NCBI GenBank assembly: GCA_013151635.1
Contig: JAADHV010000064.1
Location: 1 to 49,913 of the forward strand
Source of the DNA: Deltaproteobacteria bacterium
Lineage (GTDB): Bacteria; Desulfobacterota; Desulfobacteria; Desulfobacterales; Desulfobacteraceae
Reading direction: 5' to 3'
DNA length: 49,913 bases
Under the pieces are notes generated by a model. It worked only from the letters and a program-made list of their open reading frames with translations. It was not told where the DNA came from and searched no databases. This document shows positions 1 through 49,913 of this stretch, piece after piece. Positions within the stretch are counted from its first letter, which is position 1. Each line of letters starts with the position of its first letter. Made by a program: the position numbers and the translations under genes.

Positions 1-1
1 C

Positions 2-175
2 ATCGGTCACCGTGCTTCAATCTATGTTGAAGAATACACTCTATCTTCCAGTATTCGGTCAAGTGATGCTATAATAGCTGCAACGGCTATCGAAAATAAT
101 ATGACGCTTTCCTCAAGTAATGTAAAGCACTTCAAGGTAATAAAAGAATTAAAGTTGAAAGTTTTTAAACCTTAA
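2..175 (+). CDS. PIN-domain protein, C-terminal part (VapC-like toxin)
   Basis: The frame is open from the window edge and stops at 173-175, giving 57 residues. It contains a motif reading DAIIAATAIENN, then a Ser/Asn/His stretch (SSNVKHF), then a short hydrophobic end. That is the usual end of VapC-type PIN ribonucleases, where the Asp is one of the acidic metal ligands and the later part normally reads T-x-N-x-x-H-F. The start, the other acidic residues and any antitoxin gene lie outside the window. Family assignment is from motif recall; the toxin role is inferred. Confidence 0.7.
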   Translation: MGHRASIYVEEYTLSSSIRSSDAIIAATAIENNMTLSSSNVKHFKVIKELKLKVFKP

Positions 176-1006
176 TATCAGAATAGCAAATGTAGCCGTC
201 ATGTATCAACAGAATCACATATCATTGCGCTTCAAATGACAGCCGGGGTCTGCGCCGTTTTTGAAGGTTTTTGTAAAATTGAAATGTATAATTGTAGCAA
301 AGGCTGTGGTATCCCTGGCTGCACCTGAGCTAGTCGTTGTGTGCCCTATGATTGTTATAAAAGAATTAATAACCCACGGCCTCTATTCTTTTCTTGACTT
401 CACAGTAATTCTGTTTTACTGTACAGATAGTTACAGATAAATTATCTTTAAAGTCATGAAAAAGGAGGGGGTTGTTGAATTGCCTTTTATTCCGACTAAA
501 TTTTTCAGATAATTTTGAACAAACAATATGTCCTGAAAAAAAGGATGTCGCTGCGCTCCTGTTGATTTTATTGGGTTTTATAAGGCATAGAGCAGGAAGC
601 ATTAAATAATACATGCAATCTTGTTTTGAGAGATTTAAGCAAAAAGGGGTGAGTTTCAATTAAATTTTTCTAATTAATTTGAATAGAAACAGAATAGTTT
701 TTATGAATTTCAAGGGATAAATAGATAATAAAATCGGACAGGTAAGAAAAAATGAGAATTATTTTGAACTTCAAAATAATTGAATTATTCTGATTTCTAA
801 AAGTTTACATAATTCGGGGATAGACCAACTCGACCATTTTGGGCCTAAAAATAAATTGACTGATAAATTTTTATTTTATCTATTGTCTCAAATAATTATA
901 TGTAAAATCCAGTCAAATTAATTCGAAAAATTTACAAGTTGTTCATTTTAATTCGAAAAAAAATCCCGGTTTTTATTCAAAATAAACTAAAAAATAACAG
1001 GGTAAA
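176..1006. other. AT-rich intergenic stretch, no supported gene
   Basis: No frame here looks like a known protein. A 97-codon minus-strand frame (366-659) has no ribosome-binding site and no recognisable domain and was rejected. The part from about 660 to 1006 is extremely AT-rich, unlike the housekeeping region to the right, which fits accessory DNA. The only ordered signal is the pair of direct repeats at 918-960. Confidence 0.6.
918..960. repeat. Two 13-bp direct repeats (candidate operators)
   Basis: The word TTAATTCGAAAAA occurs at 918-930 and again at 948-960, exactly 30 bp apart, i.e. close to three helical turns, so both copies face the same side of the DNA. They lie 47-89 bp before the start of a gene with a ribbon-helix-helix-like N-terminus. 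Autoregulatory binding sites are a reasonable inference; the repeats themselves are seen directly. Confidence 0.5.
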
Positions 1007-1819
1007 ATGGTAAAAATTGAAGTCGATACGGAAGTGTATGAAAAATTAGGTGAAATAGCTATACCTTTCAAAGAGACAAATCCTAACATGGTCATTCGCC
1101 GGCTACTAGGACTGTCTGGTAACAAAATTCTTGATAGCGAGATGGCTAGTGGAGTTCGTCAGATACAAACAAACGAAAAATTTCAAACCATATCTCAGCC
1201 TCAGACAGAAAGTTTAAAATTAGATAATGTTAATCAATATATAGATGAGCTTAGAAATGTTTCCTCAGAAACACATCCAGCGTTTCTTACTTTTTTAATG
1301 GATAAATATCATAATGCAAAAGGAAACTATAAAACTTCCAATATTGTAGAGTTTATGGAAGAAATAAACTTGCAATTACCTAATGGAACATTTCGTAACC
1401 CTTGGATGAAAGCACCGTATGGAGGCGAAAAAAATGGACTGATAAGTTGCCAACGAACCATAGAACATTTCAAACAAACAAGAAAATTTGGTTGTTGGGG
1501 TGGGAAAGATGTAAAAGAAAACTGTAATTCTGTGAATGAATGTATATATCATCCTGAAAATGAAGTAAAAATGCAGAACAAGTGTGATTTAAGAAATGGT
1601 GTAATTTGGAAAAGGACATCACCTGATTCACCTTTTACATATGGTGCATATTACTTGGAGGTTATAAAAAAACAACTCTTAAAAGGCCACACTATTCCAT
1701 TAAAACCATTGGTGAAAATTGTTTTTCCAGAAAAAAGCTATAATGCCAAACTTATTGAACGGTTCAAAACAGATTTTCACTTTAATGAAGAAGAGTTAAA
1801 CACCTTGTTTACAAAGTAA
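1007..1819 (+). CDS. Unknown protein, SeqA-like N-terminus and Cys-rich C-terminal half
   Basis: 270 residues. Residues 1-36 follow the pattern of the SeqA N-terminal ribbon-helix-helix (MxxIEVDxEVYxxL, then IRRLLGL), a small DNA-binding/dimerisation unit. Residues 50-90 are polar and probably a linker. The C-terminal half has five cysteines (C148, C163, C173, C179, C193) and ends in a charged helix-like segment. It could hold a zinc or iron-sulfur site. I do not recognise the C-terminal family. The gene sits alone in AT-rich DNA next to a toxin-like gene, behind two direct repeats, and has no obvious partner. Such SeqA-N proteins also occur in defence and restriction loci, but nothing here proves that role. 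Coding is likely given the consistent frame and domain-like N-terminus. Confidence 0.7.
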   Translation: MVKIEVDTEVYEKLGEIAIPFKETNPNMVIRRLLGLSGNKILDSEMASGVRQIQTNEKFQTISQPQTESLKLDNVNQYIDELRNVSSETHPAFLTFLMDKYHNAKGNYKTSNIVEFMEEINLQLPNGTFRNPWMKAPYGGEKNGLISCQRTIEHFKQTRKFGCWGGKDVKENCNSVNECIYHPENEVKMQNKCDLRNGVIWKRTSPDSPFTYGAYYLEVIKKQLLKGHTIPLKPLVKIVFPEKSYNAKLIERFKTDFHFNEEELNTLFTK

Positions 1820-1838
1820 CTTAGCACACAACAGATAA

Positions 1839-1882
1839 AGGATTAGTAACCGTGCCGAGGCACGAGGCTCGGTACTAATCCT
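1839..1882. repeat. Nested inverted repeat downstream of the SeqA-N gene
   Basis: Outer arms AGGATTAGTA (1839-1848) and TACTAATCCT (1873-1882) are perfectly complementary. Inside them CGTGC-CGAG-GCACG (1851-1864) forms a second hairpin. CCGAG near 1855-1859 can pair alternatively with CTCGG at 1868-1872. No T-tract follows on either strand, so it does not look like a simple intrinsic terminator. It could be a repeat-family member or a structured 3' end. Confidence 0.6.
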
Positions 1883-1907
1883 ATGGTTCATGAAGCCGGT
1901 TTTTAAA

Positions 1908-1923
1908 TGGCACACTTTTTGCT
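1908..1923 (+). promoter_or_regulatory. Sigma-54 (-24/-12) promoter
   Basis: TGGCACACTTTTTGCT matches the RpoN consensus TGGCACG-N4-TTGCW except for one base, with the invariant GG (1909-1910) and GC (1921-1922) separated by the required 10 bases. Predicted start of transcription is near 1934. The first downstream gene is the Nudix hydrolase about 320 bases away. No enhancer-binding protein gene is next to it. Confidence 0.65.
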
Positions 1924-1933
1924 ATAAGGGGAA

Positions 1934-2253
1934 AGCTTCGAATCTCAGATTATTTAACTATTTCAATATGATAGCTGCTGGCTATAAAATAGAGATGTTT
2001 TGTATTTGTTTTGAAGAACATCATAATTTTTTTATGCAATATGTTAAGTTTTATGTCAATAATAATTTAAAGCCAATAAGGCTTCTCTTCTCTGCCGCGG
2101 AGCGGCTTACTTGAACAAAATGATTGAGCAGATGCTGTAAGCAGTGGCATTTGGAGGAGGCTTTGCCTTCCTGGACTTTTCCCTTTTTCCGCTATCATGC
2201 TTATTATCCGGAACTGCTCATCATCGACCTTAGGTACTAAAAAGGGTATATCA
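1934..2253 (+). other. Long structured leader or small RNA region after the sigma-54 promoter
   Basis: No convincing gene lies between the predicted sigma-54 start and the Nudix start. The stretch contains several short perfect hairpins: AAGCC-AATAA-GGCTT (2070-2084), GCCGC-GGA-GCGGC (2094-2106), and an imperfect GGAGGC/GCCTTCC pair near 2153-2174. A 48-codon frame starting at about 1969 is present but has no clear ribosome-binding site. Either a long 5' UTR or an independent RNA is possible. Confidence 0.35.
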
Positions 2254-2913
2254 ATGGAAAAAAATGAAAAGAATATTTTAGAAACCAGTTTGAAAAAAAG
2301 GGGGTTTTCTGAAATAGGGGAAATATTATTCCAAGATTTGATTAATAAGGAAAAGTGTATCTCCCGTATCCGATCAGCGGTTCAAAGCGGAACTCACCCC
2401 AGGCTCCCGGCACACGGCCTTTTTCAGTCAACCAGTGTGATAGCATTGTTTGTTTTTAATAAGGAAGTAGAGCTGGTTTTTATCCAGAAAGCAGATGTAA
2501 AAGGCTATCCCTGGGCTAACCAGATGGCATTTCCCGGCGGGCATAAAGACAAGAAAGATCTTTCAACAAGGGATACGGCTTTAAGGGAACTGACAGAAGA
2601 AATGGGGATAAAAAGAAAAAACGTAGAAATTTTAGGTTCTCTCGGGCATTTTCAAACCATCAACAATAAGGATATTGAAGCCTGGGCCGGTATATGGAAC
2701 CGGAAAGATACAATTGAACATGATACCTCTGAAATTTCCAGGGTATTTTTGATACCTTTAAAGTATTTGATCAACCTTCATAAAGAAAAAGGTTTTCACA
2801 GGCAGGTGCCCAATGTAATGCAGCTTGCCTATCCATACGAAGATGTTTTAATCTGGGGAGTGACAGGAAAAATTTTATACCACCTTATAGATGTTTTATT
2901 AAAGGGCGGCTAA
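2254..2913 (+). CDS. Nudix hydrolase, CoA pyrophosphatase (NudL) type
   Basis: 219 residues from the ATG at 2254, which removes 19 residues of an upstream extension (2197) that look non-conserved. The segment QMAFPGG followed 14 residues later by LRELTEEMGI is the Nudix box in the form used by CoA diphosphatases, with the extra residue before RE typical of NudL/PCD1. The usual HxGQ before the box is ANQ here. Family members split CoA and acyl-CoA into phosphopantetheine derivatives and 3',5'-ADP, or act on other nucleotide diphosphates; the exact substrate cannot be read from sequence. Its stop overlaps the stop of the convergent gene 2910-3170 by 4 bases. Confidence 0.8.
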   Translation: MEKNEKNILETSLKKRGFSEIGEILFQDLINKEKCISRIRSAVQSGTHPRLPAHGLFQSTSVIALFVFNKEVELVFIQKADVKGYPWANQMAFPGGHKDKKDLSTRDTALRELTEEMGIKRKNVEILGSLGHFQTINNKDIEAWAGIWNRKDTIEHDTSEISRVFLIPLKYLINLHKEKGFHRQVPNVMQLAYPYEDVLIWGVTGKILYHLIDVLLKGG

Positions 2914-3170
2914 TTGTTTTTTGAACGTTTTTTAAGTCTGAAAAATATTTTTACCACAAGAAATAAGCTCAGGAACGAAAGAAAGCCCGGGAACCATACG
3001 TGTTCCTTGAAATCAAGATTGCCGGAACCGACAATAACACCCACAATAGCAAAAGCAAATACAAAGACCATAATGAAGATTAGCAGCCAGCAGGCAAAAT
3101 TTGAATCGTACCAGGGCGTTATAGCCTTTCTGAAAAATGGATTCTGATCCAGTTGCATTTGCATTTCCAT
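2910..3170 (-). CDS. Small two-helix membrane protein
   Basis: 86 residues with two hydrophobic segments (about 27-50 and 60-77) separated by a short polar loop, and a basic C-terminal tail KKRSK. It is probably an inner-membrane protein with both ends on the same side. I do not recognise the family. It is transcribed away from nrdD, whose promoter region starts just beyond its ATG, and ends on the stop codon of the Nudix gene (4-base convergent overlap). Confidence 0.55.
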   Translation of the reverse strand: MEMQMQLDQNPFFRKAITPWYDSNFACWLLIFIMVFVFAFAIVGVIVGSGNLDFKEHVWFPGFLSFLSLFLVVKIFFRLKKRSKNN

Positions 3171-3189
3171 TAAATATGTGTTAAAACCA

Positions 3190-3230
3190 CAATATATAGA
3201 TTTTTTTTCTTGACAAACAACAATATGTTG
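3190..3230 (+). promoter_or_regulatory. Pair of NrdR boxes
   Basis: CAATATATAG (3190-3199) matches the NrdR core CwAtATaTwG at every position, and CAATATGTTG (3221-3230) matches at nine of ten. The two cores start exactly 31 bp apart, the spacing known for NrdR box pairs. The second box lies between the candidate -35 and -10 of nrdD, so binding would block RNA polymerase. NrdR is the ATP/dATP-sensing repressor of ribonucleotide reductase genes; its own gene is not in the window. Confidence 0.75.
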
Positions 3231-3238
3231 ATTAAATC
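3210..3238 (+). promoter_or_regulatory. nrdD promoter
   Basis: A perfect -35 TTGACA (3210-3215) is followed after 17 bases by TAAATC (3233-3238), a weak -10. The second NrdR box fills the spacer. The nrdD start codon is about 85 bases downstream, preceded by AGAGGTGGG as ribosome-binding site. Confidence 0.55.
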
Positions 3239-3321
3239 TATTATCCAGCAGTATGGATAAACTTTTTTTAAAACCCTTAGGAAAGATATGCTAATTTCAA
3301 TCAGATTTCAAGAGGTGGGAC

Positions 3322-5412
3322 ATGTTTGAGCAAATTAAAAAACGGGATGGAAGACTATCAGAATTTGATTCGTCAAAAATTACTTATGCCATCCGAAAAG
3401 CAGGCGAGGCAACCGGTGAATTCAGCGAAAGAGAAGCAAAAAAGATGACCTTGAAAGTTGTTACGCTTGTGAGGGACATGCGCCTTGGACCTGTTCCCGA
3501 AGTGGAAGAAATCCAGGATATAGTGGAAAGAGTTCTTCTGGATTCCCCGTTTTACAAAACTGCCAAAGCCTATATTATTTACCGGGAGCAGCACAACCAG
3601 ATAAGAAAGATTGCCATTAAAGAAAATGTGGGGCTCATGGAATCCTATATTAGAAGAATGGACTGGAAAGTGAAAGAAAACAGCAATATGAGTTATTCTC
3701 TCCAGGGATTGAACAATTACATATCTTCAGACATCACAGCAGAATACTGGCTCAATAAAATTTATCCGCCGGATGTCAGGGATGCACACTACAGAGGAGA
3801 TCTCCACATCCATGATTTAAGCCTCCTGTCTGTATATTGTGTGGGCTGGGATTTACAGGATCTTCTGGCTGAAGGCTTTAAAGGTGTGGCTGGTAAAGTT
3901 GAATCTTCCCCGCCAAAACACTTCAGAAGCGCACTGGGCCAGGTTGTTAATTTTTTCTATACATTGCAGGGAGAGGCTGCGGGCGCCCAGGCCATGTCCA
4001 ATTTTGATACTCTTTTAGCCCCTTTTATAAGGGAAGACCGCTTGTCTTATAAAGAGGTTAAACAGGCTCTCCAGGAATTTGTATTTAATATTAATATTCC
4101 CACAAGGGTTGGATTCCAGACACCTTTTACAAACATCACCATGGATTTGAATGTACCGTCCACTTTAAAGGATTCTCCCATAATTATCGGCGGGGAGTAT
4201 AAGGAACAAACCTATGCCTGGTTTCAAGAAGAGATGGACATGCTGAATGCTGCATTTGCCGAAGTAATGATGGAAGGGGATGCAAAAGGCCGGGTATTTA
4301 CCTTCCCTATCCCGACATATAATATTACCGAGGATTTTGACTGGACCAATCCGAATCTTGAAAATATCTGGAAGATGACCGGGAAATACGGCATTCCCTA
4401 TTTTTCAAATTTTGTGAATTCAGATATGGACCCTGAAGATGCCCGTTCCATGTGTTGCCGCTTGAGGCTGGACAACAGGGAATTAAGAAAAAGAGGAGGC
4501 GGTCTTTTTGGTGCCAATCCGTTGACCGGCTCCATTGGCGTTGTCACCCTGAACCTGCCGAGAATAGGTTATCTTGCCAAAGATGAAGATAATTTTATAG
4601 AAAGGCTTGATACCCTTATCCAATACGCTGCAGACTCATTGACTATTAAAAGAAAGATCCTTGAAAAATTTACAGAAGGCGATCTTTATCCCTATTCAAA
4701 ATTTTATTTAAGAAAAATTAAAGAGAGTACGGGTGTCTACTGGCGCAACCATTTTTCCACCATTGGTATTCTTGGTATGAACGAGGCCTGTATCAATCTC
4801 ATGGGTGAAGGCATTGCCACGCAAAAAGGCCAGGACTTTGCCGTAAGGATCATGGATCATATCAGGGCCAGGATTGAAAAGCTGCAGGAAGAAAACGATG
4901 AGATTTTCAACCTTGAGGCAACCCCTGCAGAAGGCACTACATACAGGTTTGCCAGCATGGATAAAGCAAAATTTGAGGACATTATCTGTGCCAATGAAGA
5001 AGAATACAAGCAGGGCAAAGATCCTTTTTATACAAATTCCACCCACCTGCCGGTAAATTATACTGATGATATCTTCGAGGCCCTGGAACTCCAGGACCGC
5101 CTCCAGACCAGATACACCGGCGGAACTGTCCAGCACCTTTTCCTTGGTGAAGAAGTCAGTGATATTGACGTTGTCAAGAACTTAGTGGACAAGGTATCCA
5201 ATTCCTTTAAACTGCCGTATTTTACCTTGACTCCGACATTCAGTGTCTGCCCGTCCCATGGATATATTTCAGGCGAGCATGAAATATGCGATACCTGCGA
5301 TGCCCAAACCGAAGTGTACTCAAGAGTTGTGGGATATCTAAGACCTGTAGGGCAATGGAACAATGGAAAACAGACGGAATTTGCCATGCGTAAAACATTT
5401 AATATAGCCTGA
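3322..5412 (+). CDS. nrdD: Anaerobic (class III) ribonucleoside-triphosphate reductase
   Basis: 696 residues, the normal length. It makes deoxyribonucleotides from NTPs without oxygen, using formate as reductant. Residues 2-95 are an ATP-cone (KRDGRLSEFDSSKITYAI), the allosteric site for ATP/dATP. The body contains the catalytic-cysteine region (SMCCRLRLDNRE). The C-terminus has the zinc-binding cysteines (C643, then C656 and C659) and the glycyl-radical motif RVVGYL with Gly671, followed by WNNGKQTEF. The gene starts an operon with its activase nrdG 5 bases downstream, and is behind a promoter carrying two NrdR boxes. Only the anaerobic reductase is seen here, which fits a strict anaerobe, though another class could lie elsewhere. 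Confidence 0.97.
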   Translation: MFEQIKKRDGRLSEFDSSKITYAIRKAGEATGEFSEREAKKMTLKVVTLVRDMRLGPVPEVEEIQDIVERVLLDSPFYKTAKAYIIYREQHNQIRKIAIKENVGLMESYIRRMDWKVKENSNMSYSLQGLNNYISSDITAEYWLNKIYPPDVRDAHYRGDLHIHDLSLLSVYCVGWDLQDLLAEGFKGVAGKVESSPPKHFRSALGQVVNFFYTLQGEAAGAQAMSNFDTLLAPFIREDRLSYKEVKQALQEFVFNINIPTRVGFQTPFTNITMDLNVPSTLKDSPIIIGGEYKEQTYAWFQEEMDMLNAAFAEVMMEGDAKGRVFTFPIPTYNITEDFDWTNPNLENIWKMTGKYGIPYFSNFVNSDMDPEDARSMCCRLRLDNRELRKRGGGLFGANPLTGSIGVVTLNLPRIGYLAKDEDNFIERLDTLIQYAADSLTIKRKILEKFTEGDLYPYSKFYLRKIKESTGVYWRNHFSTIGILGMNEACINLMGEGIATQKGQDFAVRIMDHIRARIEKLQEENDEIFNLEATPAEGTTYRFASMDKAKFEDIICANEEEYKQGKDPFYTNSTHLPVNYTDDIFEALELQDRLQTRYTGGTVQHLFLGEEVSDIDVVKNLVDKVSNSFKLPYFTLTPTFSVCPSHGYISGEHEICDTCDAQTEVYSRVVGYLRPVGQWNNGKQTEFAMRKTFNIA

Positions 5413-5417
5413 TAAAG

Positions 5418-6122
5418 ATGAATATTGGTGGATTTCAAAAAAATTCCCTGATTGACTTTCCAGGAACCATAGCATGTATCATTTTTACACAAGGATGTAA
5501 TTTTGTCTGCCCTTATTGTCATAATCCGGATTTGGTCGCAAGTCCCCAAAAGGGGGCCTGCGACCTTTATGATGAAAACATGATACTTGAATTTCTTGAA
5601 AAAAGAAAAAATTTATTAGAAGGGGTTGTGATTACCGGGGGAGAGCCAACCCTGCAAAAGGATCTGGCAGTATTTTGCAGGAAGGTCAAGAGCATGGGAT
5701 ATAAGTTGAAACTGGACACTAACGGGACCCGTCCCAGGGTTTTGGAAAAGCTTTTTAAAGAAAGGCTTGTTGATTTTATATCCATGGATATAAAAACCGG
5801 GCTTGATAATTATTCTCTTGTGGTACCAGGGGAATTTAATTTTAAAAAAATTTTTCAAAGCGCCCGCCTTTTAATGGAAAAAGCACCTGCCTACGAGTTC
5901 AGGACCACCTGCACCAGGCCCTTTGTAAGCAAAAAAATCATGAAAGATATCGGGGAAATGATAGCAGGTGCAAAAAGGTATATCCTCCAGAAATGCTCAC
6001 GGAATGTAAAAGTGCTTGATCCTGAATTTTTAAAAGCGGATAATAACTTTTTTTCTGATAAAGAGATGCTTGAACTGAAAAGAACAATAGACAAATATGT
6101 TGGTGAGTCTGTTGTCCGTTAA
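5418..6122 (+). CDS. nrdG: Anaerobic ribonucleotide reductase activating protein (radical SAM)
   Basis: 234 residues. The motif C27-NFV-C31-PY-C34 binds the [4Fe-4S] cluster that cleaves S-adenosylmethionine and places the glycyl radical on NrdD. The sequence GGEPTLQ is the usual radical-SAM GGE motif. It is longer than the E. coli enzyme and resembles the NrdG2 branch found in many anaerobes. It starts 5 bases after the nrdD stop, so the two are co-transcribed. Confidence 0.93.
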   Translation: MNIGGFQKNSLIDFPGTIACIIFTQGCNFVCPYCHNPDLVASPQKGACDLYDENMILEFLEKRKNLLEGVVITGGEPTLQKDLAVFCRKVKSMGYKLKLDTNGTRPRVLEKLFKERLVDFISMDIKTGLDNYSLVVPGEFNFKKIFQSARLLMEKAPAYEFRTTCTRPFVSKKIMKDIGEMIAGAKRYILQKCSRNVKVLDPEFLKADNNFFSDKEMLELKRTIDKYVGESVVR

Positions 6123-6152
6123 AGATGAAAAGCTCACGGAAGGGAAGCAAAT

Positions 6153-7352
6153 ATGGAATATCCCCTTGTAAAGGCCTTAATTAACCTTGATGCCATCCGT
6201 AAGAATATTCGTAATCTAAAACGCCTGATAAACAAGAGCTGCAAATTCATGGCCGTGGTCAAGGCAGATGCCTATGGCCACGGGGCGGTAAAGGTTGCAC
6301 AAAAAGCACTGCAAAGCGGTGCCGACCTGCTTGGGGTTGCAAGGATTGAAGAAGCTTATGAACTTAGGAAGGCAGGCATTGGGGCTCCAATACTTGTTTT
6401 TGGCTATATCCATCCATCAAATGCCGCAATGATGGCAGACTTGGATTTTACTGCAAGTTTGTATGATTATGCCATGGCAGAAGCATTGAGCCGGGAAGCA
6501 GGATTTTTAAACAAGCCTGTTAAGGTTCATTTGAAAATCGATACCGGAATGGGCAGGGTTGGCATGATTATTAAGAAACCCTGTAAGGATATGCCCACCA
6601 GGGGACCGGCCGGGAACGCGGCTCAAAGCCAGGTGGTAAAAGAAATAGAGAAAATCAGCAGATTGCCCGGCATTGATATTAAAGGTATTTATACCCATTT
6701 TGCATCTGCTGACAGCAAGGATAGATCTTATACCAACCAGCAGATAGATATGTTTACCTCCCTGCTGGATGATTTAAAGAAGGCAGGACTGGAATTCGAA
6801 ACCTGCCATGCTGCGAACAGCGCGGCCATTATTGAGTTTCCCGGATCTCATTTTGATATGGTAAGAGCAGGTATTTCCATTTATGGGCTTTATCCTTCTT
6901 TTGAGGTGGACAAATCAAAAGTGAAACTTTTTCCTGCCATGACGCTGAAATCAATCGTGACAGGAGTAAGAAAGGTTCCCAGGGGATTTTGTGTAAGCTA
7001 TGGGATGACCTTTGAAACGCAAAAGGAAACATGCCTTGCATCAGTGCCCGTAGGGTATGCAGATGGGTTTTCAAGACATTTTTCCTCCAATGCCCACATG
7101 CTTGTAAAAGGGTGTAAGGCCCCTGTTGCCGGGCGGGTATGCATGGATCAGACCATGATTGATGTGGGAGAAATAAAAGGTGTCATTGCCGGTGATGAAG
7201 TCGTATTGATCGGCTCCCAGGGAAAGGAAATCATTAGTGCGGATGAACTTGCAATAAAGGCAGGTACCATCAATTATGAGATTGTGTCTGCTTTAACATC
7301 CAGGGTAAAAAGGATTTATTCGGATGAAGAGTCCTTTTCCGGTTCCGGGTAA
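6153..7352 (+). CDS. alr: Alanine racemase
   Basis: 399 residues. It interconverts L- and D-alanine for peptidoglycan, using PLP on Lys37 (AVVKADAYGHG). The second catalytic residue is Tyr283 (VSYGMTF), and the conserved VCMDQTMIDVG follows. The protein is longer than the usual 360-375 residues mainly because of an insertion around residues 139-165, which reads like a loop. The start is preceded by GGAAGGG. It lies 30 bases after nrdG and may be in the same operon. Its last 37 bases overlap the 3' end of the convergent regulator gene. Confidence 0.95.
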   Translation: MEYPLVKALINLDAIRKNIRNLKRLINKSCKFMAVVKADAYGHGAVKVAQKALQSGADLLGVARIEEAYELRKAGIGAPILVFGYIHPSNAAMMADLDFTASLYDYAMAEALSREAGFLNKPVKVHLKIDTGMGRVGMIIKKPCKDMPTRGPAGNAAQSQVVKEIEKISRLPGIDIKGIYTHFASADSKDRSYTNQQIDMFTSLLDDLKKAGLEFETCHAANSAAIIEFPGSHFDMVRAGISIYGLYPSFEVDKSKVKLFPAMTLKSIVTGVRKVPRGFCVSYGMTFETQKETCLASVPVGYADGFSRHFSSNAHMLVKGCKAPVAGRVCMDQTMIDVGEIKGVIAGDEVVLIGSQGKEIISADELAIKAGTINYEIVSALTSRVKRIYSDEESFSGSG

Positions 7353-8239
7353 ACCATTTTACCTGTCATGGATAAATCATAACCCCCGTATTCTTCTGCA
7401 GTGGCCTTTATTACCTTTCCTTTTAAAAGTGATAAGAAAAGCTGAATCCCCTTGTCAAAAAATCTTTCTTTTGTGATGAGCAAATCAAAGCGTTCCTTGC
7501 AGACAGGGATAAAATCAAGGCCGAGGATATTTGCAACCGGTCTGATACAGGGACCTGCATCTGCTTTTTTTGCAAGTATTTTAAGGCCCACATCCATGTG
7601 CCGGATTAAAGCTTTTTCATACCCTGTTATGGTTTCTCCTTTTATCCCGGCTTTTTTTAATTCCATGTCAAAAAGCTGGCGGGTGCCTGTGCCAAGCTGC
7701 CGGTTAATGATTTTAATACCTTTCTCACCAAGACTGGCTACAGATTGTATGTTTTTGGGATTCCCCTTCTGGACGATAATGCCCTGCTCTCTTAAACAAA
7801 AATTTACTACAGCCGGGATCTGATTCATTTCATCTTTTAAAAAAGGAAAATTATATTCTTCATTGTCTGCCATGAGATGGCTTGCTGCAATGTGGCAGAG
7901 ATTTTGTTTTAAGGCTTTTAAACCGCCCATGGAACCTGCAATACCGAACATGGCCATATGCTCTTTATGTTTGAGATTAAAGGTTGAGATGATTTTGTCC
8001 AGTAATAAGTCATTGCTGCCGGCAATAAGGACAAGTCCGTGATAAGGGGGAAGCTGGGCAAGCTCAGGGTAATTTTCCGTGCCTGTTTCCACCCATTGTC
8101 TAACAAGGTTTAGAGGGAATAACCATTTGCCGGTAACTTTGGAGGCAGGCAGGCTTTTTTCCGCAATAAGGGAATATACCATTTTTTCATTTACGTTTAA
8201 AAACTTTGCAACTTCTTTTGTTGAAAGCATTTCACCCAT
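7316..8239 (-). CDS. HTH regulator with periplasmic-binding-like domain (molybdate-type)
   Basis: 307 residues. Residues 1-55 are an excisionase/MerR-type helix-turn-helix (MLSTKEVAKFLNVNEKMVYSLI). Residues 85-295 resemble the PBP_like domain (PF12727), with the mark NRQLGTGTRQLFD seen in molybdate- and tungstate-type substrate-binding domains. Such fusions sense a small ligand in the cytoplasm and control molybdenum or cofactor genes. mobB lies under 1 kb away and an AOR gene is in the window, which supports a Mo/W role, but the ligand is inferred. It follows the shikimate kinase gene by 18 bases on the same strand. The start is preceded by AGGGAGA. Confidence 0.75.
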   Translation of the reverse strand: MGEMLSTKEVAKFLNVNEKMVYSLIAEKSLPASKVTGKWLFPLNLVRQWVETGTENYPELAQLPPYHGLVLIAGSNDLLLDKIISTFNLKHKEHMAMFGIAGSMGGLKALKQNLCHIAASHLMADNEEYNFPFLKDEMNQIPAVVNFCLREQGIIVQKGNPKNIQSVASLGEKGIKIINRQLGTGTRQLFDMELKKAGIKGETITGYEKALIRHMDVGLKILAKKADAGPCIRPVANILGLDFIPVCKERFDLLITKERFFDKGIQLFLSLLKGKVIKATAEEYGGYDLSMTGKMVYPEPEKDSSSE

Positions 8240-8257
8240 AAGCTGTCTCCCTTTGTC

Positions 8258-8761
8258 TTAAAATATTGATTTTACAATTTTTTCAACAACCTTGTCCGGC
8301 TCTATTGAAGCACAATTAATTTTTATATCACAATATGTATCATATAAGGGAGTTCTTTCTTTGTAAAGATCTTCAATACTCCTTCCCGGGCCAATGGCAA
8401 CACCCCTGGATCTAATATCCGAAAGTCTTGTCAAAAGTGTTTTAAGATCAATGGAAAGATATATAATGGTGCTGATCCTGCCAAGGTATTCCATGGCTTT
8501 CTTGCTGTATACAACGCTTCCGCCCGTTGCAATTACATTATTTGTACAATCTATGCCGACAATATGCTTTTCTTCAATTTGTAAAAACCTTGAAAGGCCT
8601 TTTTGCAGGATAATTCCGGCAAGTGTTTTTTGCTCTTTTGATTGAATCAAATCGTCCGAGTCAAGAAATTTAAAGCCCGTTTCCCTGGCTAAAAGATTTC
8701 CAACAGTGCTTTTTCCAACAGCAGGCATTCCTATTAAACTGATATTTTTCTTAGTTTTCAT
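8258..8761 (-). CDS. aroK: Shikimate kinase-like P-loop kinase
   Basis: 167 residues with Walker A GMPAVGKST (residues 12-20), the DSDDLIQ acidic motif that binds shikimate and Mg in the family, and ATGGSVVYS at the place of the usual TGGG loop. The typical RPLL segment reads RGVAI. The C-terminal ERTPLYDTY agrees with shikimate kinases. This combination belongs to a recognisable subfamily annotated as shikimate kinase in many anaerobes; phosphorylation of shikimate is likely but the GGS and RGV changes leave some doubt. Other shikimate-pathway genes (aroF, aroB) lie 15 kb away. Confidence 0.75.
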   Translation of the reverse strand: MKTKKNISLIGMPAVGKSTVGNLLARETGFKFLDSDDLIQSKEQKTLAGIILQKGLSRFLQIEEKHIVGIDCTNNVIATGGSVVYSKKAMEYLGRISTIIYLSIDLKTLLTRLSDIRSRGVAIGPGRSIEDLYKERTPLYDTYCDIKINCASIEPDKVVEKIVKSIF

Positions 8762-8875
8762 AATAATTTATTCGGTATTTTGCAATATTTACATTTTTTT
8801 TAATAATAAACTTATAAAAATACATACAATTCTTTTTTCGTTAATGCAAGGGGAAACAAGAGCTTTTATCCTGGC

Positions 8876-8904
8876 TTGACTTTATTTGTCCGGAACACTA
8901 TTTT
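8876..8904 (+). promoter_or_regulatory. Promoter of mobB
   Basis: TTGACT (8876-8881), 17-base spacer, TATTTT (8899-8904), about 40 bases before the mobB ATG. The leader is too short for a molybdenum-cofactor riboswitch, and none is seen. Confidence 0.5.
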
Positions 8905-8941
8905 TATGGGAAATTAACAAAAGGCTGAGAAGACAAAGATT

Positions 8942-9436
8942 ATGAAACCTGAGATAATTACCATAGTAGGGAAATCCAATTCAGGAAAGACCACTCTTCT
9001 TGAAAAATTGATCCCCCACCTGAAACAGAAAGGGTACAAAATAGGATCTGTAAAGCATACCCATGACGGGTTTGAAATAGATAAAGAAGGAAAAGACAGC
9101 TGGCGCCACAGAAACGCAGGTGCAGACGCAACTCTTGTAATCAGTCAGAATAAAGTCGCCATAATTAAAGACGACAAAAACGATTATATAGAAAAGATGA
9201 AATCTTATCTTTCTGATATGGATATTATTTTGGCAGAAGGATTTAAAAAACAGGATCTGCCAAAAATAGAAGTGTTCAGAAATGAAAGTGTTCATGAAAA
9301 TCCTCTCTGCATGGATGATGAAAATCTTGTCGCCTTTATTACGGATTCAGACTATAAACCGGCTGTTCCCGTATACGGGCTTGAAGATATAGGGGATCTT
9401 GCCGGGTTTATTGAATCGAATTTTCTTAAAAAGTAA
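8942..9436 (+). CDS. mobB: Molybdopterin-guanine dinucleotide biosynthesis protein B
   Basis: 164 residues with an N-terminal P-loop GKSNSGKTTLL (10-20), then KHTHDGFEIDKEGKDSWRHRNAGAD, the signature of MobB. MobB is a GTP-binding partner of MobA in adding GMP to molybdopterin, needed for bis-MGD enzymes such as formate dehydrogenases. mobA is not adjacent. The neighbouring regulator with a molybdate-type ligand domain points the same way. Confidence 0.92.
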   Translation: MKPEIITIVGKSNSGKTTLLEKLIPHLKQKGYKIGSVKHTHDGFEIDKEGKDSWRHRNAGADATLVISQNKVAIIKDDKNDYIEKMKSYLSDMDIILAEGFKKQDLPKIEVFRNESVHENPLCMDDENLVAFITDSDYKPAVPVYGLEDIGDLAGFIESNFLKK

Positions 9437-9441
9437 ATAAA

Positions 9442-10320
9442 GTGCAAAAAAAGAATTTCATACGGAAAAAAAGAAAGCTTGGTATAAATTTTTTGATTAT
9501 TTTGATTATTGTTTCAATAAATTCAATTGGTGCGGCAAAAAATTATCAGCCAAAAGGGGATAATTGCATTACACAATTTGAAAATGGTGAGATTAATTGG
9601 ACTACCGGAAAAATCATTGCCATTGGCAAGGCTTCTCCTTTGGATAACAAAGAGGCATCCAATGAATCGGTTCAGGGGGCGGCAAGGGCTGATGCAAACA
9701 GGCAGATCATAAGAATTTTAAAACAAATAAAAATTAATAATGCCATGACCGTGGATGAGTATGCATCAAAAAATGATGTCATCCTAGCGGGTATAGAAAA
9801 AACAGCCAGGGACGCAGATATTTTTAAACAATACTATACATCTGCTCTTGCCGTGGAAATAATGATTGAAACAAGTATTTTTGGCGGTTTTTTACAATTA
9901 GTATTGCCTGAAGACATCCGGCAGATACCTGAGATTACTACTGAAGTGCGTGCGGAAAATACCAGGGAAGTGGCGAAAAAGCCCTTCACCGGATTGATCA
10001 TTGATGCAAGGGGGCTTGGGGTAGAACCGGTTCTCAATCCCGTGATTGTAAGCGAGCAGGGCCATGAAGTATATTCTCCTGTTTTTATAAGCAGGGAGTT
10101 TGCCGTACAAAAAGGGGTATGCAAGTATCTTTGCAGCATGGACCAGGCCTTAAAGGATAAGAGAATCGGCAGCCATCCCCTGGTTTTCAAGGGGCTTCGC
10201 AAAGAAGGCAAACAAAATACCTCCATTGTTATCAGCATGTCGGATTACAGGCTGCTGGAAAAAGCAGCGGAACGGCATATCTTTCTCAAAGAATGCAGGG
10301 TGATTATTGTGAAGGATTAA
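9442..10320 (+). CDS. Secreted LPP20-like protein of unknown function
   Basis: 292 residues from a GTG start, 5 bases after mobB. Residues 1-34 are a long basic-then-hydrophobic signal sequence (ILIIVSINSIGAA), so export is likely; there is no lipobox. Residues 50-140 match the LPP20 pattern: a GKIIAIGKASP strand, then an Ala/Arg-rich helix with repeated A-x-x-DA-N-R and a THV-like segment. The C-terminal part (FTGLIIDARGLG, then EVYSPVFISREF) is shared with homologues in other Gram-negative bacteria. Role unknown. The gene ends 17 bases inside convergent panC. Confidence 0.6.
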   Translation: MQKKNFIRKKRKLGINFLIILIIVSINSIGAAKNYQPKGDNCITQFENGEINWTTGKIIAIGKASPLDNKEASNESVQGAARADANRQIIRILKQIKINNAMTVDEYASKNDVILAGIEKTARDADIFKQYYTSALAVEIMIETSIFGGFLQLVLPEDIRQIPEITTEVRAENTREVAKKPFTGLIIDARGLGVEPVLNPVIVSEQGHEVYSPVFISREFAVQKGVCKYLCSMDQALKDKRIGSHPLVFKGLRKEGKQNTSIVISMSDYRLLEKAAERHIFLKECRVIIVKD

Positions 10321-11155
10321 TAAGGGCATTATCAATTAATCTTGTTTTGCCAACGTTTACTGCCATTGCCAATAACACCTGGCGGTCAATTTTTTCCATA
10401 TCTTCAAGGGTTTGCGGATCACAAAAGCATATATATTCTATGTTTGTTTCGGCAAATGATCGAATAAGGCGTTCAAGCCGGTTTTTAATGGTATAAGGAT
10501 TTGTTTCTCCCCCGGCGATCAGTTCCCTTGCTAAGTTCAATGATTTGGAAAGACTCAGGGCTGACACTCTCTGGGGCCCGGAAAGGTAAGTGTTTCTGGA
10601 ACTCATGGCAAGGCCGTCTTTTTCCCTTATGATATCTCCCGCGACAATATTGATGTTAAAATCAAGGTCCAGGGTCAGTTGCCTGATAATTTGAAGCTGC
10701 TGATAATCTTTTTGTCCAAATACGGCAATATCCGGCATGACAATATTGAATAATTTGGTGACAACCGTTGCAACTCCTGCAAAATGGACCGGCCTGAATT
10801 TTCCGCATAAAAATCCCGGAAGGTGTTGCAGCGCGACTTTGGTTTGAAAGTTTTCAGGATAGATATTTCCTTTTTCAGGTAAAAAAACCGCGGTTACCCC
10901 GGCTTTTTGGGCAAGGGCAAGATCATTTTTAATATTTGAAGGGTATGAATTTAAGTCCTCATTAGGTCCGAATTGGGCCGGGTTTACAAAAATACTCAGC
11001 ACAAGCTCATCGCATAAGGGTTTTCCTTTTTCAACAAGGGAAATATGGCCTTTATGCAGATACCCCATGGTGGGTACAAGGCAAATGGTTTTTGATTCTT
11101 TTTTTTTATTTTTTGACCAGTTATTCATTTCAGATTTTGTTTTTAATATTTCCAT
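10304..11155 (-). CDS. panC: Pantothenate synthetase
   Basis: 283 residues. It joins pantoate and beta-alanine using ATP, the last step to vitamin B5. The nucleotidyl-transferase HIGH-type motif is GYLHKGH (His34, His37), and GQKDYQQ and SSRN are at their usual places. Its ATG shares one base with the stop of the upstream kinase gene (TAATG), so translation may be coupled. panB and panD are not in the window. Confidence 0.96.
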   Translation of the reverse strand: MEILKTKSEMNNWSKNKKKESKTICLVPTMGYLHKGHISLVEKGKPLCDELVLSIFVNPAQFGPNEDLNSYPSNIKNDLALAQKAGVTAVFLPEKGNIYPENFQTKVALQHLPGFLCGKFRPVHFAGVATVVTKLFNIVMPDIAVFGQKDYQQLQIIRQLTLDLDFNINIVAGDIIREKDGLAMSSRNTYLSGPQRVSALSLSKSLNLARELIAGGETNPYTIKNRLERLIRSFAETNIEYICFCDPQTLEDMEKIDRQVLLAMAVNVGKTRLIDNALINPSQ

Positions 11156-13254
11156 TATTTTTCAAGCTCCTCTTTAACAGCGATTCCCATATCCAATACA
11201 GTATAAGGTTTTTTTATATAAGTTCCCGCCCCAAGATCCTGAACTGTTAAAACATCTTTTGACTCGGAATATCCACTTGCAATAATAGCTTTTTGACCGG
11301 GATTTATTTTTTTTATCATTTGATAGGTCTCAAGTCCACTGATGGAGGGGGCCATTATCATATCCAGGATCACAAGATCAGCAGGATTGTTTTTTATGAA
11401 TTCAACAGCAGCATATCCGTTATTCACCGCTTTTGTCCGGTATCCTAAGTTTTCAAGGATACTGACGGCAATTCTCTGCTGGTCTTTCAGGTCATCAACA
11501 ACCAGGATCATCTGGCCCTGGCCTTTTATTTCATCAAGGGTGCCTTGTTTTGCCTTTTGAGTTATTTCCTGGCGTATTGCAGGAAACAGGAGGTCAAATT
11601 TTGTGCCCTTGTTATTGGAAGTTACATTAATAAATCCATTATGGTCCTGAACTGCATTCCAGACAACAGTAAGGCCAAGGCCCGTACCGCTTTTCCCCAT
11701 TTCTTTTTTTGTAAAAAAGGGCTCGAATATTTTTTTCAGGTTTTTCTTATCAATGCCGGAACCATTGTCAGCCACACTTAAAATAACATATTCACCCGGA
11801 ACCATATCTTTATAGACAGGTACCGAAGGGTCAATATAATTGTTGGAGGTTGTGATGAGAACCTTGCCGTTATCCTTATCTGAAACTTCTTCCGCTGCAT
11901 TTAAAACAAGATTCATTATCGTTTTTTCGATATGAATATAAGAACCTTTTATATTCAGGAGTTCAGGTTCCGTAATGATTTCTATTTTAACCTGTTGATG
12001 GGTCTGCCGGATTTTTTGGAATTCAGGGGCAGCAGCATAACGGTCTATGATTGAATTGATATTCAGGGCTTCCATTTCCACGCTTGCACCCCGGGATATG
12101 GTTAATAGATCACTTACAACCGCAGAGGCTTTCCGGCCGGAATCCTTAATCATATTCAGCCCTTTTTTTATATCCGGATCAAGATCCTGGTCCATCATCA
12201 GCACTTCAGGGTATGTGGCAATTCCTGAAAGGATATTATTCAAGTCATGGGCGACACTTCCGGCAAGTATTCCCATGGATTTGAATTTTTCAGCCTGTGC
12301 GAGTTTTTTCTTGAGCTTTTGCAGCTTTTCTTCTCGGGTTTTTTTTTGCGAGATATCTCTTATCATGCCCTGGTATGCATTTTGGCTTTCTGGAAAATTA
12401 TTGATTTTTAATCCCGTGATCTCAACGTGGATGGGTGTGCCGTTTTTATGGTTGATGATTGTCTCATACCTCACATTATCTTTATTTCTCATAAGGTTTT
12501 TAAATTCATCTATTTTGCCTGGTTGCAGAAATTGAGTAAAAGGTTTTTTAATCAATTCTTTTTGCATAAACCCGAGTACAGGATAGACGGCTGAATTGAC
12601 AAACGTGACATAAAAATTTTTATCTAATGTCCAAATGATATCAGATGTGTTTTTTAAAAGGTGTTTAAATTCTTTGCCGGAAACTTCAATCGCTTTTATC
12701 AAAACCGCAAGTGAAAGTACAAGAGCGCCACATAAAAAAAAGAATGTCCCGGTAATAACGACCCATTCATCAGGGCTTGGGATGCCTTGAATATGATCCG
12801 GTGAAATTAAGCCTGTAAAATAAATATACCCGAACATAATCAAAGTCAGCGTATTAATTGAAAGGGTTATAAATCCTCCTTTTATGCCGGAAAAAATGGC
12901 GGCAAATGCAGAAAAACATAAAAAATATAACCTTGTGCTGCCGATAACTCCCGTGGTTACAAGGGAAAAAACACCCAGGAAATAGAACACTGATATTCCT
13001 GCCCAGACCCTGGTATGAAAAGAAAGCTTTTCAAGAAACATGACACCAGAGATCCAAAGATATATCAAAGTATAAAAAATTATCCTGCTCCATTCAGATG
13101 TCTCAAATGCAGATTTGCAACTTAAAATATACGGGACTATACCTATAATTAAAAAGGCGTAAAAAAGGCATTTAAAAATTTTTTTCTGCCAGAAAAGAAG
13201 GGTGTCTTCATCGCCTTCATAAAAAGATTTTATATTGAAAAATTTTGAAATCAT
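11155..13254 (-). CDS. Membrane-bound hybrid sensor histidine kinase (PAS-HisKA-HATPase-REC)
   Basis: 699 residues. Six hydrophobic segments lie between residues 27 and 188, with no large periplasmic loop, so the signal is probably sensed in the membrane or cytoplasm. A PAS domain covers about 195-305, followed by a short coiled coil. The phosphorylated His336 is in GSVAHDLNNIL, the N box is around N452, and the ATP lid glycines are at DNGSGID and GTGLGL. A receiver domain (584-699) has D631 as acceptor. No separate output regulator is adjacent. It overlaps panC by one base, an unusual partner. Confidence 0.92.
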   Translation of the reverse strand: MISKFFNIKSFYEGDEDTLLFWQKKIFKCLFYAFLIIGIVPYILSCKSAFETSEWSRIIFYTLIYLWISGVMFLEKLSFHTRVWAGISVFYFLGVFSLVTTGVIGSTRLYFLCFSAFAAIFSGIKGGFITLSINTLTLIMFGYIYFTGLISPDHIQGIPSPDEWVVITGTFFFLCGALVLSLAVLIKAIEVSGKEFKHLLKNTSDIIWTLDKNFYVTFVNSAVYPVLGFMQKELIKKPFTQFLQPGKIDEFKNLMRNKDNVRYETIINHKNGTPIHVEITGLKINNFPESQNAYQGMIRDISQKKTREEKLQKLKKKLAQAEKFKSMGILAGSVAHDLNNILSGIATYPEVLMMDQDLDPDIKKGLNMIKDSGRKASAVVSDLLTISRGASVEMEALNINSIIDRYAAAPEFQKIRQTHQQVKIEIITEPELLNIKGSYIHIEKTIMNLVLNAAEEVSDKDNGKVLITTSNNYIDPSVPVYKDMVPGEYVILSVADNGSGIDKKNLKKIFEPFFTKKEMGKSGTGLGLTVVWNAVQDHNGFINVTSNNKGTKFDLLFPAIRQEITQKAKQGTLDEIKGQGQMILVVDDLKDQQRIAVSILENLGYRTKAVNNGYAAVEFIKNNPADLVILDMIMAPSISGLETYQMIKKINPGQKAIIASGYSESKDVLTVQDLGAGTYIKKPYTVLDMGIAVKEELEK

Positions 13255-13337
13255 AAATGTTGACTTATATATATTTAAAAGATATTGAAGATTTTACTAT
13301 ATTGACCGTAAAATGCAATAAAATTAAAGGATTTGCC

Positions 13338-13916
13338 ATGAATACATTTGTCCCCACCAGAGATGATGCTTTGAATTTATTAAAAAAATACAATCAAAAA
13401 AAAGGGCTGATCCGTCACGCCCTTGCCGTTGAAGCCGTGATGGGTCATTTTGCCGGGCTTTTTAATGAAGATGAAGAAAAATGGCGGGTCATAGGACTGG
13501 TGCATGACCTTGACTATGAAATGTTCCCCGGAGAGCATTGCCAAAAGTGCGTTGACCTGTTCAAAGAGCACAATTGGCCAGGGGATTATATAAGGGCAGT
13601 GATCAGCCATGGTTTTGGGATCTGCACGGATGTGAAACCTGAAACCAATCTTGAAAAAACACTTTATGCCATAGATGAGCTAACAGGCCTTGTCGCAAGC
13701 GCAGCTCTTGTCAGGCCGTCAAAAAGTATCCTTGATATCAAGGCAAAATCCGTAAAAAAGAAATTCAAGGATAAAAGTTTTGCAGCAAAGATTGACAGGA
13801 ATGTGATAAAAGAGGGTGCAAGTCTCCTTGATATGGAGCTTTCCGAGTTGATCACCCAGGTGATTTCGGGAATGAGACCCGTAGCGGAAAAGATCGGCTT
13901 AAAAGGAAGTTTGTAA
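13338..13916 (+). CDS. HD-domain phosphohydrolase-like protein
   Basis: 192 residues from the ATG at 13338, which is preceded by AAAGGA; an in-frame ATG at 13257 would add 27 unlikely residues. The metal-binding pattern H (RHALAVEAVMGHFA), HD (IGLVHDLDYE), H (ISHG) and D (AIDELTG) is intact. Proteins of this size are annotated as HDIG-domain hydrolases; substrates are unknown. It is divergent from the kinase gene with 83 bases between starts. Confidence 0.75.
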   Translation: MNTFVPTRDDALNLLKKYNQKKGLIRHALAVEAVMGHFAGLFNEDEEKWRVIGLVHDLDYEMFPGEHCQKCVDLFKEHNWPGDYIRAVISHGFGICTDVKPETNLEKTLYAIDELTGLVASAALVRPSKSILDIKAKSVKKKFKDKSFAAKIDRNVIKEGASLLDMELSELITQVISGMRPVAEKIGLKGSL

Positions 13917-14007
13917 TTTAATTCAATCCTTAATATACAGCTTAACTCGGCCTGCCTGCCTGATCCCTGCTTGCAGTATGCCAGGCCGGGATCAGGGGTA
14001 TTGGCCT

Positions 14008-14181
14008 TTAACTTTTTCTTCTTGCACCAATGAAGCTGATCAGTCCAAATCCAAAAAGTATCATAGTGCCAGGTTCAGGTAAATTTGAGAATGATGTGAC
14101 GCTTGAGTAAGTTCCAGGATTATTTGAGGGACTGCCTGCTTTATACAAGCCGCTTGAAGCGCTCCAGTCACCTCTCTGATT
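14008..14181 (-). pseudogene. 3' remnant of a PEP-CTERM exosortase-substrate gene
   Basis: Read on the minus strand, the frame gives a Gly/Ser/Asn-rich stretch, then LPEPGTMILFGFGLISFIGARRKS and a stop at 14008-14010. That is a textbook PEP-CTERM sorting signal: PEP motif, single hydrophobic helix, Arg/Lys-rich tail. Upstream the frame is closed by stops at 14182-14184 and 14188-14190, and there is no start or signal peptide, so only about 57 C-terminal codons remain. Exosortase/PEP-CTERM substrates are exported surface or matrix proteins. No exosortase gene is in this window. Confidence 0.8.
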
Positions 14182-14421
14182 TTATATTTATTTCAAGTTG
14201 TTAAATATGAAGATTCAGTAATATTTTTCTACTTTATATGAAATAATTTACCAAATTTATGGAAAATTTTTGCCTATTTTTATCCTGTTATTGCATTGGC
14301 CCGCTTTTTTTTGAAAACAATAAGTTTTATAAGAAATATGTACACGGTTTGATGAAGCCAAGAGCTTCCAGTGCAGGTCAGCTTACCTTGCAAAGACTTA
14401 GAATTTTAAAAAAGCGTTGCC

Positions 14422-14450
14422 TTGAATAAATAGGATAGCTTTGATATCTT
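14422..14450 (+). promoter_or_regulatory. Possible ispG promoter
   Basis: TTGAAT (14422-14427), 17-base spacer, TATCTT (14445-14450). Each hexamer has mismatches, so this is only a candidate. A start near 14457 would place the terminator hairpin at 14478 inside the leader. Confidence 0.35.
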
Positions 14451-14477
14451 AAGTTCAGGGAAAGTGAATAATTTTTG

Positions 14478-14518
14478 GCTTACAGCTTAAATCTTATGCT
14501 GTAAGCTTTTAATTTTTT
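14478..14518 (+). terminator. Intrinsic terminator or attenuator 20 bases before ispG
   Basis: GCTTACAGC (14478-14486) and GCTGTAAGC (14498-14506) form a perfect 9-bp stem with an 11-base loop, followed by TTTTAATTTTTT. The T-rich side is only on the plus strand, so it acts on rightward transcription, and it sits just before the ispG ribosome-binding site and ATG. Confidence 0.7.
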
Positions 14519-14538
14519 AAATTGCAGGAAAATTTAAG

Positions 14539-15633
14539 ATGTCACTTGTTAAAAAAAGACGTCAAACAAGTCAAATCAGTATCGGAAATGTAAAAATTGG
14601 ATCTGATGCGCCTGTCTCAGTCCAGTCCATGACAAATACCAGGACCCAGGATGTGGCAGCTACAACCGCCCAGATTCATGCCCTTGAAAAGGCAGGATGT
14701 GAAATTATCCGGGTGGCGGTTCCGGATATGGAAGCAGCCCTGGCCATTGAGAAAATAAAACAGCATATCACCATTCCACTCATTGCTGATATTCATTTTG
14801 ATTTCAGGCTGGCAGTCGCATCTGCAAAAGCAGGCGCCGATGCTTTAAGGATAAATCCCGGTAATATAGGGGAAGAAAAAAAAATCAAGGCAGTGGTGGA
14901 TTGTGCAAAAGACCATGGCATTCCCATAAGAATAGGTGTGAATGCAGGCTCTCTTGAAAAAGAGATTGAACAACGTCTTGGAACAACAGCCAATGCCATG
15001 GTGGAAAGTGCATTGCGCAATATAAAAATCCTTGAAGACTTGGATTTTTATGACATTAAAGTTTCCCTGAAAGCCTCTGATGTTTCAAGGACTGTTACAG
15101 CCTACAGGCTATTGGCACCACAGACCAATGTTCCGTTTCATGTCGGAGTAACAGAAGCCGGGGGGCTTTATGCAGGTATCACAAAGTCTGCCATCGGTAT
15201 TGGCATGCTTCTGGCAGAAGGCCTTGGTGATACAATGAGGGTTTCTTTGACAAGGGATCCTGTTGAAGAAATCAGGACCGGATATGAGATTTTAAGGGCG
15301 CTTGGTATCAGGAGCCGGGGTCCGGAACTGATATCATGTCCCACATGCGGACGGTGTAAAATTGATCTTTTTAAAATTGCGGGGAAAGTAGAAAAAGCTT
15401 TACTTGAAAGGTCTTCTAAGATTAAAGTTGCAATTATGGGATGCGTTGTAAACGGACCTGGAGAGGCAAAAGAGGCGGATATAGGCATAGCAGGTGGTGA
15501 TGGCAAGGGGATTCTATTTAAAAAGGGAAAAGTGATACGGAAAATAGACCAGGATAAACTTGTGGATCAATTGCTGGGCGAAATAGATAATATGACAAAG
15601 AATTCGGAGGAACCCAATGGCAAAAAAGAATAA
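14539..15633 (+). CDS. ispG: 4-hydroxy-3-methylbut-2-enyl diphosphate synthase
   Basis: 364 residues. It converts MEcPP to HMBPP in the MEP isoprenoid pathway and uses a [4Fe-4S] cluster held by cysteines in CPTCGRC and in GCVVNGPGEA. The N-terminal TIM-barrel opening VQSMTNTRTQD is typical. This is the single-barrel bacterial form without the A* insert. Its end overlaps the proS start by 17 bases, an unusual but tight coupling. Confidence 0.96.
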   Translation: MSLVKKRRQTSQISIGNVKIGSDAPVSVQSMTNTRTQDVAATTAQIHALEKAGCEIIRVAVPDMEAALAIEKIKQHITIPLIADIHFDFRLAVASAKAGADALRINPGNIGEEKKIKAVVDCAKDHGIPIRIGVNAGSLEKEIEQRLGTTANAMVESALRNIKILEDLDFYDIKVSLKASDVSRTVTAYRLLAPQTNVPFHVGVTEAGGLYAGITKSAIGIGMLLAEGLGDTMRVSLTRDPVEEIRTGYEILRALGIRSRGPELISCPTCGRCKIDLFKIAGKVEKALLERSSKIKVAIMGCVVNGPGEAKEADIGIAGGDGKGILFKKGKVIRKIDQDKLVDQLLGEIDNMTKNSEEPNGKKE

Positions 15634-17128
15634 AACAGCGATCACTCCAACCCGGGAACAAGACTATCCTGGCTGGTACCAGGAAGTTGTGAAAGCGTCG
15701 GACATGGCTGAAAATTCCCCGGTCAGGGGATGTATGGTGATAAAGCCCTGGGGATATGCGCTTTGGGAAAACATCATGCATAAGATGGATGGCATGTTTA
15801 AGGAAACCGGTGTGAAAAATGCCTATTTCCCTTTGTTTATCCCCTTAAGTTATTTGGAAAAAGAGGCAGAGCATGTGGAAGGGTTTGCCAAAGAGTGTGC
15901 TGTTGTCACCCATCACAAGCTTGAAAAGGACGGTGAAGGCGGCTTAAAGCCGGCAGGAAAACTTAGTGAGCCATTAATTGTGCGTCCTACATCTGAAACT
16001 ATTATAGGGGAATCCATGGCCAGATGGACAGCAAGCTACAGGGACCTTCCCCTTGTTTTAAACCAGTGGGCAAATGTGGTTCGATGGGAAATGCGGACCC
16101 GGATGTTCTTGAGGACCAGTGAATTTTTATGGCAGGAAGGGCATACTGCCCATGCCACAGAGCAGGAAGCAAAAGAGAGAACCATGCTCATGCTTGATGT
16201 CTACACAAAGTTTGTTGAAGAATACCTGGCCATCCCGGTTATAAGGGGCAGGAAAACAGCTTCGGAACGCTTTCCGGGGGCTGATGATACCACCTGTATT
16301 GAGGCCATGATGCAGGATAAAAGAGCACTCCAGGTTGGCACATCTCATTTTCTCGGCCAGAATTTTGCCAGAGGATCAGATATTAAATTTCAGAATGAAG
16401 AGGGTAAGGAAGAGTATGCCTGGACAACATCATGGGGAACTTCCACAAGGATGATTGGCGGGATGATAATGGTGCATTCCGACGATGACGGCCTGGTTCT
16501 TCCTCCACGGGTGGCACCGGCCCATGTTGTTATTTTTCCGATTTTCAAAAAGGGTGAAGACAAGAGAACCGTCATGGAAAGCGCCCTGGGCCTCAAAGAT
16601 GCCCTGGGAGAAAAACAATTCCATGACAGAAAAATTCAAGTTGAAATTGATGACCGGGATATCGGCGGTGCCAGGGGCTGGGACTGGGTGAAAAAAGGGG
16701 TTCCTGTGAGGATTGAACTTGGTCCCAGGGATATTGCACAGAACAGTGTTTTTATGGCCAGAAGGGATGAAGCATCCAATAAAAAACAATCCATGAACAG
16801 GGAAGAGTTTATCAAAAAAATTACGGATATTCTAGACAATATCCAGGATAATCTCTTTAACAGGGCAGTGAATTTTAGAAAAGAAAATACTTTTGAAATA
16901 GATGATCAAAAAGAGTTTTACAAGCTTTATGAAAAATCCCGGGGCTGTAATAATGGTGCCTTTGTCATGGCACACTGGTGCGGCTCACAAAAATGTGAGG
17001 AAAAAATAAAAAAAGACCTGTCCGTAACCATTCGCTGTATTCCCTTTGACAGTCCAACAGAAGAGGGGCATTGCATATGTTGTGATAATTCAAGTTCAAG
17101 AAGGGTAGTTTTTGCCAAAGCATATTAG
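15617..17128 (+). CDS. proS: Prolyl-tRNA synthetase, archaeal/eukaryal-like type
   Basis: 503 residues, shorter than the E. coli-type enzyme, and without the INS editing domain. Class II motif 2 and neighbours are seen in RPTSETIIGESMARW and VVRWEMRTRMFLRTSEFLWQEG. The C-terminus has the zinc-type cysteine module and ends in VVFAKAY, characteristic of the type-3 (archaeal/eukaryal) ProRS. The start at 15617 follows GGAGGAA within the end of ispG. It joins proline to tRNA-Pro. Confidence 0.96.
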   Translation: MAKKNKTAITPTREQDYPGWYQEVVKASDMAENSPVRGCMVIKPWGYALWENIMHKMDGMFKETGVKNAYFPLFIPLSYLEKEAEHVEGFAKECAVVTHHKLEKDGEGGLKPAGKLSEPLIVRPTSETIIGESMARWTASYRDLPLVLNQWANVVRWEMRTRMFLRTSEFLWQEGHTAHATEQEAKERTMLMLDVYTKFVEEYLAIPVIRGRKTASERFPGADDTTCIEAMMQDKRALQVGTSHFLGQNFARGSDIKFQNEEGKEEYAWTTSWGTSTRMIGGMIMVHSDDDGLVLPPRVAPAHVVIFPIFKKGEDKRTVMESALGLKDALGEKQFHDRKIQVEIDDRDIGGARGWDWVKKGVPVRIELGPRDIAQNSVFMARRDEASNKKQSMNREEFIKKITDILDNIQDNLFNRAVNFRKENTFEIDDQKEFYKLYEKSRGCNNGAFVMAHWCGSQKCEEKIKKDLSVTIRCIPFDSPTEEGHCICCDNSSSRRVVFAKAY

Positions 17129-17137
17129 GCATAGCTC

Positions 17138-19291
17138 ATGATCAGGATTAGCGACATACTTGAAAAAATTTATGAATATAATCCCGGAGGGGATCCTGAT
17201 ATTATAGACAGGGCCTATATTTACTCGGCAAGGGTTCATAAAGGCCAGGTCAGGCTTTCAGGGGAACCATATCTTTCCCATCCCCTTGAGGTTGCCAATA
17301 TTTTAGCAGACATGCGGCTGGATGTTGAAAGCATTGCCGCAGCCCTTCTGCACGATGTTATTGAAGACACGCCCGCCACAAAAGAAGATATTGAAAAAAT
17401 GTTCGGCCCGAGTGTTGCCCATATTGTTTCCGGTGTAACAAAACTTTCAGCCCTGCCGTCTTCAACAAAAATTGCCCAGCAGGCGGAAAGTTTAAGGAAA
17501 ATGATACTTGCCATGGCAGATGATATCCGTGTGGTTCTGATCAAGCTTGCTGACAGGATTCATAATATGCGTACCTTAAAGTATCATCGTAATCAGGAAA
17601 AACAGGTAGCCATTGCCCAGGAGACCCTGGATATTTATGCCCCGATAGCTGCACGCCTGGGGATTTTCTGGATAAAGTACGAACTTGAGGAAATTGCATT
17701 TTATTATACTTTAAGGGACGAATTTGAGCGTATTGATGCCTTGGTGAACAAAGCCCGGGATGAAAAAGAAGAATACATAAAGAAGGTTAATGAAAAACTT
17801 CATGAAAAAATGCAGGAAATGGAGTTGGAAGGCGAAATAAAAGGGCGCTATAAAGCGCATTATTCCATTTATCAAAAAATGATATCCCAGAACCTTGAAT
17901 TTGAAGAGGTTTACGATATAATTGCATTTAGAATCATTCTTGATACAGTGCCCCAGTGTTATGCCGCCATGGGAGCCATTCATTCCATGTGGAAGCCGAT
18001 TTACTATAAAATAAAAGATTATATCGGCAACCCCAAACCCAATATGTATCAATCAATCCATACCACTGTTGTGGGCCCGAAAGGTGAAAGGGTTGAAATC
18101 CAGATCAGGACCCGTGATATGGATCAGATCGCAGAATCAGGAATCGCAGCCCACTGGAGCTACAAAGAAGGTACAAAAGTTGATAAAGGCACAGGCGAAT
18201 TGTTTGCCTGGATCAGGAACCTTGTGGAAAACCAGGAAAATTATAATGATCCGGATGAATTTCTGGAAAATGTCCGTATTGATCTGTATCCTGATGAAAT
18301 ATACGTGTTCACGCCATTAGGAGAAATCAAGACCCTGCCCAAGAAGGCTACGCCTGTGGATTTTGCCTACATGATCCACACTGAAGTGGGTGCCGAGTGT
18401 ACAGGTGCAAAGGTAAATGGAAAACTGGTGCAGCTCACCCATGAACTGAAAACAGGCAATACAATTGAAATTATTACAACCAAAGGTCATACACCAAGCC
18501 CGGACTGGCTTAATTTTGTAAAAACAGTAAAGGCCAGGACTAAAATAAGGGCCTGGATAAATGCCAGGGAAAAAGAGAGAAGCTATTCTCTTGGGCGTGA
18601 GATCTGCGAAAAGACATTTAGAAAGAAAAATCAGAATTTTAATGTTCTGGTTAAATCAGGAGAAATCAAAAAGGTTGCAGATGCCTTTGGATTTAAAACC
18701 ATTGATGATCTGATCGCCCATGTCGGGTTTGGAAAACTTACCCCCTTACAGGTTCTGAATAAGGCCCTTCCTGAACTTGAAAAACAGGAAGCTAAAAAAG
18801 GAAGTTTACTTCAGAAACTGGTTGGAAAAAGAAAGAAAAAGGGCAGCACCGGTATTATCGTAAAAGGGCTTCATGACATTCTTGTCCGTTTTTCAAAATG
18901 CTGCAATCCACTGCCTGGAGACCCGATAATAGGTTATATAACCCAGGGCCAGGGAGTGACTATTCACCGGAAAGGGTGCTTAAATGTAATGAAAATGAGC
19001 AATGAGCGACAGATTGAAGTCCAGTGGAGCGATGATTTTACAGAATCCTATCCTGCCAGCATAAAGGTCAGGACAGATGACAGGTTCGGGCTTCTGGCAG
19101 ATATTGCGTCTGTTATCAGTAAATATAAATCCAATATTTTGAACGCAAAAACTGAAACCAGGGAAACGGGTGCGGGTCTTTTTTATTTTACCATCTTGGT
19201 TGAAAGTACGGACCAGCTCCGTAAAATCATGTCAGACATAAGAAAAGTAAAAAAGGTAATTGACGTTAAACGGGTCATCAGGACTGAATAA
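17138..19291 (+). CDS. rel: Bifunctional (p)ppGpp synthetase/hydrolase
   Basis: 717 residues with the full RelA/SpoT layout: HD hydrolase (about 20-150, LLHDVIEDTPAT), synthetase (about 230-350, MYQSIHTTVVGP and VEIQIRT), TGS (about 390-450), a CC-type zinc-finger region (FSKCCNPLPGD), and a C-terminal ACT (about 640-715). The motif KIKDYIGNPKPN corresponds to the RxKD signature of bifunctional enzymes and not to ExDD of RelA, and the HD residues are intact, so both making and degrading ppGpp are expected. It follows proS by 9 bases with only a weak ribosome-binding site. Confidence 0.95.
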   Translation: MIRISDILEKIYEYNPGGDPDIIDRAYIYSARVHKGQVRLSGEPYLSHPLEVANILADMRLDVESIAAALLHDVIEDTPATKEDIEKMFGPSVAHIVSGVTKLSALPSSTKIAQQAESLRKMILAMADDIRVVLIKLADRIHNMRTLKYHRNQEKQVAIAQETLDIYAPIAARLGIFWIKYELEEIAFYYTLRDEFERIDALVNKARDEKEEYIKKVNEKLHEKMQEMELEGEIKGRYKAHYSIYQKMISQNLEFEEVYDIIAFRIILDTVPQCYAAMGAIHSMWKPIYYKIKDYIGNPKPNMYQSIHTTVVGPKGERVEIQIRTRDMDQIAESGIAAHWSYKEGTKVDKGTGELFAWIRNLVENQENYNDPDEFLENVRIDLYPDEIYVFTPLGEIKTLPKKATPVDFAYMIHTEVGAECTGAKVNGKLVQLTHELKTGNTIEIITTKGHTPSPDWLNFVKTVKARTKIRAWINAREKERSYSLGREICEKTFRKKNQNFNVLVKSGEIKKVADAFGFKTIDDLIAHVGFGKLTPLQVLNKALPELEKQEAKKGSLLQKLVGKRKKKGSTGIIVKGLHDILVRFSKCCNPLPGDPIIGYITQGQGVTIHRKGCLNVMKMSNERQIEVQWSDDFTESYPASIKVRTDDRFGLLADIASVISKYKSNILNAKTETRETGAGLFYFTILVESTDQLRKIMSDIRKVKKVIDVKRVIRTE

Positions 19292-19292
19292 A

Positions 19293-19342
19293 CCATACAA
19301 AAACAAAGGTCCGGGCAGTTTTTCTTAAAATGTCCGAACCTT
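19293..19342 (-). terminator. Terminator after rpmB (possibly shared with rel)
   Basis: AAGGTCCGGGCA (19306-19317) pairs with TGTCCGAACCTT (19331-19342) with two weak positions. On the minus strand the hairpin is followed by TGTTTTTGTATGG, a usable T-tract, so it ends leftward transcription from rpmB. On the plus strand no T-tract follows. Confidence 0.6.
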
Positions 19343-19382
19343 AAAATCCTGGTAAATTGAAATGACGTAAAAGGGAATCAGC

Positions 19383-19577
19383 TTAGGATGCTTTAGTTAC
19401 TTTTCCTGCTTTAATGCAACTTGTACACACGTCTATTCTTCTTACACAACCTTGTTTAATAACCGCACGAACTCTTTGAAGGTTTGGATTGAATCTTCTT
19501 TTATTCAAATTATGAGCATGACTGACATTATTACCAACCATTGGCTTCTTTCCACAAATTGCACATTCTTTCGACAT
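19383..19577 (-). CDS. rpmB: 50S ribosomal protein L28
   Basis: 64 residues, full length for the short bacterial L28. It has the zinc-ribbon cysteine pairs (CAICGKK near residue 5 and CTSCIKAG near 53) and the family pattern [18 protein letters not shown]. It is alone, with its own hairpin terminator. Confidence 0.96.
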
Positions 19578-19663
19578 TTTTATACTCCTAAAAGAAAAAT
19601 CTTTTTAACAAACAAAATAACCTGGAATTAATACATAAAAAATAAAGAAAAGTAAAGAAATTT

Positions 19664-20314
19664 TTAATTTTTGTTTGCCAATGCCCTGCAATCCGGGATT
19701 TTATTTAAAGCTTCTCGGCTTTCCTTTGAGCCGGGATAATTCTCTACAAGGTATTCATATCTTTTTAATGCAGCCTTATAATGTTTTGTTTTGTAATAGA
19801 AGTCGGCTACGTAGAGTTCATGCCCGGACAGGTTGGCCGTACATTTTTTTATGTTGGCCTTTGCCTTTACGGCATACTCACTTTCAGGGTATTGGTCAAT
19901 CAGTCTTCTAAACTGGGCCAGGCTGTTTTTTGCAGGAGTGTTGTCCCTGTCTACTGTGTCGAGCTGGTTAAACCAGCAAAGCCCTGTCCTGTAAATAACA
20001 TAAGGAATGGCTTCATTTCTCGGGTGCATTTTTTCAAATTCTTCATAGGCAGGGATTGCTTCGTCATACTCTTCAAGCATATAATGTGCATCTGCAATTT
20101 TAAGCTCAGCCAGGATGGCGTAGCGGCTGAACGGATACCAGTCCTTTAGATCAGTATATGCTTTTAGCGCAGTTTTATATTCTCCTGCAACAAAGGCTGA
20201 AGACCCGTCTGAAACAAGTTCTTGAGCGCTTCTCTCCATTTCGTGTGAGCTCTCAAACAAGGAACAGCCTGAAAGCAGCAAAACAATGGTAAACAATAGA
20301 ATTATTTTTTTCAT
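19664..20314 (-). CDS. bamD: Outer membrane assembly lipoprotein BamD
   Basis: 216 residues. A signal peptide ends in the lipobox LLSGC with Cys17 as lipidation site. The rest consists of TPR-like repeats (WYPFSRYAILAELKIAD, then YDEAIPAYEEFEKMHP), the hallmark of BamD/YfiO, which helps BamA insert beta-barrel proteins. It begins 2 bases after trxB, so it is co-transcribed with the thioredoxin genes. Confidence 0.92.
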   Translation of the reverse strand: MKKIILLFTIVLLLSGCSLFESSHEMERSAQELVSDGSSAFVAGEYKTALKAYTDLKDWYPFSRYAILAELKIADAHYMLEEYDEAIPAYEEFEKMHPRNEAIPYVIYRTGLCWFNQLDTVDRDNTPAKNSLAQFRRLIDQYPESEYAVKAKANIKKCTANLSGHELYVADFYYKTKHYKAALKRYEYLVENYPGSKESREALNKIPDCRALANKN

Positions 20315-20316
20315 AA

Positions 20317-21237
20317 TTAGAGATTCTCAATAAAATGTTCCGCAGAGACTGCTGCAATAGCTGCATCACCCACAGCAGTTGATATCTGCCTTAAAGGAGT
20401 AACTCTTACATCCCCGGCAGCAAAAACGCCCGGGGCAGATGTCTGCATTTTCTCGTCCACAAGAATAAACCCGAATTCATCTGTTTTAACTGAATCGTTC
20501 AAAAAAGAGGCGTTTGGTAAAATACCAACCCATATAAAACAACCGTCGGCCTTTATGGTTTTTTCTTCATGGGTTTTCAAATTTTTCACCTTGACACCCT
20601 CTACGCCGAAAAAACCTTCCACCCCTGTTGCTATACTGTCCCAGATAATCTCAATTTTATCATTTGCAAATGCTCTTTCCTGGAGTATTTTTGTGGCCCG
20701 AAGCTCATCTCTCCTATGGATGAGAAAGACTTTCTTTGCAAATTTTGTCAGGAATATGGCTTCCTGAACCGCTGTATCTCCCCCGCCAATGGCAACAACT
20801 GTCTTATCCTTGAAAAAAGGCGCATCACAAGTGGCACAAAAGGAAATGCCTTTTCCCATGAATTTGTCTTCACCAATGCCAAGCTTTCTCGGGGATGCAC
20901 CGGATGCAATGATAAGGCTTTTGGCTGTAATGCTTTTGTTTTTCAGAACAATTTTTTTTGATTTTTCGGAAAGATCCAGGGAATGGACCTCTGCCGTTTC
21001 AATTTTCAACCCCATTTCTTCAGCCTGAGTTTTCATTTTTTCAGCAAGGTCAAATCCTGAAATGCCTTCCGGAAACCCTGAGTAATTTTCTATCCAGTCG
21101 GTTACAAGTATCTGTCCGCCAGGAACGGTCTTTTCTAAAAGAAGGACATTCATCCTTGCCCTTGCAGCGTAGATTCCTGCTGTCAGGCCTGCCGGACCGG
21201 CACCAATAATTACAAGGTCATAGTCAGTCGTTGTCAT
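20317..21237 (-). CDS. trxB: Thioredoxin reductase
   Basis: 306 residues from the ATG at 21237 (an upstream TTG would add one residue); AGGAGA lies at usable distance. N-terminal FAD motif GAGPAGLTAG, NADPH motif GGGDTAVQEA, redox-active CATC (about C134 and C137), and the C-terminal FAD segment GVFAAGDV are all present. It reduces thioredoxin with NADPH (or another donor in anaerobes). It is 13 bases downstream of trxA. Confidence 0.95.
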   Translation of the reverse strand: MTTTDYDLVIIGAGPAGLTAGIYAARARMNVLLLEKTVPGGQILVTDWIENYSGFPEGISGFDLAEKMKTQAEEMGLKIETAEVHSLDLSEKSKKIVLKNKSITAKSLIIASGASPRKLGIGEDKFMGKGISFCATCDAPFFKDKTVVAIGGGDTAVQEAIFLTKFAKKVFLIHRRDELRATKILQERAFANDKIEIIWDSIATGVEGFFGVEGVKVKNLKTHEEKTIKADGCFIWVGILPNASFLNDSVKTDEFGFILVDEKMQTSAPGVFAAGDVRVTPLRQISTAVGDAAIAAVSAEHFIENL

Positions 21238-21250
21238 CAATCAATTCTCC

Positions 21251-21577
21251 TTACAAGACCCCGTTGATAGTTTCCTCAAGTTTTTCTTTGGCAACCATTC
21301 CGGTAATCTGGTCCGCAATTTCCCCGTTTTTAAAGAAAATCAGTGTAGGTATTGCCTGGACACCGTATTTGCTCGGGCTTATGGGGTTGTCATCCACATT
21401 GACTTTTGCAAATGTCATTTTGTCGCCATACTCTTTTTCCAGGGCATCAACAGTGGGTGCAATGGCTTTGCAAGGGCCGCACCAGGGAGCCCAGAAATCC
21501 ACCATTACAGGCTTGTCTGATTGTAGAACTATTTTTTCAAAGGAATCATCTTCAATCTCAATAATATTTTGTGTCAT
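21251..21577 (-). CDS. trxA: Thioredoxin
   Basis: 108 residues with the classic WCGPC site (Cys33, Cys36), the FWAPWCGPCK context and the cis-proline segment IPTLIFFKNGE. It is the substrate of TrxB from the next gene and the first gene of the trxA-trxB-bamD run. Confidence 0.96.
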   Translation of the reverse strand: MTQNIIEIEDDSFEKIVLQSDKPVMVDFWAPWCGPCKAIAPTVDALEKEYGDKMTFAKVNVDDNPISPSKYGVQAIPTLIFFKNGEIADQITGMVAKEKLEETINGVL

Positions 21578-21746
21578 GATAATCGTCCTGAATTTATGTT
21601 TGCAGTTAAAATACCTTGTAAATATATGTTCTTATTCATTCTTTGTCAATTGATCAATATAGCTAAAATCAAATAGGGACAAATGCTTTTAATGATTTAT
21701 GCAAAGCTGTTTTGTCCCCTGAAACGATATAGGCAAATTAAAAATT

Positions 21747-22322
21747 TTACCAGTTTTCAGCAAGCAGTTCAAAATAAGCCTTTGGATGGGCGCAGGCCGG
21801 GCACATTTCAATAGCTTCTTTTCCCTCATGGACATATCCGCAGTTTCTGCATCTCCATTTTGTGCTGGTTTCTTTTTTAAATACCGTGCCTTTTTCAACA
21901 TTAGCTGCAAGTTCTGCATATCTTTTTCCATGCTGTTTTTCTGCCACGGCAACCATTTCAAATACCATGGCAATGGCCTCAAAGCCTTCCTGCCTGGCTG
22001 TCGAGGCAAAATCAGGATACATTTTTGTCCATTCAAATTCTTCTCCTGCTGCTGCTGCTTTCAGATTTTCAAGAGTCGTTCCGATCATGCCTGCTGGAAA
22101 TGCGCCTGTGATTTCAACTTCTCCGCCTTCAAGGAAGTTGAAAAACCGTTTGGCATGTTCTTTCTCCTGGCTGGCGGTTTCGGTAAAAATATCAGAAATC
22201 TGGACAAAGCCTTCCTTTTTTGCAGCGCTTGCAAAATAAGTATAACGGTTTCTTGCCTGGGACTCGCCGGCAAATGCGGTTAGCAGGTTCTTTTCTGTTT
22301 TTGTGCCTTTTAAGCTTGCCAT
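21747..22322 (-). CDS. rbr: Rubrerythrin
   Basis: 191 residues. The N-terminal four-helix ferritin-like domain carries the diiron ligands in repeated E-x-x-x/E-x-x-H patterns (AFAGESQARNRY, SQEKEHAKRF). The C-terminal rubredoxin domain has CRNCGYVHEG and CPACAHPKAYFE. It reduces hydrogen peroxide in anaerobes. The start is preceded by GGGAGGAAA. It stands next to the thioredoxin genes on the same strand but 169 bases away. Confidence 0.96.
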   Translation of the reverse strand: MASLKGTKTEKNLLTAFAGESQARNRYTYFASAAKKEGFVQISDIFTETASQEKEHAKRFFNFLEGGEVEITGAFPAGMIGTTLENLKAAAAGEEFEWTKMYPDFASTARQEGFEAIAMVFEMVAVAEKQHGKRYAELAANVEKGTVFKKETSTKWRCRNCGYVHEGKEAIEMCPACAHPKAYFELLAENW

Positions 22323-22501
22323 CTTGTTTTTCCTCCCTGGTCTGTTAATTTGTTTTTAAAGCATTTTTAAAATTTAGGATAAAGCGTGTGAACAAAAATT
22401 GATAAAACATGATACCCGGCAATATTTGGATAATTAATATTAATACTATAATCCAAGGCTTATTTAAAGTAATTAAATTTGATGCCGGCATATATTCTTT
22501 C

Positions 22502-22530
22502 TTGACTTGTCTTTTTTCTGCAAATAGAGT
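22502..22530 (+). promoter_or_regulatory. Promoter of the formylglycine-enzyme-like gene
   Basis: TTGACT (22502-22507), 17-base spacer, TAGAGT (22525-22530), 30 bases before the ATG, followed by GGGAGGGG as ribosome-binding site. Confidence 0.5.
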
Positions 22531-22559
22531 CTTTTAAAAGCAATCGACAAGGGAGGGGC

Positions 22560-23588
22560 ATGAAAACCATACGTTTTATTTTAATTTTTACATTAATATT
22601 TATTTCAATTTCACATGCCAAAGACATGCAAAAGTTTCCTTCAATGCTGGCGAATGCAAGAAAAGGGGATGTTGAGGCCATGTGCGACCTTGGTGTTGCC
22701 TATTTTTACGGGAATAATACATTAAAAGATCCGTTCAAGGCCAAATGCTGGATTAAAAAAGCATATGACAAGGGTTCCGTGCGGGCTTTAAAACTCTGGA
22801 AAGACCTGGAATTATGGAGGTACTCGGGAAAATGCGATACATCATTTGATGATGAGGTACTTCCAAAATACGCCGGAGGTGATATTTTTAAAGATCCTGT
22901 CACCGGGATGGAGTTTGTCTTTATATCCGGAGGGTGCTTTAAAATGGGATGTGATGAATTAAAAGGAAAGTGTGATAGAGATGAAACTCCTGCCCACAAG
23001 GTGTGTGTGGACGGGTTCTGGATGGGAAGATATGAAGTTACCCAAAAGTCATGGTATGACATCATGGGCAGTAACCCTTCACGGTTTTCCAGTGATTTAA
23101 GCCGTCCGGTTGAAAATATTTCCTTTGATGATATTCAAAAGTTTATCCGGCGCATTAATTTAAAAACCAGGAATAAATTTTCATTGCCCTCGGAGGCCCA
23201 GTGGGAATATGCCTGCAGGAACGGCGGGCAAAATATTATTTTTCCCTGGGGCAATGAATCCTATCGCCCCGAAGAGAATTGCGGTACCTGCAATTCCGGC
23301 AGTTTCCATGGTGAAACAGCTCCGGTGGGCAGTTTTCCTCCCAATGAACTTGGGATTTATGATATGGGGGGCAATGTCAAAGAATGGTGCAGGGATGTTT
23401 ATCATAAAAACGCCTATGCACAGCATAATAAAAATAACCCGGTTTATGAGGGACATGGATCTTTACGGGTATTAAGGGGGGGATCATTTGTCGATAATAC
23501 TTCAAAGCTTGGATGTACCAGCCGGGATAAGTCCATACCAGGCATGAGAAGTGATTATATCGGTTTCAGACTGGTGCTGGCCCGTTAA
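22560..23588 (+). CDS. Secreted Sel1-repeat plus formylglycine-enzyme-like (SUMF1) protein
   Basis: 342 residues. Residues 1-20 are a signal peptide (ILIFTLIFISISHA). A Sel1-like repeat follows (about 30-75, GDVEAMCDLGVAYFYG). Residues 115-342 are an FGE-sulfatase (PF03781) domain: FVFISGGCFKMGCDE, YEVTQKSWYDIMG, LPSEAQWEYACR, GNVKEWC, RVLRGGSF, IGFRLV. The copper-binding cysteine pair of true formylglycine-generating enzymes, which should follow RGGSF, is not present, so conversion of Cys to formylglycine is unlikely. Such domains also occur in structural and ligand-binding roles. The gene ends 23 bases inside convergent aroB. Confidence 0.8.
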   Translation: MKTIRFILIFTLIFISISHAKDMQKFPSMLANARKGDVEAMCDLGVAYFYGNNTLKDPFKAKCWIKKAYDKGSVRALKLWKDLELWRYSGKCDTSFDDEVLPKYAGGDIFKDPVTGMEFVFISGGCFKMGCDELKGKCDRDETPAHKVCVDGFWMGRYEVTQKSWYDIMGSNPSRFSSDLSRPVENISFDDIQKFIRRINLKTRNKFSLPSEAQWEYACRNGGQNIIFPWGNESYRPEENCGTCNSGSFHGETAPVGSFPPNELGIYDMGGNVKEWCRDVYHKNAYAQHNKNNPVYEGHGSLRVLRGGSFVDNTSKLGCTSRDKSIPGMRSDYIGFRLVLAR

Positions 23589-24612
23589 ATACTGAATTTA
23601 TGAATTTATTTATTTCATTAAAGCTGATTTTTTCAATCCCGGCTTTTCCAATCTGATCAAGGAAAATATAAAAAAGATCGCTGCCTTGCTTTTTTTTGTC
23701 TTTTTCTACCGCGCTGATGATTTCTTCTGCCCTGTAATCAAGGCTTGTCGGAAGGTTAAGATCAGCCAGAAGCGAACTGATCCGTAAGACATCTTGTTTA
23801 TTGATCCTGCCTTTGGCTTGTGAAAACCTGGCTGCTGCTGCCATTCCCATGGAGACAGCCCTTCCGTGACCTGCTTTTTCAATTTTTTCTATGGCATGGC
23901 CAATGGTGTGGCCGAAATTGAGTTTTCTTCTTTCACCGGATTCTTTTTCATCCTGCTGGACCACTTGTGATTTGATTTTCACTGACTCTGCAACAAGTCT
24001 GAAAATGGTATCATAATCGAGATCAAGGGCTTTTTGTTTATTTTTTTCGATAAAACCAAACATGGATGCATCAAAAATCAGCGCATGTTTAACAATCTCG
24101 GCAAGCCCGTTTGAAATTTCTTTTTCAGGAAGTGTGTTTAAAAGGTCAATATCACAAATGACAAACCCTGGCTGGTTAAAGACTCCCACCATGTTTTTAT
24201 AGGAATCCAGATTGACACCGTTTTTCCCGCCGACACTCGCGTCAACCTGGGATAAAAGTGAAGTGGATACAAAACCAAAGTCCACCCCCCTTAAAAAAAC
24301 AGAGGCTGCAAATCCTGTAATATCACAGACAATACCGCCGCCAATTCCCACAATAAAGCTTGTGCGGTCACAGGAATAATGGATAAGTTTTTTTAATATG
24401 GCTTCAACACTTGCAAGTGTCTTTATGCCTTCTCCCGTGTCAATTGTGATAACGGGAACATCAGGGAAATCAGTCTTGTAATATTTTTTTACGTTCTTGT
24501 CCGTGACAATAACAACCTGGGTGGATGGAAGGTATTTTTCCAGGTTTTTAAGACTTTCTCCCACATAAATGGAAGAAAGCCCGTACTCTCCTTTAACTTG
24601 AAAGGTTTCCAT
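23566..24612 (-). CDS. aroB: 3-dehydroquinate synthase
   Basis: 348 residues. It makes 3-dehydroquinate from DAHP, step two of the shikimate pathway. NAD-binding and catalytic segments are present: GGGIVCDITGFAAS, RGVDFGFVSTSLLSQVDASVGGKNGVN, and the zinc-ligand region KLNFGHTIGHAIE. It starts 2 bases after the aroF stop and so shares the attenuator upstream of aroF. Confidence 0.95.
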   Translation of the reverse strand: METFQVKGEYGLSSIYVGESLKNLEKYLPSTQVVIVTDKNVKKYYKTDFPDVPVITIDTGEGIKTLASVEAILKKLIHYSCDRTSFIVGIGGGIVCDITGFAASVFLRGVDFGFVSTSLLSQVDASVGGKNGVNLDSYKNMVGVFNQPGFVICDIDLLNTLPEKEISNGLAEIVKHALIFDASMFGFIEKNKQKALDLDYDTIFRLVAESVKIKSQVVQQDEKESGERRKLNFGHTIGHAIEKIEKAGHGRAVSMGMAAAARFSQAKGRINKQDVLRISSLLADLNLPTSLDYRAEEIISAVEKDKKKQGSDLFYIFLDQIGKAGIEKISFNEINKFINSVFNGPAPV

Positions 24613-24614
24613 GG

Positions 24615-25622
24615 TTATTTCCTGATAATTGCATGGATGGCGTTCATTTTTTCCATGACTTTAAAAAACTGATCCGGGTATAAAGACTGTGCCCCGTCAC
24701 TCATGGCTTCTTCAGGGTTATTGTGAACTTCAATCATAACACCATCTGCCCCTAATGCTGCTGATGCATATGCAAGGGGAATGACCTGGTCCCTGACGCC
24801 TGCAGCATGGCTGGGGTCAACTATGATGGGAAGGTGGCTTTCTTTTTTGGCTGCCGGCACAACAGAAAGATCCAATGTATTCCGGCTGTGTTTTACAAAG
24901 GTTCTGACGCCCCTTTCACAAAGAATGACATTGTTGTTTCCTTTTTCCATTATATATTCAGCCGCCATCAGCCATTCCTGAAGCGTGGCCGACATTCCTC
25001 TTTTTAAAATTACAGGTCTTGTTGATTTCCCGGCGCGTCTCAGAAGACTGAAGTTCTGCATATTCCTGGTACCTATCTGAACAATATCTGCATATTCTTC
25101 AACAAGATTAAAATTTTCAACATCCATGGCTTCGGTTGCAACAGGCATGCCTGTTTCTTCCCGTACCTTTGCTAAGAGTTCAAGGCCTTGTTTCCCAAGG
25201 CCCTGGAAAGAATAAGGGGATGTCCTCGGCTTAAAAGCCCCCCCCCTGAAGATTTTGGCACCGGCATCTTTAACAGACCTTGCAATAGATAGAACCTGGT
25301 TCTGGCTTTCAACAGCACAGGGGCCGGCAATTACAGGCAAACTTCCATTGCCGAAAACAGCTTCACCAACTTTAATGTGGGTATTTTCCTGCTTAAACTC
25401 CCGGCTGACAAGTTTATACGGTTTTGTCACCGGAATAACCTCCTTTACACCATCAAGCCCCAGAAAATGGGCAGCATCAACAGAACCCTTATTGTGCAGG
25501 ATTCCGATGGATACCCTGTCCCCTCCTGGTATGGGGCGGGCGGTGTAACCTCTTTTTTCAATTGCGTTCACAGCAGCTTGTATTTTTTCTTCAATTGTGC
25601 CTTTTTCCATTACGACTAGCAT
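24615..25622 (-). CDS. aroF: DAHP synthase, type I-beta with N-terminal regulatory domain
   Basis: 335 residues. It joins PEP and erythrose 4-phosphate, the first shikimate-pathway step. Residues 1-72 form a ferredoxin-like domain as in Thermotoga-type enzymes, where it binds Tyr/Phe for feedback. The catalytic barrel has IAGPCAVES, RGGAFKPRTSPYSFQG, QIGTRNMQNF and DPSHAAG. The start follows GGAGGAAAACA. Upstream is a Trp leader-peptide attenuator, so Trp would act on transcription while Tyr/Phe could act on the enzyme (inference). Confidence 0.95.
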   Translation of the reverse strand: MLVVMEKGTIEEKIQAAVNAIEKRGYTARPIPGGDRVSIGILHNKGSVDAAHFLGLDGVKEVIPVTKPYKLVSREFKQENTHIKVGEAVFGNGSLPVIAGPCAVESQNQVLSIARSVKDAGAKIFRGGAFKPRTSPYSFQGLGKQGLELLAKVREETGMPVATEAMDVENFNLVEEYADIVQIGTRNMQNFSLLRRAGKSTRPVILKRGMSATLQEWLMAAEYIMEKGNNNVILCERGVRTFVKHSRNTLDLSVVPAAKKESHLPIIVDPSHAAGVRDQVIPLAYASAALGADGVMIEVHNNPEEAMSDGAQSLYPDQFFKVMEKMNAIHAIIRK

Positions 25623-25668
25623 TGTTTTCCTCCGTTTGATTTTGTATCAGTATTCAATCTTTTGAGCA

Positions 25669-25701
25669 ATAAAAAAGGCTGCAAGTTTTTTTTACAGCCT
25701 T
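25669..25701 (-). terminator. Second tandem terminator before aroF
   Basis: On the minus strand AAGGCTG (25701-25695) and CAGCCTT (25681-25675) form a 7-bp stem with an A-rich loop, followed by further T residues. The stem repeats that of the first terminator. It is about 50 bases before the aroF start. Confidence 0.75.
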
Positions 25702-25702
25702 G

Positions 25703-25741
25703 AAATAAAAAAAAGGCTGTAAGTTTGCCGACAGCCTTTTT
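25703..25741 (-). terminator. First terminator of the aroF attenuator
   Basis: On the minus strand AAGGCTGT (25738-25731) and ACAGCCTT (25720-25713) form a perfect 8-bp stem with a 10-base loop, followed by an unbroken T run. The 5' arm can instead pair with a segment of the leader peptide coding region (25779-25787), which would disrupt the terminator. Confidence 0.85.
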
Positions 25742-25763
25742 GTCTTAATGTATTTTCCTGTTT

Positions 25764-25883
25764 TCAGGTTAGACCGCTGCTGCTGGCATTTTTGCGCCAC
25801 CATCGCCAATACCGGGAATCCGCAACAGCATTTCTGCGGGTCTTAAGTTGTTTGATTTTTGTTTCTATGCACAAGAACACCAT
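25764..25883 (-). CDS. Trp-rich leader peptide of the aroF-aroB attenuator
   Basis: 39 codons (ATG at 25883, TGA at 25766-25764). Residues 25-30 read YWRWWR: Tyr25, Trp26, Trp28 and Trp29, three Trp codons in four positions (25797-25808). It lies between a perfect promoter and two terminators, as in trp-type attenuators. Segments for a 1:2 hairpin (25822-25829 with 25776-25783) and an antiterminator (25779-25787 with 25727-25735) are present. The start is uncertain: the ATG is only a few bases after the predicted transcription start and has no Shine-Dalgarno sequence, so it may be leaderless or start further in. A second short frame without Trp codons (25769-25831) overlaps it. Confidence 0.7.
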   Translation of the reverse strand: MVFLCIETKIKQLKTRRNAVADSRYWRWWRKNASSSGLT

Positions 25884-25893
25884 AATGGAGAGT

Positions 25894-25921
25894 ATTATAA
25901 ATAGTTTAATCGCTTTGTCAA
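25894..25921 (-). promoter_or_regulatory. aroF-aroB promoter
   Basis: On the minus strand TTGACA (25921-25916) and TATAAT (25899-25894), both perfect, are 16 bases apart. It is the best sigma-70 promoter in the window, as expected where control happens after initiation. Confidence 0.85.
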
Positions 25922-26012
25922 TAAAAATTATATAAGTTAAAAAATTATTGTTTGATTTTACCTGGTCATCAGGATAAGCTTCTGGCGGTAAAATATAATT
26001 TTATAAGGAAAT

Positions 26013-26660
26013 ATGAGAACAAGAGTAGTCATAGCAGATGATCATGCCATTATGCGGGAGGGTTTAAAAAGCCTTCTTGAAAAAAAAGGGGTGGATGTCA
26101 TCGGAATCGCAAAAAATGGCCGGGAAGCCATAGAGCTTGCAATCTCCGCACATCCGGATGTCGTGATGATGGATATTTCAATGCCGGATTTAAATGGTAT
26201 GGAAGCAACCGCCACTATTCGGCAGAAAGTTCCCGATACTAAAGTCATTGCCCTTTCAATGCATTCCAGCAAGCATATCATAGACAAAATGTTTACATCT
26301 GGCGCATCAGGATACATTCTGAAGGAATCAGCATTTGAAGAATTGTATGATGCCATAAAGGAAGTTAACAAAGGTAATTTTTATTTAACCCCTTCCATTG
26401 CCAGGATGTATGTTGATTATGATGGTAATATGGTTAAAGCTCTTGGTGATTTGCCTGTATCCAAAGAAATTTCGAAAAAAGAACGGGAAGTTCTTCAGAT
26501 GGTTGCAGAAGGGGAAAAAACCCGTGACATTGCTGAAAAAATGAGTGTCAGCATCAAGACTGTAGAAAGCCACCGTAGAAATATTATGAAAAAGCTTTGT
26601 ATTTTCAGTATTGCCGGGCTGACAAAATTTGCGATTAAGGAAGGGATTATTTCCCTATAG
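26013..26660 (+). CDS. NarL/FixJ-family response regulator
   Basis: 215 residues. The receiver (1-120) has acidic residues ADDH at 8-11, phospho-acceptor Asp54 (VMMDISMP) and a conserved Lys around 104. A LuxR-type HTH covers about 150-212 (SKKEREVLQMVAEGEKTRDIAEKMSVSIKTVESHRRNIMKKL). It is a DNA-binding activator or repressor with targets unknown. The next gene, 120 bases on, is a hybrid kinase and could be its partner, although that kinase also has its own receiver. Confidence 0.93.
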   Translation: MRTRVVIADDHAIMREGLKSLLEKKGVDVIGIAKNGREAIELAISAHPDVVMMDISMPDLNGMEATATIRQKVPDTKVIALSMHSSKHIIDKMFTSGASGYILKESAFEELYDAIKEVNKGNFYLTPSIARMYVDYDGNMVKALGDLPVSKEISKKEREVLQMVAEGEKTRDIAEKMSVSIKTVESHRRNIMKKLCIFSIAGLTKFAIKEGIISL

Positions 26661-26780
26661 AAAAAAAAGTTTAATTTTTTTGCAAAAATCAGGGTTTTCC
26701 CTGATTGAAATTCCATTATTGTTTTACTATATTAAATTTGTTTGGGGCAATACCAAATATTAATTGGTTCAAAATAAGGT

Positions 26781-27929
26781 ATGCAAATGGAACATATTCA
26801 ATTAAAAAATGAGACTCCCGATGCAGTGGAAGCACTTACAGGCGGAATAGCCCATGATTTTAATAACCTTTTAGCGGCCATTAAGGGCAGAGCATCACTG
26901 ATGTTGAACAGTGTAAAACCTTCTGACCCGCTTTACCGGCATATCATGGAAATCATACGCTGTATTGATAAAGGGTCTGAAATTGCGAACCAGTTGCTTG
27001 GTTTTGCAAAGGTTGATGAGTATTATACAAGCTCCATTGATGTAAACCGGCTTGTTCGAAAAGCAATGGAAAATCTTGACCTTAAAGGGAAAAGGGTTGT
27101 TCTGGATGTGGATCTTGACTCTAAACCCCTGACGATTGAAGCAGATCCTGATAAAATCAACCAGGTCCTCATGACTATTGTCGATAATGCACTGCTTGCC
27201 ATGCCAAAAGGCGGGAAACTAAGCGTTGTCACTGAGTCTGCCGCTATTTTAAATGGAACCGCAGAATCTTACGGGTTAAACAATGGATTTTTTGTAAAAA
27301 TAACCATAACAGATAGTGGCATCGGCATGGAAAGAGATGTGCTGGAGAATATTTTTACACCTTTTTATTCTGCCGACCACGAACTCTACCCTGAGAAAAA
27401 GGGACTGGGGCTGACATTTGCCAGGGAAATCATTCAAAATCATAACGGGGTCATTGATGTGTGGAGTTCTCCGAAAATGGGATCTTCATTTTCCGTTATT
27501 TTACCCTTAAAGGAGACCGCAGATAATATTGATATCCCGGCAGAAGATGAAAAGCTGGTTATGGGGAATGAATCAGTCCTCCTTGTTGATGACGAGGAAC
27601 GGATTCTGACGGTTGGGCGGGAAATTTGCAAGGCGCTTGGATATAGTGTGATGACAGTTTCTTCCGGCAAAGAGGCAATAAAAATTTATAAAGAGAAAAA
27701 TAAAGGAATCAATCTTGTTATTCTTGATATGATCATGCCGGAAATGAACGGGCTTGAGACCTTTTTGGAACTTAAAAAAATAAATCCCGGTATAAAGGTT
27801 TTGCTTTCAACAGGCTATTCCATTGATGAAAAGGCCCAGGAGATGCTGAGGCAGGGTTGCAAAGGATATATCCTGAAACCTTATAGCGTTATTGATTTTT
27901 CCCATAAATTAAGAGAAGTCCTGAAATAG
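26781..27929 (+). CDS. Soluble hybrid histidine kinase (HisKA-HATPase-REC)
   Basis: 382 residues, no membrane segment and no sensor domain: the protein begins nearly at the phosphorylated His25 (GGIAHDFNNLLAAI). The ATP-binding domain (about 125-243) has DNALLA, DSGIGM and GLGLTFA. A receiver (264-382) has Asp316. A kinase of this minimal form probably receives its signal from a partner. A perfect terminator follows, so it closes a unit with the response regulator. An alternative start is the second Met, two codons in. Confidence 0.9.
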   Translation: MQMEHIQLKNETPDAVEALTGGIAHDFNNLLAAIKGRASLMLNSVKPSDPLYRHIMEIIRCIDKGSEIANQLLGFAKVDEYYTSSIDVNRLVRKAMENLDLKGKRVVLDVDLDSKPLTIEADPDKINQVLMTIVDNALLAMPKGGKLSVVTESAAILNGTAESYGLNNGFFVKITITDSGIGMERDVLENIFTPFYSADHELYPEKKGLGLTFAREIIQNHNGVIDVWSSPKMGSSFSVILPLKETADNIDIPAEDEKLVMGNESVLLVDDEERILTVGREICKALGYSVMTVSSGKEAIKIYKEKNKGINLVILDMIMPEMNGLETFLELKKINPGIKVLLSTGYSIDEKAQEMLRQGCKGYILKPYSVIDFSHKLREVLK

Positions 27930-27945
27930 TAGATTATAAAAAATC

Positions 27946-27990
27946 CTTGCCGGCAGCTTTATTAAAACCTGCCGGCAAGTCTTGTTTTTC
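27946..27990 (+). terminator. Intrinsic terminator after the hybrid kinase
   Basis: CTTGCCGGCAG (27946-27956) and CTGCCGGCAAG (27969-27979) form a perfect 11-bp stem with a 12-base loop, followed by TCTTGTTTTTC. Confidence 0.9.
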
Positions 27991-28005
27991 AAACGCATTC
28001 AATCC

Positions 28006-28034
28006 TTGACACTACCCCCCTTATTTTTTATAGT
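28006..28034 (+). promoter_or_regulatory. minCDE promoter
   Basis: TTGACA (28006-28011), 17-base spacer, TATAGT (28029-28034), directly after the terminator of the preceding gene and 50 bases before minC. Confidence 0.75.
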
Positions 28035-28083
28035 CCTTGAAAATTATTTAGAATGAATACTTGGGCTTTACTAAAGACATAAA

Positions 28084-28773
28084 ATGATAAATTTTGACAG
28101 TTCTGCGCCGGTAAAATTAAAAGGGGTTGGTGATGGCTTCTGGATCACAATCGATCCTTCCTGCCCGGAAAATATCCTTAAATCGGAAATAGATAAATTA
28201 TTTAAAAATCTGAAACACCTGGCAATCAATTCCAGCGTGGTAATTGATGTCAAGGGTGCCAAGGGCCGTGATGATTTAATAGACAATATTAAATCATACT
28301 TGATAAAGACATTTGAAGTTGCAAAAGTGTCTAAGCCCGCAGAAAAAAGATCTATTCCGACAGAGCGAATCCGCCAGAGGGATCTTTCAAAAGGCTGGAA
28401 TCAGCACAGGAGCGATGTTCTGATGCTCAGGGGCAGGGTCAGGTCCGGCCAGAAGATTGAAGCTGGAAAGCATATAGTTATTACAGGGGATGTGAATCCG
28501 GGATCGGAAATCAGTGCCGGCGGAGATGTTATTGTGCTTGGCAGACTTGCAGGAAAGGTTCATGCCGGATGCCCGAATGATGAAACCGCCATTATTTTTG
28601 CCCTTGAGTTTAAACCCACCCAGGTTAGGATCGGGGGAATTGTTGCTGCTGGAATTGATGAGGAAATTAGTGCAAAACCGGAATATGCGTGTGTTGAAGA
28701 TGATGGAATCATCGTAAAGGATTATATGAAAGCAAATCCTTTCCGGAAAATGCCCTGGCCGGAAGCAATTTAA
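28084..28773 (+). CDS. minC: Septum site-determining protein MinC
   Basis: 229 residues. The C-terminal beta-helix domain (about 120-220) is clear: LRGRVRSGQKIEAGKHIVITGDVNPGSEISAGGDVIVLGRLAGKVHAG. The N-terminal FtsZ-binding domain is divergent, as usual. It inhibits FtsZ ring assembly away from midcell and is recruited by MinD. minD follows after 22 bases. Confidence 0.95.
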   Translation: MINFDSSAPVKLKGVGDGFWITIDPSCPENILKSEIDKLFKNLKHLAINSSVVIDVKGAKGRDDLIDNIKSYLIKTFEVAKVSKPAEKRSIPTERIRQRDLSKGWNQHRSDVLMLRGRVRSGQKIEAGKHIVITGDVNPGSEISAGGDVIVLGRLAGKVHAGCPNDETAIIFALEFKPTQVRIGGIVAAGIDEEISAKPEYACVEDDGIIVKDYMKANPFRKMPWPEAI

Positions 28774-28795
28774 ATTTTAAAATAGAGGTGTAAAT

Positions 28796-29596
28796 TTGGA
28801 AGGTAAAGTAATAGTCATAACATCAGGAAAAGGCGGGGTTGGAAAAACAACCGCAACTTCTTCCATTGGTGCAGCCCTTGCCCTGGAAGGCAAAAGGGTT
28901 GCTATTGTTGATATGGATATAGGCTTAAGAAATCTTGATGTTGTAATGGGCCTGGAAAACAGGATCGTATTTAATATTGTTGATGTTGTCCAGGGAAAAT
29001 GTAAAATCAGCCAGGCTGCCATCAGGGACAGGAGGATAGAAAACCTTTTCCTGATTCCGGCCTCCCAGAGTGACAATAAAGACGTACTGACCACGTCAGG
29101 TGTTGAACGGGTGGCAAAGCAGCTCAGAAAAGAGTTTGACTATGTGATCATGGATTCACCTGCCGGTATTGAAAAGGGATTTGAAAATTCGATTGTCGGG
29201 GCCAATGAGGCTCTGGTAATCTGTACCCCTGACGTGTCTGCTGTCAGGGATGCGGATCGCGTAATCGGTCTTTTATATTCACGATCCTTAACCCCTAAAC
29301 TGATTGTCAACAGGATTGAACCGGCACGGGTGGAACGAGGAGAAATGCTCAGTCATGAGGATGTCCTTGACGTTCTTTCCATTGATCTTGCAGGTCTTGT
29401 TCCCATGGATGAGCATGTACTGATTTCTTCAAACACAGGCACTCCGCTTGTTTTACAAAACGATTCAAAGGCTGGCCAGGCATTTAAACGCATTGCAAGA
29501 AGACTGAACGGTGAGGCGGATTTGCCAATTGAGGCCCCGAACCATAAAACAAGTATGTGGAACAAAATCAGCAAAACCTTTGGGTTTAAAAAATAA
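28796..29596 (+). CDS. minD: Septum site-determining ATPase MinD
   Basis: 266 residues from a TTG start with AGAGGTG 6 bases before it. Deviant Walker A KGGVGKTT (residues 10-17), switch residues VDMDIGLRNLDVVMG, and a C-terminal membrane-targeting amphipathic helix (MWNKISKTFGFKK) are present. It binds the membrane in the ATP form, recruits MinC and is released by MinE. Confidence 0.96.
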   Translation: MEGKVIVITSGKGGVGKTTATSSIGAALALEGKRVAIVDMDIGLRNLDVVMGLENRIVFNIVDVVQGKCKISQAAIRDRRIENLFLIPASQSDNKDVLTTSGVERVAKQLRKEFDYVIMDSPAGIEKGFENSIVGANEALVICTPDVSAVRDADRVIGLLYSRSLTPKLIVNRIEPARVERGEMLSHEDVLDVLSIDLAGLVPMDEHVLISSNTGTPLVLQNDSKAGQAFKRIARRLNGEADLPIEAPNHKTSMWNKISKTFGFKK

Positions 29597-29606
29597 GGAG
29601 TATTGA

Positions 29607-29891
29607 ATGCTAAGCAGATTATTGAGAAGATTCACCGGTCAGAAACCCAGTAAAGATGCGGCTAAAAAAAGACTCCAATTTTCTTTAATATATGACAAAC
29701 TTGAGGTGAATGACACCACCTTGACAGATCTTCAAAATGATATTGTATCTGTCATTTCAAATTATTTTGAAATTGACAAAGACTCTTTTGAACTTAAGGT
29801 CAAAAGGGATGATAATGTATCGGCCCTGGTTTTTAACACACCAATTCTTCATGTAAAACGGAAAAAGTGCTTAACAAAATCTGTATTATGA
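29607..29891 (+). CDS. minE: Cell division topological specificity factor MinE
   Basis: 94 residues with the MinE layout: membrane-binding N-terminus, RLQFSLIYDK as the MinD-contact helix (about 23-32), and a C-terminal dimer domain (DIVSVISNYFEIDKDSFELKV). It stimulates MinD ATPase and so produces pole-to-pole or poleward patterns that put the septum at midcell. It follows minD by 10 bases. Confidence 0.93.
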   Translation: MLSRLLRRFTGQKPSKDAAKKRLQFSLIYDKLEVNDTTLTDLQNDIVSVISNYFEIDKDSFELKVKRDDNVSALVFNTPILHVKRKKCLTKSVL

Positions 29892-29958
29892 TGCCATGAA
29901 AGAATATCTTCAATCACAGCATCAGCAAAAGACCCCTGGCTCGTATTAAAATAAAGGA

Positions 29959-31746
29959 TTATTCTTCTATTCTGGATATCTTGATCGAAAGCTCCTGAAG
30001 CTGTGCTGTTGAAGGCTTTGACGGTGCTTCTGTCAGAGGGCAGGTGGCTTTTTGTGTTTTTGGAAATGCAATGACATTTCTAATGGAATCTTCCTGGCAC
30101 AAAAGCATCATAAGCCGGTCCAGCCCGAAAGCGATCCCACCATGGGGTGGCGCCCCGGATGCCAGGGCGTTTAAAAGAAATCCAAATTTTTCATTTGCTT
30201 CGTTTTCATCAATGCCAAGGCAGTTGAAAACTTTTCCCTGGAGTTCTGTGGAGTGAATACGAATACTTCCCCCGCCGATTTCAATCCCGTTCAACACCAG
30301 GTCATATGCCCTTGATTTAACTGCAAGAGGATCAGAAGAAAGTTTTTTGATATCTGACTCAAGGGGCGCTGTAAAAGGGTGATGCAGGGCCTGGTACCGT
30401 TTTTCCGTTTCATCATAATCAAGCAGGGGAAACTGTGTCACCCATGTAAATTCATATGTGTTATCTAAAATCAGTCCAAGCCGCCTTGCCAGTTCGTTTC
30501 TCAACTGGCCAAGTGCTTCGTTGGTAATTTTTGGCTGGTCTGCCACAAAGAAAACAATATCTCCTGGTTCAAGGTCAAGCCGTTTTTTTAAGGCCTCTTT
30601 TTCACCATCAGTAAAGAACTTGGCAATGGGAGACTGCCATAAATCTTCTTTTATTTTTATCCATGCAAGGCCTTTTGCTTTATACACGGATGCAAAATTC
30701 GTCAGTTCGTCTATCTGTTTCCTGGTAAAAGTGGCGCAACCTTTTGCATTAATGGCTTTAACAAGGCCGCCGTTTTTTACAACATTTGCAAACACTTTGA
30801 ACCCGGCATCTTTTACAATATCCGAGACATCACGCAATTCCAGGTCGAACCTGAGATCAGGCCTGTCCAGGCCGAATCTTGATATGGCCTCATCATAGGT
30901 GATCCTGGGAAAAGGGGTGACAAGGTCAATATCCAGCACTTTTTTAAAAATAGTGACAATCATACCCTCGGCAGTTTCCATGACCTGCTGTTCATCAACA
31001 AAGGAAAGCTCCATGTCAATCTGGGTAAACTCAGGCTGCCGGTCCGCTCTTAAGTCTTCATCCCTGAAACATTTGACAATCTGGTAATACCGGTCAAATC
31101 CTGCAATCATCAATAATTGCTTGAAAAGCTGCGGGGACTGGGGTAAAGCATAAAATTCACCCTGGTTTACCCTGGAAGGAACAAGATAATCCCTTGCACC
31201 TTCCGGCGTGCTTTTGGTCAAAAAAGGCGTTTCAATATCCACAAACCCATTATTATCAAGGTATTTTCTTATGGCCATGGTGGCCTTGTGTCTTGCAAGA
31301 AGGTTCTTCTGCAGCTGGGGCCGTCTTAAATCAAGGTACCTGTACTGGAGGCGAATGGATTCTGATGCCTCGACCCGGTCTTCTATCTGGAATGCCGGGG
31401 TCCTTGCTTTTGAAAAAATACAAAGCTCGTCTATCAGCACTTCAATTGCACCGGTTTTCATGTTCGGGTTGAGCATATTATCGGGCCTTGCAATAACTTT
31501 TCCCTTTACACCAAGAACATATTCGTTCCGGATTTCCTGGGCTTTTTCATGGACCGCATTTGAATTTTCAGGGTTGAAAACAATCTGGGTGATGCCCTCT
31601 TTATCCCGTAAATCAATAAATATAACCCCGCCGTGGTCACGGCGGTGCTGAACCCAGCCCATCAAGACAACTTCTTTATTAATATCAGTGTTCCTTAATT
31701 CACAACAATGATGTGTTCTTTTTAAATCTCCTAGTAAATCAGTCAC
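29959..31746 (-). CDS. aspS: Aspartyl-tRNA synthetase
   Basis: 595 residues, the bacterial-type length including the GAD insert domain. N-terminal OB fold (VLMGWVQHRRDHGGVIFIDLRD), class II motif 2 (FRDEDLRADRQPEFTQIDMELSF) and motif 3 (GIAFGLDRLMMLL) are present. Whether it charges only tRNA-Asp or also tRNA-Asn cannot be told from this alone. It is 17 bases downstream of hisS. Confidence 0.97.
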   Translation of the reverse strand: MTDLLGDLKRTHHCCELRNTDINKEVVLMGWVQHRRDHGGVIFIDLRDKEGITQIVFNPENSNAVHEKAQEIRNEYVLGVKGKVIARPDNMLNPNMKTGAIEVLIDELCIFSKARTPAFQIEDRVEASESIRLQYRYLDLRRPQLQKNLLARHKATMAIRKYLDNNGFVDIETPFLTKSTPEGARDYLVPSRVNQGEFYALPQSPQLFKQLLMIAGFDRYYQIVKCFRDEDLRADRQPEFTQIDMELSFVDEQQVMETAEGMIVTIFKKVLDIDLVTPFPRITYDEAISRFGLDRPDLRFDLELRDVSDIVKDAGFKVFANVVKNGGLVKAINAKGCATFTRKQIDELTNFASVYKAKGLAWIKIKEDLWQSPIAKFFTDGEKEALKKRLDLEPGDIVFFVADQPKITNEALGQLRNELARRLGLILDNTYEFTWVTQFPLLDYDETEKRYQALHHPFTAPLESDIKKLSSDPLAVKSRAYDLVLNGIEIGGGSIRIHSTELQGKVFNCLGIDENEANEKFGFLLNALASGAPPHGGIAFGLDRLMMLLCQEDSIRNVIAFPKTQKATCPLTEAPSKPSTAQLQELSIKISRIEE

Positions 31747-31763
31747 GTAGTGTTTCCTCTATA

Positions 31764-33020
31764 TTATTTTTTAAATATCTTGATCAGTTCGGGAACCAGG
31801 GTTTCCATGGCAAGGGAAGACTGTTTTTTGGTGTCCATGTTTCTTAGAAGAATGGCATTTTCGTTCAGCTCATTGTCTCCTGCTATCAGCACATATCGGG
31901 CATTGAGTTTGTTTGCCCGTTTCATAAGGGCTTTCATACTTTTTCTTCTAAAATCAATTTCTGTCCGGATGCCTGCCTGGTTAAGCTCGCAGGACCAGTG
32001 ATATCCTTTTTCCATGGCTGCATCACCTAAAGAAACGATAAAAAGTTCCAGCGGGGGATCTTCAGGCGCTTTATTAATTTGTTCCATGACCTCGACCAGG
32101 CGGTCAAACCCGATGGCAAATCCTATTCCGGGTGTCTGGGGTCCGCCAAGCTCTTTTACAAGCCCGTCATATCTGCCGCCGCCTGCTACGGCGCTTTGTG
32201 CGCCAAGGCTTGTGGTCTGGATTTCCCAGGCAGTCCTTGTATAATAGTCAAGGCCCCGGACCAGGGATTTATCCACAATAAAGTCAATACCTTGTTTTTC
32301 AAGGGTTTTTTTAACCGTATTAAAATGATCGTCACAGTCTTTGCAGAGGAGATCCAGGGTTGAAGGGGCATCCTTAAGTGCTTTGCGGCAATCTTTTACC
32401 TTGCAGTCAAGGATTCTCAAGGGGTTTTTATCTATCCTTCTTATGCAGTTTTCACAAAGCCTGTCTTTTTTTGATTCAATAAAGTCGAGCAGTTCCTTTT
32501 GAAAGGAAGGTCTGCAGGAAGGACACCCAAGGGAATTGATGTGGGCAAAAAGTCCTTTAAGGCCAAGACGCTTAAACAATTCGTTTAAAAGAAGAATCAA
32601 CTGGCAGTCAATATAGGCCGACTCAACTCCAAATACTTCTGCATCGATTTGATAAAATTGACGGTATCTGCCTTTCTGGGGCCTTTCCCTCCTGAACATG
32701 GGACCTATCATGAAAAATTTTCTGACAGGGTCTTTTGCATACATCTTATGCTGGATATAGGACCTTGCAATGGAGGCTGTAGCTTCCGGCCGCAAGGTCA
32801 GCTTGTCCCCTTTCCGGTCCGCAAAGGTATACATTTCTTTTTCAACAATATCGGTTGCTTCGCCTATGCTTCTTGCAAAAAGTCCTGTTTTTTCAAGGAC
32901 GGGAATCCTGATTTCTTTAAACCCGAAGGCTTTAAATAATTTTGTCGCTTCTGTTTCTACTTTCTGCCAGAGGGAAATACGCTCGGGCAGTATATCTCTG
33001 AACCCTCTTATGGTCTGCAT
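31764..33020 (-). CDS. hisS: Histidyl-tRNA synthetase
   Basis: 418 residues from the ATG at 33020 (MQTIRGFRDILP); an in-frame ATG at 33053 would add 11 residues that do not fit the family. Class II motifs are present (FRRERPQKGRYRQFYQIDAEVFG) as is the His-specific LVRGLDYYTRTAWE. A four-cysteine-pair stretch around residues 165-235 (CPSC, CENC, CKDC) suggests a zinc-binding insert, less common in this family. It begins the hisS-aspS operon. Confidence 0.95.
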   Translation of the reverse strand: MQTIRGFRDILPERISLWQKVETEATKLFKAFGFKEIRIPVLEKTGLFARSIGEATDIVEKEMYTFADRKGDKLTLRPEATASIARSYIQHKMYAKDPVRKFFMIGPMFRRERPQKGRYRQFYQIDAEVFGVESAYIDCQLILLLNELFKRLGLKGLFAHINSLGCPSCRPSFQKELLDFIESKKDRLCENCIRRIDKNPLRILDCKVKDCRKALKDAPSTLDLLCKDCDDHFNTVKKTLEKQGIDFIVDKSLVRGLDYYTRTAWEIQTTSLGAQSAVAGGGRYDGLVKELGGPQTPGIGFAIGFDRLVEVMEQINKAPEDPPLELFIVSLGDAAMEKGYHWSCELNQAGIRTEIDFRRKSMKALMKRANKLNARYVLIAGDNELNENAILLRNMDTKKQSSLAMETLVPELIKIFKK

Positions 33021-33071
33021 TGTTTTTTCTTTATTCGTAATAATTATCACCAAAAATTAAGCCAAACGCTA

Positions 33072-33101
33072 TTTATAGATTAAAATCAAAGCGTTAGTCA
33101 A
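33072..33101 (-). promoter_or_regulatory. hisS-aspS promoter
   Basis: On the minus strand TTGACT (33101-33096), 18-base spacer, TATAAA (33077-33072). It lies about 50 bases before the chosen hisS start. No T-box or leader peptide is seen. Confidence 0.5.
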
Positions 33102-33152
33102 CATTTATTTCCTGATTTTACAGGGTAACTGCATGTAAAATAGAAACTATTT

Positions 33153-34460
33153 TTAATATATAGCATCCTGCCTGATTTTTACACAATTGGCATGGGCTTC
33201 CAGGCCTTCTGTCCCGGCAAGCCTGATAACATCATCGGCTTCTTTTTTAAAAGCAGCTTCAGAATAATGAATTAAACTTGTTTTTTTTGTAAAATGCTCG
33301 ACGCTTAAGGCAGAGGAAAATCTGGCTGTCCCGGCAGTTGGGAGGACATGGTTTGGTCCTGCTATATAATCTCCCATGGGTTCCGGCGTATATGCGCCTA
33401 AGAACAGGGCTCCTGCATTCTGTATCCGGTCAATATAATCAAATGGTTCCTTGACGATTAATTCAAGGTGCTCCGGGGCAAGGCGGTTGGAAAGTTCAAT
33501 CCCGGTTTCAATATCCGGCACCAGCATGATAGCTCCGAATCTGTCAATGGATTGCCGGGCAATCTCTTTTCTGGGCAGTTTTTCAATCTGTTTTTCCAGG
33601 GCTGCCAGGGTTTTTTTTGCAATATCGCCAGAGTCGGTCACAAGTACGGAAGAGGCCATGGCATCATGCTCGGCCTGGGAAAGAAGGTCTGCTGCCAGAA
33701 ATTCGGGTCTGGCATCTTTATCGGCAATAATCAGTATTTCACTTGGTCCTGCAATCATATCAATTCCCACTGTGCCGGCAACAATTTTTTTTGCGAGGGT
33801 CACATAGATATTTCCAGGCCCTACGATCACATCCACCTTTGGAACGGTTTCTGTTCCATAGGCCAAAGCTCCTATGGCCCAGGAACTGCCGGCTTTAAAT
33901 ACCGAGCTGATCCCGATTTTCCGGGCTGCGGCAAGAATATGGGGATTGATTTCGCCGTTTTCCATGGGAGGGGTCATAAGGTTAATGGATTTAACACCCG
34001 CAGCTTTTGCAGGTATTCCTCCCATAAGTACGGATGATACCAGTGGGGTTTTACCTCCTTTTGCCCCGGGTGCATATATCCCTGCCGCACTCACGGGTTT
34101 TACAAGCTGCCCCACCATGACACCGCTTCTCGGGGTGTCAATCCAGGAGTTTTCTTTTTGTTTTGCATGAAAGTATTCAAGTTGATTGACAGACCGGTCA
34201 AGGGCTTTTAAAAATGAGTTGTCAACATTTTTTAATGCCATGTCAAACTCGTCCGGTGTGACCTTTATAGAGTCAATGGTGACTTTTTGTGAATCAAATT
34301 TGTTTGTGTACTCGACAAGGGCCTTATCTCCCCTTGTTTTTACATCGTCAAGATAGGTTTCAACTATCTTGTAATCCTGTTTTGAAAAGCCCAAACCGCG
34401 TTCTATGGTATTTTTAACTTGTTTTTCCGCACTCTTGGAAGGGTATTGATATATTTTCAT
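33153..34460 (-). CDS. hisD: Histidinol dehydrogenase
   Basis: 435 residues. It oxidises histidinol to histidine in two NAD-dependent steps. Zn and catalytic residues fall in known segments: GPSEILIIAD, LLSQAEHDAMASSVLVT, APEHLELIV, GPNHVLPTAGTARFSS. No other his biosynthesis gene is adjacent; it is separated from hisS by 130 bases and is probably transcribed on its own from the AT-rich gap at 34461-34587. Confidence 0.96.
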   Translation of the reverse strand: MKIYQYPSKSAEKQVKNTIERGLGFSKQDYKIVETYLDDVKTRGDKALVEYTNKFDSQKVTIDSIKVTPDEFDMALKNVDNSFLKALDRSVNQLEYFHAKQKENSWIDTPRSGVMVGQLVKPVSAAGIYAPGAKGGKTPLVSSVLMGGIPAKAAGVKSINLMTPPMENGEINPHILAAARKIGISSVFKAGSSWAIGALAYGTETVPKVDVIVGPGNIYVTLAKKIVAGTVGIDMIAGPSEILIIADKDARPEFLAADLLSQAEHDAMASSVLVTDSGDIAKKTLAALEKQIEKLPRKEIARQSIDRFGAIMLVPDIETGIELSNRLAPEHLELIVKEPFDYIDRIQNAGALFLGAYTPEPMGDYIAGPNHVLPTAGTARFSSALSVEHFTKKTSLIHYSEAAFKKEADDVIRLAGTEGLEAHANCVKIRQDAIY

Positions 34461-34587
34461 TCTTTTTATTATTCCGGATAAATATTTATTTTATATTGTG
34501 GTTATTCTTATTTTTTAAATATCTTTAAATTTCAGATATATAATAGTCTTTTGCCCTTTTTATAACAAAAGAATTTTTATAAATCCA

Positions 34588-35757
34588 TCAAATAAATTTG
34601 AACAGAGTTATTTCGGGAAAAGTTCCAAGCCTTAAGGGCGGGCCCCAGTACCCGGTTCCCTGGCTGACATAAAGCTTGGTGTTCCTGTATTTGTAATATC
34701 CTTTTATAAAAGGCTGTTGAAGCCGGATAAAAAAATTAAACGGGAAAAACTGTCCGCCATGGGTATGGCCGGAAATCTGGAAATCAAATCCTGCCTTTGA
34801 TGCCTGGTATATGCTGGTAGGTTGATGGGCGCAAAGCAGCTTAAAGCTGTTTTCAGGACACCCCAGTATTGCTTTTCGGGGGCTTGATTCATGCTCTTTG
34901 AAAAAGGCGCCGGCATTTATATCTGTCACACCTGCAAGTGTTAAAAGCCCCTTGTTGTATTTTATCACCTTGTGTTCATTGATCAGAGGCTTGAACCCTA
35001 ACCTTTTTACCTCGTGAATCCATCGTTTGGCACCGGAATAATACTCATGGTTCCCTGTGACAAAATATTTTCCAAGGGGTGCCTCAATATCCGTTAAAGG
35101 GGAGACATCAAAGCCAAGAGCCTTGGGAGATCCGTCTGCAAGATCTCCTGTAAACAAAATAAGATCAGCCTTAAGAACCTGTATTTTATCACAGACCCTT
35201 TTAACATAATCATATTGTATGGTAGGGCCTACATGAAGGTCGGTAATTTGAAGAATCCTAAGCCCTCTTAAATCTTTCCGGTCTTGATTTAACCTGATAT
35301 CAATTTTTACAATTCTTGGTTCTTCAAGGGCGGTAGCATATCCAAAAGCCGTGGCAGATGCACTTAAAAAAGCAATTGAATACCCGGAAGCTTTAAAGAG
35401 AAACCCTCTTCTTTCCGGGCTGAAAAAGGGTGTTTTTCCGGATTTTATGAACAATTTTTTTATTTTTAATGTCATCAGGGACACAATAATAAGAAGGTCC
35501 CGGAAAAAGGCAAAGCAGAAAAGATAAATGACAAGGCCAAGGGATGTATAACCAACCCAGGCTAAAACTATGGACACATCATGAAAAATATAGTTTACCC
35601 GGAAATAAATATGCACTATTAAAGAAAAAAGTAAAAGAATAAGGATAATCCAACAAAACAGCCTGGCCTTTTTGTTTGAAAGGGTCACGATTAACCTTGA
35701 ACCCGTATAAAGGTAGATTATAAAAAGAAAGCTGCAGAAAATATAAAAAAAGAGCAT
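34588..35757 (-). CDS. Membrane-anchored metallophosphoesterase
   Basis: 389 residues. Four hydrophobic segments (about 2-22, 32-52, 60-85, 120-145) precede a calcineurin-like phosphoesterase domain (about 160-389) with all metal motifs: TDLHVG, TGDLADGSP, GNHEYY, GHTHGGQ. The layout is that of YkuE/YaeI-type membrane phosphoesterases, some of which act on lipid-linked phosphates; the substrate here is unknown. Confidence 0.85.
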   Translation of the reverse strand: MLFFYIFCSFLFIIYLYTGSRLIVTLSNKKARLFCWIILILLLFSLIVHIYFRVNYIFHDVSIVLAWVGYTSLGLVIYLFCFAFFRDLLIIVSLMTLKIKKLFIKSGKTPFFSPERRGFLFKASGYSIAFLSASATAFGYATALEEPRIVKIDIRLNQDRKDLRGLRILQITDLHVGPTIQYDYVKRVCDKIQVLKADLILFTGDLADGSPKALGFDVSPLTDIEAPLGKYFVTGNHEYYSGAKRWIHEVKRLGFKPLINEHKVIKYNKGLLTLAGVTDINAGAFFKEHESSPRKAILGCPENSFKLLCAHQPTSIYQASKAGFDFQISGHTHGGQFFPFNFFIRLQQPFIKGYYKYRNTKLYVSQGTGYWGPPLRLGTFPEITLFKFI

Positions 35758-35796
35758 TATACTTATCTTAAATATTGAAAAATTTATGTGATAATT

Positions 35797-35835
35797 AAAG
35801 ATATTAAGGGCAGAAAATCTGCCCTTAATATCTTT
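35797..35835 (-). terminator. 17-bp perfect hairpin between AOR and phosphoesterase genes
   Basis: AAAGATATTAAGGGCAG (35797-35813) and its exact complement (35819-35835) enclose a 5-base loop. It lies just after the AOR stop, with a T-rich 3' side on the minus strand, and works best as terminator of the AOR transcript. Confidence 0.8.
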
Positions 35836-35856
35836 GGTGCCAGTTAAGATTGAAGT

Positions 35857-37584
35857 TTAAAATTTAAGGGTTCCTGATAATTCTTCTAAAGTAAAATCCC
35901 ATGTTGTATTATGGGGAGGAAATGTTTCCTGGAACATTTCCGGAAGCTGATCGTCAATATCTGTAAACCCGGCTTTCCTGTTAAATTCCTTTTCATTATT
36001 CAGGATTGATTTTCCAAGCTCAAGAACATCGTCCGGCGTGAGTGAAAGTCCAAACCGGGCATTGATCATTGAAACGATGGTGGAAAGCCCGTCTTCATTG
36101 TCAAGAACGGCAAATGCCACAAAAAGGCAAAGCCCTGCGGCATCAATGGCTGCTGTTGCAACCTGGAGGCCTTGTGACAATTCAATGTTCCCTTCTTTTT
36201 TAAGGGAATCTATGGTTCCGCCGACACCCAGGATATTTGCTGTAACACCGTAACCTGCGGTATGATCCGCACCCATGGGGGTTGTGGCATAGGTAACGCC
36301 TACCCCTTTACAGGATCTTGGGTCATAGGCCGGAAATGCCTGCTTTTTGACCACAGGGACCCTGTCCACACCAAGAGCGTCCCCGGTGAACAATGCACCG
36401 TTCCCGATGATTTTTCCTTCAGGGGCATAATCCCCGACTTTTGACAGAAGATCAATGGCTGCCTTGCCGTCCCCCCACGGAATCATGCCGCCTTCCATGG
36501 CAATGCCTAAAGCCACACCCGTTTCAATGGTATCAAGGCCGAAATCATCGCAAAGCCTGTCCAGCATGGCAATATCATCCAACTCTTTGATAGTTGCATG
36601 GGCGCCAAATGCCCAGATGGTTTCATATTCAAAACCCGATGTCAGGTATTTGCCTTCTTTGTCATGGTATACATTGGAGCATTTAATCACACAGCCCGGA
36701 TGGCATGGTTCTGTTGTAATCCCTCCTCTTTGTTCAATGCATTCAGCTATTTTTTCACCACTTATATCCTGGGCATGTTCAAACCGGCCGGATCTGAAAT
36801 TTTTGGTGGGAAAGGCCCCGGCCTCATTTATCACATTGACAAGGACTGCCGTGCCAAGAGCGGGAAGGCCCTGGCCGGTCACAGGGTGGTTTTTTAACAT
36901 GTCCACCCATTTTTTATTGGCTGCTTTAAAAGCGTCCGGGTCTTTAATTTCAACACGGGGGGCGCCCTTATCATTCACAACAATTGCCTTGATTTTTTTT
37001 GCACCCATAACAGCACCAAGACCGCCACGACCATGGGCCCGTCCCGGCCTTCCGTTCATATCAGCCTGGTTGATGCTGGCGCCTTTGAGGCATTGTTCAC
37101 CTGCCTGGCCAATACTTAAGACCCCGACGTTCTTGCCGTATTTTTCCCACATGCTTTCCATGACAGCATAATTGCCTTTACCCGCAAGGTCACCTGCCGG
37201 GAGGATTTCAACACCATCGTTGTTGATGACAATGATGCTGTAATTATCTGTTTCAGGTTTGTCCTCCAGGACAATGGCTGCGATGCCGAGTCTTGCCAGT
37301 TTCTGTGAAACAAGGCCGCCGGCATTGCTCTCCTTGATACCGCCTGTCAGCGGCGATTTGGCTCCTGCGGAAAGTCGTCCCGAATCTGCTGCAGGGGACC
37401 CGGCTAAAATACCGGGCGCAAAGATCAATTTGTTTGCTTTTCCAAGCGGATGGCATGTCGCAGGCACTTCATCCAGTATCATTTTAGATGTGAGCGCCCG
37501 TCCCCCAAGACCGGCATAAGTTTCTGCCACTTCTTCAAAACCAAAGGTTTTTTCTCTGGTGTTTACCCTTAAAAGTTTCCCCAT
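35857..37584 (-). CDS. aor: Aldehyde:ferredoxin oxidoreductase
   Basis: 575 residues from the ATG at 37584, which follows GGAGGAAAAA; an upstream in-frame ATG (37632) is not supported. AOR-family features: an N-terminal domain (GGRALTSKMILDE), Pro/Gly-rich pterin-binding loops (SGRLSAGAKSPLTGGIKESNAGG, GRAHGRGGLGAVMGAKKIKAIVV), cluster cysteines CHPGCVIKC, and YATTPMGADHTAGY. The enzyme holds a tungsto- (or molybdo-) bis-pterin and a [4Fe-4S] cluster and exchanges electrons between aldehydes, acids and ferredoxin. The gene appears to stand alone. Confidence 0.92.
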   Translation of the reverse strand: MGKLLRVNTREKTFGFEEVAETYAGLGGRALTSKMILDEVPATCHPLGKANKLIFAPGILAGSPAADSGRLSAGAKSPLTGGIKESNAGGLVSQKLARLGIAAIVLEDKPETDNYSIIVINNDGVEILPAGDLAGKGNYAVMESMWEKYGKNVGVLSIGQAGEQCLKGASINQADMNGRPGRAHGRGGLGAVMGAKKIKAIVVNDKGAPRVEIKDPDAFKAANKKWVDMLKNHPVTGQGLPALGTAVLVNVINEAGAFPTKNFRSGRFEHAQDISGEKIAECIEQRGGITTEPCHPGCVIKCSNVYHDKEGKYLTSGFEYETIWAFGAHATIKELDDIAMLDRLCDDFGLDTIETGVALGIAMEGGMIPWGDGKAAIDLLSKVGDYAPEGKIIGNGALFTGDALGVDRVPVVKKQAFPAYDPRSCKGVGVTYATTPMGADHTAGYGVTANILGVGGTIDSLKKEGNIELSQGLQVATAAIDAAGLCLFVAFAVLDNEDGLSTIVSMINARFGLSLTPDDVLELGKSILNNEKEFNRKAGFTDIDDQLPEMFQETFPPHNTTWDFTLEELSGTLKF

Positions 37585-37697
37585 TTTTTCCTCCTTGGCT
37601 AAGTTGTCAAGTAAAAATAAATTACGGTACAATCCATATTATTTGTTTTTACCTGGCTTTTTATGGTTAATAAAAAATAATTCCCCGTTTTTTTTAC

Positions 37698-38375
37698 TTA
37701 AGAAAGGCTGCCTGATTCTGATAGTTCAAAAAGCCCTTCAAGGTCTTTAATTATAATGGTTTTGGTTTTGACTTCAATAAAAGAAGATGACATCATTTTT
37801 TTCAATATTCTTGAGACGGTTTCAGGGGTTGTACCAATCAGGTTGGATAATTGTGCCTTTGAAATTGGAAGGATCACCTGTTTTTCATTTTCCTGCTCTT
37901 TGGAAAGTGTGGTAATATAGGCTGCAAGTCTTGCCGGGACTTCTTTTAAACTTAAATTTTCAATCTGTATGGTGAATTCTCTAAGCCTTCTTGAGAGGTC
38001 AGCCAGAAGGTTCATGCCAAGCCCCGGAGTTTCTGTAATCACAGTTACAAATTTATCTCTTGGAAGGAAAATTATAATAGATTTTTCAAGTGCCATGGAA
38101 GAGGCTGGAAAATTTTTTCCTTCAAAAACCGGGACTTCCCCGAAGGTGTGGCCGGGACCGTAAATGTGAAGGATTTGTTCTTTGCCCTCATAGGAAAGTT
38201 TGAAGACCTTTATTTTGCCTTTCTCAACCATATAAAAACCGTCCCCCCTGTCGCCTTCATGGAAGATCATTTCTCCTTTGTCAAATATAAGAGTGGAGGA
38301 AATGGAAGATATTTTTTCCAGGTGTTCATCAGACAGACCTGAAAAAAGAGGGATTGTTTTTAATTTTTTGATGAT
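37698..38375 (-). CDS. hcpR: Crp/Fnr-family regulator, HcpR-like, apparent non-AUG start
   Basis: From the first ATG (38270) the protein would lack the first beta strands of the cyclic-nucleotide-like domain. The frame continues upstream as KLKTIPLFSGLSDEHLEKI, exactly the usual Crp/Fnr N-terminus, back to ATC codons at 38375 and 38372, 7 and 10 bases after a perfect GGAGG. No ATG, GTG or TTG is in frame there. Counted from 38375 it is 225 residues, the normal length. The C-terminal HTH is at about 170-205 (SKAQLSNLIGTTPETVSRILKKM). No FNR-type N-terminal cysteines occur. It is divergent from hcp with an FNR-like palindrome between, the layout of HcpR, the nitrosative-stress regulator of sulfate reducers. 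The name is by context. Confidence 0.75.
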   Translation of the reverse strand: MIKKLKTIPLFSGLSDEHLEKISSISSTLIFDKGEMIFHEGDRGDGFYMVEKGKIKVFKLSYEGKEQILHIYGPGHTFGEVPVFEGKNFPASSMALEKSIIIFLPRDKFVTVITETPGLGMNLLADLSRRLREFTIQIENLSLKEVPARLAAYITTLSKEQENEKQVILPISKAQLSNLIGTTPETVSRILKKMMSSSFIEVKTKTIIIKDLEGLFELSESGSLS

Positions 38376-38454
38376 ATATAATCCTCCAGTTAATGTTAGA
38401 AAATAAATAAAATTATTTCAAAATCTAAAAATAAAATTCAAAAAAATAAGATTA

Positions 38455-38470
38455 CTTGATCCAAGTCAAG
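38455..38470 (+). promoter_or_regulatory. HcpR/FNR-type operator before hcp
   Basis: CTTGATCCAAGTCAAG is an inverted repeat (CTTGA-N6-TCAAG) matching the FNR/Crp family form TTGAY-N4-RTCAA. It lies in the divergent gap between the regulator and hcp. A perfect TATAAT follows at 38487-38492, with no good -35, so the site covers the -35 region. Activation or repression cannot be told: the centre would be about 36-41 bases before the start of transcription. Confidence 0.65.
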
Positions 38471-38553
38471 GATTTACATTCTTTTTTATAATAAGTTCAG
38501 ATCAAGATGTAAAGATCAATTGTATGTCAACCATAATATAAGGAGAAAATCAC

Positions 38554-40197
38554 ATGTTTTGTTTTCAATGTCAGGAAACAGCGAAAAACCAGGGATGCAC
38601 TGTAAAGGGCGTTTGTGGGAAAGAAAATGATACCGCTATTCTTCAGGATCTCTTGATTTATAACCTCAAAGGGATTGGAGTTATTGCAAGTGCTGCCAAA
38701 GCAAAGGGTATCAAGACCCCGAAAGAAACAGGCTTGTTTGTCTCCCAGGCGCTTTTTACTACGATCACCAATGCAAATTTTAATGAAGAAAAGCTTGTTG
38801 ACTGGATTCAGCAGGCACAGAAAGTCAAAAAAGATTTGTTTGAAAGTGTAAAAGATAAAGTGGGTACGGATCTCCATGAAAGTGCCAACTGGTATTCAGA
38901 TGATACAGCTTCCTTTAAAGCCAAGGCTGAAAAAATAGGTGTGCTTGCCACGGAAAATGAAGATGTCAGGTCACTTAGGGAACTTCTTACCATAGGCTTG
39001 AAAGGGATAGCAGCTTATGCAGACCATGCAGCGGTTCTGGGAATTGAAAAAGATGAAATTTATGATTTTATTTTTGAAGCCCTTGCATCCACCACAAAGG
39101 ATCTTTCTGTAGACGAAATGGTCGGCATGGTTCTTAAGGCAGGCGAAGTGGCTGTCACTACCATGGCAGCCCTTGATGAAGCCAATACAACTGCTTACGG
39201 GCACCCTGAACTGACCGAGGTCAATATTGGTGTGGGTACAAATCCTGGAATACTTATATCCGGCCACGATCTTAAAGATATGGACGAGCTTTTAAAACAG
39301 ACCGAGGGGACCGGTGTGGATGTCTACACCCATGGCGAAATGCTCCCTGCCAACTATTATCCTGCGTTTAAAAAATATGATCACCTTAAAGGTAACTATG
39401 GCAGCTCCTGGTGGCACCAGAATGAGGATTTCGAATCCTTTAACGGCCCCATTCTCATGACCACAAACTGCATTATCCCCATGAAAAAGAAAAATACATA
39501 CAAGGACCGGGTTTTTACAACTGGAGTGGTAGGGTATCCTGGTACAACTCATATTGATGACCGGGTGAGCGGCAGTGCAAAGGATTTTTCTAAAATTGTT
39601 GAGCTTGCCAAAACCTGTAAGGCACCCGAAGAAATAGAAACCGGAAAGATTGTCGGCGGATTTGCACATAACCAGGTGTTGGCTCTTGCGGACAAAGTGG
39701 TTGATGCCGTAAAATCAGGCGCTATCAAACGGTTTGTTGTCATGGCAGGTTGTGACGGCCGTCAAAAGGGAAGAAACTATTTTACCGAAGTTGCTGAAAA
39801 GCTGCCAAAAGATGCCATCATCCTGACAGCCGGGTGTGCAAAATACAGGTATAATAAACTTGATCTTGGTGATATCGGCGGTATCCCAAGAGTGCTTGAT
39901 GCAGGACAGTGCAACGACTGCTATTCCCTGGCTGTAATCGCCCTTAAGCTTAAAGAAGTTTTTGAACTTGATGATATCAACGATTTGCCATTGTCTTTTG
40001 ATATTGGCTGGTATGAGCAAAAAGCGGTTGCCGTTCTCCTGGCTCTTCTCCATCTGGGTATAAAAGGTATCAGGCTTGGACCCACGCTGCCGGCTTTTGT
40101 TTCCCCGACGGTTTTGAATGTTCTTGTTGAGAATTTTGATATTAAACTGATTACAGAACCTGATGCTGACGTAGAAGCCATCATGCAGGGAAAATAA
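38554..40197 (+). CDS. hcp: Hybrid cluster protein (hydroxylamine/NO reductase)
   Basis: 547 residues. The N-terminal cluster cysteines are C3, C6, C15 and C21 ([13 protein letters not shown]), the spacing of Hcp from strict anaerobes. The hybrid [4Fe-2O-2S] cluster ligands are in [21 protein letters not shown] and GQCNDCYS. Hcp reduces nitric oxide (and hydroxylamine) and protects against nitrosative stress. It heads an operon with an HD-type protein, a ferredoxin-like protein and a siroheme protein. The ribosome-binding site is AAGGAGA. Confidence 0.96.
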
Positions 40198-40304
40198 ATT
40201 GAGATAAGGGATGTGGGTTATGGGATGTGAGAATAATAAAACAGCAATGATTTTGCTTCACTTTTCATATCTCATCACTCACCCCTCATAAAAGGAGATT
40301 TAAA

Positions 40305-41039
40305 ATGAAATGCCCGGGACAGGACACTCAATACTGGAATGAAGATGCCATCTTTGAAACAAAATGCCCGGAATGCGGCCATCCCATGGAATTTTTCAAG
40401 GATGATGCCACTCGAAGGTGCGGGAACTGCAAGAAAAAAATTGTTAACCCCAAGATGGATTTCGGATGCGCCTCATATTGTAAATTCGCCGAACAATGCC
40501 TTGGCACACTGCCCGAAGAGTTTGTTGCAAAAAGAGACGATCTTTTTAAAGACCGGGTGGCAGTTGAAATGAAAAAATATCTTGGTACGGATTTTAAGCA
40601 TATCGGGCATGCGGCAAAGGTTGCGAATTATGCAGAAAAGATTGGTAAAAAGGAAAGAGCTGACCTGCCTGTGATCCTCTGCGCCGCCTATTTATATAAC
40701 ATAGGCGTGAAAAATGCCCTGGAAAAATATAATTCAGCCGAGCCTGAATTCGTGGAAAAAGAGAGCCCTGATGTGGCTAAAGAGCTTATGGGAAGACTTG
40801 GGGCTAAAGAAGAATTGATCAATGAAGTAGTTGAAATCGTAGGACATCACAACCGGCCTGAAGATGGTGACAGCATAAGCAGGAAGGTTTTGCATGATGC
40901 CGATACGCTCACCCGCATGGCAGGCTGTGAAAAGAAAGCTTTTGTTGATAACAAAGAATTTTATGCTGAGCTTGACCGGATTTTTTTAACCGCAGCAGGA
41001 CATGAACTTGCAAAACAGGAATTGATTAAAATAAATTAA
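40305..41039 (+). CDS. Zinc-ribbon protein with a degenerate HD domain
   Basis: 244 residues. Residues 1-65 carry eight cysteines (C3, C21, C24, C39, C42, C55, C59, C65), enough for two zinc or iron-sulfur sites. Residues 85-230 are an HD-domain fold by pattern: H99/H102 helix, H180-H181, and H196-D197-A-D199. The central metal-binding HD doublet, expected in AAYLYNIG, is Tyr131-Asn132, so phosphohydrolase activity is doubtful. It is in the hcp operon with AAAGGAG before the start, and may serve as a sensor or scaffold; function unknown. Confidence 0.75.
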   Translation: MKCPGQDTQYWNEDAIFETKCPECGHPMEFFKDDATRRCGNCKKKIVNPKMDFGCASYCKFAEQCLGTLPEEFVAKRDDLFKDRVAVEMKKYLGTDFKHIGHAAKVANYAEKIGKKERADLPVILCAAYLYNIGVKNALEKYNSAEPEFVEKESPDVAKELMGRLGAKEELINEVVEIVGHHNRPEDGDSISRKVLHDADTLTRMAGCEKKAFVDNKEFYAELDRIFLTAAGHELAKQELIKIN

Positions 41040-41111
41040 GAAATTTAAATGCAATAATATGCAATAAAAATTATTATTCATTTTTGATATAAATAATTTA
41101 GGAGAAATGTC

Positions 41112-41858
41112 ATGAAAGTGATGAGAAAAATAATAGAGATAGACGAAGATCGCTGTACCGGATGCGGAAATTGCGTTGTCGCCTGTGCAGAGGGTGCGAT
41201 TGAAATCATTGATGGTAAGGCAAAAGTGATAGCTGATAAGTATTGCGATGGTCTTGGGGCCTGTATCGGCGACTGCCCCGAGGACGCGTTGAAGATTATT
41301 GAAAGACAAGCTGACGATTTTGATGAAGAAGCTGTTGAAGAATTGTTAAATCAACAAAAAAAAGCCGAAAATGAAGCGGAACCCATTGCCTGTGGTTGTC
41401 CTTCCACAGTCATGAAAACTTTTTCCACGGCTGATGCGGCTGACCCTTGCGGATGTGCAAATAAGCCTTTTTTGCAGCCAGCCGGAGGCAAATCTTTCCT
41501 GGGTCACTGGCCGGTTCAGATCAAACTTGTTCCTGCTGGAGCGCCTTTCTTAAAAGATGCGAATCTTTTAATTGCCGCAGACTGCGTACCGGTTGCCTAT
41601 CCTAGCTTTCATGCAGATTTTCTTAAAGGAAAAGCCGTGATGATCGGTTGCCCCAAGTTTGATAATGCAGAAGAGTATGTTGAAAAGCTCTCCCAGGTGT
41701 TTAAAGTGTCCGGGATCAAAACCATCACATCCGCTGTTATGGAAGTGCCTTGCTGTTCCGCCATGCCGGTGATCATTAAAAAAGCCCTTGAAAAGTCAGG
41801 TGTCAAGATCCCGTTTAAAGAAATTGTGATCAGTGCCCGCGGGGAAATCCTTTCATGA
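41112..41858 (+). CDS. Ferredoxin-domain protein of the hcp operon
   Basis: 248 residues. An N-terminal 2[4Fe-4S]-like domain has C15, C18, C21 and C25 for one cluster; the second motif has C45, C51 and C55, lacking one standard position. The remainder (about 90-248) contains CGC and CCSAMP cysteines and a strand pattern of unknown family found beside Hcp in sulfate reducers. It is probably an electron carrier for Hcp or for the next protein. Its stop overlaps the next start by 4 bases (ATGA). Confidence 0.85.
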   Translation: MKVMRKIIEIDEDRCTGCGNCVVACAEGAIEIIDGKAKVIADKYCDGLGACIGDCPEDALKIIERQADDFDEEAVEELLNQQKKAENEAEPIACGCPSTVMKTFSTADAADPCGCANKPFLQPAGGKSFLGHWPVQIKLVPAGAPFLKDANLLIAADCVPVAYPSFHADFLKGKAVMIGCPKFDNAEEYVEKLSQVFKVSGIKTITSAVMEVPCCSAMPVIIKKALEKSGVKIPFKEIVISARGEILS

Positions 41859-42649
41859 AGTGGTCCGAAGATGCAGACAGGGCCTTAAAAAAAGTTCCTT
41901 TTTTTGTAAGGAAAAAAGTTAAGAAAAAAGTTGAAGATTTTGTTAAACAAAAGAAAAAAAACCTTGTTGAATTATCAGATGTCAACGAGTTAAAGAAAAA
42001 ATTTTTGTCAAAAGGCGGCATGGAAAAAGTCATCAAAGGGTATGAAATCGCCACCTGCTTTGGAGGTGACGGGTGCCCGAACCTGGCAAATCCAGGCACC
42101 ATGCTTGCAAAGGATATTGAAAAAATTTTTGAAAAAGAAAATATTCTTTTGTTTTTAAAAGAAAATGTAAAAGAAGACTTGAAATTTCATCATGAATTCA
42201 GGGTGGCTCTTTCAGACTGCCCCAATGCATGTTCAAGACCCCAGATTGTGGATATTGGTATCATAGGCGCTGTTCTTCCAGGGATTTTTGATGAGGCCTG
42301 CACCCTTTGCAGCACCTGTGTGGATGCCTGTAATGAAAATGCAGTTACACTTGACGAAGACAAGGAAAGACCTGTGATTGATCATGGGTTGTGCCTGATG
42401 TGTGCAAGATGTATAAGAGCCTGTCCCACAGGAACCATCAGGGAAAAAGAAAAAGGCTTTCGCGTGATGCTGGGCGGCAGACTTGGCCGCCATCCAAGGC
42501 TTGCCATGGAAGTTTCAGGGCTTTTCTCCCATAATGAGGTATTGCAGATTATTAAAAAATGCCTGAAATTCTATAAAAAAAAATCAAAACAAGGACAAAG
42601 ATTTTCCCATATTCTCTCTTCAGTGGATCAGATCATGGGAGACAGATAA
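41855..42649 (+). CDS. Small siroheme-[4Fe-4S] protein with ferredoxin domain (nitrite/sulfite reductase-like)
   Basis: 264 residues. Residues 1-50 resemble the small PCP_red helical domain (ALKKVPFFVRKKV). The siroheme/[4Fe-4S] site is C68-x5-C74 and C122-x3-C126. Two further [4Fe-4S] sets are C149, C152, C155, C159 and C180, C183, C186, C190. It is far smaller than two-repeat sulfite reductases and resembles the low-spin, single-subunit class. In the hcp operon it may reduce nitrite or the products of NO chemistry; this is inference. Translationally coupled to the preceding ferredoxin gene. Confidence 0.85.
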   Translation: MKWSEDADRALKKVPFFVRKKVKKKVEDFVKQKKKNLVELSDVNELKKKFLSKGGMEKVIKGYEIATCFGGDGCPNLANPGTMLAKDIEKIFEKENILLFLKENVKEDLKFHHEFRVALSDCPNACSRPQIVDIGIIGAVLPGIFDEACTLCSTCVDACNENAVTLDEDKERPVIDHGLCLMCARCIRACPTGTIREKEKGFRVMLGGRLGRHPRLAMEVSGLFSHNEVLQIIKKCLKFYKKKSKQGQRFSHILSSVDQIMGDR

Positions 42650-42670
42650 GTTTTTTCGTTTGTTTTTTTC

Positions 42671-43003
42671 ATGAATCGCCAGTCTCTGCCTTTGATCCGC
42701 TGGAAGTATTTCCTTTTAACCCAGTCGGGCACAGGTGCAAAAAAGCAGCGAGAAACCAGAATCAAAAAGCGAGGGAAACCCTTAAAAAGCAGGGTGAACG
42801 CTGGTAAATTGGAAATGCCTTTTTTATCTCTCTATCGTCTACAGAATCAGAACAAGAATACTAAGAAAAGTCCCCTCTTGCTTTTAATAGCATATTTGGT
42901 GTTTTTGACGGGAATGTATATAGCCGGAGGCAAATATATAATGGTCTTTTTCAGATGGGCAACAAGGGTTGCTCTTGAAAAATTAATGTCAAAAAAGAGT
43001 TAA
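42671..43003 (+). CDS. Doubtful small ORF with one membrane helix
   Basis: 110 residues with a basic N-terminal half and a hydrophobic segment near 75-96. I do not recognise it. The first half is also fully open on the minus strand (about 42625-42834), where it reads FAPVPDWVKRKYFQRIKGRD without a start codon; base composition here is richer in G+C than the neighbours. This looks more like an interspersed repeat or a remnant than a normal gene. No ribosome-binding site. Confidence 0.25.
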   Translation: MNRQSLPLIRWKYFLLTQSGTGAKKQRETRIKKRGKPLKSRVNAGKLEMPFLSLYRLQNQNKNTKKSPLLLLIAYLVFLTGMYIAGGKYIMVFFRWATRVALEKLMSKKS

Positions 43004-43232
43004 TATCGTCTTTGCCTTATCACTCCAAAAAAAAATAAAGACAAAGAGGAAAAAATAAACTACAATATTTGACATACACATTCGGGCATATGAAGTTTGG
43101 TTATAGATTGCAGCTCTGCAGATTCTCACAGGCTCTGATAAAAAAACAGATTACTGATATTCCCGGATTCACATTTTTAAAGGTTTGGATTGCAATTTAA
43201 GATTAAAAAAATGATTGATAATAGGAGAAAGA

Positions 43233-44009
43233 GTGGATTCAAGAACAGTAAAAAAAAATCTGCTTGAATTAACGCAATATATTCCCACTGAACTTCCAGC
43301 AATGGGCTGGTATTTCAGCAACGAGCAACCATCGAGTGCTCTTGTTTTTGAAAAAGGCAAATGGGCTTGCATGTTTCAATACATGGAGCAAATTACAGCC
43401 GGAAAACAGTTATGTTTTTCATCTCAATTGTCTGGCTGCAGTGGTGCTGCATGCTATTTGGGATTCAAAACACCCAGCCAGCAAGCGGGCGGTTTTTTGG
43501 CAGAAAAAGAAAAATTTAAAAAATGTATTGAATATGGTGAGGCTTTTTACCGCGAGATTCAAGCAATAAAAGCAAAAAACAACTATTTGATTTTAAGTAG
43601 AATCCAAGATGTTCCTGAAAATACAAACATTGAAGTAGTTAACTTATGGGTAAGCGCAATGGCATTGACAGGGTTGGTTACTCTTGCCAATTACGATAGC
43701 CCCACTAATAACAACGTGCTCATCCCGTTTGCATCCGGTTGTCAAAGCATGTGGACCATGCCATATAAAGAAAAATTAAACCAAAATCCTAAAGCAGTTG
43801 TTGGCAGTATGGATCCCGCAATGAGGGAATATCTCTCTCCGCAAGTTCTTCTGTTTTCGTTGCCATCTGAACGGTTTGTGAAGTTGGCTGGATATATACC
43901 AAATAGCTTTTTGTTGAATAGCAGTTGGGGTGAATTGCTCCGGCGTTGTCGATCAGCCGTAGTTAAGAATTCACCAGGCATTTGTTTACCTCCGTTGTTT
44001 AAAAAATGA
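43233..44009 (+). CDS. DUF169-family protein
   Basis: 258 residues from the GTG at 43233, which follows AGGAGA; a TTG at 43215 would add six residues. The pattern GCSGAACYLGF, then IPFASGCQSMWTMPY and a late SLPSERF is that of DUF169 (PF02596), an uncharacterised family common in anaerobes and archaea. Conserved cysteines may bind a metal. There is a spacer of over 200 bases before it without a recognisable gene, and an inverted CGGCATATGCCG follows the stop. Confidence 0.75.
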   Translation: MDSRTVKKNLLELTQYIPTELPAMGWYFSNEQPSSALVFEKGKWACMFQYMEQITAGKQLCFSSQLSGCSGAACYLGFKTPSQQAGGFLAEKEKFKKCIEYGEAFYREIQAIKAKNNYLILSRIQDVPENTNIEVVNLWVSAMALTGLVTLANYDSPTNNNVLIPFASGCQSMWTMPYKEKLNQNPKAVVGSMDPAMREYLSPQVLLFSLPSERFVKLAGYIPNSFLLNSSWGELLRRCRSAVVKNSPGICLPPLFKK

Positions 44010-44126
44010 TCTTTAAATCGGCATATGCCGCCTACAAAAGCTATCGGCATCGGCCTGTAGTATTCACGAGTATATTTCAAAAGAGGTTTTTATTCGACGG
44101 GATGTGATTATGAAAATACTGGCTTA

Positions 44127-44393
44127 TCAGGAAGTTTCTTTTTCCTTTGCAAGACCGTCCAGATGTCTTTCAACAAATGCCCGTAAATTCCTGTCCGGAT
44201 CAAGCCTGTCTGAATAATAGTTTAATACCCACCAAAGATTATTCAATTTATCACAATCATTTTGCCACCAGGAAACAGATTCTTTTATAGCTTCGGGGGA
44301 ATACTCGGAATTAATTTTTATATAGAAATCATAACACATCGTCCGGGTGATTGGCTTAAGACTGAGCACCTTGACAGTGTTTCTGTTTATCAT
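44127..44393 (-). CDS. Small hypothetical protein beside the cobamide operon
   Basis: 88 residues from the ATG at 44393, preceded by AAGGAGGCGGGA; an upstream ATG at 44426 lacks this signal. The sequence is Trp- and Asn-rich in its middle (VSWWQNDC, NLWWVLNYY) and hydrophilic, with no signal peptide. The strong ribosome-binding site supports expression. I do not recognise the family. It diverges from cobU. Confidence 0.6.
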   Translation of the reverse strand: MINRNTVKVLSLKPITRTMCYDFYIKINSEYSPEAIKESVSWWQNDCDKLNNLWWVLNYYSDRLDPDRNLRAFVERHLDGLAKEKETS

Positions 44394-44566
44394 TCCCGCC
44401 TCCTTAAAATGTTTTAAAGTGAACAAGATTTATTTAATAAAAGTCCTACATTAATACATACAGGTTGTAAAGCACAATTTTAAGTTGCCAATACCTGCAT
44501 GGATAAGATAAGTTGGGAGAAATAATTAATATTCAGGGCAAAAAGCCAAAGGACAGCAGGGGTGTT

Positions 44567-45100
44567 TTGAAAAACCAGATAACTTTTGTGGTCGGGGGGT
44601 GCAGAAGCGGAAAGAGTTCTTTTGCCCTTGACCAGGCCAACATGACAGCACGGGAAAATAAATATTTTATTGCCACCTCAGTACCAACTGATTCTGAAAT
44701 GGAAAAGCGGGTGGAAAAGCATCAACAAGAGCGTGGAGAAAACTGGCATACAATTGAAGAGCCGGTCAGGATTCATGAAAAAATTAATCAATGCTCACAA
44801 AAGGCTGGCGTCATCCTTGTGGACTGCCTGACCCTTTGGGTGTCAAATTTATTGTTTCATTCAAATGATCAGGCCCAATTTGACAAAGCCGTAAAAGATC
44901 TTGAAATTTCTTTAAACAAGTGCGAATGCCCGGTATTCCTGGTCTCCAATGAAGTTGGTACGGGTATTGTCCCGGAAAACAAGCTTGCAAGGCAATTCAG
45001 GGACCTTGCAGGCTTTGTCAATCAAAGGGTCGCAAAAATTGCAGACAGGGTTATTATGACGGTTGCGGGGATTGATATCCAGATAAAACCAGGACCTTGA
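44567..45100 (+). CDS. cobU: Adenosylcobinamide kinase / adenosylcobinamide-phosphate guanylyltransferase
   Basis: 177 residues from a TTG at 44567 with AGGGG before it, which gives the family N-terminus MKNQITFVVGG; a TTG at 44513 would add 18 residues. P-loop GGCRSGKS (10-17), the guanylylated His52 in VEKHQQERGENWHTIEEP, and LVDCLTLWVSNL and VSNEVGTGIVP are present. It activates cobinamide for nucleotide-loop attachment. First gene of the operon. No cobalamin riboswitch fits in the 140-base gap upstream. Confidence 0.92.
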   Translation: MKNQITFVVGGCRSGKSSFALDQANMTARENKYFIATSVPTDSEMEKRVEKHQQERGENWHTIEEPVRIHEKINQCSQKAGVILVDCLTLWVSNLLFHSNDQAQFDKAVKDLEISLNKCECPVFLVSNEVGTGIVPENKLARQFRDLAGFVNQRVAKIADRVIMTVAGIDIQIKPGP

Positions 45101-45145
45101 ACCATATTAAAACAAAATAAAATTGCAGGGAATAGAATAACGATA

Positions 45146-46087
45146 ATGCAGTATAAACATATTTTCGGACCGGTCCCGTCAAGGCGTCTTGGAATCTCTC
45201 TTGGTGTTGACCTTGTGACCCATAAAATCTGCAGCCTTGACTGTATCTATTGTGAGTGCGGGAAAACAACCATGTTAACAGCTTCCCGGAAAGAGTATGT
45301 CAGGCTCAAGGATGTGAAAAAGGAGCTTGACCATTTCTGGCGGTATAATCCTGATCCTGACTATATTACTTTTTCAGGGTCGGGCGAGCCTAGCCTGAAC
45401 AGCGGGTTAGGTGAGGTCATAGACTATATTAAAGAAAAAAAATCAGGCATTAAAGTTGCGGTTTTGACCAATTCCACTCTTTTTTCCCAAAAACAGGTGA
45501 GAAAGGCACTTTTAAAAGCCGATCTTTTAGTGCCCTCCCTTGATGCGGTTTCAAAAAAGGCTTTTGCCTGGATTAACAGGCCCGGTAATAGTATTAAGGT
45601 CAATGAGATTGTAAAGGGCCTTGAAATTTTTGCAAATGAATACAAGGGTAAAATATGGCTGGAAGTTTTTATTCTTCCCGGGATTAATGACAGCCGGCCT
45701 GATCTGTTATTGCTGAAAGATGCGATTCAAAGAATTAACCCTGACAAAATCCAGATCAATACACTGGACCGTCCGGGAACCATGCCTGATATCACGCCTG
45801 CGACAAGGGAGCAGCTTGACCGGGTGATCAGGATATTAGGGTTTCAAAATTGCGAAATCATAGCAAAGTCATGCCGTAATGTCAGTGCAGGTGTGCAGAG
45901 GGAAGATATAAAATCAGCCATTATTGAAACCATACATAGAAGGCCCTGCACAAAAAAAGATCTGCTGCAGATCCTGTGTGTTGAAAAACAGGTAATTGAT
46001 AAATATATTAAAAGGCTTGAGAAGCAAAATAAAATAATAGGGAAAAACAGGGAAAGGGGAGTTTTCTACCAGACTTTAAAAGACTAA
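45146..46087 (+). CDS. Radical SAM protein (COG0731 type) in the cobamide operon
   Basis: 313 residues. The cluster motif is C-SLD-C-IY-C (about residues 29-36), preceded by IFGPVPSRRLGISLGVDL, the mark of this family, with SGSGEPSLNS as the SAM-binding GGE-like segment. Residues 245-313 form a winged-helix-like end (TKKDLLQILCVEKQVIDKYIKRLEKQ). Function unknown; location between cobU and cobS suggests, but does not prove, a role in corrinoid metabolism. Confidence 0.8.
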   Translation: MQYKHIFGPVPSRRLGISLGVDLVTHKICSLDCIYCECGKTTMLTASRKEYVRLKDVKKELDHFWRYNPDPDYITFSGSGEPSLNSGLGEVIDYIKEKKSGIKVAVLTNSTLFSQKQVRKALLKADLLVPSLDAVSKKAFAWINRPGNSIKVNEIVKGLEIFANEYKGKIWLEVFILPGINDSRPDLLLLKDAIQRINPDKIQINTLDRPGTMPDITPATREQLDRVIRILGFQNCEIIAKSCRNVSAGVQREDIKSAIIETIHRRPCTKKDLLQILCVEKQVIDKYIKRLEKQNKIIGKNRERGVFYQTLKD

Positions 46088-46845
46088 TGATAATGAAAAA
46101 GTATTTTTCAAACTTAAGATCTGCAATCTTGTTTATCACCATTCTTCCGGCAGGTAAAAATATAATCTATTCTCCCATGGGCATGATTAAGTTTTTTCCT
46201 GTTGTCGGGCTGATACTGGGCGGGCTGCTCCTGGTATTTGACTTAAGTATTTCACACTTTTGGTCCCCTTTTGCTGTTTCGGTTCTGGATGTTGTTTTTC
46301 TTGTTGTTTTGACAGGGGCATTCCACCTGGACGGACTTGGTGACGCAGCAGATGGTTTGTTCAGCCACAGGTCAAAAAAAAGAGCTCTTGAAATCATGAA
46401 AGACAGCAGGACAGGGATGATGGGACTTGTGGCGGTATTTTGCATCCTGGCAGTTAAAATGGCTGGAATATATTCCGTAAAAACAAGCGGAACCCATTTT
46501 CAAACCCTGATTCTTTTTTTGATAATTCCTTCTTATTCACGAATGTCAATGATCTTTGGCATAAGGCTTCTGGATTACGGCAGAAAAGAAAAGGGGACCG
46601 GGCTTGACCTTTTTGAAAAGAGCATCGGGTTAAAAGATTTTTTCTTTATGTTGATTCCCATGGCAATATCTCTTTTTTTGGGTTATAAAGCCCTGGTTTT
46701 AAACCTTGTTTTTTTGATAACACTTATATCAATATTGGGTTTTTATAAAAAGAAAATGAATTGTATTACAGGAGATATGCTCGGGGCCATGAACGAGATA
46801 ATGGAAGCTTTCTTGTTTTTGGCAGCAGGAGCATTTTTTGTTTAA
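46087..46845 (+). CDS. cobS: Adenosylcobinamide-GDP ribazoletransferase (cobalamin synthase)
   Basis: 252 residues, polytopic membrane protein with about six segments. The motif GAFHLDGLGDAADGLFSHRSKKRALEIMKDSRTGMMG carries the metal-binding Asp residues. It joins GDP-cobinamide with the lower-ligand riboside. Its start shares one base with the preceding stop; an alternative ATG is two codons in. Confidence 0.95.
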   Translation: MIMKKYFSNLRSAILFITILPAGKNIIYSPMGMIKFFPVVGLILGGLLLVFDLSISHFWSPFAVSVLDVVFLVVLTGAFHLDGLGDAADGLFSHRSKKRALEIMKDSRTGMMGLVAVFCILAVKMAGIYSVKTSGTHFQTLILFLIIPSYSRMSMIFGIRLLDYGRKEKGTGLDLFEKSIGLKDFFFMLIPMAISLFLGYKALVLNLVFLITLISILGFYKKKMNCITGDMLGAMNEIMEAFLFLAAGAFFV

Positions 46846-46864
46846 TAAATAAGGAATCTATTAA

Positions 46865-47941
46865 ATGATAACCGGCCATGGCGGCAATAAAAAGAATCTG
46901 GCAGAAAAAACAGGCTGTAGAGTTGATGATATTATAGACATGAGCTGCAATTTAAACCCTCTGGGGCCGCCTGAAACAATAGAAAAGCTCATCTGCGACA
47001 ACCTGGATAAAATAAGATCTCTTCCTGAACCCGATGCTGCCGCCATAAGAAAGGGGTTTGCCTCTTTTCACGGAATTGACAGTAAAAATGTTGTGGCAGG
47101 CAACGGCACCACATGGTTTATTTATACCATTCCCAATGCCCTTGGTTCCAAAAAGGCGATAATTTCAGGACCCAGTTATTCAGATTACAAGGATGCCTGC
47201 ATGATGCATAAAACTGCCTTTTTGCACTGCCTTGCAAAAGAACAGGATAACTTTGATCCTGATATAGATGAGATATCAAGGATGGCAAAAGGTGCTGATA
47301 CGGTCTTTATCTGTAACCCCAACAATCCGACAGGCTCGCTTATTTCGCGGGAAAAGCTTGAATACCTTATTCAAAAACATGAAAATACGGTTTTTATTAT
47401 TGATGAATCCTATCTTCCATTTGTGGACAGGGCAAATGATTACTCCCTTGTAACCAAAACCTTGCATGAAAATTTGATTGTTCTTTCTTCAATGTCAAAA
47501 ATATTCAGGATACCGGGACTTCGTACAGGGTTTTTAAGCGCAGCCCGGGGTCTTGTTGAAAAAATCATGACCTGTTACCAGCCCTGGAGCGTAAATGCAC
47601 TGGCCCAGGCAGTTATAGAAGATATTTTTTGTCATCATGAAAGAATCGAGCCTTTTTTTTTAAAAACAAGAGAGTATATCAAAGAAGAAAAAAAGGTTTT
47701 TATTAAAAGCCTTCAATGTATTAAGGGTATTAAATTATTTGATTCACATACGTATTTTATCCTGGCCCGTTTGACAGGCGGGGTAAATTCAGGGGATTTT
47801 TGCTCAAAGATTGGTCAGCATAAAATATTGATCAGGGATTGCTCAAATTTTTATGGCCTGTCTGATCAATATGTGAGATTTTCCTTAAAGGAAAGAAGGA
47901 CCAACCTGCATCTGGCAGACCTGATAAGGCAGACCGTATAA
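46865..47941 (+). CDS. cobD: Threonine-phosphate decarboxylase (CobD-type aminotransferase fold)
   Basis: 358 residues, PLP fold-type I, near histidinol-phosphate aminotransferase. N-terminus HGGNKKNLAEKTG and DMSCNLNPLGPP fit CobD/CobC. The PLP lysine is in SMSKIFRIPGLRTGF, with CNPNNPTG and DESYLPF before it. In a cobamide operon next to cbiB it should supply aminopropanol phosphate (or ethanolamine phosphate). It ends 1 base before cbiB. Confidence 0.9.
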   Translation: MITGHGGNKKNLAEKTGCRVDDIIDMSCNLNPLGPPETIEKLICDNLDKIRSLPEPDAAAIRKGFASFHGIDSKNVVAGNGTTWFIYTIPNALGSKKAIISGPSYSDYKDACMMHKTAFLHCLAKEQDNFDPDIDEISRMAKGADTVFICNPNNPTGSLISREKLEYLIQKHENTVFIIDESYLPFVDRANDYSLVTKTLHENLIVLSSMSKIFRIPGLRTGFLSAARGLVEKIMTCYQPWSVNALAQAVIEDIFCHHERIEPFFLKTREYIKEEKKVFIKSLQCIKGIKLFDSHTYFILARLTGGVNSGDFCSKIGQHKILIRDCSNFYGLSDQYVRFSLKERRTNLHLADLIRQTV

Positions 47942-47942
47942 A

Positions 47943-48893
47943 ATGATTAAGATCCATTGGTATGTCATACTTGCAGCTTTTATCCTTGACTTTATTCTGG
48001 GTGATCCGGAAATATTGCCCCACCCGGTTATTTACATGGGCAAAGCCATTTATTTTTTCGAGGGCAGGTTCAGGAAATATTTTAAAAATCTTCTTGTTTC
48101 AGGAGGTTTTTTTGCTGTTGCTCTTATTTTTTCTACATGGCTTCTGGCCTATATAACGATAAAGTTGAGTATGGATATCCATCCTGTTTTCAGCAGTTTT
48201 GTCCAGGCTTTCCTGCTTTTTTTTTGTTTTTCATCAACAAGCCTTGAAAAAGCGGCATCAAGCGTTTTTTCTGCCCTTAAGGAAAATGATATTAAAAAGG
48301 CCCGTAAAAGGGTTTCCATGATTGTGGGCAGGCAGGCTGAAACTCTTGACCAAAATGGTGTCATTCGTGCCAGTGTGGAAACAGTTGCTGAAAATTTTGT
48401 GGACGGTTTTTTGTCTCCCTTGTTTTTTGCAATGATCGGGGGGGTGCCGTGGGCACTTGCCTATAAAATGATCAACACCCTGGATTCAATGGTTGGATAT
48501 AAAAATGACACATATATGCTTTTTGGCAGGGTATCTGCACGGATTGACGATATGGCCAATTTTATCCCGGCAAGACTGTCTGTTTTGATCATATCCCTCA
48601 GTGCTTTTATTTTTTCTTTTAAAAAAGGTGTTCTGGCATTAAAAACAGGTTTGTCCCAAGGATCTTTTCATAAAAGCCCCAATGCGGGATTTCCGGAAGC
48701 ATGCTTTGCCGGCGCTCTTGAAATAAGGCTTGGCGGCCCTAATATGTACCATGACGTCATGGTTGAAAAACCCTTTATCGGAAAAGAATTTAAAGACCCG
48801 GGCAAGGAAAAAATAAAACAGGCTTGCGATTTGATGATGGCAGGCTCTTTTTTGGCCACCCTTATTTCTTGCTTTATTCTTTTTGTATTTTAG
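47943..48893 (+). CDS. cbiB: Adenosylcobinamide-phosphate synthase
   Basis: 316 residues, membrane protein with about five segments. DFILGDPEILPHPVIYMGK at the start, RVSMIVGRQAETLDQNGVIRASVETVAENFVDGFLSPLFF in the middle, and NTLDSMVGYKNDTYMLFGRVSARIDDMANF are the CbiB marks. It attaches the aminopropanol phosphate linker made with CobD. Confidence 0.95.
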   Translation: MIKIHWYVILAAFILDFILGDPEILPHPVIYMGKAIYFFEGRFRKYFKNLLVSGGFFAVALIFSTWLLAYITIKLSMDIHPVFSSFVQAFLLFFCFSSTSLEKAASSVFSALKENDIKKARKRVSMIVGRQAETLDQNGVIRASVETVAENFVDGFLSPLFFAMIGGVPWALAYKMINTLDSMVGYKNDTYMLFGRVSARIDDMANFIPARLSVLIISLSAFIFSFKKGVLALKTGLSQGSFHKSPNAGFPEACFAGALEIRLGGPNMYHDVMVEKPFIGKEFKDPGKEKIKQACDLMMAGSFLATLISCFILFVF

Positions 48894-48942
48894 GTTAAGT
48901 TTAGTAAAATTTTTACGATTGCAGGAATAAAATTCAAAAAAA

Positions 48943-49812
48943 ATGCCTGATTTAATTTCAAAGGATTCCATTCTGCCCGCAAGGCCTTTCAAACTCGGAA
49001 CAACTTCTTTTATTTTTCCTGATCACATAGTTCCAAATGTGATAAAGTTAGGGGAGTTTTTTGATGAAATTGAAATTCTTGCCTTTGAAAGCCAGCCAGC
49101 AGAAGTACTTCCCTCAAAAGAAGATGTGAAAAAACTTTTATATCTGTCCCGGGAGCTGGGACTTACTTATAATATCCACCTGCCAATTGATCTCAGCCTT
49201 ACCTTGGATTCAAAAGGAAAAAGGCAAAGAGCTGCTGACACTCTTTTAAGGGTACTCGACCTTTTTGCGCCTGTAAAACCCTCAACCCACACCCTTCACC
49301 TTGATATGCCGCCTGATATGAAAAATGATATCAAAAATCAAAAAAAACTGGAAAACTGGAAAGACAATACCTGCCAGGGCCTTAATGCCCTTTTGTCTAA
49401 AGGTCTTGACCCCGGCATGATTTCCGTTGAAACTCTTGATTATCCTTTTTTTATGATTGAAACCCTGGTGGAGGAATTTGGCTTGTCCGTATGTATTGAC
49501 GCAGGCCACCAGATTAAATACGGACACAATATCCTTAAAACCTTTGAAAAACATAAGCCAAGGACATCCATCATACACTTGCATGGCGTGGTATTTTACG
49601 GCCCCAAAATTTTAGATCACACTTCTCTTGATAAACTTGCAGAATCACACATGGGAAAAGTTGTTAAAATTCTTAAAAATTTTACAGGGGTGGTAAGCCT
49701 GGAAGTGTTTAATAAGGAAAATCTGAACAGGTCTTTGAACTTTCTTTCACAGGTTTTTAAAGACATTGCTCCAAATATAAATGATAATAGAACTAAAGGG
49801 AAACACCAATGA
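48943..49812 (+). CDS. cbiR: CbiR-like cobamide-remodelling phosphodiesterase (AP endonuclease 2 fold)
   Basis: 289 residues with the TIM-barrel pattern of xylose isomerase/AP endonuclease 2 proteins: KLGTTSFIFPDHIVPNV, IEILAFES, NIHLPIDLSL, TLHLDMPP, SVETLDYPF, CIDAGHQIKYG, IIHLHGV, VSLEVFN. The conserved acids and histidines are placed to hold metals. CbiR from Akkermansia cuts cobamides before the lower ligand so that a new one can be fitted, and homologues sit in cobamide operons, as here. The assignment rests on family pattern and context. Stop and next start overlap (ATGA). Confidence 0.75.
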   Translation: MPDLISKDSILPARPFKLGTTSFIFPDHIVPNVIKLGEFFDEIEILAFESQPAEVLPSKEDVKKLLYLSRELGLTYNIHLPIDLSLTLDSKGKRQRAADTLLRVLDLFAPVKPSTHTLHLDMPPDMKNDIKNQKKLENWKDNTCQGLNALLSKGLDPGMISVETLDYPFFMIETLVEEFGLSVCIDAGHQIKYGHNILKTFEKHKPRTSIIHLHGVVFYGPKILDHTSLDKLAESHMGKVVKILKNFTGVVSLEVFNKENLNRSLNFLSQVFKDIAPNINDNRTKGKHQ

Positions 49813-49913
49813 AAAAACGACTGCCTTTTATTTTCATACTGGTTGTTATTATTGCTGCCGCCATATCAGGATTCTTGTTTTTTAAGGAAAAAAAAGACCC
49901 GGATATCATCATG
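49809..49913 (+). CDS. Membrane-anchored protein, N-terminal part (HlyD-like?)
   Basis: 35 codons to the window edge. Residues 3-24 form one hydrophobic helix after a basic start (MKKRLPFIFILVVIIAAAIS), then FKEKKDPDIIM. This is what the beginning of a HlyD-type membrane-fusion protein looks like, but too little is seen to be sure. It starts inside the cbiR stop codon, so it belongs to the same operon. Confidence 0.5.
   Translation, partial: MKKRLPFIFILVVIIAAAISGFLFFKEKKDPDIIM

Follow-up and report, generated by a model that had tools for sequence, protein, structure and literature searches.

The aroF-aroB pair, which encodes a DAHP synthase and a 3-dehydroquinate synthase, is very probably controlled by ribosome-mediated tryptophan (Trp) attenuation, combined with a likely TrpR-like operator at the upstream promoter (P1) and a bypass from a second, P2-like promoter. 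This reading draws directly on the anatomy of the locus, its conservation, the enrichment of alternative RNA pairing, a palindrome shared between loci and the co-occurrence of that palindrome with a TrpR-family protein; all regulation at aroF-aroB is what we infer from them. The locus lies in a window of 49,913 nt (the whole stretch of DNA that was analysed), which is contig C113 of a 4.2-Mb genome (G000). Its parts are the following:

23566–24612, minus strand: aroB, 3-dehydroquinate synthase (TIGR01357, 329 bits, over cut-off), 2 nt after aroF
24615–25622, minus strand: aroF, type I-beta DAHP synthase with an N-terminal ferredoxin-like domain
25629–25633, minus strand: Shine-Dalgarno sequence of aroF, GGAGG, by direct sequence reading
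25641–25669, minus strand: P2-like promoter, TTGCTC (25669–25664), 17-nt spacer, TACAAA (25646–25641)
25671–25701, minus strand: terminator 2, a near-duplicate of terminator 1 (stem region 25701–25675)
25707–25741, minus strand: terminator 1, segment 3 (25741–25731) and segment 4 (25720–25710) forming an 11-bp stem
25776–25787, minus strand: segment 2, able to pair with either segment 1 or segment 3
25797–25808, minus strand: regulatory codons Trp26, Arg27, Trp28 and Trp29, with Tyr25 just before
25822–25829, minus strand: segment 1, GCTGTTGC, 5' arm of a 1:2 hairpin with weak comparative support
25764–25883, minus strand: leader peptide ORF of 39 codons, reading MVFLCIETKIKQLKTRRNAVADSRYWRWWRKNASSSGLT, its ATG 10 nt past the -10 box
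25860–25879, no strand: 20-bp imperfect, operator-like palindrome, TGTTCTTGTGCATAGAAACA, overlapping leader codons 2–8
25894–25921, minus strand: P1 promoter, TTGACA (25921–25916), 16-nt spacer, TATAAT (25899–25894)

The product of aroF has the domains of a type I-beta DAHP synthase, a DAHP_synth_1 domain (PF00793, 271.3 bits) and an N-terminal ferredoxin-like domain (PF18152, 41.8 bits), and its profile scores are 488.7 bits (NF006421) and 396.9 bits (TIGR01361), over cut-off. A search with AroF returned eight loci, six of which span the whole protein at 83–93% identity and are labelled Desulfobacula sp. (three), Desulfobacteraceae (two) and Desulfobacterales (one), so that the genome is likely that of a sulfate reducer akin to Desulfobacula. 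The minus-strand TTGACA/TATAAT promoter described for this locus is indeed present, as TTGACA-16-TATAAT with 12 of 12 consensus positions matched, and most of 28 family leaders have a similar promoter in this position. Divergent from aroF, a LuxR/NarL-type response regulator gene (26013–26660, plus strand; PF00072, PF00196) starts about 90 nt from P1.

Firstly, aroF is preceded by a short ORF with clustered Trp codons. Translation confirmed the previously noted 39-codon frame with Tyr25 followed by Trp26, Trp28 and Trp29, and the W-x-W-W pattern is conserved in most close relatives. Regions upstream of aroF were collected across the family (86 genomes searched, 72 with an AroF match) and across the order (121 of 251 genomes with a match; 40 upstream regions from 33 other families, one to three per family, those of L210 and L219 being short stretches). 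An ORF was counted as carrying a Trp cluster if it began with ATG, had 12–60 codons and contained at least three Trp in six or at least two Trp in four, and the counts were set against 20 rounds of dinucleotide shuffles and against the reverse strand. The family count covers the 51 loci whose AroF match starts at residue 1; not counted are L023 (at a contig start), eight N-terminally short matches (L061, L063–L065, L067–L070), L004–L010 (the same records as L012, L013, L015, L017, L016, L030 and L064), L011 (another phylum, 45% identity) and the paralogs L002 and L003. By the three-in-six rule, a cluster was found at 21 of the 51 family loci (shuffle mean 0.1; reverse strand 0 of 51) and at 18 of the 40 loci from other families (shuffle mean 0.05; reverse strand 1); by the two-in-four rule, the numbers rise to 28 of 51 (shuffle mean 2.3; reverse strand 0) and 23 of 40 (shuffle mean 1.6; reverse strand 2). 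No cluster was found by the latter rule at 23 family and 17 order loci, genera g3 and g8 among them, and some relatives carry aroF without a Trp leader (g3, g8 and a group with a short AroF). Outside the family, the leader peptides look unalike apart from the Trp cluster, which makes the codons the conserved part. According to the earlier note, its proposal would fall if homologous leaders did not keep the Trp codons or the alternative pairing; at about half of the family loci and about half of the sampled loci of other families the Trp codons, the terminator and the pairing of segments 2 and 3 are kept, and the proposal thus passed its own test there.

A leader that senses several aromatic amino acids, Trp together with Tyr or Phe, is somewhat unlikely. 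Tyr25 precedes Trp26 here, and Phe, Tyr and Trp codons are mixed in the leaders of L060 and L062 and, in other families of the order, of L203, L204, L216 and L224, the last four of which may read several charged tRNAs. In contrast, the residue before the first Trp varies among close relatives (Y, L, R, F or C) while the Trp codons stay.

Secondly, a terminator lies between the leader ORF and aroF. The terminator followed by T's that had been described is present, with an 11-bp stem and a U tract that extends to 25707; its near-duplicate, terminator 2, which the earlier note does not mention, follows at 25701–25675. The two alternative pairings proposed for the locus are also found as described: segment 1 (25829–25822) pairs with segment 2 (25783–25776, GCAGCAGC) over 8 bp with one G-U, and segment 2 (25787–25779) pairs with 25735–25727 over nine positions with one mismatch. 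The 217-nt leader folds at -61.6 kcal/mol, compared with -48.9 (sd 4.2) for dinucleotide shuffles (z -3.0; 1 of 200 as good). A terminator follows the leader candidate in 28 of 30 family cases and 24 of 27 cases from other families (raw counts with no shuffle baseline), and the two family misses, L041 and L042, both look like spurious ORFs.

The three stems fared differently among relatives. With fixed columns in an alignment of 13 leaders, 94.6% of the terminator-stem cells are paired, two double changes occurring in this stem, and the 2:3 columns are paired in 78.0% as against 74.7% in shuffles (22 of 500 as high), falling to 24–45% when this helix is slid out of register. The 1:2 columns, in contrast, are paired in 66.9%, as against 66.7% when shuffled, with covariation not above shuffles in the same 13 leaders. 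Because the 1:2 helix slid by -3 and +3 still pairs in 62.3 and 59.0%, a register-free duplex test was adopted, in which segment 2 was shuffled 200 times per leader, GTG and TTG starts were also allowed, the second terminator was used at some loci and only candidates with a terminator were reported, a few of which (e.g. L207) may be spurious. By this test, the 2:3 duplex has a mean z of -2.49 in 28 family leaders, -2.16 in 24 leaders of other families and -2.03 in 44 trpE leaders; the corresponding values for the 1:2 duplex are -1.29, -0.48 (no enrichment across the order) and -0.90. The comparison thus supports a predicted 2:3 antiterminator that would exclude the terminator, though modestly on fixed columns, and the putative 1:2 hairpin is only weakly supported across relatives. 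With a footprint of about 15 nt upstream, a ribosome holding Trp26 in its A site would cover just part of segment 1, which the earlier note took to be covered. In what that note had called the 1:2, 2:3, 3:4 logic of trp operons, the 1:2 pairing has the least support. No Rfam family matched within the window at gathering score; at lax E-values only chance-level matches appeared, RF00513 (Trp_leader) among them with 14.9 bits (E 2.3) for a threshold of 41 bits. The locus would work like a trp attenuator, yet it stands outside the Rfam Trp_leader family.

Leaders, terminators and 2:3 pairing together support a ribosome-mediated Trp attenuator before the DAHP synthase gene and aroB, as had been proposed, and aroF-aroB would be under two tryptophan layers at P1. 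RNA polymerase starting from P1 would produce a leaderless, or nearly leaderless, mRNA whose first codons are those of the leader peptide. When charged tRNA-Trp is scarce, the ribosome would stall at Trp26, Trp28 or Trp29 and leave segment 2 free; free segment 2 would pair with segment 3, terminator 1 would be blocked and aroF-aroB would be transcribed. When Trp is plentiful, the ribosome would finish the leader with segment 2 occupied, and the terminator would stop transcription, with terminator 2 as a backup of terminator 1. As the second layer, a TrpR-like repressor would sit on the palindrome over the transcription start and codons 2–8. The P2-like promoter, past both terminators, would provide Trp-independent basal expression.

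Translation of the leader probably starts without a Shine-Dalgarno sequence, on a leaderless or nearly leaderless mRNA. The ATG stands 8–14 nt past the -10 hexamer in 25 of 28 family aroF leaders; since transcripts are expected to start about 7 nt past the -10, the start would fall a few nt before the ATG. An SD-like 4-mer precedes the ATG in a single one of the 28 family aroF leaders, as against 23 of 42 trpE leaders of the same family and 9 of 24 aroF leaders of other families. The ribosome-binding site is thus absent here, as the earlier note had remarked, but this is not the weak point that it was taken for, because the absence is conserved in the family. In Sinorhizobium meliloti, the Trp leader ORF trpL likewise starts at the 5' end of its transcript, as excerpts of PMC7298713 describe, but it lies upstream of trpE(G) and, in the same excerpts, is not under transcriptional repression.

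Thirdly, leader codons 2–8 overlap an element that had been missed, the 20-bp palindrome TGTTCTTGTGCATAGAAACA, just downstream of the predicted transcription start. Compared with the consensus TGTTTCTATATATAGAAACA, at least 15 of 20 positions match upstream of 36 of 51 family aroF loci, and the site in the window scores 15. A sharper form occurs upstream of trpE, with at least 16 of 20 in 57 of 64 upstream regions (71 of 86 genomes matched; seven matches short of the N-terminus were omitted), a score that 1 of 1920 single-base shuffles reached; the mean half-site symmetry is 8.1 of 10 positions there and 6.7 at aroF. In these trpE regions the palindrome lies upstream of the -35, outside any leader, and Trp-cluster leaders occur in 41 of the 64; trpE of the analysed genome has both a Trp leader, MEKNILNNKEKFSWWWQSLLWSMLPLE, and a palindrome at 17 of 20. 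At aroF of other families the box was not seen (11–14 of 20 in 38 of 40 upstream regions; 16 in L218; 8 in L219, a short stretch).

Allowing at most two mismatches, two-strand matches in the analysed genome occur only at trpE and aroF, and likewise in G053, with one extra one-strand match in each. Forward/reverse counts against a reversed control were 2/3 against 2/1 in G000, 7/6 against 4/4 in G055 and 2/3 against 0/1 in G053; with a looser pattern they were 3/3 against 0/0 (G000, two further places being matched), 5/5 against 1/1 (G055), 2/2 against 1/1 (G020), 1/1 against 0/0 (G067), 2/2 against 0/0 (G060) and 2/2 against 2/2 (G082). Counts are not always above the control, so the case rests on where the sites are. 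Palindromes with one mismatch elsewhere (C87 and C90 of G000, C1 of G060, second sites in G020 and G082, two more in G055) adjoin genes that do not look aromatic by eye. G055 also has a palindrome near the promoter of a TrpB-like gene (NF009057, 694.8 bits). A near-perfect palindrome in the same genome (C1, 61989–62008; L253) precedes a 4Fe-4S protein gene, with an aldehyde-oxidoreductase-like frame nearby when read by eye, and is a possible further member of the regulon.

A 20-bp palindrome upstream of trp genes is what a TrpR-family operator would look like, and a TrpR-like repressor probably binds the one at aroF P1. The genome encodes a TrpR-family protein (PF01371, 59.9 bits, above the gathering score of 27), and such a protein was detected in 65 of 86 family genomes. 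Among the 64 trpE upstream regions, 52 have site and TrpR, 6 have neither, 5 the site only and 1 TrpR only, a co-occurrence with a Fisher p of 4e-5 when genomes are counted as independent despite their relatedness. That a regulator other than the TrpR-like protein binds the palindrome is unlikely. It is true that the protein falls below the cut-off of the NCBIfam TrpR equivalog (TIGR01321, 48.6 bits for 67.25), though this model is closer to it than YerC/YecD (TIGR02531, 31.4 bits for 42.2), that the palindrome does not have the sequence of the TrpR motif which excerpts of PMC9413887 give for gammaproteobacteria, and that five genomes have a trpE site with no TrpR match. However, these five are 56–90% complete, protein and sites otherwise co-occur, the sites lie at trpE, aroF and, in G055, the TrpB-like gene, and a length of 20 bp suits the palindromes of the TrpR family as excerpts of PMC9413887 give it. 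The one genome with TrpR and no trpE site is G013.

It is decidedly unlikely that the conserved 5' block, M-x-F-L-Y-I-E-T, is kept as a peptide or an RNA acting in cis or in trans rather than as a DNA operator. The block at aroF is both transcribed and translated, its left half departs there from a perfect palindrome, as the symmetry values above indicate, and Sinorhizobium has a known Trp leader peptide that acts in trans (excerpts of PMC7298713). Conservation only as peptide or RNA was nevertheless set aside, because the same palindrome occurs upstream of the trpE -35, where it is outside leaders; it is also near the promoter of the TrpB-like gene in G055, and the trpE box is absent in the six genomes that have no TrpR match. 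In addition, genus g8 keeps the box, and P1, at all 12 of its aroF loci (L036–L038, L040–L042, L045, L047, L049–L051 and L053), where the Trp cluster is gone and the terminators seem gone in many; two of them, L050 and L051, have lost the leader start codon as well. Since the box persists there without Trp cluster or start codon, it is not there for the peptide.

Downstream of both terminators lies another element absent from the earlier note, the P2-like promoter, which has an extended -10 TG at 25649–25648. Its conserved form is TTGCYC-N17-TAMAAM with the extended -10 TG, and TTG and TA stand at the same spacing in 49 of 59 loci. At least 20 of 32 positions match the box of the window in 40 of 59 loci, as against 20 of 1770 shuffles, and at least 18 of 32 in 50 of 59, as against 202 of 1770, L052 and L070 looking like chance matches. 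Seven of seven loci without P1 and leader (L061, L063–L065, L067–L069) keep the box at 26–32 of 32. The promoter reading was kept, and an RNA element in the 3' block set aside, because conservation falls in two blocks 17 nt apart with a less conserved spacer between them. P2 would be a basal promoter for aroF. In L016 (C21 of G041), a deletion from just past the P1 -35 to the first terminator removes the -10, the palindrome and the leader; aroF and the P2-like box remain.

P2 could also be the real aroF promoter, with regulation by palindrome and repressor, the leader and terminators being a relic or a constitutive double terminator. The persistence of P1 and box in g8 without a Trp cluster, and of the P2 box even where everything else is lost, would fit this, but many family loci retain the Trp codons, the terminator and the 2:3 pairing, and so do loci of other families, at whose aroF the box was not seen; we regard this alternative as very unlikely.

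The earlier note had also left out the leader of a second DAHP synthase in this genome, which is fused to a prephenate dehydratase with an ACT domain (PF00793, PF00800, PF01842). In the region G000:C70:29500–34600 (L088), a leader reading MNKTKHISIFNFGRFFFFFRSVHPV is Phe-rich; the Phe-rich leader peptide, IFNFGRFFFFFRSVHPV, precedes the ORF at 2226, which is the fused isozyme, and is followed by tandem terminators when read by eye. A Phe-rich leader stands before the fused isozyme in 15 of 15 evaluable genomes (17 loci surveyed; L245 and L246 dropped as too short). With a Trp leader at one and a Phe leader at the other, the two isozymes appear to respond to different tRNAs.

Trp operons are the textbook case of Trp attenuation, and isozyme-specific repression of DAHP synthases is known from E. 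coli. The locus resembles the E. coli and proteobacterial trp leader (RF00513) with TrpR in its clustered Trp codons, its putative 1:2, 2:3 and 3:4 pairings and its terminator and, likely, in a TrpR-family operator at the same promoter. Unlike trp operon leaders, it stands before a DAHP synthase gene and aroB and not before trpEDCBA, it has no Shine-Dalgarno sequence, with its ATG next to the transcription start, and it has a palindrome in the leader codons, tandem terminators and a P2-like promoter. Trp attenuation would act here at the entry to the entire aromatic pathway, and the codons of a leaderless leader, serving also as a repressor site, would link attenuation and the control of initiation through a single sequence. 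With different codon sensors, the two isozymes would allow a direct test of whether attenuation replaces isozyme-specific repression.

Several described systems share parts of this arrangement. The aroR-aroF attenuator of Corynebacterium glutamicum, also ribosome-mediated and upstream of a DAHP synthase gene, has a Phe-Tyr-Phe leader and responds to Phe, not Trp, in an unrelated phylum (PMC11802643, excerpts, citing Neshat et al. 2014). In Shewanella, another bacterial class, RNA motifs are predicted before the DAHP synthase genes aroH (possible transcription termination; Trp-sensitive) and aroF (attenuator, tyr-tRNA), but the excerpts of PMC2659441 describe no Trp leader peptide for aroH. Putative attenuators are listed before aromatic supraoperons in Table 7 of PMC1173090, including one in a sulfate reducer, Desulfovibrio vulgaris; its operon differs (aroA' > aroB' > aroQ-pheA > aroF > tyrA > trp operon, in the naming of that paper), and no Trp leader is described in the excerpts of that source. 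In Geobacteraceae, a short RNA element, Gmet_R0069, is predicted 5' of a Thermotoga-type (type I-beta) DAHP synthase gene and suspected to be a regulator, but the excerpts of PMC2700814 do not call it a Trp attenuator. Gammaproteobacterial DAHP synthase isozymes are, according to excerpts of PMC5343134 and PMC11802643, under TrpR and TyrR, TrpR control being known or predicted for aroH, aroG or aroF-tyrA depending on the lineage; they too are controlled by different aromatic amino acids, but through repressors and allostery, whereas here leaders that differ in their codons and a TrpR-like site of another sequence would apparently be used. Among the open-access matches listed, none has a Trp leader peptide before a DAHP synthase gene (the nearest, in the excerpts of PMC2659441, being the Shewanella aroH motif), a TrpR site in Desulfobacterota, leaders at both DAHP synthase isozymes, or a leaderless Trp leader before a DAHP synthase gene with a palindrome in its codons. 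In the excerpts of the regulon survey PMC5343134, TrpR is absent outside gammaproteobacteria and coverage of Desulfobacterales is not evident; relative to that survey, a TrpR-like regulon in Desulfobacterales would be new.

On the wider scale, we lean towards a reading, held less firmly than that of the locus itself, in which Desulfobacterota split entry into the aromatic pathway between Trp-leader and Phe-leader isozymes, the family adds an operator inside a leaderless leader, and one group has dismantled these controls together, leaving a bare P2. Of 26 genomes of the genus, 12 have no TrpR match. Two of these, G034 (56% complete) and G042 (90%), retain both an aroF of full length and the palindrome at trpE, and TrpR is therefore probably just missing from their assemblies; G045 and G038 have no aroF match at the search threshold. 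The other eight (G031, G033, G037, G039, G048, G050, G051 and G054; 78–97% complete) have an N-terminally short AroF match, which in G054 is cut by the contig end. In the remaining seven, with no TrpR match, P1, palindrome and leader are gone: within 350 nt upstream of their aroF (L061, L063–L065, L067–L069) we found no Trp leader, the box matched no more than 12 of 19 positions and no promoter exceeded 10 of 12. The N-terminal region of AroF is lost in six of them and partly in G037 (L231–L237), and PF18152 is absent from the two short proteins scanned. These genomes being incomplete MAGs, absence of TrpR and controls is not proof of loss. The box is also absent upstream of trpE in G031, G033, G037, G038, G039 and G048, five of which keep the Trp leader before trpE. 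In a tree of the catalytic part, the eight short-AroF rows fall into two groups, with which a single origin may still be compatible. Relatives that lack TrpR, palindrome, leader and N-terminal domain offer a natural comparison. In G033 (C13:4558–6641; L070, L183), a second DAHP synthase gene sits immediately 5' of trpE and follows a Trp leader that, read by eye, has three Trp codons in a row, so that a DAHP synthase has apparently moved into the trp operon.
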